DNA of 64,000 nt, taken from positions 80,099 through 144,098 of the forward strand of contig NZ_SPQP01000006.1 in assembly GCF_004571075.1 (NCBI RefSeq), in the 5' to 3' direction. This DNA is from Blastococcus sp. TF02A-35. Its GTDB lineage: Bacteria > Actinomycetota > Actinomycetes > Mycobacteriales > Geodermatophilaceae. Shown piece after piece: positions 1-64,000 of this stretch. Positions within the stretch are counted from its first letter, which is position 1; each line of letters opens with the position of its first letter. The notes under the pieces were generated by a model. The model made no database searches. It worked only from the letters and a program-made list of their open reading frames with translations, and was not told the origin of the DNA. Made by a program: the position numbers and the translations under genes.

Positions 1-814
1 GGACGAGGGGGTCGTACTCGCCCGGCGCCTCCTCCACCTGGGCGAGCACGGTCCACCACCGGCTCATCGGGGCCGCGCGCGTCAGGTCGTCGAGCATCAC
101 GCCGAGGAAGGAGTGCACCTCGTCGACGGGCCGCTCGACCGCCCCCATCCTCGGGCTGAGGGAGGTGCCGGACAGTGACGGGACGTCCACCACGCGCAGC
201 GGGCCGGCGTCCTCCGCGGCGATCCCGGGGCGCGTCTCCGACGCCGGCGGCCCGGCCACGAGGCCGAGGGTGACGGCGACGACGGCGACGCCGGTCGGGA
301 TGCCGGCACCGATCAGCCACGACCGGCGCGACGGCGTCCGGTGGCTCCGGCTGATGCCGTCGGGGTCCTCGCCCCGGCGCCGACGGCGGCGGTTGTCCCA
401 CCAGGACAGCACTCCCAGGGTCACGGCGATCACCGGCCACGAGAGGTAGGAGGTGAGGATCAGCGGCGCCACCGACTCCCCCGCCGCCGGCGCGGCCGCT
501 CCGCTGCCCCTCCCGCCGATCGGCGCGAGCAGCCAGATGGTGGCGGTGAGGCCGGCGCACACGGCGGCGAGCGTGGGCGGGAAGCGCTTGTTCGGCGGTC
601 GCCGCACACCCGCGACGAAGCACCCGACGACACCCGCCGTCAGCAGCACGCCGGCGGCGACCTGGGCCCACGCCGAGGGCAGGAGCAGCGCGAGCCCGCG
701 GCCCATCCACGGCGTCATCAGCAGCGTGACGACGGCGGCGATGCCCAGGACCAGGGCGACGGTGCCGCGCCAGCCCAGCTGCCGGCCGGCCTCGTCCACG
801 CGGCGGCGGGCCAT
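1..814 (-). CDS. Multi-pass membrane protein, C-terminus beyond left edge
   Basis: The frame is open from an ATG at 814 to the left edge, about 271 codons without a stop. The product begins MARRRVDEAGRQLGW and shows about five hydrophobic segments (near residues 16-35, 40-68, 78-100, 115-140 and 175-195) separated by Arg-rich cytoplasmic loops such as DNRRRRRRGED. A more polar stretch follows the last segment. I do not recognise a family. Because the gene is cut by the window edge, its real length is unknown. It lies downstream of the CHAT protease gene on the same strand, but a 257-bp gap with a strong hairpin separates them, so I do not count it as part of the defence operon. Confidence 0.6.
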   Translation of the reverse strand, partial: MARRRVDEAGRQLGWRGTVALVLGIAAVVTLLMTPWMGRGLALLLPSAWAQVAAGVLLTAGVVGCFVAGVRRPPNKRFPPTLAAVCAGLTATIWLLAPIGGRGSGAAAPAAGESVAPLILTSYLSWPVIAVTLGVLSWWDNRRRRRRGEDPDGISRSHRTPSRRSWLIGAGIPTGVAVVAVTLGLVAGPPASETRPGIAAEDAGPLRVVDVPSLSGTSLSPRMGAVERPVDEVHSFLGVMLDDLTRAAPMSRWWTVLAQVEEAPGEYDPLV

Positions 815-895
815 GGGGGTGCTCCTGTTCGCAGGGGGTGAGGACCGCCGAATCATCACCGATGTCCGTGACGGCTGCGCAGCAGGCTGTGGACA

Positions 896-931
896 CACGT
901 CGGGCCCGGTCAGCCGACCGGGCCCGACGTG
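896..931 (-). terminator. Perfect hairpin, likely terminator of the defence operon
   Basis: A perfect 16-bp inverted repeat (arms 896-911 and 916-931, four-base loop AGCC) lies between the end of the CHAT gene and the membrane protein gene. It has no T-run on either strand, as is common for actinobacterial intrinsic terminators. Its place fits the end of the minus-strand defence operon. The rest of 815-1070 shows nothing else that I can support. Confidence 0.55.
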
Positions 932-1070
932 GACAACAGGGGTGGGGTGTTAGATCCACGAACGGCGAGGTCCGGGCATCCGCTTCTACGAACGGCGCCG
1001 GCGGCTTGCACCCTTCAGCTCCGAAATCGGCACCCGTGGTGAGCGGACTCGCCCCACCACGCGTCGGAAG

Positions 1071-2213
1071 CTAGTCCGCTGGCGGAATGATCAGCGGTGT
1101 CGCCGCTGGGTCCACCGTGTCCTGTGCGCGGAGGACCGGCAGATCCGCGTCAGACATGCCGTCCATCTCCATCTGGATGCGCGCCGCCTCGTAGGCACTC
1201 CTGACGGACTGGCCGTCGGCGATGGCGGTGTAGAACCTCGCGGCGAAGGACATCGCGTCTGGGTCGCCGATCTCGTCGGACATGCCGATCGCCATCGGAA
1301 CGACGGTGAGCAGTTCGTCGAGGTGCCCAGTGGAGTGACAGGCGTTGAGGACGACCAGGACGGGAGGGTTGTCGACCGCTCCCATCGCGCGGGCGAACAC
1401 CGACTTCGTTATCACCTGGCCCAGGTTGTCACCGTCGGCCTCGGTGTCGAACACCAACACGTCTTCGTCAGCGTGCCCGGCAAAGTGGACCACATGGGGC
1501 TTGAAGCCGCTCATGCCGTCCAGAAGGTCGGCCCCAGTCGCGGCAAGCAGGGGCTCGATCTCCACGAGGTCTCGGAGCGTTGCCGCCTTGACCCCCTTCT
1601 TGACCCTGCGGATCTCCTTGTCCACGCGCAGGTCCCCGTCGGAAGCGGCAGTCACATAGAGGATGCGAAGGCGCTCTACCTGCGGAGGGCGGATCTCTGC
1701 GATTTGCTGCTGCAGTCGGCTCTCAGTCGCCGCCATCAGCGCCTGCGTCCGGGCTCGTTCTGCCTGCTGCTCTCGTTCCCTGGCTCGCCGCTCGGCCAAC
1801 TGCAGCCGTTCGCGGGCGCGCTTCTCGTCAGCTTCTCGCTGCTTCTGCGCCCGCTGGTCGGCTAGCTGCCGCTGCTTCTGGACGCGCTGCTCATCGCTGC
1901 GCTGCTTGTCCAACGCCGTTGACAGTGCCCGGCTGAGGTCAGCTTCCTTCTTCGAGAACTGGGCGCTCTTGGTGCTGTAGCCCGCGGCTTTGGCTCCCAG
2001 CGTCAGCGCTTCCTTCTGCGCCGATTCGGCTTGCCGCAGGTAGGAACGTGCCATTGACTGCGAAGAGGCGCGGTCCGCCCTGGACCGGTACGAGGCCGCG
2101 TCCGCTTCCTTCTTTGCCTGCTTGACGCGTGCGTCTGCTGCTTGCTTGTCCGCCTCGGCGCGCTTCTTGACGGCCTCGTCGATCTGGCGGCGAATCTGCT
2201 CCAAACTGCTCAT
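1071..2213 (-). CDS. CHAT-domain (caspase-like) protease with long N-terminal coiled coil
   Basis: The 380-residue product has two parts. Residues 1-180 are an almost unbroken charged helix rich in K, R, E, Q and A, most likely a coiled coil. Residues 181-375 look like a CHAT domain: beta strand LRILYVTAA, then PHVVHFAGHAD with candidate catalytic His247, then PVLVVLNACHS with candidate catalytic Cys292, followed by VVPMAIGM and a helix containing FARFYTAIADG-like residues typical of the family. CHAT proteases are cysteine proteases; in bacteria they act as effectors, for example TPR-CHAT with type III-E CRISPR and CHAT proteases that cleave bacterial gasdermins. No gasdermin is visible here, so the substrate is unknown. 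It is the last gene of the minus-strand defence train, 113 bp after the unknown protein. Protease activity is inferred from the His/Cys pair. Confidence 0.85.
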   Translation of the reverse strand: MSSLEQIRRQIDEAVKKRAEADKQAADARVKQAKKEADAASYRSRADRASSQSMARSYLRQAESAQKEALTLGAKAAGYSTKSAQFSKKEADLSRALSTALDKQRSDEQRVQKQRQLADQRAQKQREADEKRARERLQLAERRAREREQQAERARTQALMAATESRLQQQIAEIRPPQVERLRILYVTAASDGDLRVDKEIRRVKKGVKAATLRDLVEIEPLLAATGADLLDGMSGFKPHVVHFAGHADEDVLVFDTEADGDNLGQVITKSVFARAMGAVDNPPVLVVLNACHSTGHLDELLTVVPMAIGMSDEIGDPDAMSFAARFYTAIADGQSVRSAYEAARIQMEMDGMSDADLPVLRAQDTVDPAATPLIIPPAD

Positions 2214-2326
2214 CGTGGCCTCCCCCGCTCTGGCGCCAACCTTTGCTGGCGCTCACCGGGAGGCTACGAATGGGTACTGACAGTTCTCAGTCGACCGCCC
2301 GCCATCCAACAGCGCTACGACGGTAG

Positions 2327-2925
2327 TCAGAGCGCGGTGATTCCGTCGCGACGAGCATGCAGCACATCCAGGACCGGCGCTGCGGCGTCCCACAGCTGGC
2401 GGAAGGCCATCAGAACGTCCCGGATGAGCGCGGCCGGATCCAGCGGCGCGCCAGTCGGCGACTCAACGTAGCGCCAGAACGGGAACGTCCGACCGGACGA
2501 CCCCTTGAGCTGTGCGCGCACCGGTCGCCTGGCCTCGCTGATCTGGCGACGGCGTTCCTCGTCAGCCGCGTCGGCGGGCAGACGCACGGCGACGTACGGC
2601 CACTCATACGACCCCGGCGTGAGCAGACGAGCGCGTTCCCACTGGATGACGGCGCTGACGTCCGCAGCTCCATTGTGCTGCCAGGTCGAGCGGCGCAATC
2701 CCGCCCTCGGCCAGGAGCCCGAGTCCAGGTCGTTGGTCTCCAGCTCGGCGGCAAGTTCTTCGGCCAGCTCTTCCAGCTGCGCAGCGACCCCGACGAGGTG
2801 CTTGTCCAGAAGCTGGCGCCTTCTGCGCGTAGAGCAGCCCAGGTCTCGATGTCGTGCCGGTGGTCGAGGTAGAACCACGCCTTTGCGTCGGCATCTTCGC
2901 GCGTGACGGCGAGCGGGTCAGGCAC
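2327..2925 (-). pseudogene. Unknown protein in defence operon, reading frame broken by one missing base
   Basis: Coding starts at GTG 2925, which overlaps the end of the nuclease gene by eight bases (GTGCCTGA). The first 36 codons read as a normal acidic protein (VPDPLAVTREDADAKAWFYL). Near 2820 sense passes to another frame that continues QLLDKHLVGVAAQLEELAEE and runs to a stop at 2327. One extra G at the GG of 2819-2820 would give AEGRQLLDK and one protein of about 199 residues. It has helical segments and a conserved-looking middle containing YEWPYVAVRLP. I recognise no family. Coupling to the nuclease suggests a partner, regulator or immunity role, but that is inference. The break may be an assembly error rather than decay. 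Confidence 0.6.
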
Positions 2926-3680
2926 GGTGGTAGGCCTCCAGGGTGGCGATGTAGTCGTGGACTCCGGGAGCTGCCCCTGTCAACGAGGTGGCGGCCGCGC
3001 GGGCGATGTCGGGACCTGCTCCCAGGTGAGTGCTCGCCAGTGGCCGCGGCTCTCCACGGCGGTGATTGGCAGCCGCCGGCCGCGGGTGAGGAAGACGAAG
3101 CTGGGCGCCGGCTCGTCCCGCCAGTGCTCGTACAGGCGGTCCAGCTGACGCTCCTGCTCGACGGCGAAGGTCTTGGCCTCTACCACGATCGTCCAACTGT
3201 GGCCGTAGATGACGAGGTCGGCCCGGGTTTCCTCCCGCTGCTCCTCCAGCACCACCCGCACACCGGGGTCCGCGCCGGACCCGTCGAGCTCCAGGTGATC
3301 CAGCAGCCCGTCGAGCACAGAGGGACCGAGGCCGTGGTGGCCGTCGGGACGGAGCAACCAGGCCAATCCCGCGGTCACTGCCAGCTCCCGGTACTGCAAG
3401 TCCAGGGCAGCGAGGAGCGTCCGCGGGCCACCCCGCCAGCGGCCGCTCACCAGCAGGGCCTGCTGGGCGTCCCGCATGTCCGCCAGCCGTGGCTTCCACT
3501 GGGACACAAGCGCGCCGGCGCGAGACCGCTCCGCCGCAGCGACGTGCTGCCAGGCAGATGCTGTCTCCTCGTAGCGCTCCTGCCACCCGCGCAGCGCAAT
3601 GCCAGCTGGTCCTGCCGGAACCGCCAGTGAGTCGCGTGAGGCGGATCACCGAGAGGCACAGCGCCTCCCCAATGCCTCAC
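2918..3680 (-). pseudogene. PD-(D/E)XK family nuclease, frame broken at two places
   Basis: GTG 3680 overlaps the stop of the response regulator as GTGA. The N-terminal sense (VRHWGGAVPLGDPPHATHWR) leaves this frame near 3587, continues as QERYEETASAWQHVAAAERS and the 175-residue frame down to about 3012, then moves to a third frame ending with DYIATLEAYHRA at 2918. Each break is repaired by adding one base to a G/C run, giving about 253 residues. The core reads RADLVIYGHSWTIVVEAKTF, the Asp...Glu-X-Lys signature of PD-(D/E)XK enzymes, followed by a helix with a Q/R-rich face. Such proteins are nucleases in restriction and other defence systems. All three frames look coding, so the gene is recent or the breaks are sequencing errors. 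Coupling to its neighbours on both sides marks it as a true member of the operon. Confidence 0.72.
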
Positions 3681-4876
3681 TGCTCGCGACCGCTGAGTAG
3701 TTCGCCAAGCTGATGCTGCGCTGATGTATCCCGCGAACCAGTGCTCAGATCCACATACTTCAGGCGGTCCGTCGTGCTCGTTTCACCATGACGGCTCTGC
3801 TGGAAGCCATCCACCACTCTCACGGTCCAGTCACCGGCCAGGGCACCGTCCGCCAGGACCAGCGGCCACATGTCTACATAGCCTCCGGCGGATCGCAGGT
3901 ACACGCGGCCGGTGACCAGCGGAGTCGCGACATCCGCGCGCACCGGCGCCACGGACTGGGCTGCGCCAGCGAGAACTGCGAGGTCAACGCTGTAGGTGCT
4001 CCCCGTGAAAGCCATAGGTCCTGCGACCACCAATTCGAGAGGGGTGCTCGTCCGGGCGGTCAAGACGAACCAGTCCAGCCATCCGAGCACATCGGCCAGT
4101 GCCCCATCCCAGCCGCTGGCCGGGGCGCCGCCGCCATGCACCACATCGTTCCGGTGCTGTACGACGGCGTTCGCCTCGGTGACACATACGGCCTCGATCC
4201 ACCTGACCAGCACTCGGTCACGGAGCTGCGGAAGAAGACGACGGCAGATTTCCTGCCAAGTTCCAAAGCTCGGCCGCACCAGATGGGTGAGCACCGGCTG
4301 GTCGAGCGGCCCTTCGGTCCGTATGGCGGAGATGGCGGCGAGTGCACAAAATCGTGCAATCGCTTCAGCTGTCACAAGACTCGCCCGCAGTTGAGATTCC
4401 CGGTCAAGCGGCACCTGCATGCGCTGATACGGGAGAGCGATGGGGGTTGGAAGTTGATTGACGGCGAAGTCGACACGCGAACTTTGGCTCCGGGCGAGCA
4501 CCTCTTGGATTCGCTCGGGGAGCTCGATGGCTGCCCTGTCTTTCATGACGAAGTCGTGCGCCAATCGCATCGCTTCGATCGTCTCAGACTGCCCACCCTC
4601 TCCAGACAGGACAAGCGTGTCGATGGCGAGACCACGCTCCGACAGCTCGCGGAGCAACCAGAGTCCTCCCCAGTCATCGGGCGGCATATGGAGGTCCACC
4701 ACGGCCAGGTCGAACGCTTCGGCGGAGAGTCGCGTCAGGGCGGCCTCGCCGTCGTCGGCGAATCTGCACTCGAAACTGCCCTTGGGTAGCAGCTTGGACA
4801 GGGTCACCGCCACATCTCTTTGGTCGTCGACGAAGAGAATGCGCGGGCGGCGGGGGCAGGGGCTAGCGGCGGACAT
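3677..4876 (-). CDS. Response regulator with HEPN-like C-terminal domain
   Basis: Residues 10-130 form a receiver domain: acidic pair Asp17/Asp18, phospho-acceptor Asp61 in VVDLHMP, Ser91 in VLSGEG and Lys112. The remaining 270 residues are not a DNA-binding output. They contain FGTWQEICRRLLPQL and then VVQHRNDVVHGGG, where Arg242-N-D-V-V-His247 fits the RX4-6H motif of HEPN domains, many of which are metal-independent RNases in toxin, CRISPR and anti-phage systems. A beta-rich C-terminal part follows. The ATG lies three bases after the stop of the sensor kinase gene, so the pair is co-expressed. I infer that phosphorylation of Asp61 controls the HEPN-like part. RNase activity is not proven; the domain may instead be a scaffold. 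Confidence 0.85.
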   Translation of the reverse strand: MSAASPCPRRPRILFVDDQRDVAVTLSKLLPKGSFECRFADDGEAALTRLSAEAFDLAVVDLHMPPDDWGGLWLLRELSERGLAIDTLVLSGEGGQSETIEAMRLAHDFVMKDRAAIELPERIQEVLARSQSSRVDFAVNQLPTPIALPYQRMQVPLDRESQLRASLVTAEAIARFCALAAISAIRTEGPLDQPVLTHLVRPSFGTWQEICRRLLPQLRDRVLVRWIEAVCVTEANAVVQHRNDVVHGGGAPASGWDGALADVLGWLDWFVLTARTSTPLELVVAGPMAFTGSTYSVDLAVLAGAAQSVAPVRADVATPLVTGRVYLRSAGGYVDMWPLVLADGALAGDWTVRVVDGFQQSRHGETSTTDRLKYVDLSTGSRDTSAQHQLGELLSGREQ

Positions 4877-4879
4877 GTG

Positions 4880-7800
4880 CTACTTGTCTCGACTTTCGGC
4901 TTGGCCGTCTTCTGTCACGGTCGGCAGCGTCAAGAGCCAACCGGTTCCTTTCGCCCGCGGCGCAGGCTCAAGTTCACCACCGACACGACGGAGGGTCCGC
5001 CGGACCCCGAGGAGGCCCAGACCACTTCCTTCCCGCTTCCCGCTGGTGATCGCCCTCCCTGCTGCGAGCGCTTCGAGGACGGCGGCCGGGATACCGGCAC
5101 CGGTGTCCGCAATCTCCAGCAGGACGACGTCGTCACCTGGCGAGGACGTGTAGTCGAAGGTGATCTCGCCGCCTGCAGCCATTGCCTGCTCGGCGTTCTT
5201 GACCAGGTTGTCCAGCACCGCGCGGAGTGCACGCTCGTCGATCGCCACCACCGCAGGGGCCAGCGCGGGGGGAACAACGCGAATCTGTGTCGGTAGCCGC
5301 CGGATGAGGTCGCTGATATAGGCCTGCATAAAGGCAGCGAGTTCTGTGGTCCCTACGAGGTCGGCGGCCTCGTACAGCATGTCCGCGTCTCGCAGCCGCG
5401 ACGCGAGAGCGGCTGCTGCATCCATGTGCCGGCTGGCTGCGAGCTGCGCTTCCAGGCGTTCGGTCCGCGTGGGTGTATTTCGGTCGTACGCCAGCCGCGC
5501 AGCGGTCACCTCGTTCTTCAGGTCGTGGATGAGGCGCGCCAACTCAGCGTCGTAGTCATCAGCTGTCGGTTGGCCGTACGCGGCTCGCGTCAGCCAGTTT
5601 TCGTCGGCGTTGGGCGGCGACGTCTTCACGCTGAGCTGGATGGATCGTGCGTCGTGGGCGCCTACAAGCAGCGTGGGACAGGTCTCGCACAGGAGCCGCA
5701 TCGTCAGGGTGTCCTTCACCTGGTCGAGCGGATGTCTCGCACAACTGACGGTCACTGAGACACCGGCCGCGGTCGTTCGGCCGTGCATCGACAGGCGAGG
5801 TTCAGGCTGTCCGGATAGGGCCGCGGCACACTCCTGCAGGGCCCTGAACAGGGCCGCCGCTGTGCGTGCATCGACCACAGCGCCATCCAGGGGGAGGTCG
5901 CGCTCGACCTGTAGCCGACGCCGATTGACCAGGAGCCAGTTCTCCAGGACCTGCGCAACCGGCTGATCCGCCCCGGCGGACATCCACACGCTCTGTGCCG
6001 CCGATAGCGCAACGAGTTGTTGCGTTGGCTCATCCCACGACGTAGCGGGCTCGTCGGCGTCGGCGGCTGCCGCTATCCAAGCCAGGAGTGCGGAGAGGAC
6101 GTCCGTGAAGATCACCCGCTTCCGCGCGGTTTGCGAGACCTGACCGAAGTAGTCAGCCAGCGCGGCCTCAGCAACTGCATCGGGCCGCCAACCCGGACCG
6201 ATGACGTCGCACACGCCAGCGGCCCAACGACCGAACCCATGCCGATCGCCCTGCTGCACCATGCGCGCACCCAGTCGCCCGGCACGCTGCCAGCGCGGCC
6301 AGCGAGTCCGTGATGCTGCGAGCAGTTCAAGGTGCCGCACAAGGAGGAGGCGAGCGATCGTCGTGTCCGGCACACGCCCCGCGCCATCCGTCAAGATCTC
6401 CGCAGACGACCAGAAGTGTGCCGCCGCGATCTTGCGGGCAGCGGTCCGGGAAGCGCCGGCTCCCTCCACCGAGATCGGCTGTGCAAGGCCCCGCACGTTC
6501 AGCCGAACGCGGAAAGTGGAGTTGTGGTCCGGCCCCTCCCGCGAGCTGTCCTCCTCGACTTGAAAGTCGAGTTCGACAGAGAGCTCTTGCAGGCGGGTGA
6601 CGGGGTCCACGAGGCTTGTGCTGCTCTGCGCACCCAGGAACTGGTGCACTTCGGCAGGGAGATGGCTCTCGAAGGTCGAATGGTCCGGCCACTGGATGTG
6701 GGACGCGGCGAGCGTCGCCTGAACCATGTTGGCGATGATCTCGTCGGAGAGAGGTTGCCCTCGCAGTCCGGCGCTGAGTCGGACGAGCCTCCCGAGGCCA
6801 AGAGCCTCGAATATGGGTCGCAGAGCCGCGTCCGGGACGGTGAGCGCGACCGCGACATCGGGGTCGGGGTCGGTCGTCCGACTCAGCAGCACCGCCGCCC
6901 GCCGGCGCATCATCGCAGCGTTCAGAACAAAGCTCCCAAGGTTGGCGAGCATCGCGTTGCCGTCACGGTCGGTGTCTCCCTCACTGACGTTCTCGTACAC
7001 CCAGGATCGGTGAATGAGGGCGCGGGCGAACGGCCCCGCATCGCGGCAGCCGAACCTGGCGGCGAGCGCGGCGTACCGCTCATCTACCAGCGGCCGCGCC
7101 GGTCGGCGCACGACCGGCTTCCCGCGCTTCGCCGGCGAACCCTGGTCCGCCAGGACGTGAGGCGCGTGTCGGGACAAGTAGTCGTGACACGCGAGTCGCT
7201 GCGCGTGCTTCTTCGAGCCGGCCTCCCCCCTTCCCGTTCGGCCGTCCTTTGTCGTGACTGTCACCGTGAAGACGGCGTCGTGGTCCGGGCCTGCCTGTGC
7301 GACCTCGAATGCCGGTTTCAAACCTTGGGCATGCTGCTGAAAGAGCGACCGCACGTCCGCAGCTGTGGCTGAGGACATCGCGGCGTCGGCGTACAGCGTC
7401 TCTACAAACGTCCGTAAGCCGGCTCCCGCTACCACAAGAGACCACCAACCCACGACCTGCATGGCGACGGCATCGAACGTGCGAACGGTGGAACCGGACG
7501 CCACCTTGTTGGCGGCCTGTGACGCCTCACCCCGACCAAGGTGAGCCCGGTTCTGAACTTGAAGGCTTTGCCCGAGACGTTCGCGGACCATGCGACCGAC
7601 ACGATTCGCCTCTTCATCGCGTCGCTTCACGTCGAAGTTCGGAGCCGCCTTCGCTATGGCGCGTCGCAGTTCAACGTCGACTGCTGCTTTGCCGACGCTT
7701 TCTAGCAGCGACAGGCACACCGCACTCACATTTGGGAACTCGTCAGGACTTTCATAGAGACCGGATCGGTGCAGCGTCGCAACGGTCAGCCACTGGCGTT

Positions 7801-7927
7801 CCCTCGATTGAAGCTCCCCCAGTGCGTGCCCCATCGCTCGCTCCAGTTCTGCCCACGACATCACCTCACCGATGGCTTGCGGCAGAGCGACGAGCGGAGG
7901 TAGCGGAGATCCGGCCGGTCGGCTCAC
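4880..7927 (-). CDS. Tandem RNase III-like/dsRBD protein fused to a histidine kinase
   Basis: The 1015-residue product combines modules I have not seen named together. Residues 25-135 and 283-430 look like RNase III folds (TLHRSGLYE and LIHRSWVYE match the HRS...E helix). The catalytic signature is lost in both: LESVGKAAV and ANLGSFVLN replace LEFLGDAVL. Each is followed by a dsRNA-binding domain: residues 190-252 (GPDHDAVFTVTV, GSKKHAQRLA) and 441-505 (GPDHNSTFRVRL, SRTAARKIAAAHF). Residues 515-790 are a helical and mixed linker. Residues 795-1000 are a histidine kinase: His801 in LIHDLKNEVT, N-box LRAVLDNLVKNAEQ, G1 box IADTGAGIP and G2 box GSGLGL. There are no membrane segments, so it is a cytoplasmic sensor, probably of double-stranded RNA. 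GTG start at 7927, 97 bp after hsdR. Confidence 0.88.
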   Translation of the reverse strand: MSRPAGSPLPPLVALPQAIGEVMSWAELERAMGHALGELQSRERQWLTVATLHRSGLYESPDEFPNVSAVCLSLLESVGKAAVDVELRRAIAKAAPNFDVKRRDEEANRVGRMVRERLGQSLQVQNRAHLGRGEASQAANKVASGSTVRTFDAVAMQVVGWWSLVVAGAGLRTFVETLYADAAMSSATAADVRSLFQQHAQGLKPAFEVAQAGPDHDAVFTVTVTTKDGRTGRGEAGSKKHAQRLACHDYLSRHAPHVLADQGSPAKRGKPVVRRPARPLVDERYAALAARFGCRDAGPFARALIHRSWVYENVSEGDTDRDGNAMLANLGSFVLNAAMMRRRAAVLLSRTTDPDPDVAVALTVPDAALRPIFEALGLGRLVRLSAGLRGQPLSDEIIANMVQATLAASHIQWPDHSTFESHLPAEVHQFLGAQSSTSLVDPVTRLQELSVELDFQVEEDSSREGPDHNSTFRVRLNVRGLAQPISVEGAGASRTAARKIAAAHFWSSAEILTDGAGRVPDTTIARLLLVRHLELLAASRTRWPRWQRAGRLGARMVQQGDRHGFGRWAAGVCDVIGPGWRPDAVAEAALADYFGQVSQTARKRVIFTDVLSALLAWIAAAADADEPATSWDEPTQQLVALSAAQSVWMSAGADQPVAQVLENWLLVNRRRLQVERDLPLDGAVVDARTAAALFRALQECAAALSGQPEPRLSMHGRTTAAGVSVTVSCARHPLDQVKDTLTMRLLCETCPTLLVGAHDARSIQLSVKTSPPNADENWLTRAAYGQPTADDYDAELARLIHDLKNEVTAARLAYDRNTPTRTERLEAQLAASRHMDAAAALASRLRDADMLYEAADLVGTTELAAFMQAYISDLIRRLPTQIRVVPPALAPAVVAIDERALRAVLDNLVKNAEQAMAAGGEITFDYTSSPGDDVVLLEIADTGAGIPAAVLEALAAGRAITSGKREGSGLGLLGVRRTLRRVGGELEPAPRAKGTGWLLTLPTVTEDGQAESRDK

Positions 7928-8024
7928 GCGGCCACCTCAGCGGCCAACAGTTCAGCCTGCTGCATGACCAAGGCGGCGCCTTCCTGCTTGTTCGGTGGGC
8001 AGCAGTGCTTCGTCATCCGTGCCG

Positions 8025-11000
8025 TCACGCGACCGTGACGTCGGGAAGAGCACGCTCTCTGACCTGGTGGAGAACGGTCACGATGCCGTCAACCTCTTCC
8101 TCGGAGAAGATCGAGTCCGGGCCGTGGGGCGCGCTGTCAGTGAACGGCGATTCGTAGAGACGGCCCACGTCCATGACCCCGTTCGCGGTCAGGTGCTCGA
8201 CGATGAGCTGGACGAACCGCATCTGGTTGACCGAGTACACGCCGTCGGACAGGTAGCGGTCGAACGCGGCGGTCGCGGCCTCGCGGTCGAGGCCAACCAG
8301 GGAGCGGATGAACAGCCCAAGCCCGTGGGACTCCTCGCGGGCGCGGGCGATGTCGACCTCGCTGCCGGCGCCGGACTCCACCAGCATCGCCTCCAGCGAC
8401 GCCAGGTCCTCCGGTGTCAGCTGAAGGTTGCGGCGAAGACGCTGTATGGCCAGGTGGTCTTCGTGGTCGCGGAGGTAGGCCCGGGCCTTCGCACGGAACC
8501 GTTCCCAGTTGGTGCCGGGGGTGACGCCGGGCAGTTCGATGATGCTGCTCTCGCCGAGCTCGTCGGCGAAGTTGGAGTAGACGACGGCGCGCCGGGACTT
8601 CTCCACGAAGCGCACGAGCGCGCGGATTCGGCGCCGGGCGAGCTCGAGCATCGGGAGGGTGACGTCGACCCACCATTCGTCGCCGGACAGCTCCTCGAGG
8701 AGCTGCTGCTGGGCCTTGACCGAGGGGATCCCGGTCTGACCGAGCAGGGCGGCGGTGATGTCCTGCACCTGCGTGCGCAGCCGCTCGAACTGGATGGCAT
8801 CGCCGTCGAGGCGGGCCAACTGCAGTCGCAGCAGGATCAGGTCGAAGCGTTTGGCGTCCTCGTCGTCGTCCCGCTTGGTGGAGGGCAGGCCGGCGAGGTG
8901 GTGCGCGATGTCGCCGGCCTTCTCCGGGGTCAGCGGGTGCCAGGCGCCCCAGTTGGAGTACGTCTCGACCCACTGCCGGGCCGGGCGGACCAGGAAGTTG
9001 TCGACGTTCATGCCGACCACCACCTCGTGCAGCGTCCAGGCCACGTCCACGCGCAGGCCGCGTTCGCTGACCTCACCCTGGCCGACCTCGGGGTGACCGC
9101 CGGAGTCGGCGCCGACGCCGGTCTTGTCCAGTGCGGCGAGCAGTCCCAGGCGGGCCTCGAACAGCCGCTCGGCGAGCGACTTCTGCAGCGAGCCGCCGGA
9201 GTCGGGCAGGTTCTGGCTGAAGAACTCGAGGTTGCCGCAGAAGTCGAAGACGTAGAAGTTCTTCTTGTCCTCCCCCGGCCCGTAGAGGTCGGGACACAGG
9301 CGGGTGCCGCGGCCGATCATCTGCCAGAACTTGCTCTTGGCGCGCACCAGTTTGAAGAAGACCAGGTTGACGACCTCGGGGACGTCGATGCCGGTGTCGA
9401 GCATGTCGACGGAGATGGCTATGTGCGGCGCCTTGTCCTTGATCGAGAAGTCGTCGATGAGGTTCTGGGCGTAGGTCACCGAGTGGGTGATGACGCGGGC
9501 GAAATGGCCGGCGTACTCGGGGTAGTTGGCGTCGAAGCGCTTCTGGATGAACTCGGCGTGGGCCTGGTTCTTGGCGAAGATGATGCTCTTGCCGAGCCGG
9601 TCGCCGCCGGCGACCTTGTGGCCGTTCTGCATGAGGGTGGCGAGGACCTTGTCGACGGTGTCGGCGTTGAAGAGGAACTTGTTGAGCTCCTCGGCCGCGA
9701 CGGCGTCGGGGATGTCGCCGTCCTCGTTCCACTCCAGGGAGTCCCAGTCGTCCTTCTCCTGCTCGCTGAGCTCGTTGTAGCGGATGCCTTCCCGGAGGAA
9801 CTTGGTGGGCACCGACACCGCCACGGGGGGCACGAGATAGCCCTCGGCAACGGCCTCGTCGAGGCTGTAGGCGTCGGTGGGCACCCCGTCTTCGAGGTTG
9901 AACAGCGTGTAGGTGTTGCGGTCGACCTCGTCCTTGGGCGTGGCGGTCAGGCCGACCAGCAGGGAGTCGGACCAGGAGAAGATCGCGCGGTACTTCTGGT
10001 AGACCGACCGGTGGGCCTCGTCGACGACGATAAGGTCGAAGTAGCCGGGCCCGAACAGCCTCCTACCCGCGTCGGTCTCGTTGATCAGGTTCATCATGGT
10101 CGGGTACGTCGAGACGTACACCCGGCCGTCGGCGACCTGCTCGGTGACCAGGTTGACCGTGGTCGCGCGGGGCAGATGGGTCTTGAACGCCCCGACGGCC
10201 TGGTTGACCAGGGCGGTGCGGTCGGCAAGGAACAGCACCCGCTTGACCCACCCGGCGCGCATCAGCTGATCGACCAGCGCGATGACCGTTCGGGTCTTGC
10301 CGGACCCGGTGGCCATCACGAGCAGCGCGGCCCGCTGCTTGGCGGTGAACGTCGCCCCCACTGTCCGGATCGCGCGCTGCTGGTAGTGCCGGCCGACGAT
10401 CGCCTTGTCGATGTCCGCGTCAACGAGCGGCAGGCGGCCGGTGCGGCGCTGCACCATCAGTTCCAGCTCGTCGGCGGTGAAGAAGCCCTCGACCCGGCGC
10501 GGCGGGTAGCCGGCGGCGTCGTCCCACAACCAGGTCTGGTAGCCGTTGGTGTACAAGATCACCGGCCGGCGGCCGGTCATCTGCTGCAGGCAGTCCGCGT
10601 ACAGCTTGGCCTGCTGTTGGCCTACCGCCGGCTCGGCGGTGGTCTTCTTCGCCTCCACCACCGCGAGCGGCAGCCCGTCGCTGCCCCACAAGACGTAGTC
10701 GACGAAGCCTTTGCCCTCAGCGTTGGGCATGCCGGTGACCTCGAACTCGCGGTCCCGAGCATCGGTGAGCTGCCAGCCCGCCTCGCGGAGAAGTTCGTCG
10801 ATGATGAGGTCGCGGGTCTGAGCTTCGGAGTAGTCGTGCGTGTCAGTCAGCGTGGTTGCGGCTTGCGCCGCCTTGATCTGCTGGCGCAGCGCTTCGATCT
10901 CGGCGTCCTTCGCCGCCGCAAGGTCGTCCCGCTCCTTGAGCGCACGGGCATTGGCCTCGTCCTGCTGGCGGAACTTCTCCGCAAGCTTGACGACATCGGC

Positions 11001-11444
11001 TCGACTTAGCGGCGCCTGACTACCTGCGAGCTTCGGATCAAACACCGCCCCGGTCGGCACTGCCGCCGGGTTGGCGGAGTAGCGGAACGCCGTCCACACG
11101 ACCACGTGGTGCAACTCCCGCAGTACATCCACCGCGACCCGGGCGGGGATGGGCTGCACGTCATGAACCGCGCGGTTGCCTAGCCTGCGGAGCAGATTGA
11201 GCTTCTGCCCAATGCCGACGCCAACCCGCCGCTGAAAGGCTGGCTCGTTGATCCGGGCCGACAGGTCGTCCTTGTACGGCTCGGGCAACGCGTCGACGTC
11301 GTAGATGAGCCCGACCACCTGCTCCGCCGCCCGGCGGGCATAGAAACAGGCCGACCGCGGGTCGGAGGCGAGGTAAGCCTCGGCCTGTACGCAATCCGCG
11401 TGGACCTGCGGCCACTGAGCCTCAACGAAGCCAAAGTTGCTCAC
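8025..11444 (-). CDS. hsdR: Type I restriction enzyme R subunit
   Basis: The product of about 1139 residues is the translocase/nuclease subunit of a type I restriction-modification complex. It has an N-terminal cysteine-poor helical region, a PD-(D/E)XK nuclease (VDYVLWG... with VVEAKKT), then SF2 helicase motifs: Walker A MATGSGKTRT, DEAH box VVDEAHRS, GLTATP and motif VI MIGRGTRLCPDL, and a C-terminal EcoEI-type region that docks on the methyltransferase core. An upstream TTG at 11495 is open, but I chose GTG 11444 because a good ribosome-binding site (GGAGAG) precedes it and the product then starts VSNFGFVEAQWP, the usual start of this family. It follows hsdS after 55 bp. Confidence 0.95.
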   Translation of the reverse strand: MSNFGFVEAQWPQVHADCVQAEAYLASDPRSACFYARRAAEQVVGLIYDVDALPEPYKDDLSARINEPAFQRRVGVGIGQKLNLLRRLGNRAVHDVQPIPARVAVDVLRELHHVVVWTAFRYSANPAAVPTGAVFDPKLAGSQAPLSRADVVKLAEKFRQQDEANARALKERDDLAAAKDAEIEALRQQIKAAQAATTLTDTHDYSEAQTRDLIIDELLREAGWQLTDARDREFEVTGMPNAEGKGFVDYVLWGSDGLPLAVVEAKKTTAEPAVGQQQAKLYADCLQQMTGRRPVILYTNGYQTWLWDDAAGYPPRRVEGFFTADELELMVQRRTGRLPLVDADIDKAIVGRHYQQRAIRTVGATFTAKQRAALLVMATGSGKTRTVIALVDQLMRAGWVKRVLFLADRTALVNQAVGAFKTHLPRATTVNLVTEQVADGRVYVSTYPTMMNLINETDAGRRLFGPGYFDLIVVDEAHRSVYQKYRAIFSWSDSLLVGLTATPKDEVDRNTYTLFNLEDGVPTDAYSLDEAVAEGYLVPPVAVSVPTKFLREGIRYNELSEQEKDDWDSLEWNEDGDIPDAVAAEELNKFLFNADTVDKVLATLMQNGHKVAGGDRLGKSIIFAKNQAHAEFIQKRFDANYPEYAGHFARVITHSVTYAQNLIDDFSIKDKAPHIAISVDMLDTGIDVPEVVNLVFFKLVRAKSKFWQMIGRGTRLCPDLYGPGEDKKNFYVFDFCGNLEFFSQNLPDSGGSLQKSLAERLFEARLGLLAALDKTGVGADSGGHPEVGQGEVSERGLRVDVAWTLHEVVVGMNVDNFLVRPARQWVETYSNWGAWHPLTPEKAGDIAHHLAGLPSTKRDDDEDAKRFDLILLRLQLARLDGDAIQFERLRTQVQDITAALLGQTGIPSVKAQQQLLEELSGDEWWVDVTLPMLELARRRIRALVRFVEKSRRAVVYSNFADELGESSIIELPGVTPGTNWERFRAKARAYLRDHEDHLAIQRLRRNLQLTPEDLASLEAMLVESGAGSEVDIARAREESHGLGLFIRSLVGLDREAATAAFDRYLSDGVYSVNQMRFVQLIVEHLTANGVMDVGRLYESPFTDSAPHGPDSIFSEEEVDGIVTVLHQVRERALPDVTVA

Positions 11445-11499
11445 TGCCGACTCTCCGAAACGCGTCGCAAGACCATAAGGGCACCGGAACGACAAGTCC

Positions 11500-12651
11500 T
11501 CATAGCCGCCCCGACACCGCGGCAGCCTGTAGGCAGTCCTCCAGCTGACTCAGAGCCTCATGCGAACGCAGAGCCCCTAGCCTGGCCGCTCTGATCGCGC
11601 CCAATCGCCGCACGAAGTCCAACTGCTGGGCCATTGGGGGAGCGAAGACCGAGAAAGCCTTGATGTCCTTCAGATTCACGGTCTTCTGGGCGGCACCCCG
11701 GGCAGCCACGTCGGCTTGCCTCTTCACCTCTGGGGCCGCCAGCTGCGCAGCCAAGAACTCGGGATGGATAAGTTCGCGCCGCGGCTTGAGATGCGCAATG
11801 TGTCGCTGAAACGCAAACTTCCGCTCGCTACGAACAACAACGGGGACACCGTACGAGCCGACTGTGGAGTAAAGGACATCTCCGACCTCGATGGGACAGC
11901 GAGCCGTCAGTTCTGCATGCGTATCGCCGGAGATGAACTTACTCGTCGTAAAGTTGATCTCACCTGACGTGATGTTGCTGACGAACAGAAATGGGTGCCC
12001 CTCCTTCGCCCATTCCGGGGACTGGTGGGTGCCATCTGTAATCCGCACACACAGATCTGCCAGCGGCAGAAGTCTTTGCGGGCCCCCGCCGAACATGTCT
12101 CGAAACACGGACTGAGCAAGATCCTCAAGTCGGCCTACAACTGCAGCGCGATTCATCGACAAGGCGCCTGCCCGATCTAGGATCGTCGCGATACGTCGCT
12201 GCTCATCGAGGGTTGGAACTGGAATCTTGACGCGGGCGACCGTAGACTTTGAGAGCTCTTTGAACGTGGCACCATTGCCGAGCGACTGCAAATAGGCCTT
12301 GCTACCCCTCAGCCAGTGATACAGGTACTTCGGGTCCAAGACGTCGCTATCCGGCATCAGGCTCTTGAAGCCTTGGTTCGTCGCCATCGGAATCGTGTTG
12401 ATCGCGACGTGGCCGATGGGGGCCCGGGAGCTGAGAAGCACCGAACCCACTGGAAGGAGCTTCGCCGAGCAACTGGCAAGCCCAGCCGCTGTCAGCTTGC
12501 GCGGCGTGGAATCGATGTACGCCCCGCTGAGCTGACTCAGATCGGCCGGCGTGGCCCAATCGATATCTCCGCCCCAGAACTCAGGGACAGAGCTACTGGG
12601 CGTCGCTCCCGAAACAATCTCACAACACTCCCCAAGCGCTATCATCTTCAT
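11500..12651 (-). CDS. hsdS: Type I restriction-modification specificity subunit S
   Basis: The 383-residue protein has the two-repeat layout of HsdS: a first target recognition domain (IALGECCEIVSGATPSS...PVPTLDEQRRIATIL) with its conserved helix, then a second (LPLADLCVRITDGTHQSPEW...FAPPMAQQLDFVRRL). The PxxxxQ helices after each domain form the spacer that sets the distance between half-sites. The ATG overlaps the hsdM stop as ATGA. Base composition is visibly less GC-rich than the surrounding chromosome, as is usual for exchanged specificity genes. The recognition sequence cannot be read from the protein. Confidence 0.95.
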   Translation of the reverse strand: MKMIALGECCEIVSGATPSSSVPEFWGGDIDWATPADLSQLSGAYIDSTPRKLTAAGLASCSAKLLPVGSVLLSSRAPIGHVAINTIPMATNQGFKSLMPDSDVLDPKYLYHWLRGSKAYLQSLGNGATFKELSKSTVARVKIPVPTLDEQRRIATILDRAGALSMNRAAVVGRLEDLAQSVFRDMFGGGPQRLLPLADLCVRITDGTHQSPEWAKEGHPFLFVSNITSGEINFTTSKFISGDTHAELTARCPIEVGDVLYSTVGSYGVPVVVRSERKFAFQRHIAHLKPRRELIHPEFLAAQLAAPEVKRQADVAARGAAQKTVNLKDIKAFSVFAPPMAQQLDFVRRLGAIRAARLGALRSHEALSQLEDCLQAAAVSGRL

Positions 12652-14108
12652 GAAAGCATTGCCTTCAGATCTGCCAGGTCCTTCCGAATCTGATCTTCCA
12701 GGCTTTCAATCTCTGCGACGATCTCCAACGGCGGACGCTGTTCACTCTCATGGTGGACAACCTGCTGGTAGCGATTCAGCGAGAAATCGTAGTCTTGGGC
12801 GGCAATCTCGGACTTCGGTACGCAGAAACTGCGCTCGGTACGCTCACGCTTTCGCTCCTGGGCATTCCGCTCCTGCCATCGTGCGAGCACGTCGGGAAGG
12901 TCATTGGCTTCGGTTGGGGTGCGCTTATCGTCGAGACTGAAGCCGTCTGCCTTTACGTCGTAGAACCACACGTCCTCAGTACCGCCACTGTTGGTCTTGG
13001 TGAACAGCAGGATGGCTGTGGAGACGCCGGCGTAGGGCCTGAAGACCCCGGACGGGAGCTTGACCACGGCGTCGAGCTTCTGGTCCTCGACCAGGATCCG
13101 CCGTAGGGCCTTGTGCGCAGTTGACGACCCGAAGAGAACTCCGTCGGGCACGATGACCGCTGCCCGCCCACCAGGCTTGAGCAGCCGCAGGAACAGCGCG
13201 AGGAAGAGCAGCTCGGTCTTCTTGGTCTTGACCACGCGCTGCAGGTCCTTCGACGTTGACTCGTAGTCGAGGCTGCCCGCGAATGGTGGGTTCGCCAGAA
13301 TCAGCGAGTAGATGCCTTCCTCGCCCGCCGCTCCCTCGGACAAGGAGTCGCGATAGCGGATGTCCGGCTGCTCGACCCCGTGCATCAGCATGTTCATGCT
13401 GCCGATGCGCAGCATGGTGGAGTCGAAGTCGTAGCCGTGGAACATGCTGCGGTGGTAGTGCTGCCGCTGCTGCTCATCGGTCATGACCGTGGGGTGCTCG
13501 TGGCGCACGTACTCGGAGGCGGCGACGAGGAAGCCCGCGGTGCCGCACGCAGGGTCACAGATCTCGTCCGACGGCTGGGGAGCGGTCATCGCGACCATGA
13601 GCTGGATGATGTGCCGGGGAGTGCGGAACTGGCCGTTCTGACCGGCTGAGGCGATCTTGCTGAGCATGTACTCGTAGAGGTCGCCGTTGGTGTCGCGGTC
13701 TTGCATGGGAACGTCGTCGAGCATGTCGACGACGCGGGAGAGCAGCGCCGGGGTCGGGATGGTGAACCGGGCGTCCTTCATGTGCTCGGAGTAGGTGGAC
13801 CCGTCGCCGCCTAGCCGGCGCAGGAACGGGAAGACGCCTTCGCCGATGACCTGGTGCATGACCCCGGGCTCGAAGTCCTTGAACCGGGACCAGCGCAGGC
13901 CCGCCTCGCTGGGCTGGAAGATCGGGTCCTCGATCGGCTTGCCGGTGCGGTTGGCCTTGCGCTCCTTCAGCGTCTGGAGGTCGTCGAGCCGACGGATGAA
14001 GAGCAGGTAGGTGATCTGCTCGATGACCTCGAGGGGGTTGGAGATGCCTCCGGACCAGAAGACGTCCCAGACTCTGTCGATCTTGCTCTTGAGCTCGCCC
14101 GTGATCAC
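12648..14108 (-). CDS. hsdM: Type I restriction-modification DNA methyltransferase subunit M
   Basis: The 486-residue N6-adenine methyltransferase has an N-terminal helical HsdM domain (ITGELKSKIDRVWDVFWSGG), the S-adenosylmethionine-binding motif DPACGTAGFL at residues 185-194 and the catalytic NPPF motif at 273-276, followed by a C-terminal S-subunit binding helix bundle. With HsdS it methylates the host target and protects it from HsdR. The start is GTG 14108. A short 39-codon ORF upstream ends on this GTG as GTGA, which suggests translational coupling. Confidence 0.95.
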   Translation of the reverse strand: MITGELKSKIDRVWDVFWSGGISNPLEVIEQITYLLFIRRLDDLQTLKERKANRTGKPIEDPIFQPSEAGLRWSRFKDFEPGVMHQVIGEGVFPFLRRLGGDGSTYSEHMKDARFTIPTPALLSRVVDMLDDVPMQDRDTNGDLYEYMLSKIASAGQNGQFRTPRHIIQLMVAMTAPQPSDEICDPACGTAGFLVAASEYVRHEHPTVMTDEQQRQHYHRSMFHGYDFDSTMLRIGSMNMLMHGVEQPDIRYRDSLSEGAAGEEGIYSLILANPPFAGSLDYESTSKDLQRVVKTKKTELLFLALFLRLLKPGGRAAVIVPDGVLFGSSTAHKALRRILVEDQKLDAVVKLPSGVFRPYAGVSTAILLFTKTNSGGTEDVWFYDVKADGFSLDDKRTPTEANDLPDVLARWQERNAQERKRERTERSFCVPKSEIAAQDYDFSLNRYQQVVHHESEQRPPLEIVAEIESLEDQIRKDLADLKAMLS

Positions 14109-14224
14109 GCTGACGCCTCTGTCATCGACGCCACCCGTCGCACTGGGTCGCAGAACTGGTCTGCTGCCGTGAACGGCACGGCCTGGAACTTCAGCGGTTC
14201 GTACTTCTTTGCGCGCGGCGGCAC
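14105..14224 (-). CDS. Possible 39-residue leader peptide coupled to hsdM
   Basis: A GTG at 14224 opens a 39-codon frame that ends with TGA overlapping the hsdM GTG (GTGA). A ribosome-binding site-like GAGGGAGTT lies just upstream. The peptide begins VPPRAKKYEPLKFQAVPF and has ordinary amino-acid use. The overlap type is the same as elsewhere in the operon, so it may be the first gene of the defence train, or the 3' remnant of a longer gene cut when the neighbouring transposase remnant arrived. I recognise no family. Confidence 0.4.
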   Translation of the reverse strand: MPPRAKKYEPLKFQAVPFTAADQFCDPVRRVASMTEASA

Positions 14225-14343
14225 GTGCAACTCCCTCGGTTCAGTTCAAGCACAGGCACGGTAGCCCGACGGCCTCCACACAGTGGACAACCGGACACGG
14301 TCGGTCACGCCAACGAGCGGTTCACCTCCTTTCGGCGTCGGCA

Positions 14344-14979
14344 GACGACGTCGACGAGTTCCAGCGCAACTGGGCCTTCGACCGGAAGGAGAGCGGCCTC
14401 GGCAAGAGCGTGACCAGCAAGTGGATCTGCCCCGCCCGCGCCGGGCGCGCCGGCTGCCACGCCCTCGGCGCCGCGCAGGGCGAGGCGGCCACCCAGCTGG
14501 GGCTGCCGATCATCACCCCGCCGGAGGACCACACCACCCGCAAGTCCTGCACGAACAAGACGATGGACTTCACGCCCGACCCTGACGACGCGAACCACGA
14601 GCGCAAGCTGATGCAGCGTGAGTACTACGGCAGCCGCCGGTGGCGGCGGCTGTTCAAGCGGCGGGCGCTGGTCGAGGGAGTGTTCGGAATCCTCAAGAAC
14701 GCCAGCCGGCAGCGACTGCGCCGCGGTCAGAACCGACTCCCCGGCCTGGCGATGGCCTCCATCGTCGCCGCGGTCAAGGCCAGCGTCTTCAACGAGGAGC
14801 AGCTCCGCAGCTGGCACGACCGCCCCGCCCGCGGCCCGGCCGACCACCCGCTGCTGCAGCCCGACCCGCCCTACTGGGGCTTCCGCGACCTGACGAAGGA
14901 GGAGGCGAAGGCCGTCGACGCCGAGCACCTGCGTCGCCTCCGCGGCGGCCACATGCAGCCGGTCCTCGAGGCTGCCTGA
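14344..14979 (+). pseudogene. 5'-truncated DDE transposase remnant
   Basis: The sense starts in the middle of a protein (DDVDEFQRNWAFDRKESGLG) and ends normally at a TGA. The C-terminal part RRALVEGVFGILKNASRQR followed by RLPGLAMASIVAAVKA resembles the end of DDE transposases of the IS1182/IS1380-like type: the ALVEGVFG...K segment would carry the last catalytic Glu. There is no start codon with matching N-terminal sequence and no recognisable terminal inverted repeats, so this is a decayed copy. It is the only mobile-element sequence between the defence island and ssrA. Confidence 0.65.
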
Positions 14980-14993
14980 CACCTGCGTGAGAC

Positions 14994-15033
14994 GACGAAC
15001 CGCCCCGGACCTGGAGGTCCGGGGCGGTTCGTC
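14994..15033. terminator. 18-bp perfect hairpin downstream of ssrA
   Basis: The arms 14994-15011 and 15016-15033 pair perfectly around the loop TGGA. The hairpin lies between the 3' end of the plus-strand transposase remnant and the 3' end of the minus-strand tmRNA gene, 41 bp beyond the latter. It probably terminates ssrA and may act in both directions. There is no T-run. Confidence 0.75.
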
Positions 15034-15073
15034 AATCTACGAAGAGTCTCCGCACAATCTGCGAAGACCTCAG

Positions 15074-15449
15074 GGGTGGAGGTGGCGGGAATCGAACCCG
15101 CGTCCTTCGACGCATCACCAGGGCTTCTCCGAGCGCAGTCCGCGTTGCCTCTGCTCGACCCCGTCGATCATGCGGACAAGTCGACGTGACGGGCCCAGTC
15201 GCTGTGTGATGTCCCGCCCGCGCCCGCGACCGGCACGTGCGGTGAGTCATCTAGCTGATGCCAGGATCCGGGCCGATGACGAACCCGGGCTGACAGACTC
15301 GCCTAGCTGCTATCAGGCAGCGAGAGCGAAGTCGCGCTGATTGGAATCGGCGCTTGTGTGTTTTCCAACGCGTGGTTAACGAGCTCATCGTTGGCTTCCT
15401 CGGCTCGCTTCCCCTGGTCACCCGACCGAAGTCGAGACCATTCACCCCC
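15074..15449 (-). ncRNA. ssrA: Transfer-messenger RNA (tmRNA)
   Basis: This RNA of about 376 nt rescues stalled ribosomes together with SmpB. The 5' end GGGGGTGAATGG pairs with the 3' end CACCTCC to form the seven-bp acceptor stem (one G-U pair). The T arm reads GCGGGTTCGATTCCCGC. The discriminator A and CC are encoded; the final A is probably added. The reading frame in the middle (15313-15351) encodes the degradation tag ADSNQRDFALAA and ends with TGA, close to the ADSHQRDYALAA tag of mycobacteria. smpB lies 7.3 kb away on the same strand. The 3' end of ssrA is a classic integration site for genomic islands, and the defence island starts just beyond it. Confidence 0.95.
15313..15351 (-). 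other. tmRNA tag-peptide reading frame
   Basis: Twelve sense codons plus TGA encode ADSNQRDFALAA. The resume codon is GCC. The C-terminal LAA is the recognition signal for ClpXP-type proteolysis. Confidence 0.93.
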
Positions 15450-15537
15450 TGTGTAGTTGTGCAGACAGCGTAACGGCACGGGCAAGCGCCTTGTTCCTGC
15501 GCGTCCCCGCCGGCCGGGTCCCGCAGGCGCCCCGGAC

Positions 15538-16674
15538 TCAGATCCAGTCGCGGCGCTTGAAGACGGCGTACAGCGTGACGCTGACCCCGGCCATCGCCAC
15601 CAGCGCGAGCGGGTACCCCCAGGCCCAGTGCAGCTCGGGCATGTGGTCGAAGTTCATCCCGTAGACGGTGCCGACCAGCGTGGGCGCGAAGAGGATGGCC
15701 GCCCAGGCGGAGATCTTCTTGACCTCCTCGCCCTGCGCGATCGAGGCCTCGGTGAGCTCGCGGATCTCCTCGTTCTGCCGCTGCGCCACCAGGGTCGCGT
15801 TCACGGTGAGGATGTCGCGCAGCTGCAGCCGGAAGCCCTCCACCCGCTCGGTCACCTGGATGACGTGGTCGGCGACGTCGCGCAGGTAGCCGCGCAGCTC
15901 CTCGTCGACGCCGTACTTGTCGAAGCCCGCGGTGAGCGCGGCGATGATGCCCGACAGCGGCAGCGCGGCGCGCTGGAACTCCAGCACCTCCTGCGACAGC
16001 TCGTAGATGCGCCGGGAGACGCCGGGGTCGCCGCGGAAGACCTCGGTCTCGATCTCGTCGATGTCGTTGGCCAGCCCGTCGACCACCGGCCGGTAGCCGT
16101 CCACGACGGCGTCCAGCACCGCGTACAGCACCGCCTCGCTGCCCTTGGCGAGCAGGGCCGGCTCGCTCTCCAGCCGCCGTCGCACCCGCGAGAGGTCCGG
16201 CGACTCGCTGTGCCGGACGGTGATCGCGAAGTCGCGGCCGAGGAACAGGTGCAGCTCCCCGAACTCGACCTCCTCCGCCGCGTCCAGGTACCGGGCGGCC
16301 TTGAGGACGACGAACAGCGTGGAGCCGTACCGCTCGAACTTCGGCCGCTGGTGGGCCTTGATCGCGTCCTCGACGGCCAGCTCGGGCAGGTCGAACAGCT
16401 CGGCCAGCGACCCGAGCTCACCGGCGTCGGGCCGGTAGAGACCGAGCCAGGCCAGGCGGCCCTCCCCGAGCGCGAGCTCCTCGCGGCTCTCCTCCGCGGA
16501 GTCGGGCGTGGCCACCCGGCGGCCGTCGGAGTAGACGGCGTTGTCGACCATGCGCGAGGCCGCGGGGAGCTCGGAGGCGCGCGGCACCCGCGGGACGGCG
16601 GGCAGCAGCTCGACCCGCGGACGGCGGGTGAGGGTGGACAGGGCGGTCAGGGGCGCGCGGCGGCGCTCGGCCAT
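15538..16674 (-). CDS. corA: CorA family Mg2+/Co2+ channel
   Basis: The product has a long soluble N-terminal domain (regulatory funnel), a long helix with many charged residues, and two C-terminal membrane helices joined by the signature YGMNF (GMN motif, then DHMPEL) that forms the selectivity filter. It ends with the usual basic tail FKRRDWI. It forms a pentameric divalent-cation channel in the inner membrane. I chose ATG 16674 (378 residues, GGGAG ribosome-binding site) rather than the open GTG 13 codons upstream. Confidence 0.93.
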   Translation of the reverse strand: MAERRRAPLTALSTLTRRPRVELLPAVPRVPRASELPAASRMVDNAVYSDGRRVATPDSAEESREELALGEGRLAWLGLYRPDAGELGSLAELFDLPELAVEDAIKAHQRPKFERYGSTLFVVLKAARYLDAAEEVEFGELHLFLGRDFAITVRHSESPDLSRVRRRLESEPALLAKGSEAVLYAVLDAVVDGYRPVVDGLANDIDEIETEVFRGDPGVSRRIYELSQEVLEFQRAALPLSGIIAALTAGFDKYGVDEELRGYLRDVADHVIQVTERVEGFRLQLRDILTVNATLVAQRQNEEIRELTEASIAQGEEVKKISAWAAILFAPTLVGTVYGMNFDHMPELHWAWGYPLALVAMAGVSVTLYAVFKRRDWI

Positions 16675-16904
16675 GACGGACTCCCGGGGGGCGACGGGGA
16701 CGGCGGGGGGCACCGGAGCGGTCCTCGCACGCCGCCGCGACCGGCGGCTACCGGTGGAGCCGGGGCGGGAGGACCTGGGGATCGGTACTGGGAGGCTCGG
16801 TGCGCATCAGCCGACCTCCCTCCCGAACGGGGCCGCCGTCCGTCGGGCAGCCGTCGTCCATGGTGTCACGCCGCCGGTCCGGCGGACTCGCCCGGCCGGG
16901 TGAG

Positions 16905-18524
16905 TCAGCCCACCGAGCCGAGGACGACCTCGACCATCACCGGCAGCAGGACCACGATCAGCAGCGCACCGAGGACGTCGAACGAGGCGCCCGACCGGAT
17001 CATCTTGGTGATCGGCACGACGCCCGAGCCGTAGGCGATCGCGTTCTGCGGCGTGGACACCGGCAGCATGAACCCGAACGAGGCCGCGAAGGTGGCGGCC
17101 AGCGCGGGCACGAACGGGTTGATGCCGGCCGCCATCGCCACCGGGATGATGATCGGCACGACGACCGCCGCCGACGCCGTGTTCGACGTCGTCTCGCTGA
17201 TGATGATCGCCAGGATCACCGCGAAGATCGTGATCGCGAACGTGCTGGTCAGGCCGAGCGAGTCGGCCGAGGCCTGGCCGATGGTCTCGGCGAGGCCGGT
17301 GCTGGCCAGCAGCGAGCCGAAGATGATGCCGGTCCCGAAGAGCAGGATCGTGCCCCAGTCGATCGTCGCCGCGTCGCTCCAGCGCAGCGTGAACTCGCGC
17401 GCCTTCCAGTCGGTGGGCAGCAGGAACAGCAGCGAGGCACCGAGCACGGCGATGATGCCCTCGTCCATGCGGTCGCTGATGGTGGCGTAGAGGTCGGAGT
17501 CGGTGCCGGCGGTCAGCGCGATGACGCCGGGGAAGATCCAGCAGGCCACGGTGACGGCGAAGGCGATGAGCGTGTTCTTCTCGGCGCGGGAGAACTTGCC
17601 GAGCTCGGCCCGCTCCTTCTGCACGTACTCGCTCACGCCCTCGATCCGGCGGATCTCGGGCTTGTTGAGCAGCAGCAGGACGACGGCGAGGGCGACGAAC
17701 ATGAGCGCGCAGATGGGCAGCGCCATGAGCATCCAGTCGAGGAACCCGATGCGCTCGCCGGTGGCCTCCTCGATGAGGCCTCGGCCGATCAGGTTCGGCG
17801 GCGTGCCGACCGGGGTGATCAGGCCGCCGACGCTGGCCCCGTAGGCGAGCATCAGCATGATCGCGACGCCCACCCGCAGCCGCAGCGGGTCGAAGTCCGG
17901 CTTCACCAGCTCCTTGTCCTGCAGCAGCTTGGCGATCACCGAGATGATGCCGAGCGCGGTCGGGAGCAGCATCGCGACGGTGGCGGTGTTGGAGACGAAC
18001 GCCGAGAGCAGCGCGGTGATGGCGCCGAAGGCGATGACCACCCGGTAGGTCGAGGTGCCCACCCACTTCAGGGAGAGCACGAACATGGCGAACCGCCGGG
18101 CCAGCCCGTGCTTGAGCATGGCGGCGGCGAGGATGAAGGCGCCGATGAAGGTGAAGACCGTCGTCGAGCCGAACGGGGCCAGCGCGTCGTCGGCCGGCAC
18201 CACGCCCAGGACCACGATCGCGGCGATGCCGATGAGGCCGCCGACGGGGATCGGCACCGGCTCGGTGATCCACAGGACGATGACGCCCAGCAGGATCGCC
18301 GCCAGCAGGTGCTGGTCGCGCGGCAGGTCGACGGGGAGCAGCGCGAAGAGGGCCGTCACCGCCGGGGCGAGGAAGAGCCCGACCGTGCGCCGGCCCTTCT
18401 CGAACCGCTCCTCGGCCGGGCTGAGCTCCTGCTCGCCGAGGCTGCGGTAGGTGGCGCTCCCGCGGAACGCCGCGTCGACGTCGGTCCGCTTGCCCTGCCC
18501 TGGTGCCCGCTCCGTTGCGGTCAT
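16905..18524 (-). CDS. DASS (SLC13) family sodium/anion symporter
   Basis: The 539-residue protein has about 12 hydrophobic segments. Two repeats are typical of the divalent anion:sodium symporter family, each with an SNT-type motif: FVSNTATVAMLLP in the first and ISETTSNTASAAVVVPI in the second, plus WITEPVPIPV near the start. These carriers take up dicarboxylates, citrate or sulfate with sodium. The substrate cannot be read from the sequence. The cytoplasmic N-terminus of about 50 residues is charged. It stands alone, 230 bp upstream of corA on the same strand. Confidence 0.9.
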   Translation of the reverse strand: MTATERAPGQGKRTDVDAAFRGSATYRSLGEQELSPAEERFEKGRRTVGLFLAPAVTALFALLPVDLPRDQHLLAAILLGVIVLWITEPVPIPVGGLIGIAAIVVLGVVPADDALAPFGSTTVFTFIGAFILAAAMLKHGLARRFAMFVLSLKWVGTSTYRVVIAFGAITALLSAFVSNTATVAMLLPTALGIISVIAKLLQDKELVKPDFDPLRLRVGVAIMLMLAYGASVGGLITPVGTPPNLIGRGLIEEATGERIGFLDWMLMALPICALMFVALAVVLLLLNKPEIRRIEGVSEYVQKERAELGKFSRAEKNTLIAFAVTVACWIFPGVIALTAGTDSDLYATISDRMDEGIIAVLGASLLFLLPTDWKAREFTLRWSDAATIDWGTILLFGTGIIFGSLLASTGLAETIGQASADSLGLTSTFAITIFAVILAIIISETTSNTASAAVVVPIIIPVAMAAGINPFVPALAATFAASFGFMLPVSTPQNAIAYGSGVVPITKMIRSGASFDVLGALLIVVLLPVMVEVVLGSVG

Positions 18525-18611
18525 GACGCCTCCCGCTGCTGAGATCCGACCCCGAACGATGGCACGCCCGCGACCGCGCGGCGACCTCTCCGCGGTGGCG
18601 CGGCGGAGCTG

Positions 18612-19484
18612 TCAGCGACCGAAGATGCCCTGGCCGAAGGCCCCGTTCGCGGTGATCTGCCGGGAGAGCCCCTTGCCCAGCTCGACCACCCGCGCGGTCC
18701 GCTCCGCGCCCAGCTGCAGCCACGGGTCGGCGGCGAGGGCGTCGGTCTGCACCTCGATGTGGGCGCGCAGCTGCTCGCCGTCGGCGGTGAGGCCGGCGTC
18801 GTCGAGCAGGCCGCGGTCGGCCAGGGCGGCGCACGCCGCCGACCACTGCTCGTCGCTCCACCCGCGGGTGGCCTTGGCGGCCTGCTCGGTGAAGCCGCGG
18901 CCGGTGGCCGAGTGGGTGACCAGCGCCTCGAGACCGGTCAGCCCGGCGTGCACCAGGACGGCGACGTGCCCGTCACCGCGGTGCTCGCGCAGCAGCGTGG
19001 CGCCGTGCCAGAGCACCAGCAGCGGCTCCTCCGGCCACGGCTGGTCGGCGTGCCCGGCGAACAGCGCGCGCCCCTCCGGGCTGAGCCCCGCGCAGGCCTC
19101 GCGGAGCAGCTCCCCCAGCTCGGCGACCTCCCGGGAGGCCGCGACCTCCTCCCCCAGCAGCCGGGTCAGCGAGGCGCGCGCCGCGTCCAGGCGGGCGGCC
19201 AGCACCTGCTCCGGCGAGGCGAGGGTCCACGCGCGCGGGACCATGTGCGCGACCAGGGACGGCGAGAAGTTGTAGAAGGTCGCCGTCACGACCCCGGCGC
19301 CCACCGCGCCCATGGCGGCGGCGCGGGCGGCGAAGTAGACCATCCGGCCCGGCTTGAGCCCCAGGGCAGCGAGGTGCTGGTCCTGCTCCGGTGCGAAGTA
19401 CAGCTGCGAGTGCAGCGGGTCGACCGCGCGGTGGGCGCGGCCGACGAGGGCGGGGTCGAAGACGGGCTGATCGGCGCTGACCAT
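18612..19484 (-). CDS. SCO6745-like conserved actinobacterial protein
   Basis: The 290-residue protein begins MVSADQPVFDPALVGRAHRA and contains YFAARAAAMGAVGAGVVTATFYNF, the hallmark stretch of a conserved actinobacterial family (SCO6745-like) whose function is not established. The C-terminal half looks like a winged-helix fold (ALVTHSATGRG...WSAACAALADRGLLD). ATG 19484 is preferred to a GTG three codons upstream. It ends 88 bp before the DASS transporter start on the same strand. Confidence 0.75.
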   Translation of the reverse strand: MVSADQPVFDPALVGRAHRAVDPLHSQLYFAPEQDQHLAALGLKPGRMVYFAARAAAMGAVGAGVVTATFYNFSPSLVAHMVPRAWTLASPEQVLAARLDAARASLTRLLGEEVAASREVAELGELLREACAGLSPEGRALFAGHADQPWPEEPLLVLWHGATLLREHRGDGHVAVLVHAGLTGLEALVTHSATGRGFTEQAAKATRGWSDEQWSAACAALADRGLLDDAGLTADGEQLRAHIEVQTDALAADPWLQLGAERTARVVELGKGLSRQITANGAFGQGIFGR

Positions 19485-19494
19485 GCGCCGCACC

Positions 19495-20493
19495 CTAGTC
19501 AGCCCGGACCGGCGGGAGCGAGAGCGACCAGGAGACCCGGGTGCGGACCGACCGGAAGCCGAGGCCCTCGTAGAGCCGCAGCGCGCCGGTGACGTTGTCG
19601 CTGTCGACGTCGAGGGCGGCGCGGGCGCAGCCGGCGTCGGCGCCCACCCGCAGGGCGCGGGCGATCATCGCCGAGGCGACCCCGCGCCCACGGGCGGCGG
19701 GCAGCACGCCGATCTGCCCGAGGACCACCTCGGCGTACCCCTTCGCGCGGGTGTCGGACTCGTAGACGTAGGCCAGCACGTAGCCCTGCACCGCGCCGTC
19801 GGCCACCGCGAGCACCGAGAGGTCGGGGCGGAAGGACCGCTGGCCGGTGAACAGCGACCGCCAGAACCCCTGCTCCACCTGGCTGGAGCCGTGGTGCTGG
19901 GTGAACGAGGCGTTGTGCGCGCGGCGCACGTCGTCGTCGCGGTCCCAGGTGAACGGCACGAGCGCGACCCCGTCGACCGGTCCCGCCGCGGGCAGGTCGG
20001 CCAGCGGCCGCTCCATCGAGCGGTACCAGCGCTCCGCCGTCAGCCCGCGGGCGGCGACCAGGCGCTCGAGGTCGGGCTGGGTGCCGAGCACGCCGACGAC
20101 GAGGGTGGCCGGGGCCTCCGGATGGCGCTCGGCGTGCACCTCGGCCCCCCGCGCGAGCTGCCAGTCCAGGAGCGCGCCGCCGATCCCCCGCCCGCGGTGC
20201 GCGGGGTGCACCCGGCCGTCGAGCGCGATGCGGAAGGACTCCCCGACGGTGTCCCGGGCGGAGACGGTGGCGTACCCGGCGAGGGCGCCGTCGGCCCCCT
20301 GCACCGCGACCCCGTCACGGGCGAGGTCGAGGTTCCACCCGGCCCACTCCTCGGCCACGTCCTCGGTCTCGGCGTACTCGCCGGTGTCGTCACCGGGCTC
20401 GGCCGCGACCAGCAGCTCGGCCACCGCGGCGGCGTCGTCGGCCCGGAGCGGGCGGGCGGTCGGTCCGGCGGGGACGGCGGGGAGCTCGGGCAC
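19495..20493 (-). CDS. Double GNAT N-acetyltransferase, possibly mycothiol synthase-like
   Basis: Two GNAT acetyltransferase folds are visible. Acetyl-CoA binding loops are HPAHRGRGIGGALL in the first half and PAARGRGVASAMIARAL in the second. The length of 332 residues and the two-domain form match mycothiol synthase MshD, which acetylates the cysteine of the mycothiol precursor, but many other two-domain GNATs exist. I cannot confirm the substrate. The GTG start gives VPELPAVPAGPTARPLR. Confidence 0.75.
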   Translation of the reverse strand: MPELPAVPAGPTARPLRADDAAAVAELLVAAEPGDDTGEYAETEDVAEEWAGWNLDLARDGVAVQGADGALAGYATVSARDTVGESFRIALDGRVHPAHRGRGIGGALLDWQLARGAEVHAERHPEAPATLVVGVLGTQPDLERLVAARGLTAERWYRSMERPLADLPAAGPVDGVALVPFTWDRDDDVRRAHNASFTQHHGSSQVEQGFWRSLFTGQRSFRPDLSVLAVADGAVQGYVLAYVYESDTRAKGYAEVVLGQIGVLPAARGRGVASAMIARALRVGADAGCARAALDVDSDNVTGALRLYEGLGFRSVRTRVSWSLSLPPVRAD

Positions 20494-20538
20494 GGCTCGT
20501 GAGGCTAGGCACCCCGGCCCCGGCGGACCAACCGGTTT

Positions 20539-20919
20539 TCAGGTCCGGGTGAACAGGCAGAACGGGTGCCCGTCGGGGTCGGCGAAGATGCGGACGTCCT
20601 CGTGGGGGTCGGTGTACCCGTCGAGCAGGCGCGCGCCGGCCTCCTCGGCCACCGCGCACGCCGCGGCGAGGTCCTCGACCTGGAAGTCCAGGTGCACCTG
20701 CATCTGCTGGGTGCCCGGCTCCGGCGGCCAGACCGGCGGCACGTGGTCGGCCTCCAGCTGGAAGGACAGCCCCGTCCCGCCGTCCTCGGGCCGCAGCGCC
20801 GCCCACTCCGGCCCGTCGTCGCGCAGCGGCCAGCCGAGCAGCCGCTGGTAGAAGCGGGCGAGGCCGCCCGGGTCGGGGGTGCCGAGGACGGGTGCGGCCA
20901 GCCGGATACCCGGGATCAT
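20539..20919 (-). CDS. VOC family (glyoxalase-like) protein
   Basis: The 126-residue protein has two beta-alpha-beta-beta-beta modules: PVLGTPDPGGLARFYQRLLGW, then VHLDFQVEDLAAACAVAEE and DPDGHPFCLF at the end. His and Glu positions typical of metal-binding VOC proteins are partly present (VHLDF; FADPDGHPF). Its ATG overlaps the stop of the amidohydrolase as ATGA. The substrate is unknown. Confidence 0.85.
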   Translation of the reverse strand: MIPGIRLAAPVLGTPDPGGLARFYQRLLGWPLRDDGPEWAALRPEDGGTGLSFQLEADHVPPVWPPEPGTQQMQVHLDFQVEDLAAACAVAEEAGARLLDGYTDPHEDVRIFADPDGHPFCLFTRT

Positions 20920-21806
20920 CCGTCGATCCTGAACAGCCGCGCCCCGTTCTGCCACAGGACGGCGCGCAGCCACTCCTCCCCCAGTCCCAGCCGGTGCAGC
21001 GCCTGCAGCTGGTGGGCGTAGGCGTAGGGGATGGACGGGAAGTCGCTGCCCAGCAGCACCTTGTCCCGCAGCGCCGCCAGCCGGGGCAGGTCGGCCTGGT
21101 CGAACGGCATGAGCCGCTCGGTGAAGTCGGTGGCGAACATCGTGGTGTCCAGGTGCACCCGCTCGTAGCGCTCGGCGAGGTCGAGGAAGTCGCGGTACTC
21201 GGGCATGCCGAGGTGCGCGATGACCAGCTGCAGCCGCGGGTACCGCTCGAGCAGGCCCTCCATGGGCGCCGGCCCGGTGTGCTCGCCGGCGAGCGGGCCG
21301 GAGCCGCAGTGGATGACCACCGGGGTGCCGGTCTCCTCCAGCCGGGCCCAGACGCCGTCGAGCAGCTCGTCCCGCGGGTCGAAGGCGCCGACCTGCACGT
21401 GCACCTTGAACACCCGGGCCCCGCGGTCGAGGGCCTCGGCCACGTAGCCGGCCGCACCCGGCTCGGGGAAGAACGTCGCCGACTGCAGCACCTGCGGGCG
21501 GGGAGCCGCGAAGGCGTGCGACCAGTCGTTGAGCCAGGCCGCCATCCCCGCCTTGTGCGGGTAGGGCAGCGTCGGGAACGCACGCACGCCCAGCCGGTCG
21601 AGGACGACGAGCCGCTCCTCCTCCGGCAGCCGGTAGGTCACCGGCCACGCGGGGCCGTAGTGCCGCTCGGCCTGCTCGAAGTAGTCCCAGACCTTGGCCT
21701 GCACTCGCTCGGGGAGGAAGTGCACGTGCACGTCCACCAGCCCGGGCAGGCCCAGCTCCCGCCAGTACCGCGGGACGTCGTCGTCCCCGGCCGGCGGACG
21801 GGTCAC
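20916..21806 (-). CDS. Amidohydrolase 2 family metal-dependent hydrolase
   Basis: The 296-residue TIM-barrel hydrolase shows the metal-binding VDVHVHFLP near the start, VVIHCGSG, QLVIAHLGMPEY and the late LLGSDFPSIPY with the conserved Asp. This pattern is typical of the amidohydrolase_2 group (ACMSD and related decarboxylases/hydrolases). GTG 21806 overlaps the stop of the quinone oxidoreductase as GTGA, so the smpB-oxidoreductase-hydrolase-VOC genes are coupled. The substrate is unknown. Confidence 0.88.
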   Translation of the reverse strand: MTRPPAGDDDVPRYWRELGLPGLVDVHVHFLPERVQAKVWDYFEQAERHYGPAWPVTYRLPEEERLVVLDRLGVRAFPTLPYPHKAGMAAWLNDWSHAFAAPRPQVLQSATFFPEPGAAGYVAEALDRGARVFKVHVQVGAFDPRDELLDGVWARLEETGTPVVIHCGSGPLAGEHTGPAPMEGLLERYPRLQLVIAHLGMPEYRDFLDLAERYERVHLDTTMFATDFTERLMPFDQADLPRLAALRDKVLLGSDFPSIPYAYAHQLQALHRLGLGEEWLRAVLWQNGARLFRIDG

Positions 21807-22723
21807 AGGGTCACGACCACCTTGCCGCGCACGTGGCCGCCGGCGACCAGCTCCTGCGCCTGGGCCGTCTGCTCCAGCGGGAACGCCTTGGCGACGGCGA
21901 CCCGGAGCTGGCCGGCGTCGGCCATGCGGGCCAGCTCCTCCAGGTCGTGCCGCTCGGGCCGGACGAACACGTAGCGGCCGCCCATCTCGTTCACCGACGG
22001 GTCGACGACGCTGGCGATCCGCGAGACGTCGCGGACCTGCTTCGGGGCGTCGGCCAGGTAGTCCCCGCCGTTGAGGTCGAGGACGGCGTCGACCGGCTCG
22101 GAGAGCTGCTCGCTGATCGGGCCGGCCGAGTAGTCGAGCACCTCGGCGGCGCCGGCCTCCTTGAGGAAGCCGTGGTTGCGCGGGCTGGCGGTGCCGATCA
22201 CGTGCGCGCCCAGGGCGACGGCGATCTGCACGGCGAAGAAGCCGACGCCACCGGCCGCGCGGTGCACCAGCACCCGGTCGCCCTCGCCGACGGCGAGCGC
22301 CTCGGTCAGCGCCTGGTAGGCGGTCAGCCCGGCGAGCGGGACGGCACCGGCCTCGGTGAAGGACAGCGACTCCGGCTTCAGCGCCAGGCACCGCTGCGGG
22401 GCGGGCACGAGCTCGGCCGCCGTCCCCCACTGCACGTCGTCGCGGCGGAGGTAGCCGAACACCTCGTCGCCGGGCGTGAAGTCCACGACCGCCGGGCCGA
22501 CGGCCTCGACGACGCCGGCGAGGTCCCAGCCCGGGATGATCGGGAAGTTGTGCGGGAAGAAGGCCGCCAGGCCGCCCGCGCGGATGCCGATGTCGACCGG
22601 GTTGACGCCCGCGGCGCGGGTGCGGACCAGCACGGTGTCGGGGCCGACCGGGGGCTCGGGCAGGTCGTCGCGCAGCTGCAGGACCTCGACCCCGCCGAAC
22701 CGGTCGTAGGCGATGCCCCTCAT
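21803..22723 (-). CDS. NADPH:quinone oxidoreductase-like zinc-independent MDR protein
   Basis: The 306-residue protein is a medium-chain dehydrogenase/reductase. It has an N-terminal GroES-like part ([29 protein letters not shown]) and a Rossmann part ([30 protein letters not shown]). Catalytic zinc cysteines are absent, as in quinone oxidoreductases. ATG 22723 overlaps the smpB stop as ATGA. It probably reduces small quinones or enones with NADPH. Confidence 0.9.
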
Positions 22724-23196
22724 CGACGTCCCTTCACGTAGCGGCCGAAGGCCTTCTGGATCTCCCGACGCGAGTCGCGCTCGGCCATGTCGTGCCGCTT
22801 GTCGTAGGACTTCTTGCCCTTCGCCAGCGCGAGGGTGGCCTTGACCTTGCCGTCCTTGAAGTACAGGTCGAGCGGGACGAGCGTCAGCCCGCCCTCCTTG
22901 GTCTTGCCCAGCAGCTTGTCGATCTCGGACCGGTGCATCAGCACCTTCCGCTTGCGGCGGGGGGTGTGGTTGGTCCAGGTGCCCTGCACGTACTCGGGGA
23001 TGTGGACGTGCTGGAGCCACACCTCGCCGTCGTCGATCGAGGCGAACCCGTCGACGAGCGAGGCACGGCCGGCACGCAGGCTCTTCACCTCGGTGCCGGT
23101 GAGCACCAGGCCCACCTCGTACGTGTCGAGGATCGAGTAGTCGTGCCGCGCCTTCTTGTTCTGGGCGATGAGCTTGCGCCCGGTCTCACGCGGCAT
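22720..23196 (-). CDS. smpB: SsrA-binding protein SmpB
   Basis: The 158-residue protein starts with [20 protein letters not shown] and contains [16 protein letters not shown], the OB-fold core that binds the tRNA-like part of tmRNA. The C-terminal tail [20 protein letters not shown] inserts into the empty mRNA channel of a stalled ribosome. It is the partner of ssrA in this window. It lies downstream of ftsX in the usual actinobacterial order. Confidence 0.97.
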
Positions 23197-23251
23197 GCCA
23201 CCAGGCTACTGCGCGCCGCGATCTTGCCCCGCCCGAGCACGGGGGCGGGGG

Positions 23252-24136
23252 CTACAGGCGGACGTAGAGGCGCAGGGTCACGTAGGAGGCGACGCTGGCC
23301 AGCAGCACGCCGGCGGTGGTGATGATCGCGCCGGTCGCGATGACCTGGTCCCACTCGATGCCGGTGATGATCCCGGCCTTGATCGGACCGGCCAGCGTGC
23401 TGTCCACGAACGTCAGCTTGGTGACGACGAGGCCCGCCGTGGCGAGCAGACCACCGATGAGACCGGCCAGCGCGGCCTCGAGGATGAACGGCAGCTGGGT
23501 GTACCAGCGGGAGGCGCCGACCAGCCGCATGATGTTGGTCTCGTTGCGCCGGTTGAACGCGGCCAGCTGGATGGTGTTGGAGATCAGCAGCAGCGCGGCG
23601 GCGGCCTGCACACCGGCGACGGCGATCGTCGCGTTGCGGGCGCCGTTGAGCAGGCTGAACAGCCGGTCGAGGAAGTCGCCCTCGTCGCGCACCTGGTCCA
23701 CGCCGGCCTCGCCGTTGGGGAACGCCGCGGCGATGACCGAGTACCGCTCGGGGTTCACCAGCTCCACGCGGAAGCTCTCCGGGAGCGCGTCCGGCGGGGT
23801 GTTCTCCACCAGCTCCGGCTGCTGGGCGAACTGCTGCTGGAACCGCTCGTAGGCCTCGTCGCGGGACTCGTAGATGAAGCTCTTGACCTCGTCGGAGGAC
23901 TCGAGCTCGGTCTGGATGGCCTGCCGCTGCTCGTCGGTGACGTCGTCGGCCAGGAAGATGGAGACCTGCACCTTGTCGTAGTAGATCTCCTTCATGTCGG
24001 AGATCATCGAGGCGATCAGCAGGCCGGTGCCCATCAGGCCGAGCGAGATGGCCGTCGTGAGGATCATCGCGACCGTCATGGTCAGGTTGCGACGCAGCCC
24101 GGAGGCCACCTCGGAGAGCACGAAGTTGACGCGCAT
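23252..24136 (-). CDS. ftsX: Cell division membrane protein FtsX
   Basis: The 294-residue protein has the FtsX layout: one N-terminal membrane helix (LTMTVAMILTTAISLGLMGTG), a large periplasmic domain that activates peptidoglycan hydrolases, then three C-terminal membrane helices, with FNRRNETNIMRLVGASRWY marking the coupling region. With FtsE it links division to septal wall hydrolysis, in actinobacteria through RipC-type hydrolases. It follows ftsE after 56 bp. Confidence 0.96.
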   Translation of the reverse strand: MRVNFVLSEVASGLRRNLTMTVAMILTTAISLGLMGTGLLIASMISDMKEIYYDKVQVSIFLADDVTDEQRQAIQTELESSDEVKSFIYESRDEAYERFQQQFAQQPELVENTPPDALPESFRVELVNPERYSVIAAAFPNGEAGVDQVRDEGDFLDRLFSLLNGARNATIAVAGVQAAAALLLISNTIQLAAFNRRNETNIMRLVGASRWYTQLPFILEAALAGLIGGLLATAGLVVTKLTFVDSTLAGPIKAGIITGIEWDQVIATGAIITTAGVLLASVASYVTLRLYVRL

Positions 24137-24192
24137 GGGTTCCCTGTCGTGGAGTTCGTTCGGACGCGGTCGGCGGGTGCTGCGGCGGCGGC

Positions 24193-24882
<690 letters not shown>

Positions 24883-25061
24883 GAGGCGCAACGGTACTAG
24901 CCCGGGACCTCGCTCAAGCGTCTTTGGCCGCGACCTGCCGGAGCCGATCTCGCGGACAGTCACGAAGCCCGCGCATCCGGCGGGTCGGCGGTGACGGACG
25001 GTCGCGTCCGGCTCCGCGGAGGACCGGAACGTGACCTCGCCTACACGGCCCGGCGACCCGG

Positions 25062-26291
25062 TCAGACCGCGACCGGCACCGGGCCCTCCGCCCGCCCCGG
25101 GGCCACCGGGACCACCTCGGCCCTCGCCCGCAGGTGCCAGGCGGTGGCCGCCAGCGTCGTCAGGAACACGAGCACGTAGAGGTTGCCGACGACGAGGGCC
25201 GCCGGGCCCGCGTCCAGCACCGGGGGCGCGCCGCTTGCGTCCGGCGGGTCGGCGAGGGCCAGCACCCAGGGGAAGGTCAGCGGCAGCAGCGCCGTCGGCG
25301 CGAGCCACACCAGGTCCCGGCGGGCCCACCGCGGGCGCAGCAGGACACCGCCGAGGAAGACGGCCAGCGGCACCAGCCACACCCAGTGGTGCCCCCAGGT
25401 CCAGGGCGAGACCGTCGCCCCGCACATGCCGCAGAGGGCGACGGCGAGGACCCGCTCCCCCGCCCGGTACGCCCGTGCGGCGAGCAGGAAGGTCACCGCC
25501 ACCACGGCGGCCGCGGCGGCCATCCACAGCAGCTGGGCGACCGGCTGCGACAGCCCGCTGCGCAGCAGCAGCCCCCGCAGCGACTGGTTGTGCGTGGAGG
25601 TGACGTCGGCGTAGACCCGGGTGGGGTCGGCGAACGTGCCGCCCAGCCAGAAGGTCACCGACGGCCCGGGGAGCAGCACGAGGCCGACGAGCACGGTGCC
25701 GGCGAACGCCACGACGCTGGTCACCGCGGCACGCAGCCGGCGGGTCACGAGCAGGTAGCCGACCAGCAGGAACGGGGTCAGCTTGATCCCCGCGGCGATG
25801 CCGATCCCGATGCCGACGGTGCGGCGGCTCTCCCGGCCCAGCAGGTCCCACAGCACCAGGGCCATGAGCAGCAGGTTGACCTGCCCGAGGAACAGCGTGG
25901 CGTGCACGGCCTCGGTGGCCAGCAGCACGCCGGCGGTCCCGCCGGCCAGCAGCAGGCGCTGCCCGCGGCCGACCCGCAGCGGGGTGGCCTGCCAGCAGCG
26001 CAGCGCGCACCAGACGAGCAGCGCCGCGTTCAGCAGCGCCACCGCGACGGTCGCGGCGGCCGGGGTGAGCATCGCCAGCGGCGTGAAGAGCAGGGCGGCG
26101 AACGGGGTGTAGGTGAAGAGCATGTCGCCGCGGAAGACCGGGCCGTCGTAGAGGGCGCCGCCGTCCAGCGCGAGCTGCCCGCCGGCCCGGTAGACCGCCA
26201 GGTCGATGGTCTCCGCCCCGGTCGACTGCACGACCACGGCCAGCCCGAACAGGCAGGCGAGCGCGGCCGCCACCTGCACCCCGGGCCTCAT
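25062..26291 (-). CDS. GT87-type membrane mannosyltransferase (DUF2029)
   Basis: The 409-residue protein has about ten membrane helices and the GT-C pattern of the DUF2029/GT87 family: an early acidic pair in [11 protein letters not shown] (Asp of the first loop), [31 protein letters not shown] and a late [13 protein letters not shown]. Such proteins, like mycobacterial PimE, move mannose from polyprenyl-phosphate-mannose to lipid glycans outside the membrane. ATG 26291 overlaps the stop of the GT2 gene as ATGA, so the two probably supply and use the same lipid sugar donor. Confidence 0.85.
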
Positions 26292-27478
26292 TCGGCACCC
26301 CGGCAGCCGGCGAGCACCGGAGCGATCGCCAGGACGTCGGCCGAGGGGCCGGGACCGGTGGCATCGTCGCGACGCGGCGCGTAGGTGACGGTGGAGACGA
26401 AGAAGAACCGGGCGAGGAACGCGACGGCGAGGGTGACCGCCTGGGCCAGCACCGACGGGACGGCCAGGAGCTCGACCAGCAGCGCCAGCAGCGGCAGCCG
26501 GGCCAGCGCGTCGGCGTTGTTGTAGAGCAGCGAGTGCAGGGCGCGCATCCACCGGCCGTGCCGGCCGTCGCGCAGGTCGGCGAAGACGAAGCGCTCCTGC
26601 AGCACGAAGTTGTGCACGATCGCGATCTCGGTGGCCAGGACCGCCGAGGGCAGGTAGTGCAGGCCCGCCTCGCGCATGAGCAGCCACATCAGCGCCAGGT
26701 TGACCACGGTGCCCAGCGCACCGACCGCGGCGAAGCGCGCCATGCGGCCCATGCGCAGGGCGGCCATCTGGCGCAGGAACTGCGCCCCGTTGCGCCAGGA
26801 CGCCTTGCTGGCGCCGTCGTGGCGCTCCCCGAAGAGGAAGGGCACCTCCCGGACCCGCAGGTCGTGCCGGGCCAGGATCTCCAGCAGGATCTTGAACCCG
26901 CGCGGGCGCAGCCGGTCCAGCTGGACGGCGTCCCGGCGGACGCAGAAGAAGCCGGTCATGGGGTCGGTGCAGACCCGCCCCACCCGGCGCGGGAAGCAGG
27001 AGCGGGCGAGCAGGGTCGAGCCGCTGGAGACCGCCCGCCGCCACGACGAGGACAGCCCGGAGGCGTCACCAGCGCCGCAGTACCGGCTGGCCACCACCAG
27101 GTCCACGCCCTCGCTGCGCTCGCGCAGCAGCGGCACCAGCTCGGGCGGGTGCTGCAGGTCGCCGTCCATGACCACCACGTGCTCCCCGCGGGCGGCGGCG
27201 ATCCCGGCGGCCACCGCACCGGCCAGGCCGCCCTGCCGCTCGTCCGGCGCGCGGTGCAGGAGCCGGACCGGGAGGGCGCTGGACAGCGCGGCGAGACGCA
27301 CCGCGTCGGCCGTCCCGTCGGTCGAGTCGTCGACGAACAGGACCTCGACGTCGTGCCGTCCGGGGAGTGCCTCGCCGAGGCGGCGGAGGAGCTCGGCGAC
27401 GTTCCCCTCTTCGTTGAACGTCGGGACGACGACGGTCAGGTCCACGCTGGGCGTCTCCAGGGGCTGGTCGCGGGGCAC
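26288..27478 (-). CDS. Polyprenyl-phosphate sugar transferase (GT2) with GtrA-like membrane domain
   Basis: Residues 12-250 are a GT2 glycosyltransferase of the dolichol-phosphate mannose synthase type: [27 protein letters not shown] and the metal-binding [12 protein letters not shown]. Residues 260-370 form four membrane helices of the GtrA/DPMS family ([20 protein letters not shown]). Domain fusions of this kind make and flip polyprenyl-phosphate sugars. The GTG at 27478 is taken; an alternative start is GTG 27445 ([10 protein letters not shown]), which has a GGAG site upstream. It is inserted, with its GT87 partner, between prfB and ftsE. Confidence 0.88.
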
Positions 27479-27667
27479 CCGCCGGCCCGCTCACGAGCGC
27501 CGCTCGCAGACGGGCCGGACGGTCACGGCCCGGCGACGGTGCCACGCCGGGCACGCCCCCGGAGGGACGACGCGAGGGGCGCCGTCACGGCAGTCACACC
27601 GCTCCCCACGGGCACCGCCCGCACCCGTCGGCGCGCTCCACGCGAGCGCGCCGGACCCTCCCGGCGG

Positions 27668-28780
27668 TCAGTTCGCCGGGGTCGCCTCCTGCTGCCGGCG
27701 CCAGCGGATGCCCGCCTCGATGAAGGCGTCGATCTCGCCGTCGAGCACCGCGGTGGTGTTGCCCGTCTCCTGGTCGGTCCGCAGGTCCTTGACCATCTGG
27801 TACGGGTGCAGGACGTAGGAGCGCATCTGGTTGCCCCAGCTGCTGCCCTCGCCCTTCAGCGCGTCCATCTCCGCCTTCTGCTCCTGCTGGCGGACGACGA
27901 GCAGGCGGGCCTGGAGCACGCGCAGCGCGGCGGCGCGGTTCTGGATCTGGCTCTTCTCGTTCTGGCAGGAGACCACGATGCCGGTCGGGATGTGCGTCAT
28001 CCGGACGGCGGAGTCGGTGGTGTTGACGCTCTGCCCACCCGGGCCCGACGAGCGGAAGACGTCGACCCGGATCTCGTTCTCCGGGATGTCGACGTGGTCG
28101 GTCTGCTCGACGACGGGCAGCACCTCGACCCCGGCGAAGGAGGTCTGGCGGCGGCCCTGGTTGTCGAAGGGCGAGATCCGCACCAGCCGGTGGGTGCCCT
28201 GCTCCACCGACAGGGTGCCGTACGCGTAGGGCACCTTCACCGAGAAGGTGGCCGACTTGATGCCGGCCTCCTCCGCGTAGCTGATGTCGAGGACCTCGGT
28301 CGGGTACTTGTGGCGCTCGGCCCAGCGCAGGTACATCCGCATGAGCATCTCGGCGAAGTCGGCGGCGTCGACACCGCCGGCCTCCGACCGGATCGTCACC
28401 AGCGCCTCGCGGGAGTCGTACTCACCCGAGAGCAGGGTGCGGACCTCGAGCTCGTCGAGCTGCTTGCGCAGCGCCTCCAGCTCGCGCTCGGCCTCGGCGG
28501 CCGTGCCCGCGTCGTCCTCCTCGACCGCCATCTCGTGCAGCACGGCGACGTCGTCGAGCCGGCTGCGCAGCTCCTCGACACGACGCAGGTCGCCCTGCAT
28601 GTAGGAGAGCCTGGAGGTCAGCGCCTGGGCGGCCTCGACGTCGTCCCAGAGGTCGGGGGCGGCGGCCTGCTGCTCGAGCTCGGCCACCTCCCGGCGCAGC
28701 TTGTCGACGTCGAGGACGGCCTCGATCGACTTCAGGGTCGTGTCGAGCTCGTCCAGGACGACGGAGAAGTCAGCAGCCAC
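27668..28780 (-). CDS. prfB: Peptide chain release factor 2
   Basis: The product ends translation at UGA and UAA codons. It shows the RF2 SPF tripeptide in RISPFDNQG and the catalytic GGQ in [10 protein letters not shown], followed by [16 protein letters not shown]. The N-terminal part is a helical bundle. Starting at GTG 28780 gives 370 residues, the usual length; the open frame continues 16 codons upstream to an ATG but without family-like sequence. There is no in-frame UGA, so the programmed +1 frameshift of many RF2 genes is absent. Confidence 0.95.
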
Positions 28781-28826
28781 GTCGACCCAGGGTAGTGCGC
28801 CTGCGCCAGGGGTAGGCAGGCATGCC

Positions 28827-29114
28827 ATGACCGAGCCGCGCGAGCACCGCTCACGGGAGGACTACGAGCGAGGCCTTCCCGACCACCACGACCCGACGGC
28901 GGGCCTCGGCGGAGCCGCGCCCGCGCAGTCGGCGCTCACGCTGCGGGCCGTGCTGGCCGGCTTTGGGCTCGTCGCCTGCCTCGTGCTCGGCGGGCTCGTG
29001 CTGGCCACCGAGCTGCCGGACTGGGGCGCCGTCGCGCTCTTCCTCCTCGCCGCCGTCGCCGCGGTCGACCTCGCGGTCGTGCTGCGACGCAAGGCGCGCG
29101 GCGAGCCGGGCTGA
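28827..29114 (+). CDS. Small two-helix membrane protein, DUF6343-like
   Basis: The 95-residue protein has an acidic/basic N-terminus ([18 protein letters not shown]) and the segment [20 protein letters not shown] followed by a second membrane helix and a basic tail. The pattern S-A-L-x-L-R-x-x-L-A-G-F-G-L resembles the DUF6343 family of actinobacteria; I am not certain of it. The function is unknown. It is divergent from prfB with a short gap of 46 bp. Confidence 0.6.
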
Positions 29115-29118
29115 CCGG

Positions 29119-30945
29119 TCAGTCGCGCATCTCCCGCCGCGTGCCGTCGAGCACCGCACGGGCCGCGGGGAGGACCGACCCGGGCACCCGCCGGCGGCCC
29201 CCGCCGCGCGCCGCCATCCACCCGGGGATCTCGGCCGCGGGCATGGGCCGGGCCAGGTAGTAGCCCTGCGCGAAGGTGCAGCCGAGCTCCGTGGCGAGCG
29301 CCAGCTGCTCGGCGGTCTCCACCCCCTCGGCCAGGCTCTGGCTGCCGCAGCCGCGGGCCAGGGCCACGATCGCCGCGATGGCCGCCGCCGCATGGGCCGC
29401 CTGCCCCTGCTGGAAGGCGACCAGGCTGCGGTCGATCTTCAGGACGCCGGTGGGCAGGTTGACCAGCTGCCCGAGCGAGGAGAAGCCGCTGCCGAAGTCG
29501 TCGATGGAGACCTCGATCCCGCGCGAGCGCAGCTCCGTGAGCTGGGCGGCCGCCGACACCGGGTCCTGGGCCACCGACGTCTCCGTCAGCTCGATGACCA
29601 GGTGGGTCGGCGGCAGGCCCGCGTCGTCGAGCGCGGCGAGGACGTCGTCGACGAGCGTGCCGGTGGACAGGTGCCGGGCGTGCACGTTGATGCCGATGAC
29701 CAGGTCCAGCCCCTGCTCGTGCCAGGCCGCGACCTGCCGGGTCACCTCCCGCAGCACCCACCGGGTGAGCGGCACCAGCAGGTCGTACTGCTCGGCGACC
29801 GGCAGGAACTCCCCCGGCGACAGCAGCCCTCGCGCGGGGTGCTGCCACCGCACCAGCGCCTCGCCGCCGTTGAACTCACCGGTGGGCACGTGGAGGATCG
29901 GCTGGTAGTGCATCACCAGCTGCCCGTCGCCGATGGCGTCGCGCAGCTCCCCGGCCAGCTGCATCTTGCCCTGCACCGAGGCCCGCAGCTCGGGGCTGAA
30001 GACCCGCACCCGGCTGCGGCCGGCGGCCTTGGCGGCGTACATCGCCAGGTCGGCGTCGCGGACCAGGTCGCCGGAGCGCAGGTCCCTGCGCCCGCCCGGG
30101 GACGCGGCGATGCCGATGCTCACGCTGAGCCGGTGGGTGCGCCCGCCGAGCTCGAAGGGCTGGTCGAACGTGGCCTGGCAGCGCTGCGCGAGCATCTCCG
30201 CGCCCTCGAGGTCGCACTCGCGGCAGAGCCCCACGAACTCGTCGCCCCCGAGCCGGCCCACGGAGTCCTGCCCACGGGTCACCCCCAGGAGCCGGCCGGC
30301 GACCTGGCGCAGCAGCTCGTCGCCGACGTCGTGGCCGAGGGAGTCGTTGACGTCCTTGAACCCGTCGACGTCGAGGAAGAGGACCGCCACCGCCGGCGCG
30401 TCGGCCCGCTCCAGCTCCTGGTCGATGAGCTCGTGCAGGTGGGCCCGCTTCGGCAGCTCGGTGAGGGAGTCGTGCCTGGCCTGCCACGCCGAGGCCCGCT
30501 CGGCCTGGACCCGGGAGGTGACGTCGGTGTGCGTGACGACGATGTGGCCGACCTGGTCGACCCGCGAGGCCATCAGGTGGAACCAGCGCGTGCCCTCGTC
30601 GGTGGGGAACCCGTAGTCGGCGGAGACGCTGGTGCGCTCACCCTGCGCGAGCCGGCGGAAGTCCTGGATGAGGGCGCGGGTGGCGCCCTCGTCGCGCATG
30701 ACGTCCAGGGCCATGGCGAAGTAGTCGCCGCCGATGCCGACGCGGAAGCGGGGGTCGTCGATGGCGTCGACCGCGACCCGCCACGCGAGGTTGGCCAGCC
30801 GCACGATGCCGTCGGGGTCGACCAGCAGCGTGGGCGAGGGCAGCGCGTCGATGACCGCGGCCACCAGCGCCCCCTCGACCGACTCCCCGGTGCGGAGCCG
30901 GCGGGCGTCGAGGGGCAGCTCGTGGTGCTCGGGACGTTCGGCCAC
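29119..30945 (-). CDS. PAS-GGDEF-EAL c-di-GMP signalling protein
   Basis: The 608-residue protein has an N-terminal PAS domain (VDALPSPTLLVDPDGIVRLA), a GGDEF domain with an intact active site (GRLGGDEFVGL) and an EAL domain with the intact signature GGEALVRWQHP, plus ELTETS and DDFGSGFSSL for metal binding. It can therefore in principle both make and break cyclic di-GMP. There are no membrane helices, so it is cytoplasmic and its PAS domain probably senses an internal signal. It has a GTG start and ends four bases after the stop of the convergent small membrane protein gene. Confidence 0.93.
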   Translation of the reverse strand: MAERPEHHELPLDARRLRTGESVEGALVAAVIDALPSPTLLVDPDGIVRLANLAWRVAVDAIDDPRFRVGIGGDYFAMALDVMRDEGATRALIQDFRRLAQGERTSVSADYGFPTDEGTRWFHLMASRVDQVGHIVVTHTDVTSRVQAERASAWQARHDSLTELPKRAHLHELIDQELERADAPAVAVLFLDVDGFKDVNDSLGHDVGDELLRQVAGRLLGVTRGQDSVGRLGGDEFVGLCRECDLEGAEMLAQRCQATFDQPFELGGRTHRLSVSIGIAASPGGRRDLRSGDLVRDADLAMYAAKAAGRSRVRVFSPELRASVQGKMQLAGELRDAIGDGQLVMHYQPILHVPTGEFNGGEALVRWQHPARGLLSPGEFLPVAEQYDLLVPLTRWVLREVTRQVAAWHEQGLDLVIGINVHARHLSTGTLVDDVLAALDDAGLPPTHLVIELTETSVAQDPVSAAAQLTELRSRGIEVSIDDFGSGFSSLGQLVNLPTGVLKIDRSLVAFQQGQAAHAAAAIAAIVALARGCGSQSLAEGVETAEQLALATELGCTFAQGYYLARPMPAAEIPGWMAARGGGRRRVPGSVLPAARAVLDGTRREMRD

Positions 30946-31026
30946 GTCTCCCCCTCCGCGTCGTCGCGGGCGTCGCCCCCATGATCGGCCGGTGCGCCGA
31001 GGAGCACGAGGTCCGCGGATCCGCCT

Positions 31027-31419
31027 TCACCCCGATGGAGGGCGGTGACGCGGCACCGCTGGGTGAGCGGGGGGCGACGGTCGGTCCCCGCCGGCCGGCT
31101 CCCGCGTCTCCGCTGCGACCCAGCGGAGGTAGTCGGGGTGCCCGCCGACGAGCGGGAGGGCGATCACGCACGGGACGTCGTAGGGGTGCAGCTCGGCGGT
31201 CCGGGCGACGATCTCGGGCACCAGCGACCGCCGGGTGTGCAGCGCGACCCGCGCCTCCGGCTCGTCCTGGACCGCGCCGTCCCACCGGTACACCGACCGA
31301 ATGCCCGACAGGTGGTGCCCGCAGGCGGCGAGCCGCTCCTCCACCAGCGTGCGGGTGTACCCGGCCAGCCAGCCGGCGTCCCCCGCGGTCACCACGACCT
31401 CGCAGCACTCCTCGTCCAT
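31027..31419 (-). CDS. cutA: CutA1-like divalent cation tolerance protein
   Basis: The 130-residue protein has the small ferredoxin-like fold of CutA1: EVVVTAGDAGWLAGYTRTLVEERLAACGHH, then YRWDGAVQDEPEARVALHTR and HPYDVPCVIALPLVGGHPDYLRWV. The last 25 residues are an extra proline-rich tail. CutA1 trimers are linked to copper tolerance; the exact role is not settled. The ATG at 31419 is chosen since the open frame upstream has no sense. Confidence 0.85.
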   Translation of the reverse strand: MDEECCEVVVTAGDAGWLAGYTRTLVEERLAACGHHLSGIRSVYRWDGAVQDEPEARVALHTRRSLVPEIVARTAELHPYDVPCVIALPLVGGHPDYLRWVAAETREPAGGDRPSPPAHPAVPRHRPPSG

Positions 31420-31492
31420 GCGGTCATCCTCTCCCCCGCGCCCGGGCGAACCGCCTGCGTGGAACGGGGGTCCTTGCGGGTAGGGGGCGGTC

Positions 31493-31729
31493 ATGACCGA
31501 CGAGATGACGATCCAGGTGGACGGCGACGAGTACGTGGTGAGCCCGGAGGGCGAGGGCCTGCGAGTGGGCCGGCGGGTCGGCGGCGAGCTGAGCTGGCTC
31601 GAGTCCGTCGACGGCAGCCTGCTCAACGAGCAGGCCCGCACCGCGCTGTCGAACGGCGACACCTCGGACGCCTCGCTGCTGCAGGCGGTCCGGGGCGTCG
31701 TGCAGGCCGAGGTCGAGCGAGGCGCCTGA
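31493..31729 (+). CDS. Small acidic protein of unknown function
   Basis: The 78-residue product begins MTDEMTIQVDGDEYVVSPEG and appears as an all-soluble beta-rich then helical protein. An ATG start is preceded by the purine-poor GGTAGGGGGCGGTC. No family is recognised. It is divergent from cutA. The frame is supported by low use of rare codons and a third-position GC bias typical of the chromosome. Confidence 0.55.
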   Translation: MTDEMTIQVDGDEYVVSPEGEGLRVGRRVGGELSWLESVDGSLLNEQARTALSNGDTSDASLLQAVRGVVQAEVERGA

Positions 31730-31756
31730 CCTGGCGGGGCGGCTGGCCCGGCGGGG

Positions 31757-32803
31757 TCAGCCGCCCCAGCCGCCGCGGTGGCCGCGCTCCTCGAACCGCT
31801 CGCGGGCGGCCTCCCAGTCGCGCCGGGCCTGCTCGGCCAGCTCCCTGAGCCAGCGCTCGAGCTCCGCCCGCGGGTCGACCTTCGGGACCACGGGGACCGG
31901 CACGGGCAACGGGAGCGGAGCCGGTGCCGGAGCCGCCGGAGCGGGGGCGGGAGCTGCCGGGGCCGGCGCGGGCGCCGGCACCTGGGGCGCCGGCGCCTGG
32001 GGGGCCGGAGCCGGGGCCCGCGGGGCCGGTACCGGCGCTGGGGCGGGCTCCGGAGCAGGAGGCGGAGGGGGCGGCGGCACCACCGGTTCCTGGACGAGGG
32101 TCACCGCGCCGCCCAGCGCAGCGCGCATCTCGTCCACGGCGCCGGACCACTCGCTCCACCGGCCGCGGTCGAGCACGGTGTCCACGACCGCCCGGGCGGC
32201 GGCGTCGGGCACGCGGGCGGCGACGGCCTGCCCGATCCCGTCCGCCGCCCTCAGGTCGCACGCCACCCGCTCGATCGCGCTGCGCCCGGCGATGCAGGCC
32301 GCGCGGGCGGCCACCGCGGCGCCGACGTCCGTGGACAGCGCGGCGAGCGCCCGCTCGGCCGCGTCCGGCTTGGCGGCGAGCCGGGCGCGCAGCGGCTGCA
32401 GCGCCCCCACCACGGGCACGGCGGGCGCGGGCCCCGCCACACCGACGACGAGCTCGCCGGGACCCTCGCCCCGGGGCCACCGCACGACGTCGCCGGGGGC
32501 GAGGACGAGCAGCTCGGAGAGCCGGCGGACCGCCGCCGCGGTGTCCTCGTCGGCGGTGACCCGGCGCTCGGCGGCCCCGATGTCGCCGTGCGCCTGCACG
32601 GTCACGGGGATGGCGAGGGAGTTCCGGAGGGTGATGGCACCGCTGTCCACGCAGGCGTCGACGACGAAGTCGGCCGGTACCGCGCCGCGGGACTCGTCGA
32701 CGGTGCACAGGTCGGCGACCGGCGCGGCCGACACCGCGGTCGGCACCGCGGCCACGCCGGCGGCGAGCAGGACGGCGACCAGCCCGGAGGCAGCCCGCCT
32801 CAC
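31757..32803 (-). CDS. Secreted protein with Pro/Ala-rich spacer
   Basis: The 348-residue protein starts with a signal peptide (VRRAASGLVAVLLAAGVAAVPTAVSAA). A soluble domain follows to about residue 240 with several conserved-looking Cys (LCTVD, DACVD, AACIA, ACDLR). Residues 245-310 are a low-complexity stretch of PAPA repeats, the kind of spacer that crosses the wall, and the end is a charged helix (AELERWLRELAEQARRDWE). I recognise no family. GTG 32803 overlaps the stop of the lipoprotein gene as GTGA, so the two secreted proteins are made together. Confidence 0.7.
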   Translation of the reverse strand: MRRAASGLVAVLLAAGVAAVPTAVSAAPVADLCTVDESRGAVPADFVVDACVDSGAITLRNSLAIPVTVQAHGDIGAAERRVTADEDTAAAVRRLSELLVLAPGDVVRWPRGEGPGELVVGVAGPAPAVPVVGALQPLRARLAAKPDAAERALAALSTDVGAAVAARAACIAGRSAIERVACDLRAADGIGQAVAARVPDAAARAVVDTVLDRGRWSEWSGAVDEMRAALGGAVTLVQEPVVPPPPPPPAPEPAPAPVPAPRAPAPAPQAPAPQVPAPAPAPAAPAPAPAAPAPAPLPLPVPVPVVPKVDPRAELERWLRELAEQARRDWEAARERFEERGHRGGWGG

Positions 32804-33246
32804 GAGGGGTACTCGCAGACGGGGGCGAGCTGCGCGGTGAACTCGTCCATGCTGACCAGCAGGGCCTCGCGGGTGGCGTCGGTGAGCGGCGGCTCGAGCA
32901 CGCCCAGGAGGGCGGCGAGCAGGGCGTCCGCGGCAGCACGCAGCTGCGGGTGCTCCTCGGCGGAGACGCCGTCCACCAGGCCGCGGAGCTCGCCACGGGC
33001 GGCGGCCAGCCGGCTGCGCCCGTCGACCCCGCCGACGCCGGCCGACAGCTCGCCCACGGCGGCGGGGATGTCGAGGAAGCCGGCCGACCCGACGAGGCCG
33101 GCGCAGAGGTCGGGGGCCCCGGCCGGTGGCACGTACTCCGGGGAGCGTGCCCCGGCCTCCTGGACCGCGGGGGCCTGCGCCGAGCACGCGGTGAGGCCCG
33201 CGAGGACGGTCAGCAGCCCGAGCGCGAGAGGCCTGCTGAGGTGCAC
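32800..33246 (-). CDS. Small lipoprotein of unknown function
   Basis: The 148-residue protein starts at GTG 33246 with VHLSRPLALGLLTVLAGLTAC; Cys21 follows a good lipobox (GLTAC), so it should be lipid-anchored outside the membrane. The rest is helical with Ala and Leu, two further Cys (LCAGL, VCEYPS) and no known motif. It is the first gene of a two-gene unit with the proline-rich secreted protein. Confidence 0.7.
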   Translation of the reverse strand: MHLSRPLALGLLTVLAGLTACSAQAPAVQEAGARSPEYVPPAGAPDLCAGLVGSAGFLDIPAAVGELSAGVGGVDGRSRLAAARGELRGLVDGVSAEEHPQLRAAADALLAALLGVLEPPLTDATREALLVSMDEFTAQLAPVCEYPS

Positions 33247-33488
33247 GCCGGCCAACGTATGCGCTGGGTGACCGCGCCCGACAGGACGCGTCACCCTTCC
33301 AGGCGACGACCGGGAACCGCCGGTGACACTGCGTGCCCGGGCGGCTCCGGAGGCGGTCCACCGGGAACCGGGCGGGGCCGCATGCCGGTTAGGGTTCCGG
33401 CGACGAACCGGGGGTGGGAAGTGCTGGCTCGCTGCGGTCGCGGACGACCGTCACGGGTGCGCCGCGGCACGGGCCGTGGGGAGTCGGG

Positions 33489-34880
33489 GTGAGCCGTGAC
33501 CGCCGCCGCGCCTCGCTGCGGAGCCGCCGCTGGGAAGGTGGCGTGCCGGAGTCGCACACGCCCAAGGACGCCGGCCCCGCCTACAGCAGCCTCTCCGGCG
33601 CGCGGCGGGGGCTGCAGCGCGCCGGGCTCTTCCTCGCGCTCATGGTCGTCCCCGTCTTCCTCGGGCTGCTCCTCGGTGCCGGGTCGCAGCAGGACCGCGG
33701 CGGCGTGCTGTTCCGCGTCTTCGAGAAGTGGGGCGTCCTCGCTCCGGCCATCCTGGGCCTGCCCGCGCTGGTCCTCCTGCTCGCGGCCTGCGCCGTCCGG
33801 CTGCTGCCCGGCGGACGGGAGGCGGCCGCGGCGGCGCCGATGCTGCGCAGGGAGCGCAGCGGCGGGCCGCGGCGGGTCTCCGTGGGCGCCGTGGCCGGCA
33901 TCGTCACGCTGCTGCTCTTCGGGGCGGTGACCGCCGACCAGGCCTACGAGGGCGTGCGCGCGCTCAGCGGGAGCGGGCTCGTGCTGACCGTCGGCGAGGA
34001 CACCCACGTCGTCCGCTCGGAGGAGAGCGCCGGGCGGGGCAACAACACGAACTACTTCCTCTCCACGCCCTACGGGGAGGCGATCGCCGAGGGCGACCCG
34101 TCCGACGGCGACCGCTACGGCGTCTACCCGGTGGACGCGACGCGGGCCTGGCGGATCGGCGCGTACGGCTGGCTGATGAGCCTCTTCGTGACGGCGCTGG
34201 CCGCCGGGATGCTCGGCGGGGCGGCCGTGTGGGCACGTCTGCAGTGGAGGCGTTTCCGGGCCCGGCGCACCTGGCGCGCGCGGCAGCCGCGCAACGGGCG
34301 GGCCCTCGCCGTCACGTACTCCACCGTGGCCGGGCTGGCCGCCTGCGCCGCAGGTGGGTGGGTGGTCGCCGAGGAGGCCGCCGCCGGTGGCACCTACGCC
34401 ACGCTGGTGATCCCCGGTGCCGCCGAGCACGAGCTCTCGGAGTTCTGGGTCCGGGACAGCGAGGCCTACCCGCCCTACTACCTGCAGGACGACCCCGTCC
34501 CCGCTCCCCTGCGGTCGCGGTCGGTGGTCGAGAACCGGGACGACGACTTCGGGGACCTCGACGTCTCGGCCCGGCTCTACACCTACCCCAGCGCCGCGGA
34601 CGCCGAGGCCGCCCTCGGGCTCTGGGCCGAGGAGCAGGAGGGCCGGCGCATGGAGCTGGCCGACGGCAGCGAGGGCATCTGGCACGAGCAGTTCACGGAG
34701 GTCGCCACCGCGACCACCCGTGGGGAGGTGCTGGTCGTCGTCGAGGTCGACGAGTGGTTCTGGGACCTGGAGCCCGACGAGGTCGAGGCCTTCCTGCAAC
34801 AGGAGACGCCGGAGATCCGGGACCTGGTCGCCGACCACCACCGGCAGCTGCTGGACGCCGAGATCCCCTGGTGGGGGTGA
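33489..34880 (+). CDS. Multi-pass membrane protein with extracytoplasmic domain
   Basis: The product of about 463 residues has membrane helices near FLALMVVPVFLGLLL, ILGLPALVLLLAACAV, VAGIVTLLLFGAV, WLMSLFVTALAAGMLGG and VAGLAACAAGGWVV. Between helices three and four is an outside loop (HVVRSEESAGRGNNTNYFLST), and the last 150 residues are a soluble acidic domain rich in Glu. The function is unknown. GTG 33489 was chosen for its GGGGAG site; the frame is open from 33414. Confidence 0.65.
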   Translation: MSRDRRRASLRSRRWEGGVPESHTPKDAGPAYSSLSGARRGLQRAGLFLALMVVPVFLGLLLGAGSQQDRGGVLFRVFEKWGVLAPAILGLPALVLLLAACAVRLLPGGREAAAAAPMLRRERSGGPRRVSVGAVAGIVTLLLFGAVTADQAYEGVRALSGSGLVLTVGEDTHVVRSEESAGRGNNTNYFLSTPYGEAIAEGDPSDGDRYGVYPVDATRAWRIGAYGWLMSLFVTALAAGMLGGAAVWARLQWRRFRARRTWRARQPRNGRALAVTYSTVAGLAACAAGGWVVAEEAAAGGTYATLVIPGAAEHELSEFWVRDSEAYPPYYLQDDPVPAPLRSRSVVENRDDDFGDLDVSARLYTYPSAADAEAALGLWAEEQEGRRMELADGSEGIWHEQFTEVATATTRGEVLVVVEVDEWFWDLEPDEVEAFLQQETPEIRDLVADHHRQLLDAEIPWWG

Positions 34881-34884
34881 GCGG

Positions 34885-34908
34885 GCTCAGCCGTCGACGT
34901 AGCGGTCG
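34885..34908. repeat. Left copy of 24-bp direct repeat
   Basis: This copy starts GCTCAGCCGTCGACGTAGCG and is identical to 35508-35531. The right copy is the last codons and stop of the tadE-like gene; this left copy has no coding role. The 623-bp spacing encloses the small membrane protein gene 34949-35476. Confidence 0.9.
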
Positions 34909-34948
34909 GGCCCTCAAGGACGGGCAGCCGGAACCCGATACGTGACCC

Positions 34949-35476
34949 GTGCACCAGGTCACTCGCGCCGAAGGCTTCGGCGCATTCGTCAGCATCGCAG
35001 TGGGGTTGTTCGGCGCGGTGCTGGCCGTGAGCGGGACCACGAGCGGCAGGGGCCTGGCACTGGCCGGCGCGATCGGCACCGGCTCCATCGTCCTGAGCCA
35101 CTACCGCCCGCTCCGGGCCGAAGGGCTCGTCCGGTGGGTCCTGCAGCCCTCCTTCACGGTCACCCTGACGATCTTCGGGTATTTCGCCGCTGAGGCACTG
35201 AGCCCGAACGCGCCCGAGCAGACCATGACCCGGTTCGGGATCCTCGTCGCTGCACTCATCACGCTGGGCGTCTCGCGCGCGACCGTCGCCGGCACCGTCC
35301 AGGCGCAGGAACGAGCACGGCTTCAGGCGATCCAGTCCGAGATCATCGCGGTGGGCCGCCAGCTCGACGAGCACTCGCAGGCGATCCGCAAGCTCCGACG
35401 ACGACAGCACGCCATCCTCACGAGCGGTCATGCCGGTGTGCTCCGGAAGGTGTGGGCCAACCTCACCGGCGGCTGA
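34949..35476 (+). CDS. Small membrane protein inside a repeat-flanked cassette
   Basis: The 175-residue protein has about four membrane helices (FVSIAVGLFGAVLAVSG, GLALAGAIGTGSIVLSH, WVLQPSFTVTLTIFGYFA, GILVAALITLGVS) and a C-terminal soluble helix with many charges (QAQERARLQAIQSEIIAVGR) that is probably a coiled coil. The GTG start is at 34949. Base composition looks slightly less GC-rich than its neighbours. I recognise no family. It lies between two copies of the 3' end of the tadE-like gene, which marks it as an insertion. Confidence 0.6.
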   Translation: MHQVTRAEGFGAFVSIAVGLFGAVLAVSGTTSGRGLALAGAIGTGSIVLSHYRPLRAEGLVRWVLQPSFTVTLTIFGYFAAEALSPNAPEQTMTRFGILVAALITLGVSRATVAGTVQAQERARLQAIQSEIIAVGRQLDEHSQAIRKLRRRQHAILTSGHAGVLRKVWANLTGG

Positions 35477-35507
35477 CCCCGGAGGGCCTGCGAACGAGCA
35501 TTACGCC

Positions 35508-35531
35508 GCTCAGCCGTCGACGTAGCGGTCG
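35508..35531. repeat. Right copy of 24-bp direct repeat (3' end of tadE-like gene)
   Basis: This copy includes the stop and the last seven codons (RDRYVDG) of the tadE-like gene. A match of 24 of 24 bases with 34885-34908 is unlikely by chance in unrelated DNA. The gene end stays intact, as expected when an element integrates into the 3' end of a gene and rebuilds it. Confidence 0.9.
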
Positions 35532-35977
35532 CGCTCGACGACGAACTGGCCGGTCGCGGTGTTGGACTCGACGAACTCCGGCAGCAGCGGGATCCGCACG
35601 GTCACGGTGACGCAGACGGAGAACTCCTCCCCCGGCGCCAGCGTCGGCTGGTAGCTGCCCGCTGCCGCGCAGTCCGCGCCCGCCGGCGCGTACGCCAGCC
35701 GCATGTCGGTGGCCTCCACCGACTGGTCCTCCACCGCCAGCTGCGCGGCCCGCAGCGCGCGCTCCTGCCCGGTGACGACGTCCGGCGCGGTGCCCATCGC
35801 CCGCCCGGCCTCCCGCGCCGCGGCCTGCGAGGCGAACACCCCGCGCTGCACCGCCGAGAACCCGGCCACGACGTAGACCAGCGGCACGAAGACCACCAGC
35901 GCGATGAACACGAACTCCACCAGCGCCGACCCGCGCTCGCCGGAGACCATGCCCAGCCGGCGGCGCAGCCAGGTCAC
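35510..35977 (-). CDS. TadE-like minor pilin, second copy
   Basis: The 155-residue protein has a short basic N-terminus, then GERGSALVEFVFIALVVFVPLVY, the TadE-type processing site and membrane helix (Glu at position +5 after Gly). The outside part holds two Cys and ends RDRYVDG. TadE/TadF-type pseudopilins help to assemble Flp pili. GTG 35977 overlaps the previous stop as GTGA. It is the last gene of the tad operon and its 3' end is duplicated at 34885. Confidence 0.85.
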   Translation of the reverse strand: MTWLRRRLGMVSGERGSALVEFVFIALVVFVPLVYVVAGFSAVQRGVFASQAAAREAGRAMGTAPDVVTGQERALRAAQLAVEDQSVEATDMRLAYAPAGADCAAAGSYQPTLAPGEEFSVCVTVTVRIPLLPEFVESNTATGQFVVERDRYVDG

Positions 35978-36390
35978 GAGCCCTCCTTCAGCGCCCGTCC
36001 GGTGACCTCCAGCGGCAGCAGGTTCCCCAGCGCCGCCAGCAGCGAGGGCACCGACCCCGAGCACCGGACGACGACGACCGTCGAGCCGCTGGGGTCGGGC
36101 TGCTCACCCGAGCTGCAGGTCAGGCCCTTCGCGGTCTGCGCCGAGGTGGCCCGCGCGACGACCTGCAGGGTGCGGTCGGCGCCGGTCGCGGAGTCGACAT
36201 CGGCGTTCGCCGCGTACCGGGCGCCGTCCTGCGCGCTGGCGGTCACGACGTTGCGCACGTGCACGTAGACGGCGACCTGCAGCACTGCCATGAGCAGCGC
36301 CACGATGAGCATCGAGACCAGGACGAAGTCGACGACGGCGCTCCCGCGCTCGCCGTCGCCCCGAAGCGCTGCTGGTCCTCCCTCAGCCAC
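35974..36390 (-). CDS. TadE-like minor pilin
   Basis: The 138-residue protein has GERGSAVVDFVLVSMLIVALLM, a TadE-like N-terminal processing and membrane segment with Asp in place of Glu at the +5 position. An outside part with two Cys (TCSSG, RCSGS) follows. GTG 36390 overlaps the stop of the flp-like gene by eight bases. It belongs to the Tad pilus operon. Confidence 0.82.
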   Translation of the reverse strand: MAEGGPAALRGDGERGSAVVDFVLVSMLIVALLMAVLQVAVYVHVRNVVTASAQDGARYAANADVDSATGADRTLQVVARATSAQTAKGLTCSSGEQPDPSGSTVVVVRCSGSVPSLLAALGNLLPLEVTGRALKEGS

Positions 36391-36580
36391 GCGTCGTGAC
36401 GGAGTTGAGCGCGTTCTGCACCGCGGTCACGATGGCGTCCTGGAACACCCCCAGGATGGCGAGCACGAGGGCCGCGGTCATCACGGTGACCATGACCCAG
36501 CCGGGGACGTCGCCCCGCTCGGGGTCCTCGCCGCGGATCCGGGCGGCGAGGGCAGCGAGGGCACGCGGAACGGAACGCAT
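36383..36580 (-). CDS. Flp-type major pilin candidate
   Basis: The 65-residue protein has a basic N-terminus, then GEDPERGDVPGWVMVTVMTA and one membrane helix ending in VQNALNSVTTRG. Size, one helix and position in the operon fit the Flp pilin or a close pseudopilin, though the classical Flp site (G/XXXXEY) is not clear; ERGDVPGW is in its place. It sits between tadC and tadE. Confidence 0.75.
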   Translation of the reverse strand: MRSVPRALAALAARIRGEDPERGDVPGWVMVTVMTAALVLAILGVFQDAIVTAVQNALNSVTTRG

Positions 36581-36609
36581 GGGTTCGTCCTTTCTCCAGG
36601 TCCGCGGGC

Positions 36610-37551
36610 TCATTGGGCCAGCGAGACGATGCTGATCAGCCCCGGGAACAGGGCGAAGAGGACGGTGACCGGCAGCACCAGGAAGACGACCGGCACCATC
36701 ATGGCGATCTCCTTGCGGCCGCCGGCCTCGAGCAGCCGGCGCTTGCCGGCCTCCCGGACGTCGGCGGCCTGCGCGCGCAGCACCTCGGCCAGCGGGGTGC
36801 CCCGCTCGATGGCGACCAGCAGCCCGTCGATGAAGCGCGCCAGCGGCTCCAGCGAGGTGCGGTCGGCGACCTGCTGCAGCGCGTCGGCCAGCGGTACACC
36901 GGCCCGCGCCCGCCCGAGGGCGGCGCCCAGCTCGCGGGCCAGCTCGCCCCCGGACAGCCGGGTCACCCGGGCGATCGCCGCGGCCGGGCTCTCCCCCGCC
37001 GTCACGGCCAGCGCCAGCAGCTCGGCGACCACCGGGAACTCGGCGAGGAGCAGGTCCTCGCGCCGCTGGACCTGCTGGGTGAGCCACCAGTCCCGGCCGA
37101 GCACGCCACCGACCAGGCCGGACACGCAGAGCAGCCCGGCGGTGAGCACGTTCAGGTCACCGGTGGCCACGGAGCTCGCGGTCGCGACGACGACGGCGGC
37201 CAGCAGGCCGAGCCCGCCCCACACGACCTGCTCGATGCGGAAGTCCTCGACGGTCATGTCGCCACCGAGGGCGTCGAGCCTGCGGCGGACCGCGGCCCGG
37301 CCACCGACGAAGCGGTCGACAACGCGCGCGCCGTTGCTGATCGACGGGCCGGCGATCCGGCGGACGGCGGTGAGCATGCCCGGCTCGGTCGCGGTGCCCA
37401 GCAGCCGGGACGGCGGTGGGGTGTCGTGCACGTAGGGCGCGAGCCGGTCCACCAGCCGGACCGACCGGAACGGCGGGGCGTAGGCCAGGACCAGGAGCAG
37501 GCCACCGGCCGCGACCAGGCCGAGCACCATGCCGACGACACCGGAGCTCAC
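36610..37551 (-). CDS. tadC: Tad pilus inner-membrane platform protein TadC
   Basis: The 313-residue type II secretion F domain protein has N-terminal and C-terminal membrane helices around a cytoplasmic part containing EFPVVAELLALAVTAGESPAAAI and GGRKEIAMMVPVVFLVLPVT, typical of TadC. With TadB it forms the platform on which TadA acts. GTG 37551 overlaps the tadB stop as GTGA. Confidence 0.9.
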   Translation of the reverse strand: MSSGVVGMVLGLVAAGGLLLVLAYAPPFRSVRLVDRLAPYVHDTPPPSRLLGTATEPGMLTAVRRIAGPSISNGARVVDRFVGGRAAVRRRLDALGGDMTVEDFRIEQVVWGGLGLLAAVVVATASSVATGDLNVLTAGLLCVSGLVGGVLGRDWWLTQQVQRREDLLLAEFPVVAELLALAVTAGESPAAAIARVTRLSGGELARELGAALGRARAGVPLADALQQVADRTSLEPLARFIDGLLVAIERGTPLAEVLRAQAADVREAGKRRLLEAGGRKEIAMMVPVVFLVLPVTVLFALFPGLISIVSLAQ

Positions 37552-38411
37552 TGCAGCACCCGCACGTCCTCGGGCAGGCGCCCGATCCGCAGCATCACCC
37601 GGTAGGCCGCCAGGCACACGGCACCGCCGCCGAGCAGGATCATCGTGCCCGTCGCGGAGTCGTAGGCCTCGAGCGTGGCCGACTGCGAGGCGAGCAGCAG
37701 CAGGACCGCCCAGGGCGCGGCGACGGCGAGCCGGGCCGCCTGCACGACCCAGCCCTGCCGCGTCTCCAGCTCCGCGCGGGCGCGGGCGTCCTCGCGCAGG
37801 AAGGTCGAGAGGGTCCGCAGCACGCGCCCCAGGTCGCTGCCGCCGACCTCCCGGGCCACCCGCAGCGTCTCCACGATGCGGTCGCCGACCGGGTCGGCCA
37901 GCTCGTCCTTGAGCCGGTCCAGGCACGGGCCGAACCGGCCGCTGGACCGGTACTCGGCGGCGAACCGGGCGAAGGGCGGGCGCAGCACCTCCGGCCCGCG
38001 GGTCGACAGCGACGAGAGGGCCTCGGGCAGCGAGAGGCCGGCGCGCACCGCCGAGGCCAGGTTGTCGACCACCTCGGGCCACACCTCGCGCAGGTCCGCG
38101 CGCCGCTTGCCGGCCAGCCGGCGCACCTGCACGTAGGGCAGGAGGAAGCCGAAGAGCCCGAAGACCAGGCTCACCGTGACCGTCGCGGTGGCGAGCAGGA
38201 CGACCACCGTGGCGAGCACCCCGGCGACGACCTGCAGGGCGAGCAGCTGAGCGCTGTTGATGCCGGTCAGCCCCGCGGCGCCGAGCAGCTCCTGGCGCCG
38301 GCCCGGACGGCGCGGGTCGGTGCGCGGCTTCGGCGCCCGGGACCCGCTGCGCCAGACAAGCAGCAGCCCGACGCCGAGCAGCAGCCCCAGGAAGGCGCCG
38401 GACTCGGTCAC
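37548..38411 (-). CDS. tadB: Tad pilus inner-membrane platform protein TadB
   Basis: The 287-residue T2SSF protein has two N-terminal membrane helices, a cytoplasmic domain (WPEVVDNLASAVRAGLSLPEAL, then LRVAREVGGSDLGRVLRTL) and C-terminal helices. It begins VTESGAFLGLLLGVG at GTG 38411, overlapping the tadA stop as GTGA. It is the partner of TadC. Confidence 0.9.
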   Translation of the reverse strand: MTESGAFLGLLLGVGLLLVWRSGSRAPKPRTDPRRPGRRQELLGAAGLTGINSAQLLALQVVAGVLATVVVLLATATVTVSLVFGLFGFLLPYVQVRRLAGKRRADLREVWPEVVDNLASAVRAGLSLPEALSSLSTRGPEVLRPPFARFAAEYRSSGRFGPCLDRLKDELADPVGDRIVETLRVAREVGGSDLGRVLRTLSTFLREDARARAELETRQGWVVQAARLAVAAPWAVLLLLASQSATLEAYDSATGTMILLGGGAVCLAAYRVMLRIGRLPEDVRVLQ

Positions 38412-39637
38412 GCGGCTCCGCCGAGCAGGGCCGGCAGGTCGAAGCCGGCGGCGGCGAAGCGGTCGGCGTGCGGCGGGTAGCCGTCGGCCCGCACGAGGCG
38501 GCCCTCGCGGCTGGTGAAGATGTCGGCGGTCTCGATGACCCCGCCCTCGGCGCGGCCCGGGAGCGCCACGACCTCCCGCACCCGGCGGCGGCCGTCGGCG
38601 TCGGTGCCCACGTGCACGACCAGGTCCACGCTGGAGGCCACCGTGGGCACGACGAACGACGTCCCGATGTTCTCCCCCGCGAGCAGCGGGAGGGTGCACA
38701 TCTTCACCACGGCCTCCCGCGCGCTGTTGGCGTGCAGGGTGCACATGCCGGGCAGCCCCGAGTTCAGGGCGATGAGCAGGTCCAGGCACTCCTCCTGCCG
38801 GACCTCGCCGACGACGATGCGGGAGGGCCGCATCCGCAGCGCCTCCTTCACCAGCCGGCGCAGCGGGATCTCGCCGGCGCCCTCGAGGTTGGGCTGGCGG
38901 GTCTGCATCGAGACGACGTCGGGCAGCGGCACCCGCAGCTCGAAGACCTCCTCGCAGGTGATGACCCGCTCCCGGGCCGGCACCGCGGCGAGCAGGCAGT
39001 TCAGCAGCGTCGTCTTGCCCGCCTGGGTGCCGCCGGAGACGAGGATGTTCAGCCCGGAGGCGACGGCGGCCTCCAGGAAGCGCGCGGCCGGGGCGGTGAC
39101 GGTCCCGAGCGCGACCAGCTCGTCCAGCGAGTGCGCCTGCAGCACGAACTTCCGGATGTTCACGGCCATGTGCCGGCGGGTGATGTCGGGGATGACGACG
39201 TGCAGCCGCGAGCCGTCGGGCATCATCGCGTCGACGAACGGGGTCGACATGTCGATGCGTCGACCCGAGGTGCGCAGCATCCGCTCCACCAGGTCGGCCA
39301 GCTCCCCCGGCGCCAGGATCGTCGTGGTCAGCTCGCTACGGCCCCGCCGGGCGATGAACACCCGGCCGGGCTCGTTGACCCAGATCTCCTCGATCTCGGG
39401 GTCGTCCAGGTAGCGCTGCAGCGGGCCGAAGCCGGCCACCCGGTCCAGCACGTCGCGGACCACGGACTCGACGTCCCCGATCGGCGGCAGAGCCGAGTTC
39501 AGCGAGCGCTCGGAGTAGTCGGCGACGACGTCGCGCACCAGCAGCCGCACCGGGCCGGGGTCGAGGAACGGGTCGAGCCCACGCCGGCGGATCAGCTCGC
39601 GGACCTCACCGTCCACGACGTCCAGAGCAGTCGGCAC
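38408..39637 (-). CDS. tadA: Tad pilus assembly ATPase TadA/CpaF
   Basis: The 409-residue secretion ATPase has Walker A VSGGTQAGKTT, an Asp box RVITCEEVFELR, a His box GMCTLHANSARE and Walker B RIVVGEVRQEE. The N-terminal domain (DVESVVRDVLDRVAGFGPLQ, IEEIWVNEPGRVFI) is typical for CpaF. It drives pilus assembly in the cytoplasm. It is the first gene of the operon; no tadZ, prepilin peptidase or rcp genes are in the window. Confidence 0.94.
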   Translation of the reverse strand: MPTALDVVDGEVRELIRRRGLDPFLDPGPVRLLVRDVVADYSERSLNSALPPIGDVESVVRDVLDRVAGFGPLQRYLDDPEIEEIWVNEPGRVFIARRGRSELTTTILAPGELADLVERMLRTSGRRIDMSTPFVDAMMPDGSRLHVVIPDITRRHMAVNIRKFVLQAHSLDELVALGTVTAPAARFLEAAVASGLNILVSGGTQAGKTTLLNCLLAAVPARERVITCEEVFELRVPLPDVVSMQTRQPNLEGAGEIPLRRLVKEALRMRPSRIVVGEVRQEECLDLLIALNSGLPGMCTLHANSAREAVVKMCTLPLLAGENIGTSFVVPTVASSVDLVVHVGTDADGRRRVREVVALPGRAEGGVIETADIFTSREGRLVRADGYPPHADRFAAAGFDLPALLGGAA

Positions 39638-39768
39638 GCCATCCCCCGTCGAGCCCGATGATCAACGGTCGGACTGTAAGGAAACGAGCCAGTCCGCGTG
39701 CCGCCGTTCACGGGTTCTGTGGACATCCGCGCGCCACGTCCACCCACGCGGGTGAACACCGGACGGCG

Positions 39769-41390
39769 TCAGGCCGGGCCGCCCCCGATCAGCGCCACGT
39801 CGCTCTGGGCCGGCACCTCGTCCTCGTAGCCGTCCCGCCCGCGCACGGTCAGCACCAGCCGCGCCTGCTCCCCGAAGGATCCCCGGGCGATGGCCGGCAG
39901 GAGGACCGTCCCCTGCCAGACCTTCGGGGTGTTCGGCAGCTCGTCGGTGAGCGGGTCGCCGGTCGGGCGCCAGTCGCGGATCGCCCCGGGCAGCTCGCTG
40001 TTCCAGGTGGCCCACGCCTGCGGCGAGGTCCTGCCCCCGGTGGGCGGCGCGATGTCGACGACCAGGGTGTCCTCGAAGTCGGCCGACTGCTCCAGGTGGT
40101 CCCCGAAGTCGAACAGGCCGCCCTCCTCCCGGATGGAGAGCAGCCGGAGGGTGAGGGCGTTCCGCAGCGTCGAGCACGTCCGGCCTTCCTCGAGCGGCCG
40201 TGGCTCGTGGGTGGACAGGAACGTGGTCAGCAGCGGGACCGGGGTGTCCGAGGTGTCCTCAACCGGCGGACGCTCGACCTGGATCGGGCAGTGGTGCGCC
40301 GCCGTCTGCTCGTGCAGCCGGACCGGGATGCCGCGTACCGACAGCAGGGTCTCCAGCTGCCAGACCGTGCCGTCCTGGGGCGTCCCCGGCAGCCGGAGCC
40401 CGTGCAGCTCGACGGTGATCTCGAGGTCGCCGAACAGGAAGCGGCGCAGGTTCTGGAACCCCTCCTCGGAGTTCACCAGCCCGTACCGCCCGCTGTGGCT
40501 GCGGTGCACGAACGCCCGGTGCGCGCCCTTCACGTAGGCGTTGTCGATCTGCACCAGGCCGTCGCTGCGGGCGCCGACCGCCTTCGACGACAGCCCCAGC
40601 GCCACCGCGCGTAGTCCTCGGGGTTCGTGCCGACGAGGCAGAAGACCCGGTCCCGCGGGAAGCCCCCGTCGGGCATCTCGGTGGCCTCCCAGCCCTCCGG
40701 CGGGTCCCCGTCCACCAGCGGGTCCGTCCGCGGGGTCAGGTAGTCGTACATGCGCCGGCGACCGAAGATCTCCGCCCCGTTGATGTCGAGGGCGTCCCGC
40801 ACCTTCTCGAGCAGCCCGAAGCCCAGGGAGAACTCGATGCCGCCGTGCGGGGTGCCGTAGGTGAACAGGCTCTGCACGTGCTCGACGGCGGCGTCCGGGC
40901 GCAGCGGACCCCCCTCCTCGCGGGTCAGCTCGGGGATGAACCGCTGGATCATCGACCGGCAGATGAGGCCGCCCATCGAGTGGGCCACCAGGTGCACCCG
41001 GGGCGCGCCGGTCTTGCGCTTTACGCACCGCACCAGGTCGAAGAGGTCCCGGGCTGCCTCCTCCAGGACGTACTTCTGCGGCTCGCGGGCGAAGGTAGAG
41101 GCCGCCTCGTCGTAGAACCGGTGCACCCAGATGCTCCGCGGCCGCACGGTGCCGTCGGCCTGCGCGCGCAGGAACGCCTCCTGGTTGCCGTGGACCAGCA
41201 GGACGTACCCCTGCTCGGTCAGCAGCCGGAGCAGCGGGCTCTCGAACTGGTAGAAGTGCGGGCGGCTGTCCATGCCCACCCGCACGTGGACCGAGCCCTC
41301 GTTGAACCCGTAGAACGGGTCGTCCACCGCCTTGTCGATGCCGGAGGTCCCGCCGGCGAAGCCGCGCACGTAGATGATCGGAAGGTCCAT
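39769..41390 (-). pseudogene. Lipase/esterase-like alpha/beta hydrolase, frame broken near 40605
   Basis: The N-terminal part starts at ATG 41390 (MDLPIIYVRGFAGGTSGIDK) and shows the nucleophile elbow HLVAHSMGGLICRS, with Ser in GHSMG-like form, then GTPHGGIEFSLGFG. Near 40605 sense jumps to a second frame (VALGLSSKAVGARSDGLVQI, then NAYVKGAHRAFVHRSHSGRY, which supplies the likely catalytic His) and runs to a stop at 39769. One additional G in the run at 40604-40606 would join both into about 540 residues. The C-terminal 250 residues form a beta-rich domain. It is either an assembly error or a recent mutation. It lies upstream of tadA on the same strand, with a 131-bp gap. Confidence 0.75.
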
Positions 41391-41632
41391 GGCCGTCGTC
41401 CCCTCGCTGTGCTGGCCCGGATGGCGGCCATCAGTCCAGGCAAGGCGCAGCGGGTCAAGGACGCACGGCGCGGCGTCGTACCGGCGCCCGTGTCGTGCCC
41501 CTGGGTGACCGGAGCCTGCGGAACGTGACCGGGGGCGGGGAGCCCACCCCGGAGGAGCCACCCCCTTGCGGTGGGCGGACGCGGGCCGCACAGTGCTGCG
41601 ATCGACCAGCCGGGCGACCAGCAGGAGCGGAC

Positions 41633-42295
41633 ATGGCCTCGGACACCCTCGCGTCGACGGATGCCCGGGCGGGCAGGCTCCCTCGGGTCGCGGCGCTGGC
41701 GGGCGCCGCATGCGTGGTCGTCACCTTCGCGGGCATCTCGGCGAGCGACGTCGGTGGCAACGGCGTTAACCCCACCATGGGCCCCGACCTCATCGCCTCG
41801 CTGCTGCGCGACCACGTCGACGGCCTCCGCACGGGGGCGTCGCTGCTGTCGGTGGGAGCGCTGCTCGCCGTCCTCTTCGCCGGGCCGCTCTGGCTGGCAC
41901 TGCGCCAGGCGTCCGAGTGGGTGGCCGCCGTCGGGGCCGCAGGCGCCGTCCTGGCCGGTGCCCACTGGCTCTCCCTGGCCACCGACGGCATCGGCCTGGC
42001 CACCGCCGCCGACCTGGGCGACGGCGCCACGGCCCAGGTCCTGGTCACCACCGGCTGGGAGAGCGCGCGGATCACCGCCGTCCCGTCGCTGGTCATGGTC
42101 ACGGCCGCCCTCGTCGCGGGCTTCGGCCACGGCTGCTTCCCCCGTTGGTACCGCTGGTTCACCGCAGCCGTGGCGGTCCCCCTGGTGGTGGCCCTGGCGC
42201 CCGTGGGCCCCGCCGGCCTCCTCGGGTTCGCGTTCGGAGGCGGGTGGCTGCTGGTGACCTCGCTCCTGCTGACGGTGCGCGCCCCGGCCCCCTGA
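41633..42295 (+). CDS. Multi-pass membrane protein of unknown function
   Basis: The 220-residue protein has six to seven membrane helices (VAALAGAACVVVTFAGISAS, GASLLSVGALLAVLFAGPLW, WVAAVGAAGAVLAGAHWL, VPSLVMVTAALVAGFGHG, WFTAAVAVPLVVALAPVG, LLGFAFGGGWLLVTSLLL). ATG 41633 has a good AGGAG site. Architecture recalls DUF4386-like proteins but I cannot assign it. It is divergent from the lipase gene. The 242 bp upstream show no other gene. Confidence 0.7.
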   Translation: MASDTLASTDARAGRLPRVAALAGAACVVVTFAGISASDVGGNGVNPTMGPDLIASLLRDHVDGLRTGASLLSVGALLAVLFAGPLWLALRQASEWVAAVGAAGAVLAGAHWLSLATDGIGLATAADLGDGATAQVLVTTGWESARITAVPSLVMVTAALVAGFGHGCFPRWYRWFTAAVAVPLVVALAPVGPAGLLGFAFGGGWLLVTSLLLTVRAPAP

Positions 42296-42309
42296 CGCCG
42301 CCGCCCGGC

Positions 42310-43851
42310 TCAGCGCAGGACGGCGTCGATCAGGTGCGGGCCGGGCTCGGACAGCGCCGCGCGCAGCTGCTCGGCCAGCTCCTCCGCCGTCGTCGCGCGG
42401 GAGGCGGGCACGCCCATCCCCTGCGCGATCGACACGAAGTCCAGCCCCGGCCCGCCGAGGTCGAGGAGCTTGCGCGCCCGCTCGCCGTCGGACCTCGCGC
42501 CCACCTTCTGCAGCTCGTGCTCCAGGATCGCGTAGGAGCCGTTGTCGCAGACGATCGTGGTGATGTCGGCCTGCTCGCGGGCGTAGCTCCACAGCGCAGA
42601 GATCGTGTACATCGCGCTGCCGTCGGCCTGGATGCCGATCACCGGCCGGTCCGGGCAGGCCACCGCCGCGCCCAGCGCCATGGGCAGGCCGTCGCCGATC
42701 GCCCCGCCGGTCAGGGAGAGCCAGTCGTGCCGCGGCCCGGCAGAGGTCATCTCGGTCAGCCCGACACCGGAGGTGAGCGCCTCGTCGACGACGATCGCGT
42801 TCTCCGGCAGCAGCGCCCCGATGACGGCGGACATGGTGCGCGGGTCCAGCGGTCCGCTGGGCAGCTCCGGGCGCTCGAACTCCGCCACCTGCGGCTTCAC
42901 GTCCGCCGCGACGGCGTCGGCCAGCGCCTGCATCGCCGCGACGCCGTCCTCCCCCGGGCGGCTGAGCACGTGCACCGTGCAGTCCTCGGGGACCGGGTGG
43001 CCCGGGGTGTCCGGGTAGCCGAAGAAGTGCACCGGCGCGGTCGTGCCGGCCAGCACCAGGTGCTTGGTGCCGGCGAGCGCCGCCATCGCCATCTCCGCGG
43101 GGTAGGGCAGCCGGTGCAGGTCGGGGAGCCCGGCGCCGCGCACCGCCCGGGCCGGGAACGTCTCGGCCACCAGCCGCGCGCCGGTGCCGGCCGCGACCTG
43201 GGCGGCGGCCAGCTGGCCCTCGGCGTCGGCCATGACGTCCCCGCCGAGGAAGAGGACGACGCCCTCCCCCGACCGCACCACCGAGGCCACGTCGTCGACG
43301 ACCGACGGCGCCACGTGCGGGAGCGGCCGCACCGCCTGCGGGTCGGCCACCGCGGCACCGTCCTCCCACGAGACGTCGGCGGGGAGGATCAGCGTGGCGA
43401 TGCCACCGGTCGCGATGGCCGCCACCGCCTCGGCGGCGTCGGCGGCGACGTCGGCCGGCGACAGCGAGCGGCGCACCCAGGTCGAGACGGTGCCGGCGAC
43501 GGCGTCGATGTCGGACTCCAGCGGGGCGTCCAGCCGCTTGTGCGAGCGCGCGTGGTCACCGACGACGTTCAGCATCGGGGCCTTGCCGCGGCGGGCGTTG
43601 TGCAGGTTGGCCAGCCCGTTGCCCATGCCCGGGCCCAGGTGCAGCAGGGTGGCGGCGGGCCGCCCGGCCATCCGGGCGTAGCCGTCGGCCGCGCCGGTGG
43701 CGACCCCCTCGAAGAGGGTCAGCACGCCGCGCATCTCGGGGACGTCGTCGAGTGCCGCGACGAAGTGCATCTCCGAGGTGCCGGGGTTGGCGAAGCAGAC
43801 GTCGACGCCCGCGCCGACCAGGGTCCGGATCAGGGCCTGTGCGCCGTTCAC
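42310..43851 (-). CDS. Thiamine-diphosphate-dependent acetolactate synthase-like enzyme
   Basis: The 513-residue protein has the three-domain layout of the ThDP decarboxylase/carboligase family. Near the N-terminus are FANPGTSEMHFVAALD and the catalytic Glu in LFEGVATGAADGYARM; the C-terminal cofactor-binding part has GDGLPMALGAAVA and IQADGSAMYT with CDNGSYAILEHEL. It resembles acetolactate synthase large subunit-like proteins rather than true IlvB, as no regulatory subunit or ilv genes are near. It probably joins or decarboxylates a 2-keto acid; the substrate is unknown. It follows an EthD-like gene after three bases. Confidence 0.85.
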   Translation of the reverse strand: MNGAQALIRTLVGAGVDVCFANPGTSEMHFVAALDDVPEMRGVLTLFEGVATGAADGYARMAGRPAATLLHLGPGMGNGLANLHNARRGKAPMLNVVGDHARSHKRLDAPLESDIDAVAGTVSTWVRRSLSPADVAADAAEAVAAIATGGIATLILPADVSWEDGAAVADPQAVRPLPHVAPSVVDDVASVVRSGEGVVLFLGGDVMADAEGQLAAAQVAAGTGARLVAETFPARAVRGAGLPDLHRLPYPAEMAMAALAGTKHLVLAGTTAPVHFFGYPDTPGHPVPEDCTVHVLSRPGEDGVAAMQALADAVAADVKPQVAEFERPELPSGPLDPRTMSAVIGALLPENAIVVDEALTSGVGLTEMTSAGPRHDWLSLTGGAIGDGLPMALGAAVACPDRPVIGIQADGSAMYTISALWSYAREQADITTIVCDNGSYAILEHELQKVGARSDGERARKLLDLGGPGLDFVSIAQGMGVPASRATTAEELAEQLRAALSEPGPHLIDAVLR

Positions 43852-43854
43852 GTC

Positions 43855-44166
43855 TCAGCTCACCGTCTGCACGTCGTAGTGGGTCATCGTGGCCCCGCCG
43901 GTGGCGAAGCCGGGGACGTCGGCCGCCGCGGCCTGCCCCTCGGCCGAGGCGAAGGCGGCGCCCATCGCCGCCTCGGAGTCGAAGTCCAGCTCGGCCACGA
44001 GGTAGGGGGCGGGCTGGGACGGGTCCATGGCGCTGGGGTGCCCGACGGTGAACCGGACGAGGCCGGGCATCTGCCGGGCCAACGGCGCGTGCACGTCGCG
44101 GTAGTGGGCGTCGAACGCGGCCGGGTCCTCCGGCGTGCCGTAGCTGACGACGAGCCTGTGCACCAT
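43855..44166 (-). CDS. EthD family protein
   Basis: The 103-residue protein has the ferredoxin-like EthD pattern: HRLVVSYGTPEDPAAFDAHY, HAPLARQMPGLVRFTVG, then YLVAELDFDSEAAMGAAFAS. EthD proteins accompany degradation enzymes, where they help with catalysis or intermediate removal. It is three bases upstream of the ThDP enzyme gene, so the two are probably one operon. Confidence 0.88.
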   Translation of the reverse strand: MVHRLVVSYGTPEDPAAFDAHYRDVHAPLARQMPGLVRFTVGHPSAMDPSQPAPYLVAELDFDSEAAMGAAFASAEGQAAAADVPGFATGGATMTHYDVQTVS

Positions 44167-44361
44167 CCCGATCTCCCTCCCGCGGGTCCGGCACCCGCCC
44201 GGCGACCAGCAAACAGGGCATCGGCCGACGGCGCGAGTCCGGCTCCGGCGCTGTCCACAGCAGGCCCGGAGGGGGCGCGGGCCTCCGTTCCCGCTGTTAC
44301 GGTCCGAGGCGTATCCGATCCAGCGGTGCAGGGCGCACCCGGACTCTCGTGAGGACTCTCC

Positions 44362-44658
44362 ATGCCGAACGTCAACGTCACCTACGAGCAGATGGAAGAC
44401 GCCGCCAGCCGGCTCACGAACGGGCAGGCCGAGATCGACGGCATGCTGGGGCAGCTCCAGGCGCTGGTGCAGAACCTGGTCGCCGAGGGCTACGTGACCG
44501 ACAGCTCCAGCAAGGCCTTCCAGGCCTCCTACGACTCGTTCACCCAGGGCGCCCGGCAGACCATCGCCGGCCTCGAGGGCATGTCCTCCTACCTGAACCA
44601 GGCCGCCGCGACCTTCCGCGACGCCGACACCCAGCTCTCCGGCGCGCTCGGCGGCTGA
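44362..44658 (+). CDS. WXG100-like type VII secretion substrate lacking the WXG motif
   Basis: The 98-residue protein is a helical hairpin of ESAT-6 size: MPNVNVTYEQMEDAASRLTN, a first helix, a turn at GYVTDSSSKAFQASYDSF where W-X-G would be expected, and a second helix ending in DADTQLSGALGG. The Trp is replaced (YVTDSSS), and the FQ-x-SY part of the family is kept. An ATG start with a GGACTCTCC site. It faces the type VII-like operon that ends at 44830 and is followed by a strong hairpin. Confidence 0.85.
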   Translation: MPNVNVTYEQMEDAASRLTNGQAEIDGMLGQLQALVQNLVAEGYVTDSSSKAFQASYDSFTQGARQTIAGLEGMSSYLNQAAATFRDADTQLSGALGG

Positions 44659-44673
44659 CTGCCCCCACCGCCG

Positions 44674-44707
44674 CTGAGGCCGCCTCGCCGCTGCGAGGCG
44701 GCCTCAG
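44674..44707. terminator. 14-bp hairpin after the WXG100-like gene
   Basis: The arms 44674-44687 and 44694-44707 pair perfectly around a six-base loop. It lies 16 bp after the stop of the WXG100-like gene and 122 bp after the stop of the convergent membrane protein gene, so it may serve both. Confidence 0.75.
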
Positions 44708-44829
44708 TCGCGTCCAGGGAGGGGTGTGCGGGGACCGGCGGGCCGGTCAGCGCCGGACGGCCGGGACGCCCGCGTCACGCATCAGCTGGACGGCCACCGT
44801 CCTCACCACCCCAGCGGAGCCGGCCGCTG

Positions 44830-45552
44830 TCAGGTCCGTGCTCCGCGCGAGCGCTCCAGGTCGAGCGCGTCGATCTCGGTCGCCAGGTCCGAGTAGCGGC
44901 GCGTCATCCGGTAGGCGTGGCGGGTGGCGGCGCCGGCCACGACGAGGGAGCTGAGGAGCAGGTACCCCCCGGACAGCAGAGATGCGACGGCCACCGGCTG
45001 GGGCAGCTCGGAGGTGCCGCCGAGGACCAGCGCCAGGCCCAGCGCGACGCCCAGGCCGGCGGGCACCGCCCGCAGCAGGAGCCGGACTCCCCACGGCCGG
45101 GTGTAGGCGGCCACCGTCGCGACGATGGCGACCTGGTCGAAGTCGGCGTCGTTCCGCGCGTCGACCGGCATGCGGAGCTCCGGCCGGAGCGCACCCGTGG
45201 GCAGCCATCGCCCCTGCCGCTCGGCCTCCTCCCAGCCGGCCAGCTCGGCGAACAGCGCCCGGTTCCGGCGAGCTGCGCGGATGACGGGGACGGTCGCGGC
45301 GACCGCCACCAGGAAGCAGACGACGGCGACCACCGGATCCGACCCGCCCCGGTCCTGGAGCGCCATACCGCCCATCCCCGCGGCGAGGACCGTCACCAGA
45401 GCCAGGGCGCTGCGTCCCAGCAGCCGCCAGGGCGACAGCAGCTGCCGCTCGATCTCCGGCACGGCCTCGGCCCGGGCCGCCAGCAGCTCGGCCCGGGACT
45501 GCCACAGGTGCTCGGTGGGCCCGGCTCCCGGGGTCATGCCAGGGAGCGTCAC
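44830..45552 (-). CDS. Membrane protein of the type VII-like operon
   Basis: The 240-residue protein has four membrane helices in two pairs (SALALVTVLAAGMGGMAL, VVAVVCFLVAVAATVPVI; LRAVPAGLGVALGLALVL, ASLLSGGYLLLSSLVVAG), a long cytoplasmic middle part (RNRALFAELAGWEEAERQGR) and a C-terminal helix with DLATEIDALDLERSR. I chose GTG 45552, which has a GGGAGG site and overlaps the small ORF stop as GTGA. ATG 45537 is the alternative. It is unrelated to EccB/D/E that I know; role unknown. Confidence 0.65.
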   Translation of the reverse strand: MTLPGMTPGAGPTEHLWQSRAELLAARAEAVPEIERQLLSPWRLLGRSALALVTVLAAGMGGMALQDRGGSDPVVAVVCFLVAVAATVPVIRAARRNRALFAELAGWEEAERQGRWLPTGALRPELRMPVDARNDADFDQVAIVATVAAYTRPWGVRLLLRAVPAGLGVALGLALVLGGTSELPQPVAVASLLSGGYLLLSSLVVAGAATRHAYRMTRRYSDLATEIDALDLERSRGART

Positions 45553-45659
45553 GCGAGCACCTCCCGGGCTGGGTGCCCCGTCAGGCCGCGGATGTCGGCG
45601 AGGTCGGACCGCACCCGGGCCAGCGCCGCGCCGTCGACGCACAGGTCACTGCCACCCAT
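45549..45659 (-). CDS. 36-residue ORF between EccC-like ATPase and membrane protein
   Basis: ATG 45659 with a strong GGAGGT site six bases upstream opens a 36-codon frame (MGGSDLCVDGAALARVRSDL) whose stop overlaps the next GTG as GTGA. The sequence resembles the first helix of a WXG100-like protein but stops where the second helix would start. It may be a truncated ESX-type substrate or a short genuine peptide. No other evidence is visible. Confidence 0.5.
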   Translation of the reverse strand: MGGSDLCVDGAALARVRSDLADIRGLTGHPAREVLA

Positions 45660-45766
45660 CCGGACCTCCGGGCCGTACCGAGAACCGCGGATCACGTCAG
45701 CCGGAGCGAACGCCCCGGCACGGCGTCGTCCACAGCCCCGGAGCGCGGCCGGGACGGCGACGCCGC

Positions 45767-48700
45767 TCACGACGTGGGAGGGGCCGGGACCGCCACGGTG
45801 AGCAGCGAGCTGTCGCCCAGGTGCAGCAGGCCCCGCCCGGGCTGGACCGGCCCGCCGATCGCGCTGCGCGGCACCCGCACGCCGATGAGGTCGCCGTCGG
45901 TGGTGCCCTGGGGGGACAGCAGCACGCCCTGCCGTGCCTTCTTCGCGTCCACCTGCCAGCCCGACAGGCCGGTGCAGATGCTGTCGGCGTTGCCGGCGAG
46001 CACCAGGCTGCGCCCCGGGACGTAGCCCTTGACGACCTCGCGGAACACCTCCGACGTCGGGCAGTCCCGCAGCACGTCGCCGTCGTCGAGGAACAGCACC
46101 AGCGGGTGCGCCGGGTCGGTGGCGAGCAGCTCCTTCCAGCGGTCGGCCGGCGTCGACGCCTCCTCGATGACGGCGAGCACGCCCTCCCGCCCGGCCAGCG
46201 TGCGCAGCGGGGACGCCTTGGGTGCGCAGACGACGACCGACGTGCCCTGCCGGAGCAGCGACTCCGCCATGGTCATGAGCACCGTGCTCTTCCCCGACCG
46301 CCCGGGGCCGGCGACGACGAACCCCGAGGAGCCGCCGGTCAGGTCCGGCCCGGTCGCCACCAGCTCGTCGCCACCGACGCCGACCAGCGCGAAGCCGGCG
46401 CCCGCCTCGGGGGGCCGCAGCTCCCACGCCGCGTCGAAGGTGATCCGCGAGGGCAGCACGTCGACCCGGAAGGGGCGGGCCGAGCGCGGCACGAGCGCGT
46501 CCCGCACGTGCGCGGCCTTGGCGATCTCCGCGATGGCCGCGGCCTGCCCCTGCCCGGACTCGTCCTCGGCGAGCAGCGCCACCTGGGTCTCGACCGCGCC
46601 GTCGACGGTGACCGCCCGGCCGGGCGGCATGTCGCCGGGCACCTGCTTGGCCGGGACCCCGATCAGCGGGTAGTCGGTGCGGTCGGCCAGCCGCATGACG
46701 AGCTTGTTGTCGGTCAGCGACGCCAGCCGCGCCGTGCCGAGCGACCGGTCGCCGGTGATCACGACGGAGATCCCGGCCGACGCCCCCTCGCGGGCGATCG
46801 CCATGAGGATGTCGGTCAGCCGCCCGTTGTCGACCTCGCCGAGGGTGGGCGCGTACCCCTCCCAGCGGTCGAGCATCAGCAGGATGTGCGGCAGGCGCTG
46901 CTCCGCGGGTACCGACCGGCGCTGCTCGCCGATGTCGGCGAAGCCGCTGTCGGCCAGCACCTGCTGACGGCGCTCCAGCTCCCGCTTCAGCCGGTCCAGC
47001 AGCCGGACGGCCCGCTCGGTCTGGGTGCGGGTGACGACCGCGCCGCACTGCGGCAGGTCCGCCAGCGGGAGGAGCGCGCCGTTGCCGCAGTCGAGCGCGT
47101 ACAGGTGCACGTCGCTGGTGGAGCAGCGGGCCCCCAGCGACCCGGCGAGGGTGCGCAGCAGCTGCGAGCGGCCGCTCTTGGGCGACCCGATGACGAGCAG
47201 GTGCCCGTCGGTGGCCGGGTCGAAGGCGGCCACCTGCTGCTCCTGCAGCGCGGGCAGGTCCCGGACCCCGAAGGGCAGCCGGACCGCCGACGCCGCCCCG
47301 GCCGCGGGGGTGTCGAGGTCCGAGACCAGCACCCGGGTGGGCAGCGCCTCCAGCCACGGGCTGCGCTGGGCGGGCACCTCCTCCGCCACGGCCGCGCCCC
47401 GCACCGCCTCCACCAGGACGGAGAGGTCGGTGATCTCGACGTCGGACTGCCGGGTCGCCGTCGCCGGCTTCTGGGGTGCGGCGTAGCCGACCTGGTACCA
47501 GCCCAGCGGGACGACGAACGGCACCGCGGCGGCGACCGCGCCCTGGCCAGGGCGGCGCCCGCCGATCCGGCCGGCCTGGAAGGGCACCAGCGCGCCGTGC
47601 CCGAGGCGCGCGTACCCGCGCCCCGGGGCGGACTTCGGGATGCGCGCGGCGTCGGGGGCGTCGAGGACGTCGCTGCTGTCGGCGCCGTCGGTGACCCGCA
47701 GCGAGATGCGCAGGTTGGTGTTGGCCCGGATCTCGGGTGACACCACACCGCTGGGCCGCTGGGTGGCCAGGATCAGGTGGATGCCGAGCGACCGGCCCCG
47801 CTGCGCGACGTTGACCAGGCCGGTCACGAAGTCCGGCAGCTCCCGCGCCATCGAGGCGAACTCGTCGATGACGATGAGCAGCCGCGGCAGCGGGGGCCGG
47901 CCGGGCTCGCGGGCCTGCAGGTCGATGTAGTCGTCGATGTCCTTGACGCCGGCCCGCGCCAGCCAGTGCTCGCGGTACTTGAGCTCGGCGCCCAGCGAGG
48001 TGAGCGCCCGCTGCACGAGGTGCGCGTCGAGGTCGGTGACCATGCCGACGGTGTGCGGCAGGTGGACACAGTCCTTGAACGCGCTGCCGCCCTTGTAGTC
48101 GACCAGCACGAAGTTCAGGGCGTCCGGCCGGTTGGCCACCGCCAGCGACGCGATCATCGTCTGCAGCAGCTCCGACTTGCCGGCGCCGGTGGTGCCGGCG
48201 ACCAGCCCGTGCGGGCCGTCGGTGCGCAGGTCGAGGCTGAGCGGCCCGTGCAGGCCGGAGCCCACGACCAGGCGGGTCGTGCGCCCCTCCATCTGCCAGC
48301 GCGCCCGGATGCCGTCGACGGTCGGCGGCTCCATGCCGAGCACGTCGAGCAGCCGCACGCTGTCGGGCAGGACGGCGTCGTCCTCCTCGAGGCTGACGTC
48401 GCGCAGCGGGGCCAGCGCCCGCGCCGCCCGCTCCGCCAGCTCGGCCGACACCGGCTCGGCGAGCACCGCCGTCACCGGGTCGTGGCCGCTGCGCCGGACG
48501 ACGAGCTGGGCCTCCTCGGCTGGGTCGAACACGGCCGTGGCGGTGGCGGCCTCGGGCAGGAACCGCTCCTCCTCGTCGGCGCAGACGGCGTAGACGCCGA
48601 CCGCGGGGCCCTCCTGCAGGACCTGTGCCAGGCCGGGGGTCGCCCGCAGCGGGCGGAACCCGTGGACGACGAGGACGTGCGCCGGGAAGGACTCGGCCTG

Positions 48701-50137
48701 GATCCGGCTGCCCTTGGCGGCCGCGTCGCGGCGGGCCTTGATCTGCGCGTTCAGCTCCGCGACCCGCGCCGTCACCGTCTCCGGGTCGTTGCCGACGAAC
48801 GCGACCGGCCCCTCGCCGTCGGCCGACCGCGCGTGCGGCAGCCAGCGGACCCAGTTCCACTCGGGGCGCCCGCGGGGGGCGAGGACGGTCAGGGAGAGGT
48901 CCCGCGTCGGGTGGTTGACGGCCAGCTGCAGGACGACCCAGCGCAGCAGCCCGGCCAGCGGCTCCGCCGGTCCGGCGATGCCGACGACGCCGGCCTCCCG
49001 CAGCGGCACGACGACGGGCACGGCGCGCACGGTGCGCTGCTCCAGGGGCTCGTCGCGGCCGGTGCGGTCGGTGACCACCACCTCCGCGGGCAGGTCCGCC
49101 GAGCCCAGCCGCAGGTCGAGGGCGTCGGGGTCGGTGCGGCGTCGCTCCCACAGCCGCCGGCCCGGCAGGACGGCGGTCAGCAGCGTGGTGGCCGGGTCGG
49201 CGTGGGTGTCGCGGCGGCGGAGCGTCTCCTGCGCGAGCGCGGCCTCGATCCGCTCGTGGGTGCGCGCCAGCTCCTCCTCGTACTCCTCGCGGGCACGGCG
49301 GTCCTGGCGTGCGGTGTGCCGGCGGTCGGCCACGGTGTTGCTGATCATCATCACCGGGCTGGCGACGGCGAACATGAGGTACAGCGGCGAGCGCATGACC
49401 ACCGCGAGCGTGACGCCGATCAGCAGCGGCGCGATGATCATGACCAGCGAGAAGCGGCGCGGCTCGCGTGCCTCCGGCTCCTTGGGCAGCTGGATGCGGA
49501 CCTCGCGCGTGGACGGCAGCAGCCGCGGGGCGCGCACGAACGCGCGGGTGCCCGGCCCGGCGGGCTCGACGGCGGCGTCGGAGGCGGCCGCGGGGCCGAT
49601 CACCAGCTGGGTGTCGCCGAGCTGCACGACCTGCCCGGGCGCCACCTCGACGCCGTCGCCGTCCTCGGGGACCGGCTCGCCCTCCAGGGTGGTGCCGTTG
49701 GCCGACCCCAGGTCCCGGATCGTCGCGCCGTCGGCACCGACCCGGAGCAGGGCGTGCCGGCGGGACATGGACCGGTCGGCAAACCCGAACGGGCTGCTGC
49801 GGCCCAGCTCGTGGTCGCCCATCGGCAGCTCCGCGACCAGCCCGGCGCTGGGGCCGCTGCGCACGCGCAGCTGCCACCCGCGGGTGGGCGGCCCGGCCGG
49901 AGCGGCGAGGGCGGCGGCCTCGGTCAGGTGCACCACGCCGCCGTCGACGAGCGCGCTCTCCCCCACCGGCTGGTCGCCGTCGAGCCGCTCGCCGGCGACC
50001 CACACGCCGTCGGCGGGCACGCCGGCCACACGGGACAGCTCGGCGCAGACCCGGCTGACCGGCAGGTCGTCGTCGACGTCGACCACGACGTCGAGCAGCG
50101 TGCCGTCGGCCTGCCCGACGCTCACCTGGACGCGCAC
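45767..50137 (-). CDS. FHA-containing EssC/EccC-type type VII secretion ATPase
   Basis: The product of 1456 residues has in order: a ubiquitin-like N-terminus (VQVSVGQADGTLLDVVV), an FHA domain with LGRSSPFG, SRRHALLRV and DLGSANGTTLEG (residues about 105-170), two membrane helices (IAPLLIGVTLAVV, LYLMFAVASPVMM), and three FtsK/SpoIIIE ATPase domains with Walker A motifs GTTGAGKSE, GSPKSGRSQ and GPGRSGKST. The second has Arg in place of the usual Lys, so it may be inactive. This FHA-plus-triple-ATPase form resembles EssC of the T7SSb systems of Firmicutes more than EccC of mycobacterial ESX. It is the motor of the locus. GTG 50137. Confidence 0.9.
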   Translation of the reverse strand: MRVQVSVGQADGTLLDVVVDVDDDLPVSRVCAELSRVAGVPADGVWVAGERLDGDQPVGESALVDGGVVHLTEAAALAAPAGPPTRGWQLRVRSGPSAGLVAELPMGDHELGRSSPFGFADRSMSRRHALLRVGADGATIRDLGSANGTTLEGEPVPEDGDGVEVAPGQVVQLGDTQLVIGPAAASDAAVEPAGPGTRAFVRAPRLLPSTREVRIQLPKEPEAREPRRFSLVMIIAPLLIGVTLAVVMRSPLYLMFAVASPVMMISNTVADRRHTARQDRRAREEYEEELARTHERIEAALAQETLRRRDTHADPATTLLTAVLPGRRLWERRRTDPDALDLRLGSADLPAEVVVTDRTGRDEPLEQRTVRAVPVVVPLREAGVVGIAGPAEPLAGLLRWVVLQLAVNHPTRDLSLTVLAPRGRPEWNWVRWLPHARSADGEGPVAFVGNDPETVTARVAELNAQIKARRDAAAKGSRIQAESFPAHVLVVHGFRPLRATPGLAQVLQEGPAVGVYAVCADEEERFLPEAATATAVFDPAEEAQLVVRRSGHDPVTAVLAEPVSAELAERAARALAPLRDVSLEEDDAVLPDSVRLLDVLGMEPPTVDGIRARWQMEGRTTRLVVGSGLHGPLSLDLRTDGPHGLVAGTTGAGKSELLQTMIASLAVANRPDALNFVLVDYKGGSAFKDCVHLPHTVGMVTDLDAHLVQRALTSLGAELKYREHWLARAGVKDIDDYIDLQAREPGRPPLPRLLIVIDEFASMARELPDFVTGLVNVAQRGRSLGIHLILATQRPSGVVSPEIRANTNLRISLRVTDGADSSDVLDAPDAARIPKSAPGRGYARLGHGALVPFQAGRIGGRRPGQGAVAAAVPFVVPLGWYQVGYAAPQKPATATRQSDVEITDLSVLVEAVRGAAVAEEVPAQRSPWLEALPTRVLVSDLDTPAAGAASAVRLPFGVRDLPALQEQQVAAFDPATDGHLLVIGSPKSGRSQLLRTLAGSLGARCSTSDVHLYALDCGNGALLPLADLPQCGAVVTRTQTERAVRLLDRLKRELERRQQVLADSGFADIGEQRRSVPAEQRLPHILLMLDRWEGYAPTLGEVDNGRLTDILMAIAREGASAGISVVITGDRSLGTARLASLTDNKLVMRLADRTDYPLIGVPAKQVPGDMPPGRAVTVDGAVETQVALLAEDESGQGQAAAIAEIAKAAHVRDALVPRSARPFRVDVLPSRITFDAAWELRPPEAGAGFALVGVGGDELVATGPDLTGGSSGFVVAGPGRSGKSTVLMTMAESLLRQGTSVVVCAPKASPLRTLAGREGVLAVIEEASTPADRWKELLATDPAHPLVLFLDDGDVLRDCPTSEVFREVVKGYVPGRSLVLAGNADSICTGLSGWQVDAKKARQGVLLSPQGTTDGDLIGVRVPRSAIGGPVQPGRGLLHLGDSSLLTVAVPAPPTS

Positions 50138-50153
50138 AGCACCCCTTCCGGTC

Positions 50154-52172
50154 TCAGCCCGCGCTGTTCTGCAGGACGTCGAAGCTGCGGCTGCGGGCCT
50201 CGATCTCACCGAGCCGCACCGACACCGTGCACGCGGTGCCGACCGTGTTGGCGTAGGGCACCCGGTCGGTGAAGGCCAGCGAGCCGGTGCAGTCGTCGGT
50301 GCGCACCTCCAGCTCCCCGCCGAGCTGCTGGAGCAGGAGCGTCGGCTGCGGGTTGCGGCTGCTGAAGAGCACCGAGATGTTGTCCGCCCCGTCGGTCCCG
50401 CGCCAGACCGGGACGACGACCATGCCGACCGGGGCGCTGACCCGGACCGTGCCGTCGATCTGCACCTCCAGGTCCTCCAGCCGCTGGGCGGCGTAGACCG
50501 GGGTGGCGACCAGGCCGTCCAGCGCCGAGCCGGTCGCGGTGCCGGCCTCGACGAGCCGCTCGCGCAGCCCCTGCACGTCGCCGTCGTCCTCGAGCTCGAA
50601 GGGCACCGTGTAGCTGGCGGTGACCTGCGAGCCGGCGGGGACGTCGACGGGCACCTCCCACCCGCAGGCGGTCACCGGGACGCCCGGCGTGACGTCGCGG
50701 ACGGCGGCCACCGACCAGGTGGCGTCGGGGCAGGCGCTGCCGTCCTCGGCGGCGGGCACCGCCTCGAACAGCGGCCCGGCGAGCGCGGTCTCGGCCGACC
50801 AGGTGATGGTCGTGGTGAGCGTGCCGGCCTCGGCGTCGTAGGCGCCCTCGCGGACGACCGACAGCCCCGAGGGCAGCTGCTCCGACGGGCCGACGACGGT
50901 CAGCGCCTCGGCCGCGGCCCCGCCTCCCCCGCCGCCGCGGCGGTCGTCGCCGGCGGACCCGCCGCTGCCCACCAGGGCCACGACGCCGACGACCGCGCCG
51001 ACCGCGGCCAGCGAGCCGCCGGCCACGAGCCAGGTGCGCCGGTCCCGCAGCCGGCCCCGCGCGGCGGGCTCCTCCGGCTCGGCCGGTGCCGCGTGCGCCG
51101 GGGCGTGGCGGGGGCGCAGCTGGGTCTGGGCGGAGGCCAGCTCCTCGTCGGGCCGGGAGGCGAGCCACGGCGAGGCCTCGCCCGTGCTCGGCGCAGGCAG
51201 CTCGGGGGCGGCCGGTGCTGCGCCCTTGACGTTGGTGCGGCCCGGGTCGAGCTCCTCGACCGGGCGGTGGCCGAGCACGCCGAAGGCAGGGGCCGGCCCG
51301 CTCGCCGCGGCCTTCCAGGTGGTGGGCTCGGGAGCCACCGGGAGCGCGGGGAGGCCGTCGAGCGCGGGCAGCAGGTCGCGCAGCGACGCGGCGGCCGCGT
51401 CCGCCGGCGGCCGGCGGTCGGGCTCCTTCGCCAGCATCGCCTGCAGGACGGCGTCCAGCGCCGGCGGGATCCCGGGAACCGGCGGCGGCGCGGCGGTGAC
51501 GTGCCGGTTGGCGACCGCGTACCCGGTGCCGCCCCCGGCGAACGGCGGGCGGCCGGCCAGCAGCTCGTAGAGGACGATGCCGGTCGCGTACACGTCGGAG
51601 GCCGCGCTGACGGTCTCGGCGGTGAAGATCTCCGGCGCCATGTAGTCCGGCGTGCCGAGGACGCCGGTCATGCGGACCGTCGTCTCCTGGGCGAGCCGGG
51701 CGATGCTGAAGTCGCCGAGCCGCACGCCGGGCGGGTCCTCGTCGGTCAGCAGCACGTTGTCGGGCTTGACGTCGCGGTGCAGGACGCCGCCGGTGTGCGC
51801 GGCGGCCAGCGCCTCGAGGACGTCGGCGGTGATGCGTGCGGCCTCGGCCGGCGCCAGCGTGCCGGCCGACCGCAGCCGGGCGCGCAGGTCGGCGCCCTGC
51901 ACCAGGTCCATGACGATGGCGAGGTCCTCGCCCTCGACCACGAGGTCGCGGACCCGGACGACGTTCGGGTGCACCAGGTCGAGCAGGATCGAGCGCTCCT
52001 GCACGAACCTGGTCAGGATCTCCGGGTCACGCGCGAACTCCGGGCGCAGCAGCTTGGCCGCGACCGCCTCTCCCGTGCGCTGGTCGACGGCGGCCCACAC
52101 CTGGCCCATCGCGCCGGAGCCGAGCTGCCGCTCGAGGACGTAGCGGCTCCCGAGCGCGCGGGTGGTCTGCAT
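50154..52172 (-). CDS. Membrane Ser/Thr protein kinase with variant DFG (DFS)
   Basis: The 672-residue protein has an N-terminal PknB-like kinase: glycine loop LGSGAMGQVW, Lys in VAAKLL, catalytic loop HRDVKPDN, GDFSIARL (DFS instead of DFG), and a TPDYMAPE end of the activation segment. A linker of about 90 residues is followed by one membrane helix (TWLVAGGSLAAVGAVVGVVA) and an outside domain of about 260 residues without PASTA repeats. Asp of DFG is kept, so catalysis is possible. It is next to an FHA-containing ATPase; FHA domains bind phosphothreonine, so the kinase probably regulates secretion. It starts at ATG 52172. Confidence 0.88.
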   Translation of the reverse strand: MQTTRALGSRYVLERQLGSGAMGQVWAAVDQRTGEAVAAKLLRPEFARDPEILTRFVQERSILLDLVHPNVVRVRDLVVEGEDLAIVMDLVQGADLRARLRSAGTLAPAEAARITADVLEALAAAHTGGVLHRDVKPDNVLLTDEDPPGVRLGDFSIARLAQETTVRMTGVLGTPDYMAPEIFTAETVSAASDVYATGIVLYELLAGRPPFAGGGTGYAVANRHVTAAPPPVPGIPPALDAVLQAMLAKEPDRRPPADAAAASLRDLLPALDGLPALPVAPEPTTWKAAASGPAPAFGVLGHRPVEELDPGRTNVKGAAPAAPELPAPSTGEASPWLASRPDEELASAQTQLRPRHAPAHAAPAEPEEPAARGRLRDRRTWLVAGGSLAAVGAVVGVVALVGSGGSAGDDRRGGGGGGAAAEALTVVGPSEQLPSGLSVVREGAYDAEAGTLTTTITWSAETALAGPLFEAVPAAEDGSACPDATWSVAAVRDVTPGVPVTACGWEVPVDVPAGSQVTASYTVPFELEDDGDVQGLRERLVEAGTATGSALDGLVATPVYAAQRLEDLEVQIDGTVRVSAPVGMVVVPVWRGTDGADNISVLFSSRNPQPTLLLQQLGGELEVRTDDCTGSLAFTDRVPYANTVGTACTVSVRLGEIEARSRSFDVLQNSAG

Positions 52173-52184
52173 GGGGTGTGCCTA

Positions 52185-53462
52185 TCAGCCCTCGCCGTCG
52201 GGCAGGACGAACCACGACAGCGCGGGCGCGTCCTGCTCGACCCCGCGCTCGGCACCGCGGGTGGTCGCCTGCAGCACCGCCACGCCGGCGTCGGTCAGGG
52301 CCTGCTGGTCGGCGAAGGCCAGGGCCGGGCCGGCCAGGCCGTCGTCGGCGCCGAGCTCGAGCCCGCGGAGCGCGCCCAGCACGGCCCCCGGCTCCGTGGA
52401 GCCGGCGCCCGCCGCGGCGGCGGCCAGCGCGAGGACGGCGTCGTGGCTGCGGACGTCGGCGGTCGCGGCGCCCAGCCGGCCGAAGGCATCGGTGCCGGAC
52501 AGCGACTGGAGGTCGGCGTCCTGGGCGGCGAGGCGGACGGCGTCGAGGAAGCGCACGGCCCCCTCGTCGGTGGAGGCGTCGGAGGCGGCGGGACCGACGG
52601 TGAAGAACTGCCCGGCGGTCGTCGCGCCGCCGGCCGAGCCGAGGTCGCGCAGCCGCGCCGCGAAGGCCGGCGTGAGCGCGGAGGGTCCGAGGACGACCGG
52701 CGCGGTGGGCGCCGTCCCCTGCAGGGCGGCGACCGTCTCCGCCGCGGTCTCGGCGGACGCGGACACGAGGACGGAGTCGGCGGCGCCGTCGACCAGCGGC
52801 TGCGCGGCCGCCGCCACCTGGCCGGCGAGCGCGTCGCCCGCCGCGATGGTCACCCGGCGGTCGGCCTGGGCCAGGGCGGCGAGGCCCTGCCCGGTGCCCT
52901 CGCCGGTGAAGGCGACCGGGGTGCGCTGACCGCGGCCCGACAGCATCGCCCCGACGACGTCGCCGACCTGCTGGTCGCTCGGCCCGGTGCGCCAGGCGGT
53001 CTCGGCGGCCAGGTCGTCGCGCGTGTCGTAGGGCAGCAGCACCGCGGTGCCGGCCCCCGACGCGAGGTCCAGCGCGGCGTCGAGGTGGGCGCCCGCGGAG
53101 GCGTAGACGATCCCCGCGACGCCGGCGTCGAGCAGCTGCTGGGTCGCCGCCACGGCGCCTTCGGTGGTGCCGCGGTCGTCGACGACCTCCAGCTGCAGCC
53201 GGTCCTCGTCGCCGTCGAGGCGGAACTCCGCCACGCGGGCGCCGGCCGCCGGTGCGGCGAACTCCGCACCCTCACCGCGCGGGCCGGACCCGGTGACCAC
53301 CAGGCCCACCGTGAGCGGCGACGCGAGGTCGCCGAGCAGGTCCAGCTCGACCGTGGGGGCCGGCGCGGGCTGGAAGTCCTCCCCGTCGGGCGCCGCCTCG
53401 TCCGAGGTGCACCCGCTGGTGACGACCGCGACGGCTGCCAGGCAGATCAGCGAACGACGCAC
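52185..53462 (-). CDS. Lipoprotein with periplasmic-binding (type I) fold
   Basis: The 425-residue lipoprotein starts at GTG 53462 (VRRSLICLAAVAVVTSGC; lipobox VTSGC), one base after the upstream stop. The rest looks like a type I periplasmic binding protein of the Leu/Ile/Val family: LTVGLVVTGSG, LEVVDDRGTTEGAVAATQQL, VAGIVYASAGAHLDAAL and DAFGRLGAATADVRSHDAVL. No ABC transporter is close. In this place it may sense a ligand for the neighbouring kinase. Confidence 0.75.
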   Translation of the reverse strand: MRRSLICLAAVAVVTSGCTSDEAAPDGEDFQPAPAPTVELDLLGDLASPLTVGLVVTGSGPRGEGAEFAAPAAGARVAEFRLDGDEDRLQLEVVDDRGTTEGAVAATQQLLDAGVAGIVYASAGAHLDAALDLASGAGTAVLLPYDTRDDLAAETAWRTGPSDQQVGDVVGAMLSGRGQRTPVAFTGEGTGQGLAALAQADRRVTIAAGDALAGQVAAAAQPLVDGAADSVLVSASAETAAETVAALQGTAPTAPVVLGPSALTPAFAARLRDLGSAGGATTAGQFFTVGPAASDASTDEGAVRFLDAVRLAAQDADLQSLSGTDAFGRLGAATADVRSHDAVLALAAAAAGAGSTEPGAVLGALRGLELGADDGLAGPALAFADQQALTDAGVAVLQATTRGAERGVEQDAPALSWFVLPDGEG

Positions 53463-53463
53463 G

Positions 53464-56262
53464 TCAGCTCTCGCCACCGAGGCGGAAGCAGAAGACCGTG
53501 GCCGAGACCGACCCCTTCGGCAGGTCCTCGGCGAACGGCTCCATCCGCTGCGCGGCCTGGAGGGACCGCGCGAACTGCTGCTGCTCCAGCTGGGCGTCGG
53601 CGACCTCGACCTGCCGGACGCCGCGGAAGCTCGCGGCGCTCTCGCTGGTCTGGGTGACCTGCTCGGTGCGGACGCCGGTCTGCCCGGCGCTGTTCTGGAT
53701 CACGCCGAGGAGGCCGCGCCCCTCGGTCGCCGAGCCGAGGTCCAGCAGCACCTTCTGCAGCTGGGCCTGGAGCGCGCCCGCGGCGGCGGCCTGCGACTGG
53801 TTCGCCGCGCTGATCTGCTCGGCGAGCCGGCTCACCGCGTCGGTCGCCGCCGCGTCGAGCTCCTGCGCCGCAGCAGCCTTCTCCGCCTCCAGGGCCGCGG
53901 TCTGGGCGGTGACGCGGGCGCGTCCCTCCTCGAGCTGACGGTCGGCTGCGCCGGCCAGCTGCTGGTCGAGCCGGTCCGAGAGGCCCTCGAGGTCGGCGTC
54001 GGCTCCCGCGCCGGCCGCCTCGGCGTCCTCCGCAGCCTGCTGGACACCGTTGACGCCGGCCTGGTCGACGCCGGCGGCGGCGTTCTTGAGGAGGTCCTCG
54101 ACGTCCTTGACGACCTCGTTCTGCTCGCAGCGCATGACCTCGACGGTCTCCGCGAGCCGGTTCAGCGGGGCGGTGCTGCGAACACCGTCGGCGCAGGTCC
54201 AGGGCTCCGCGTCGGAAGCCGGCGCCGCGTAGAGGCCGCCGAGCACGCCCTGCAGCTCCTTGACCGCGTTCTTGAGCTTCGACTGGTCGGCCAGCTTCCC
54301 GATCAGCCCCGAGAGCAGGGTGAACGGACCGTCCTCGGCCCGCAGCCCGGCGAGCTGGGTGCTGACCGCCTGGAGGGCGGCACGCGCGTCCACCACGTCC
54401 TCGCGGACGTCCTGCCACGCCTGCACCTCGTCGGCGATGCGGTCGGTCAGGGGCTCGGCGAACGCGGGGGCCGCGCTTGCCGGGACCGTCTGCGCAGCGC
54501 AGTTCTTGCCGTCCACCAGCCAGCGGGCGGTGTCGGCGCGCAGCTGCGCATCGGCGTCGGTCGAGGTGGGCACGTCGCAGACCGAGGTCGCCAGCGCCGC
54601 GAGCTGCGCCTGGAGGCCGGTGGTCGGGTCCGTCAGCTCCTCCACGCGCCCCTCGGCGATCGCGTCCAGGCTCCCGAGCTCCGCACTGACACCGCTGGTC
54701 GAGGTGGCCTGCTGCGCCGCGGCCAGGTCCTCGCCCAGGTCGCCGAGCGACCCGGTCAGGTCCGGGACCGTGGTGCTGGGGTCCAGCAGCGGGTCGAAGA
54801 CCCGGCTGTCGGTCTGCAGCTTCCGCACGAGGGTGATCACGTCGGTGACCTGCGTACCGACCGCCTGCACCTCGGAGGAGACGATCAGGCCGCGCACCTT
54901 CGCCGACTCGTCCGCGAGACCCTTGCCCAGGGTGACCAGGTCGGACCCGGCGCTGGTGAGCCGGCAGACGAGCGGGCCGTCCGGGTCCACCGGTCCGGTC
55001 GGGCACGCGTCGATCTGGCCGATGCTGCCGGTCAGCGTCGACCGCAGCTCGCCGACGCAGTCGCCGCTGGCGGTGGCCAGCTCGCGCAGCTGACGGCTCA
55101 CGGTCGCCAGGTGGCCGAGCAGGGTGCGGTCCTCGCCGGCCGTCGGCGCCTCGCCGCAGGCCAGCGCGGCGGCGTTGCCCGGCGCGACGGGGGTGCCGAA
55201 GTAGTCCTTGACGCTCTGGACCGCGGTGGCGAGCGCCCCGTTGGCGCGCACGTTGGTCGACTCGACCGTGCTGCCGACCGAGGCGTCGAGCGCCTCGAGG
55301 TCACGCAGGACGGCGGCCGCGGCGGCGTCGACGGAGTCCGCGGTGCTGGCGATGGCCCGCGTCGCCGCCTCCCCGACCTCGCCGGCGTTGACGGCGAGCG
55401 TCTGCTGGATCGTCGTCAGGCTGTCGGTGACCTGGGCGAGCGTGGCGTTGACGTTGGCGATCAGCCCGATCGTGTGGTTCTCGGAGCCGACCATCCCGGC
55501 CGAGCCCCCGAAGACGTCCCCGACGAGCCGGGCGATGGAGGTGTCGGTGGTGACGCCGGGCTGCACGGCCAGCGAGATCGCCGGGAGCTCGAAGTCCACG
55601 GCGTCCTGGACCAGCGTGAAGGTGGTGGAGGGCGCCAGCCGCGGCGGCGCCAGCAGGGAGGCCCACTGGACGGTGGTCGAGTCGTCCTCGGTGCTCACCA
55701 CGCCGTTGGTCGTGCCGGGCTCGGCAGCACCCGGCTGCGGACGCACGAGCGTGGCGGCGCCGTCGCCGGGGAGGACGGCGCTGGCGACGACGGTCATCGG
55801 CGTCGTCACCATCTCGTAGCTCTCGCGGGCCACGCCGTTCGCGTCGTACTGGAAGCGCTCCGGGCGGCCGGTCAGGTTCTGCACCGTCACGCTGATCTCG
55901 ACCCGCCCGTCGGCGCCCTCGACGTCGGCCAGGTCGGTGCCGACGCGGCCGTCGTGCCGCCACGACGTGGTGACCCGGACGGGGAGGTCGCCGGCGTGCT
56001 CGGCGGGGTTGAGCGCGGTCGTGCGGGTGGTCGGGTCCTCGCCGTCCTCACCGCGGCTGACGAGCGCGGACGTGAGGCCGGTGACGGCGCCGTTCGAGGC
56101 GAGGTCGATGGTCACCGCCTGCAGGGCCCGCCGCGGCGCCTCCTCGGCGAACACCATCGGCGCCAGGGCGGCACCCCCGCCGAGGAGCACCACCGTCGCC
56201 CCGGCCGTCACCCCCCATCGGCGTCCGCGACCGGAACCGACCAGGCGTGTGCTGCCCACCAC
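53464..56262 (-). CDS. Large secreted/anchored coiled-coil protein, first gene of the type VII-like operon
   Basis: The product of about 932 residues has an N-terminal membrane helix (GVTAGATVVLLGGGAALAPM), a beta-rich domain of about 220 residues (VEISVTVQNLTGRPERF), and then some 600 residues of helix with heptad-like patterns, several Cys pairs (for example ACGE/DCVGE, NCAAQT) and an Ala/Glu/Gln-rich end (EEGRARVTAQTAALEAEKAA). GTG 56262 has a GGGGAG site. Overall form recalls EsaA/YueB-like proteins of Firmicutes systems, but I see no C-terminal membrane helices and cannot confirm homology. It may reach through the wall and support the secretion apparatus. Confidence 0.7.
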   Translation of the reverse strand: MVGSTRLVGSGRGRRWGVTAGATVVLLGGGAALAPMVFAEEAPRRALQAVTIDLASNGAVTGLTSALVSRGEDGEDPTTRTTALNPAEHAGDLPVRVTTSWRHDGRVGTDLADVEGADGRVEISVTVQNLTGRPERFQYDANGVARESYEMVTTPMTVVASAVLPGDGAATLVRPQPGAAEPGTTNGVVSTEDDSTTVQWASLLAPPRLAPSTTFTLVQDAVDFELPAISLAVQPGVTTDTSIARLVGDVFGGSAGMVGSENHTIGLIANVNATLAQVTDSLTTIQQTLAVNAGEVGEAATRAIASTADSVDAAAAAVLRDLEALDASVGSTVESTNVRANGALATAVQSVKDYFGTPVAPGNAAALACGEAPTAGEDRTLLGHLATVSRQLRELATASGDCVGELRSTLTGSIGQIDACPTGPVDPDGPLVCRLTSAGSDLVTLGKGLADESAKVRGLIVSSEVQAVGTQVTDVITLVRKLQTDSRVFDPLLDPSTTVPDLTGSLGDLGEDLAAAQQATSTSGVSAELGSLDAIAEGRVEELTDPTTGLQAQLAALATSVCDVPTSTDADAQLRADTARWLVDGKNCAAQTVPASAAPAFAEPLTDRIADEVQAWQDVREDVVDARAALQAVSTQLAGLRAEDGPFTLLSGLIGKLADQSKLKNAVKELQGVLGGLYAAPASDAEPWTCADGVRSTAPLNRLAETVEVMRCEQNEVVKDVEDLLKNAAAGVDQAGVNGVQQAAEDAEAAGAGADADLEGLSDRLDQQLAGAADRQLEEGRARVTAQTAALEAEKAAAAQELDAAATDAVSRLAEQISAANQSQAAAAGALQAQLQKVLLDLGSATEGRGLLGVIQNSAGQTGVRTEQVTQTSESAASFRGVRQVEVADAQLEQQQFARSLQAAQRMEPFAEDLPKGSVSATVFCFRLGGES

Positions 56263-56492
56263 GAACGTTCTCCCCGCGCTCAGTCCGTCACCGCGCCCTC
56301 GGCCGGCGCCCCGAGAGGCGTCGGCGCCCCGGACGACGGTCCGGGTCGTTGCCGGGGGCAACGGAGGCGGGTGTTCGCCGAGACACTAGACGGACCAGTC
56401 CGTCTCGGTCCATCCCAGGGTGGCGGGGGCCCCCGAACGGCCGATGCTCCGCCTCGACCCTGCCACGGCGCGGCCGCCCCCGCGCGCCGGGC

Positions 56493-57428
56493 TCAGAAGG
56501 TGAGCACCAGCCGGCCCCGCACGCCGCCGGCCTCGAGCGTGCGGTGCGCCTCGGCCGCCTGCTCGGCGGGGAACGTCCGTGCGACCCGCAGCGTCAGCAC
56601 GCCCTCCTCGACCTGCTGGCGCAGCCGGTCCAGCGCGTCCCGGTCCTCCGCGACCTTGCGCACCATGGTCGGGAAGAACCGCAGCCCCCGCTCGCCGTTG
56701 CCGCGGTAGCCGCGGACGGTGGCGACCGCTCCCCCGTCCCGCACGGCGGGGAGCACCAGCTCGTCCTGCACCGACCCGTCCGCCAGCCCGTGCACACCGT
56801 CGGGGAAGTGCTCCCGGATCCGCTCGGCGACGTCGTCCCCGCGCCGGACGACGACGTCGGCGCCGAGCCCACGGACCAGCTCCTCGTCGGCCTCGGAGGC
56901 GTCGGCGACGACGGTGAGCCCGTCGGCCTTGGCCAGCTGGACGACGTAGCCGCCGTAGGCGCCGGCCGCACCGGTCACCGCGAGGACCTCGCCCCGCCGG
57001 AGGCCCATCAGGTCCAGCGAGAACCGCGCGGTGAGGCCGTTCATGGGCAGCGTCGAGGCCTCGACGGCCGACGCCCCCCTCGGTGCCCGCACGACCGAGT
57101 TGCCGGGCAGCACCTTGTCCTCGCGGTAGGCCCCGTGCGGTCCGAACGGGACGACGACGCCCATCGCGAGGTCGCCGACGGCGAGGTGGTCCACACCCTC
57201 CCCCAGCTCCGTGACGACCCCGGCGACGTCCATGCCGGGGACCCACGGCGGCGTCTTGACCGGGTCGCGCTCGGCATAGGCGCCCGAGCGGGCGTGCGTG
57301 TCGGTCGGGCTGACCGCGGCGGCCTCGACCCGCAGCCGGACCTGGCCCGGCCCGAGGGGCTCGGGCTCGACGTCGACGATGTGCAGGGCCTCCGGCCCAC
57401 CGAACTCGGTCACTCCCTCGGCACGCAT
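56493..57428 (-). CDS. NADPH:quinone oxidoreductase-like MDR protein
   Basis: The 311-residue protein has a GroES-like part (VEAAAVSPTDTHARSGAY, VPGMDVAGVVTELG) and a Rossmann part (EVLAVTGAAGAYGGYVVQLAK). No catalytic zinc ligands are seen. It probably reduces quinones or similar compounds with NADPH. It is on the same strand as the type VII-like operon but separated by 230 bp with the operon's likely promoter region, so it is its own unit. Confidence 0.9.
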   Translation of the reverse strand: MRAEGVTEFGGPEALHIVDVEPEPLGPGQVRLRVEAAAVSPTDTHARSGAYAERDPVKTPPWVPGMDVAGVVTELGEGVDHLAVGDLAMGVVVPFGPHGAYREDKVLPGNSVVRAPRGASAVEASTLPMNGLTARFSLDLMGLRRGEVLAVTGAAGAYGGYVVQLAKADGLTVVADASEADEELVRGLGADVVVRRGDDVAERIREHFPDGVHGLADGSVQDELVLPAVRDGGAVATVRGYRGNGERGLRFFPTMVRKVAEDRDALDRLRQQVEEGVLTLRVARTFPAEQAAEAHRTLEAGGVRGRLVLTF

Positions 57429-57515
57429 GGACCCTGCTTACACGGGCGCCCGGAACCGCGCCCGAGCAGGGCTTTTCTCCCGTGGTGTCATCCGACATCA
57501 CGAAGGGGCTTGCGG

Positions 57516-57545
57516 TGACGTCAAAGTGGTGTCACAGTGACGTCA
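57516..57545. promoter_or_regulatory. Paired TGACGTCA palindromes, probable operator of the RHH gene
   Basis: Two identical palindromes TGACGTCA lie at 57516-57523 and 57538-57545, 22 bp centre to centre, which is two helical turns. Between and upstream lie further GTGTCA half-sites (57485-57490 and 57529-57535). The second palindrome overlaps the ATG of the ribbon-helix-helix gene. RHH proteins bind such paired short sites as dimers of dimers, so this is probably an autoregulatory operator. Confidence 0.6.
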
Positions 57546-58057
57546 TGGACCTGACCCCCTTCGTCGAACAACTGCGCCGCGAGCTCACGGTCGCCGCCGA
57601 GGCCGGCGGCGAGGAGGCGAGGGTCCTCGCGGAGCGGCTGGCCGCGCCGCTGGAGTCCTCGGTCCGCCTGGCCCTGCTCAACGCCCTCTCCGTCGCCGCG
57701 GAAGAGCTGACCAGCCAGCTGGCTCCCGGCTCCGTCGACGTCCGGCTCCGCGGCGGCGACATCGGGTTCGCCGTCACCCAGCCTCCCGCCCCCGAGCCGG
57801 CCGCCGCGCCCACCCCGGCGGCGGCACCGGCACCCGACACCGACGACGGCAGCACGATCCGCATCACCCTCCGGCTGCCGGAGGCCCTCAAGTCCCGCGT
57901 GGAGGACGCCGCGGCGGCGACCGGCTCCTCGGTCAACACCTGGCTCGTCCGCGCGGTGTCCAGCGCCCTGGACACCGGGCACCGGACTCCCCCGACCGAG
58001 ACCCGGCGCAGCGGCCGGTGGTCGACGGGTGAGCACTTCACCGGCTGGGCCCGCTAG
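57545..58057 (+). CDS. Ribbon-helix-helix (HicB/CopG-like) regulator
   Basis: The 170-residue protein has a helical N-terminal part (DLTPFVEQLRRELTVAAEAG), a Pro/Ala linker of about 25 residues and a C-terminal RHH domain (IRITLRLPEALKSRVEDAAA followed by TGSSVNTWLVRAVSSAL). HicB-type antitoxins end with this domain. No HicA toxin is next to it, so it is more likely a stand-alone repressor for itself and the downstream DUF4097/ABC genes. The ATG overlaps the second half of the operator. Confidence 0.82.
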   Translation: MDLTPFVEQLRRELTVAAEAGGEEARVLAERLAAPLESSVRLALLNALSVAAEELTSQLAPGSVDVRLRGGDIGFAVTQPPAPEPAAAPTPAAAPAPDTDDGSTIRITLRLPEALKSRVEDAAAATGSSVNTWLVRAVSSALDTGHRTPPTETRRSGRWSTGEHFTGWAR

Positions 58058-58157
58058 CCCCCAGCCACAGCTCCACAGGCTCAGCAGCTCCACAGGCACC
58101 GCCACCCCGGCCGATCGGCCGAGGGTGTCCCACCCACGCCCTGAGGAGGGCACCGCC

Positions 58158-58949
58158 ATGCTCACGTTCGAGACACCCGGCCCCGTCACCGCCCGCATCG
58201 AGGTCGCCGCCGGCACCGTCCGGGTCCGCGCGACGCAGCGGACCACCACCCAGGTTGACGTCCGCCCGGCCAACCCCGGCCGGTCCGGCGACGTCGAGGC
58301 CGCGCGGCAGACCCGCGTCGAGCTCACCGACGGCCGGCTGCTGGTCAGCACACCGCGCAAGCTCCGGCTGGTCCTCTTCGGGCCGCCCGCGTCGGTCGAG
58401 ATCGACGTCCTGGTGCCGGAGGGCTCCGAGGTGCACGCCGAGTCGGGCTTCGGGGACGTGGACTGCGAGGGCCGGTTCGCCGACGTGCGGGTCACCAGCA
58501 AGTGCGGTGACGTGCGCATCGACCGGGCCGCCGAGGTCACCGCCCGCAGCTCCGCCGGCGACGTCGAGGTCGGCGAGGCCGACGGCGGGGTCGAGGCCGG
58601 CACCGCCTACGGCCAGGTCCGGGTCGGCTCCGCCCGCGGTGACGTGCGGCTGCACTCCTCCGCCGGGGACATCTGGGTCGACCGGGCCCTCGGCTCGGTG
58701 CACGCGACCACCAAGTACGGCCAGGTCCGGGTCGCCGAGGCCGTGCGCGGGGAGCTGGTCCTGGAGACCGCCTACGGCACGGTCGAGGCCGGGATCCGGC
58801 AGGGCACGGCCGCCTGGCTGGACCTGCAGGCGGGCGCCGGCCGCGTGCGCAACCTGCTCGACGCCGCCGAGGGCCCCGACGACGCCGTCGAGACCGTCGA
58901 GGTCCGTGCCCGCACCGCCTACGGCGACGTCATCGTCCGCCGCTCCTGA
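58158..58949 (+). CDS. DUF4097 beta-helix protein
   Basis: The 263-residue protein shows the repeating short beta pattern typical of DUF4097 (DUF4098) proteins: GSEVHAESGFGDVDCEGRFA, RVTSKCGDVRID, ARSSAGDVEVGEADGG and VRVGSARGDVRLHSSAGDIW, each with G-D-V at the turn. The likely fold is a right-handed beta helix. There is no signal peptide, so it is cytoplasmic. The ATG follows a strong GAGGAGG site. It lies between the RHH regulator and the ABC transporter genes, a common gene order in actinobacteria. Confidence 0.85.
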   Translation: MLTFETPGPVTARIEVAAGTVRVRATQRTTTQVDVRPANPGRSGDVEAARQTRVELTDGRLLVSTPRKLRLVLFGPPASVEIDVLVPEGSEVHAESGFGDVDCEGRFADVRVTSKCGDVRIDRAAEVTARSSAGDVEVGEADGGVEAGTAYGQVRVGSARGDVRLHSSAGDIWVDRALGSVHATTKYGQVRVAEAVRGELVLETAYGTVEAGIRQGTAAWLDLQAGAGRVRNLLDAAEGPDDAVETVEVRARTAYGDVIVRRS

Positions 58950-58960
58950 GAGGAAACGAC

Positions 58961-59920
58961 ATGGAACCCGCGATCTCCGTCCGAGGGCTGCGCAAGTCCT
59001 TCGGCTCCACCGTCGTCCTCGACGGCCTGGACCTCACCGTCGCCGAGGGCACGGTCTACGCCCTCCTCGGCCCCAACGGGTCGGGCAAGACGACGACCGT
59101 CGACATCCTGTCCACGCTCACCCCCGCCGACGCCGGCGAGGTCCGGGTCGCCGGGCACGACGTGGCGCAGGACCCGCGGGCCGTGCGGTCCGCCATCGCG
59201 GTCACCGGCCAGTTCACCGCCGTCGACAACCTGCTGACCGGCGCGGAGAACCTGCGCCTCGTCGCCGACCTGCTGCACCTGGGACGTCGCGAGGGCCACG
59301 CCCGCGCCGCGGACCTGCTGGAGCGGTTCGACCTGGTCGAGGCCGCCGGCACCAGCCCGTCGACCTACTCCGGCGGCATGCGCCGGAAGCTGGACCTGGC
59401 GATGGGCCTGATGGGCGACCCGCGGGTCGTCTTCCTCGACGAGCCGACCACCGGCCTGGACCCGCGCAGCCGCCGGGCGGTGTGGGACGTCGTGCGCGGC
59501 CTGGTCGCCGACGGCGTCACCGTCCTCCTGACGACGCAGTACCTGGAGGAGGCCGACCAGCTCGCCGACCGGATCGGCGTCCTCGACGGCGGCCGGCTGG
59601 TCGCCGAGGGCACCGCGGCCGAGCTCAAGCGGATGGTCCCCGGCGGCTCCATCCGCCTGCAGTTCGCCGACCGCCGGTCGCTCGACGCCGCCGTGCGGGT
59701 GCTCCGCGGAGCCACCGTGGACGCCGACGCGCTCGCCCTGGAGGTGCCCAGCGACGGCGGCGTCCGGGCGCTCAAGGACGTGCTGGCCCGCCTCGACGAG
59801 GCCGCCGTGGACGTCGCCGACCTCACCGTCCACCAGCCCGACCTCGACGACGTCTTCCTCGCCCTGACCGGGCGCCCCACCACCGACGACCCCACCCACC
59901 GGAAGGTGACGACGCCATGA
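58961..59920 (+). CDS. DrrA-type ABC transporter ATP-binding protein
   Basis: The 319-residue ATPase has Walker A LLGPNGSGKTTT, Q-loop VTGQFTAVDN, the signature TYSGGMRRKLDLAM, Walker B VVFLDEPTTGLD and the H-loop. The C-terminal extension (GRLVAEGTAAELKRMV...VHQPDLDDVFLALTG) is of the DrrA type. It powers export with the following permease. Start ATG 58961, 11 bp after DUF4097. Confidence 0.92.
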   Translation: MEPAISVRGLRKSFGSTVVLDGLDLTVAEGTVYALLGPNGSGKTTTVDILSTLTPADAGEVRVAGHDVAQDPRAVRSAIAVTGQFTAVDNLLTGAENLRLVADLLHLGRREGHARAADLLERFDLVEAAGTSPSTYSGGMRRKLDLAMGLMGDPRVVFLDEPTTGLDPRSRRAVWDVVRGLVADGVTVLLTTQYLEEADQLADRIGVLDGGRLVAEGTAAELKRMVPGGSIRLQFADRRSLDAAVRVLRGATVDADALALEVPSDGGVRALKDVLARLDEAAVDVADLTVHQPDLDDVFLALTGRPTTDDPTHRKVTTP

Positions 59921-60708
59921 CCACGCTGACCTGGACGGTCGCCGACTCGGCGACCATGGTGCGGCGCAACCTCAAGCACGCGCTGCGCTACCCCTCGCTG
60001 ACGATCATCGTCGCCGCGATGCCCATCGTCTTCCTGCTGCTGTTCGTCTACGTGTTCGGCGGCACGCTGGGTGCCGGCCTGGGCGGCCCGTCCGGCGGGC
60101 GGGCAGAGTACGCCGAGTACCTGACCCCCGGCCTGCTGGTGCTCGCCATCGCGGCAGCGGCCCAGGGCACCGCGATCTCGATCGCCATGGACATGACCGA
60201 GGGCATCAACAGCCGCTTCCGGACGATGTCCATCTCCCGCGCCGCGGTGCTCGCCGGGCACGTGGTGGGCGCCGTGGTCCAGACCATGGTCGGCCTGGCC
60301 CTCGTGGTGGCCGCGGCCCTCCTCGTCGGGTTCCGGCCCGACGCGGGGGTCGTGGAGTGGCTGGCCGCGGCCGGCTTCCTCGCCCTGGTCAGCCTGGCCC
60401 TCTCCTGGCTGTCGGTGGCGATGGGCCTGGCCACGAAGACCGTCGAGGCGGCCAGCAACGTGCCCATGCCGCTGCTCCTGCTGCCCTTCTTCGGCAGCGG
60501 CTTCGTGCCCACCGACTCGATGCCGGCCGGGCTGCGCTGGTTCGCCGAGCACCAGCCGTTCACGCCGATCATCGAGACCCTGCGCGGTCTGCTGACCGGC
60601 ACGGGGATCGGCAGCGACGGTCCGGTCGCGGTCGCCTGGTGCGTCGGCCTCACCGTCGTCGGCTGGCTGTGGGCCCGGCGCAACTACGAGAACCGCCCCG
60701 CCCGCTGA
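59917..60708 (+). CDS. DrrB-type ABC transporter permease
   Basis: The 263-residue ABC-2 permease has six membrane helices (SLTIIVAAMPIVFLLLFVYVFG, LTPGLLVLAIAAAAQGTA, VVGAVVQTMVGLALVVAAAL, WLAAAGFLALVSLALSWLS, LPFFGSGFVPTDS, WCVGLTVVGWLWARR) and the coupling segment NSRFRTMSISRAAVL. The ATG overlaps the ATPase stop as ATGA. The pair probably exports a lipophilic compound or drug. Confidence 0.9.
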   Translation: MTTLTWTVADSATMVRRNLKHALRYPSLTIIVAAMPIVFLLLFVYVFGGTLGAGLGGPSGGRAEYAEYLTPGLLVLAIAAAAQGTAISIAMDMTEGINSRFRTMSISRAAVLAGHVVGAVVQTMVGLALVVAAALLVGFRPDAGVVEWLAAAGFLALVSLALSWLSVAMGLATKTVEAASNVPMPLLLLPFFGSGFVPTDSMPAGLRWFAEHQPFTPIIETLRGLLTGTGIGSDGPVAVAWCVGLTVVGWLWARRNYENRPAR

Positions 60709-60724
60709 CGCGCCCGGCACGTAG

Positions 60725-60757
60725 CCAGGCCCAGGACCGGACCGGTCCTGGGCCTGG
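60725..60757. terminator. 16-bp perfect hairpin after the ABC operon
   Basis: Arms 60725-60740 and 60742-60757 pair perfectly around a single A. The structure lies 17 bp downstream of the permease stop and most likely ends the RHH-DUF4097-ABC transcript. A tandem repeat follows immediately. Confidence 0.75.
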
Positions 60758-60758
60758 C

Positions 60759-60826
60759 GTCGTGTCGGGAATGGCGTCGTGTCGGGATTGGCGTCGTGTC
60801 GGGAATGGCGTCGTGTCGGGAATGGC
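60759..60826. repeat. Four tandem copies of a 17-bp unit
   Basis: The unit GTCGTGTCGGGAATGGC occurs four times without gaps; the second copy has one change (GGGATTGG). Each copy holds TGTCGGGAATGG. It lies between the terminator and the DUF4230 gene, so it could be a binding site array for the next promoter or a neutral minisatellite. Confidence 0.9.
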
Positions 60827-60891
60827 GGCGGGCACGCGGTCGCTGGACGGGGAAGAGCACCACTACCTCCCCCTGCCCCGAGAGGCCGTGC

Positions 60892-61581
60892 ATGCCCACC
60901 TCGCCGGAGACCCGTCCCGCCCCCGCCCGGCCCCGCCGCAGGGTCCCGCTCCGGCTGGTCGCCGCCGGCGTCGGCGCGGCCCTGCTCGTCCCGGCCGGCA
61001 TCCAGCTCGCCGGCTGGCTGCCCGACGACCCGTTCGGGCAGGACGTCGTCGACCGCAGCACCACGCCCCTCCTGCTCGCCCTGCAGGACCTGCACGAGTA
61101 CCACGCGGCGAGCGGCACGTTCCAGGTCGTCGTCGACCGCGAGGTCGACACCCGCTACGTGCCGTCGGTGATCAGCGGCGAGCGCACGGAGCTCCTGGCC
61201 ACCGGCACCGCCGACGCCTTCGTCGACTTCGCGGCGCTGGACGCCGGTGCGGTGACCCTCTCGGAGGACGGCACGTCGGCGACCATCGAGCTGCCGGCAC
61301 CGCGCCTCGACGAGGTCCGCATCGACCCGGACGAGAGCCGGGTCCTCGACCGGGACCGCGGGCTGGTCGAGCGGATCGGCGACGCGGTCGGTGACGACCC
61401 CGTCGACGACAGCGCGCTGTACGCGCTGGCCGAGGACCGCCTCGCCGCCGCCGCGGCGGAGAGCGACCTGCGCGAGCGCGCAGAGACCAACACCCGCGAC
61501 ATGCTGACCGGCCTGGCCGGGGCCCTCGGCGTGGACGACGTCGAGGTCCGCTTCGCCGAGCCCGCCGACGACGCCCGCTGA
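60892..61581 (+). CDS. DUF4230 family membrane-anchored protein
   Basis: The 229-residue protein has a basic N-terminus, one membrane helix (LRLVAAGVGAALLVPAGIQLAG) and an outside domain with LLALQDLHEYHAASGTFQVV, followed by ISGERTELLATGTADAFVDF, DAGAVTLSEDGTSATIELPA and a C-terminal helical part. This is the pattern of the DUF4230 family, whose function is not known. ATG 60892 has a GAGAGG site. Confidence 0.85.
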   Translation: MPTSPETRPAPARPRRRVPLRLVAAGVGAALLVPAGIQLAGWLPDDPFGQDVVDRSTTPLLLALQDLHEYHAASGTFQVVVDREVDTRYVPSVISGERTELLATGTADAFVDFAALDAGAVTLSEDGTSATIELPAPRLDEVRIDPDESRVLDRDRGLVERIGDAVGDDPVDDSALYALAEDRLAAAAAESDLRERAETNTRDMLTGLAGALGVDDVEVRFAEPADDAR

Positions 61582-61587
61582 ACGCCG

Positions 61588-61619
61588 GAGGCCCGGAACC
61601 ACGGGCGGTTCCGGGCCTC
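61588..61619. terminator. 13-bp hairpin between convergent genes
   Basis: Arms 61588-61600 and 61607-61619 pair perfectly around the loop ACGGGC. It lies between the ends of the DUF4230 gene and the convergent acyl-CoA dehydrogenase gene and can serve both strands. Confidence 0.8.
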
Positions 61620-61632
61620 TGGACGCCAGGCC

Positions 61633-62832
61633 TCAGCCCTTGAGCTTGTACTCCCTGAGCAGTCCGCGGCTGATGATCGTCTTCTGGATCTCGCTGGTGC
61701 CCTCGCCGATGAGCAGGAACGGCGCCTCGCGCATGAGGCGCTCGATCTCGTACTCCTTGGAGTAGCCGTAGCCACCGTGGATGCGGAAGGACTGCGTGGT
61801 CACCTCGGCGCAGTACTCGCTGGCCAGGGTCTTGGCCATGCCCGACTCGACGTCGCTGCGCTTGCCGGCGTCCTTGAGGCGGGCGGCGTTGACCATCATC
61901 AGGTGGGCGGCCTCGACCTTGATGGCCATCTCGGCGAGCTGGAAGGCGATCGCCTGGTGCTGGGCGATCGGCTTGCCGAAGGTCTCCCGCTGCTGGGCGT
62001 AGGCGATGGCCAGCTCGAAGGCGCGGATCGAGATGCCGCAGGCGCGGGCCGCGACGTTGACCCGGCCGACCTCGACGCCGTCCATCATGTGCGCGAAGCC
62101 CTTGCCGGGGACGCCCCCGAGGATGTCCGAGGCCTTGGCCTCGTAGCCGTCGAACACCAGCTCGGTGGTGTCGACGCCCTTGTAGCCCATCTTCGCGATC
62201 TTGCCGGGGATGGTGATCCCGGGCTTGACCTCGCCGAAGCCGGCCGGCTTCTCGACGAGGAACGTCGTCAGGTTCTCGTGGGCCTTCTCGGCGCCCTCGT
62301 CGGTGCGCACCAGCGCGGCGACCAGGGTGGAGCTGCCACCGTTGGTCAGCCACATCTTCTGGCCGTTGATCGTGTAGTTGCCGTCGGCGTTCTTCGTCGC
62401 CTTGGTGCGGATGGCGGCGACGTCGGAGCCCAGGCCCGGCTCGGACATCGAGAAGGCGCCGCGCACCTCGCCGGTGGCCATGCGCGGGAGGTAGTACTCC
62501 TTCTGCTCCTGCGTGCCGTGCTGGCGCAGGAGGTAGGCCACGATGAAGTGGGTGTTGATGACGCCGGAGACGCTCATCCAGCCGCGGGCGATCTCCTCGA
62601 CCACCAGGGCGTAGGTCAGCAGCGACTCACCGAGGCCGCCGTACTCCTCGGGGATCATCAGCCCGAAGATGCCGAGCTCCTTGAGCCCGTCGACGATCTC
62701 CTGCGGGTAGATGTCGCCGTGCTCGAGCTCCTGCGCGTGCGGGATGATCTCGCGGTCCACGAAGCTCCTGACCGTCGACAGGATCTCCTGCTGGATGTCG
62801 GTCAGGTCAGCGGTCTGCGCCAGGCGGGTCAT
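61633..62832 (-). CDS. Acyl-CoA dehydrogenase
   Basis: The 399-residue flavoprotein has the family layout: helical N-terminus, FSMSEPGLGSDVAAIRTKA (FAD and substrate), KMWLTNGGSSTLVAALVRT, then C-terminal IHGGYGYSKEYEIERLMREA and the catalytic Glu in IGEGTSEIQK. It oxidises an acyl-CoA to the 2-enoyl-CoA and passes electrons to ETF. The chain-length range cannot be read; 399 residues and single-gene context fit a short/branched-chain enzyme. Confidence 0.95.
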   Translation of the reverse strand: MTRLAQTADLTDIQQEILSTVRSFVDREIIPHAQELEHGDIYPQEIVDGLKELGIFGLMIPEEYGGLGESLLTYALVVEEIARGWMSVSGVINTHFIVAYLLRQHGTQEQKEYYLPRMATGEVRGAFSMSEPGLGSDVAAIRTKATKNADGNYTINGQKMWLTNGGSSTLVAALVRTDEGAEKAHENLTTFLVEKPAGFGEVKPGITIPGKIAKMGYKGVDTTELVFDGYEAKASDILGGVPGKGFAHMMDGVEVGRVNVAARACGISIRAFELAIAYAQQRETFGKPIAQHQAIAFQLAEMAIKVEAAHLMMVNAARLKDAGKRSDVESGMAKTLASEYCAEVTTQSFRIHGGYGYSKEYEIERLMREAPFLLIGEGTSEIQKTIISRGLLREYKLKG

Positions 62833-62934
62833 CGGTCTCCTCCGGGACTCCGGTGTCCGTTGTTACCGGGGAGTATGGAGCACCGGCGGCCGGCGCCCGG
62901 CGTGTGCCTGGACACGCTCCCCTTCGGAGCGACC

Positions 62935-63582
62935 TCAGCCCGCCTCCCGGCGAGCGTGCGCCCGGGCGTGGCCGCGGTCCTCGGGAGCCGTGAGCTCCAG
63001 CGTCTGCGCCATCGCGTCGAACAGCGCCACGAGCTGCTCGGCGACCGGCTCGGTGACCGTGCCGAACGACAGCAGGACCGCACCCCCGCCGTCGGGGAGC
63101 GGCACGGCCCAGTCGACGGCGGTGTGCACGCCGCTGCCGCCGTCCCCCAGCGGCACGGTCCGCCGGCGGTGCCGCCGGAGCGCGGGCAGCCCGGCCAGCG
63201 GCCGGACGCCGAGGTCCACCAGCCCCTCCGCCCGCCCCAGGACCCGGGCCAGCTCGGCGACCAGGCGGTCGTCGCCGACCGCGCCCCGGACGACCACGAC
63301 GCTGCAGGTGGCGGACACCGGGAGGCCCCGCACCGGCGCCGCGAGCACGTAGACGCTGCCGGCGCCGGAGCCGCGCGCCTCGGCCAGCAGCTGCCGCAGC
63401 TCCCGCTCCACCCGGCGCCGGAGCTGCGCCGTGCGGTCGCGGGGCAGGTGGGCCAGCTGCTCCCCGACCAGCCGGCGCGCCGCCGCGCGGCCGGCGACGG
63501 CCTCGGTGGGGAGCCGGCTCCAGCCCGGCGGCAGCAGGAGCGACCAGCCCCACCCGGCGCCCTCCCCCGCCCCCCGTCTCAC
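62935..63582 (-). CDS. Conserved-looking protein of unknown function
   Basis: The 215-residue protein starts at GTG 63582, which overlaps the upstream stop as GTGA. It begins VRRGAGEGAGWGWSLLLPPG and contains helical part LVGEQLAHLPRDRTAQLRRR, then beta strands (SVYVLAAPVRGLPVSATCSV, AVDWAVPLPDGGGAVLLSFG) and FDAMAQTLELT. No membrane helices. The structure recalls small actinobacterial proteins that accompany type VII systems, but I cannot assign a family. Confidence 0.65.
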   Translation of the reverse strand: MRRGAGEGAGWGWSLLLPPGWSRLPTEAVAGRAAARRLVGEQLAHLPRDRTAQLRRRVERELRQLLAEARGSGAGSVYVLAAPVRGLPVSATCSVVVVRGAVGDDRLVAELARVLGRAEGLVDLGVRPLAGLPALRRHRRRTVPLGDGGSGVHTAVDWAVPLPDGGGAVLLSFGTVTEPVAEQLVALFDAMAQTLELTAPEDRGHARAHARREAG

Positions 63583-64000
63583 GGCGCGGCCCAGCGCAGG
63601 CCGGAGGCGAGCTCGAGGAGCGGCTCGGCGACCTCCGCCCCGTCGAGCAGGTCGAGGGCGTAGCAGGTCAGGGCCAGCAGCACCCCGTGCTCGCGGACCG
63701 GCCAGAGGACGGCGCGCTGCTCGTGCACCTCCCGGCTCCCGTCGGCCCCCGGTACGACCGGTCGCCAGCGGAGCGCCCAGGCGCGGCCGGCGGCCGTCCC
63801 GGGACGGTCGACGTCGACCTCTCCCCAGCGCTCGGCGTCCGGGTCGACGACCGCGTGCAGCACGTCGTCGTCCGTGGCAGTGGGCGGCAGCGGCAGCGCG
63901 CGCAGCAGCGCCACCGGCCCCGGCCGGACCATGCCGGGGGCCGGGAGCAGCGCCCACGCCAGGAGGGTGGGGACGCCGTCCCGCGCCGCCGCGGCAGATC
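63579..64000 (-). CDS. Protein of unknown function, N-terminus beyond right edge
   Basis: The frame is open from the right edge to a stop at 63579. It has an ATG at 63932 (MVRPGPVALLRALPLPP, 117 residues), but sense continues upstream (TLLAWALLPAPGMVRPG), so the real start may be outside the window. The rest contains DPDAERWGEVDVDRPGTAAG and an end rich in Leu/Ala (ALDLLDGAEVAEPLLELASG). It is coupled to the next gene by GTGA, so the two form an operon. Function unknown. Confidence 0.6.
   Translation of the reverse strand, partial: SAAAARDGVPTLLAWALLPAPGMVRPGPVALLRALPLPPTATDDDVLHAVVDPDAERWGEVDVDRPGTAAGRAWALRWRPVVPGADGSREVHEQRAVLWPVREHGVLLALTCYALDLLDGAEVAEPLLELASGLRWAAP

Follow-up and report, generated by a model that had tools for sequence, protein, structure and literature searches.

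Downstream of a type I restriction operon in this DNA lie genes that a sequence-only reading had joined into a single signal path: a tandem RNase III-like/dsRBD histidine kinase, its response regulator, a PD-(D/E)XK nuclease, a partner gene and a CHAT protease. The question raised by the locus is whether these five genes form one defence system or, if not, which of them belong together. The window, that is the whole stretch of 64,000 nucleotides that was analysed, carries the following features in this region.

4880..7927, minus strand: sensor kinase, 1015 aa, open frame; RNase III-like domain 1, dsRBD 1, RNase III-like domain 2, dsRBD 2, linker, DHp-CA
3677..4876, minus strand: response regulator, 399 aa, open frame; receiver, HEPN-like and C-terminal beta domains
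2918..3649, minus strand: frame-broken PD-(D/E)XK gene, with PF14281 in a frame stopping at 2980; outside the conserved core
2327..2925, minus strand: frame-broken gene, function unassigned; none beside the pair at other loci
1071..2213, minus strand: coiled-coil and CHAT-like gene, 380 aa, open frame; none beside the pair at other loci
8025..14108, minus strand: type I restriction-modification operon (hsdR 8025-11495, hsdS 11500-12651, hsdM 12648-14108), a defence neighbour
15075..15449, minus strand: tmRNA gene ssrA, 3' end towards the restriction-modification and kinase region

The restriction-modification operon precedes the kinase with 97 bp between hsdR and the kinase gene, and the identification of hsdM, hsdS and hsdR bears out the claim that the genes directly follow a type I restriction operon. 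The kinase and regulator genes are separated by 3 bp. The 3' end of a tmRNA gene is a common insertion site for islands. A copy of the ssrA 3' end was considered as proof of an integrated island and rejected, since neither the window nor locus L057, which extends 14 kb to the left of the window, contained a second copy with 3 or fewer mismatches. Direct repeats in positions 1-15500 were short. A transposase-like fragment was seen by eye in the ORF list at 14410-14979, between the tmRNA gene and hsdM.

Among the five successive minus-strand genes claimed, the kinase, regulator and CHAT-like frames are open, whereas the nuclease and partner genes are not intact. The PD-(D/E)XK signal itself stood up, with a PF14281 match above the gathering score (E 2.3e-8; 34.7 bits vs 22.3), but it sits in a broken gene: GC3 in this frame is of the coding type between about 3600 and 3000, but a stop ends the frame at 2980. 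ORF 2918-3649, apparently the one first taken for the nuclease, runs through the 3600-3000 stretch in another frame. The partner gene, previously taken as intact, switches frame near 2820. These breaks may reflect either decay of the genes or an error in the assembly. The supposed CHAT protease has an open frame, but its Pfam CHAT match is sub-threshold (23.2 bits vs a cut-off of 24), and the gene is therefore termed CHAT-like; its HFAGH and NACHS motifs presumably hold the H and C of a caspase-type dyad.

The kinase-regulator pair is rare and sporadically distributed. A protein search of 5.77 billion sequences recovered at least 12 full-length relatives of the kinase (7995 candidates scored), and a wider alignment brought in at least one more full-length kinase, together with six proteins that gave no HATPase match; no kinase relative was confirmed in viral contigs in one scan. 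Within the order, 7 of 397 genomes carry the regulator, and within the class 3 of 394; for the families of G127 and G401 the figures are 9 of 300 and 2 of 297. Together these are 15 distinct genomes, and the regulator is also carried by two Streptomyces plasmids, one of which has integrase genes adjoining the pair.

A kinase adjoins the regulator in all 17 loci found via the regulator. These include an internally deleted locus (L056), a frame-broken one (L072) and four that encode single HK-RR proteins (L054, L074, L075 and L076); in the 11 two-gene loci measured, the HK-RR spacing was -23 to +5 bp, with start codons partly chosen by the analyst. When the same 397 genomes were searched with the N-terminal part of the kinase, 17 matches were obtained. 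Six had kinase and regulator, two were long proteins with neither (G304, G383), and the remaining nine were weaker (E 3e-15 to 1e-12, frames of 244-442 aa) and resemble ordinary RNase III.

At L072:5835-9337 the kinase is split across several frames and the regulator is open, while L056:8351-10559, apparently the same island as L054, has a kinase-regulator minus most of the RNase III/dsRBD sensor; the Mantel test set was assembled without L072 and L056 on account of the broken frame and the internal deletion. Kinase-free tandem RNase III-like/dsRBD relatives of the same family were also observed, at L052:8897-11338, L055:7845-11075, L060:9470-12298, L061:9485-12316 and L062:9479-12409. Of these, L061 has brxC and pglX nearby, L060 adjoins a methyltransferase/helicase pair and DUF262 genes, L062 has a type ISP restriction-modification enzyme within 10 kb, and L055 gave a match to a CoiA N-terminal domain.

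The same five neighbours were not encountered around the relatives. The nuclease, partner and CHAT genes had no match (tblastn, E <= 1e-3) in the sequence fetched around the 16 other pairs, a reach limited at L022, a 7.8-kb contig, and at L077, which ends 763 bases past the regulator, so that farther genes are unseen there. A five-gene system, running as one signal path from the kinase to the protease, was rejected for this reason; it is very improbable, and largely refuted already. Close spacing and a common strand in the window speak in its favor, as do the pair's CHAT neighbours at L053 and L058, which are of another type, and a different PD-(D/E)XK gene at L021. However, the neighbours of the pair vary between loci, and two of the five genes are frame-broken in the window itself. 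CHAT as a recurring partner was likewise rejected, as the CHAT genes at L053 and L058 are of the TPR-CHAT type and have no significant similarity to that of the window.

The domains of the sensor kinase were assigned as follows.

7358..7852, minus strand: RNase III-like domain 1, residues 26-190, boundaries approximate; equivalents of RNase III D45 and E117 are K and Q
7181..7348, minus strand: dsRBD 1, residues 194-249, PF00035; GPDH and KK motifs retained
6608..7081, minus strand: RNase III-like domain 2, residues 283-440, boundaries approximate; the NERLEFLGD-type signature reads NAMLANLGS, and the E117 equivalent is Q
6392..6604, minus strand: dsRBD 2, residues 442-512, a second, more divergent dsrm stretch
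4913..5560, minus strand: histidine kinase core, residues 790-1005, PF02518; presumed phospho-acceptor H801 in HDLKNE, N-box N911

The description of the protein as a tandem RNase III-like/dsRBD histidine kinase was confirmed. Pfam recognized two dsRBD stretches and HATPase_c, while its one RNase III-like match stayed under the cut-off. The presence of a second domain of this type emerged from comparing the two halves of the kinase and from the predicted fold. The halves align with an E value of 5e-17, based on an RNase III profile of 10 loci in which several extracted ORFs are probably in the wrong frame; the comparison of the kinase with solved RNase III is independent of that profile. The H-box histidine, N-box and HATPase features of the kinase core are all present, with invariant columns in the alignment. 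Helicase and PAZ domains had no Pfam match in the kinase. A degenerate second HATPase at residues 655-775 was considered and rejected (hhalign probability 0.4).

In the predicted structure, the two RNase III-like domains form an internal pair within one chain. The arrangement of the kinase domains is uncertain because the pTM of the model is 0.55. For the tandem RNase III core, the predicted fold is that of Drosha and Dicer in humans, although the largest superpositions of the kinase model had an rmsd of 6-8 A.

The possibility was considered that the tandem RNase III is still active, which would make the protein a dsRNA-cutting enzyme under kinase control. The fold is that of active Drosha and Dicer, and a few acidic positions persist in part of the family: among 20 aligned proteins, domain 1 keeps E41 in 8, and domain 2 keeps E38 in 4 and D114 in 10. 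However, E117 of both domains, plus E41 and D45 of domain 2, is replaced in all 20, mostly by the same residues (Q, A, S), and the full RNase III set of catalytic acidic residues is absent; the positions in domain 1 were placed via its alignment with domain 2 and by eye at the G-D pair. We regard retained cleavage as hardly credible. Two lysines of dsRBD 1 vary, K239 being missing in 7/20 and K240 in 3/20. Because the dsRBD motifs are kept and the catalytic residues lost, RNA would be bound without being cut, and the kinase probably detects dsRNA, to judge from its domains and residues.

The regulator has the following parts.

4481..4852, minus strand: receiver domain; D17, D18, D61, S91 and K112 present
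4052..4459, minus strand: HEPN-like helical domain, residues 140-275, with E171xxxR175; from the model and conservation
4136..4153, minus strand: RNxxxH motif, RNDVVH, residues 242-247
3701..4039, minus strand: C-terminal beta domain, residues about 280-392; from the predicted structure

A model based on 26 sequences (pLDDT 90, pTM 0.90) resolved the receiver, the helical domain and the C-terminal beta domain. The phospho-acceptor D and acidic pair of the receiver are present in 15/15 loci. The RX4H HEPN-like motif that had been proposed for the regulator proved to be RNDVVH; its R, N and H are found in all 26 aligned regulators and in 10/10 of a more divergent set, and RNxxxH occurs together with Ex3R in 15/15 loci. 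The predicted structure places RNxxxH at the close of helix 234-247, with the next helix beginning at 255. HEPN domains are marked by Rx4-6H with a polar residue after R and by an upstream Ex3[KR] acidic motif, as set out in part of PMC3710099, and the regulator has both motifs.

Profile comparisons gave weaker signals. The HEPN Pfam family PF18735 matched 2/26 regulators, that of the window not among them, with a best E value of 0.0095, and fell below its cut-off in two further relatives; PADLOC RTasHEPN gave an E value of 0.017. A PDB profile search with the helical domain returned no match. The fold matches listed for the regulator were response regulators aligned via the receiver, so the HEPN part was barely probed. 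The domain is called HEPN-like because profile support is weak and the assignment rests on motif and topology. Among DNA-binding-type Pfam families, a marginal DnaA_N match in one of the 26 regulators (E 0.32) was the only one found, and this near-absence speaks against a transcription factor. The regulator that carries this domain is the predicted RNA-cutting partner of the sensor.

Alternatively, the HEPN-like domain may not be a nuclease, and the regulator would act through its C-terminal beta domain or by contacts with proteins, recruiting any effector that happens to be close by. Residues 280-392 are indeed a confidently predicted separate fold, as yet unassigned, the effectors nearby differ between loci, and the HEPN profile matches are weak. 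Such a role is nevertheless improbable, for RNxxxH and Ex3R are invariant over very divergent regulators and would not be needed for mere binding, and the window shares no nearby effector with the other loci.

The neighbours of the pair were identified as follows.

L021: PDDEXK_13; a PLD-like gene just under the cut-off
L051, L076: related operons with an SMC-like ATPase, 29% identity over 661 residues; one gene with DUF2399
L053, L058: TPR-CHAT
L054: GmrSD, DruE
L071: Avs3a relative, 2158 aa, 8960-15436, past the pair on the opposite strand
L072: GmrSD, HNH, HsdM
L073: subtilase
L074: HsdM
L077: CBASS cyclase, TRIP13

Recognized defence neighbours were absent from L022, L059, L075 and L078, and L051 and L076 have the unnamed SMC-like operons alone. 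These operons (L051:1780-7391, L076:830-7650; PADLOC gave no name to that of L051) have what we take to be a Wadjet-like layout, the ATPase being SMC-like on the analyst's reading.

The neighbour set, taken within 7 kb of the pair, comprised 122 of 123 called proteins (49,217 residues) from 14 loci, without ORF L078:488-4396, the window, L022 and L056. As a control, 122 of 161 called proteins (42,556 residues) were taken from 11 random 20-kb stretches on the contigs of 11 pairs; trimming to equal numbers removed L088, L089, one L086 protein and all but three of L087, so that 9 genomes were covered. Gene calls in unannotated loci introduced wrong frames into both sets. With PADLOC at E <= 1e-20, 97 families were matched among the 122 neighbour proteins vs 5 among the 122 control proteins (DEDDh, PDC-S48 twice, mad3 and TPR). 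This excess is weaker by protein because several families belong to one protein. At the preset limit of 1e-20, at least 9 neighbour and at most 5 control proteins of 122 were matched (Fisher 0.2, not significant); at E <= 1e-50, a limit chosen afterwards, the counts were at least 8 vs 0 of 122 (Fisher 0.003). Since the first comparison is not significant and the second is post hoc, the defence setting is well illustrated but, judged against the control, only moderately supported.

These results bear on a further explanation, that the pair is a two-component system for cellular RNA stress, sensing dsRNA or structured RNA of the host (for instance under an overload of RNase III) and travelling with mobile regions without a role in defence. 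The trigger need not be viral, and the pair is carried on two plasmids, in one case with integrase genes alongside. Furthermore, several loci have no recognized defence neighbour and the count by protein at E <= 1e-20 does not separate neighbours from control. On the other hand, the distribution is sporadic, and core proteins of Avs, CBASS, Druantia, GmrSD and type I restriction-modification adjoin the pair with matches far stronger than those of the control. We consider this explanation unlikely, though one that carries real weight.

The explanation preferred here, on which we are evenly divided, is that kinase and regulator form a conserved two-gene unit, likely an anti-phage dsRNA alarm built of a tandem RNase III/dsRBD histidine kinase and a receiver-HEPN-like regulator. 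Invader dsRNA or long structured RNA would be held, uncut, by the paired RNase III-like/dsRBD module. Binding of the RNA would switch the kinase on, with autophosphorylation at H801, and the phosphate would move from H801 to D61 of the regulator, both residues being present. The HEPN domains of the phosphorylated regulator may then pair and cut RNA, so that the infected cell stops growing. The RNA trigger could instead be cellular. The nuclease, CHAT protease and type I restriction-modification genes are best explained as co-residents of a defence region and not obligatory parts. In this comparison the dsRNA-sensing kinase, HEPN-like regulator and defence setting of the sequence-only reading have survived, while its five-gene system has not.

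If the two-gene alarm is real, bacterial immunity gains a dedicated receptor for dsRNA, coupled to a phosphorelay, and the paired RNase III fold of the Drosha/Dicer type is placed outside the eukaryotes. Two questions could then be put to a direct test: does dsRNA signal infection in bacteria generally, and did tandem RNase III proteins have more than one origin? With its two genes, the core is compact enough to be tested after transfer into a laboratory strain. The pair is a likely bacterial parallel to human RNA alarms, and in Actinobacteria several pairs adjoin known anti-virus genes.

Structured RNA is also the infection signal in CBASS with an RNA-sensing cyclase, which differs in using a nucleotide second messenger where a phosphorelay is predicted here. 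In Detocs, a histidine kinase and a receiver protein work as a pair. Detocs systems have three genes, the best-described effector being an ATP-cleaving PNP, and use a phosphorelay for anti-phage defence according to part of PMC11249213; for the present pair, a relay is predicted from the genes. Histidine kinase and receiver genes are paired here too, but two genes, not three, are common to the locus of the window and the others, the sensor is a tandem RNase III/dsRBD and the likely effector (HEPN) lies within the regulator. PNP had no match in the 26 regulators or in the Pfam-scanned neighbours, which are part of all neighbours. The pair would work like a defensive two-component system, yet departs from Detocs in two features that were tested.

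Other combinations of these modules have been described. Near BREX, Schlafen RNases occur in fusion with a minimal histidine kinase and wHTH, and so likewise combine RNase and histidine-kinase modules in a defence setting; the RNase is a Schlafen, the paper contains no RNase III or dsRBD terms, and the section drawn on describes no separate regulator (PMC12839542). The Lyngbya HEPN-RNase III-dsRBD protein also joins HEPN and RNase III/dsRBD modules in a bacterium, but has a single RNase III domain, expected to be active, and the portion of its description used here mentions no kinase or receiver (PMC3710099). A DefensePredictor figure legend includes HATPase and REC domains among predicted systems, in a paper that contains no RNase III or dsRNA term (PMC13092281). 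In the literature as partly covered, no account was found of a kinase fused to RNase III and dsRBD modules or of a defence regulator of the receiver-HEPN kind, and a preprint could exist.

Like Drosha and Dicer (class III and IV RNase III), the sensor is predicted to have two RNase III domains in one chain as an internal pair. It differs from them in the loss of key catalytic residues, in a dsRBD that also lies between the RNase III domains, in having no helicase or PAZ match, in its fusion to a histidine kinase and in being bacterial. RNase III classes II to IV are said to have evolved exclusively in eukaryotes (PMC8138440, in part), and bacteria and archaea are said to have no Dicer orthologue (PMC5303251, in part). 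The sensor is not a Dicer; a common origin with Drosha/Dicer is not claimed, and independent duplication is equally possible.

In mammalian cells, PKR couples a dsRBD sensor to a Ser/Thr kinase, and in the OAS-RNase L pathway a dsRNA signal passes via 2-5A and ends in RNase L. The KEN domain of RNase L is counted as HEPN in the section of PMC3710099 consulted. The pair resembles PKR in joining a dsRBD sensor to a kinase and RNase L in that a dsRNA signal would end at a HEPN-type RNase; the difference is a His-Asp phosphorelay in place of a Ser/Thr kinase or 2-5A. Tentatively, and at a little under even confidence, the pair may be a bacterial counterpart of PKR and RNase L, in which a dead Drosha/Dicer-like tandem RNase III reads viral dsRNA and drives a His-Asp relay to a HEPN ribonuclease. 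Were that so, the tandem RNase III architecture, which has been described as invented by eukaryotes, would serve bacteria as an immune sensor, and this sensor would have further outputs in its relatives that lack a kinase and lie near BREX and restriction genes.
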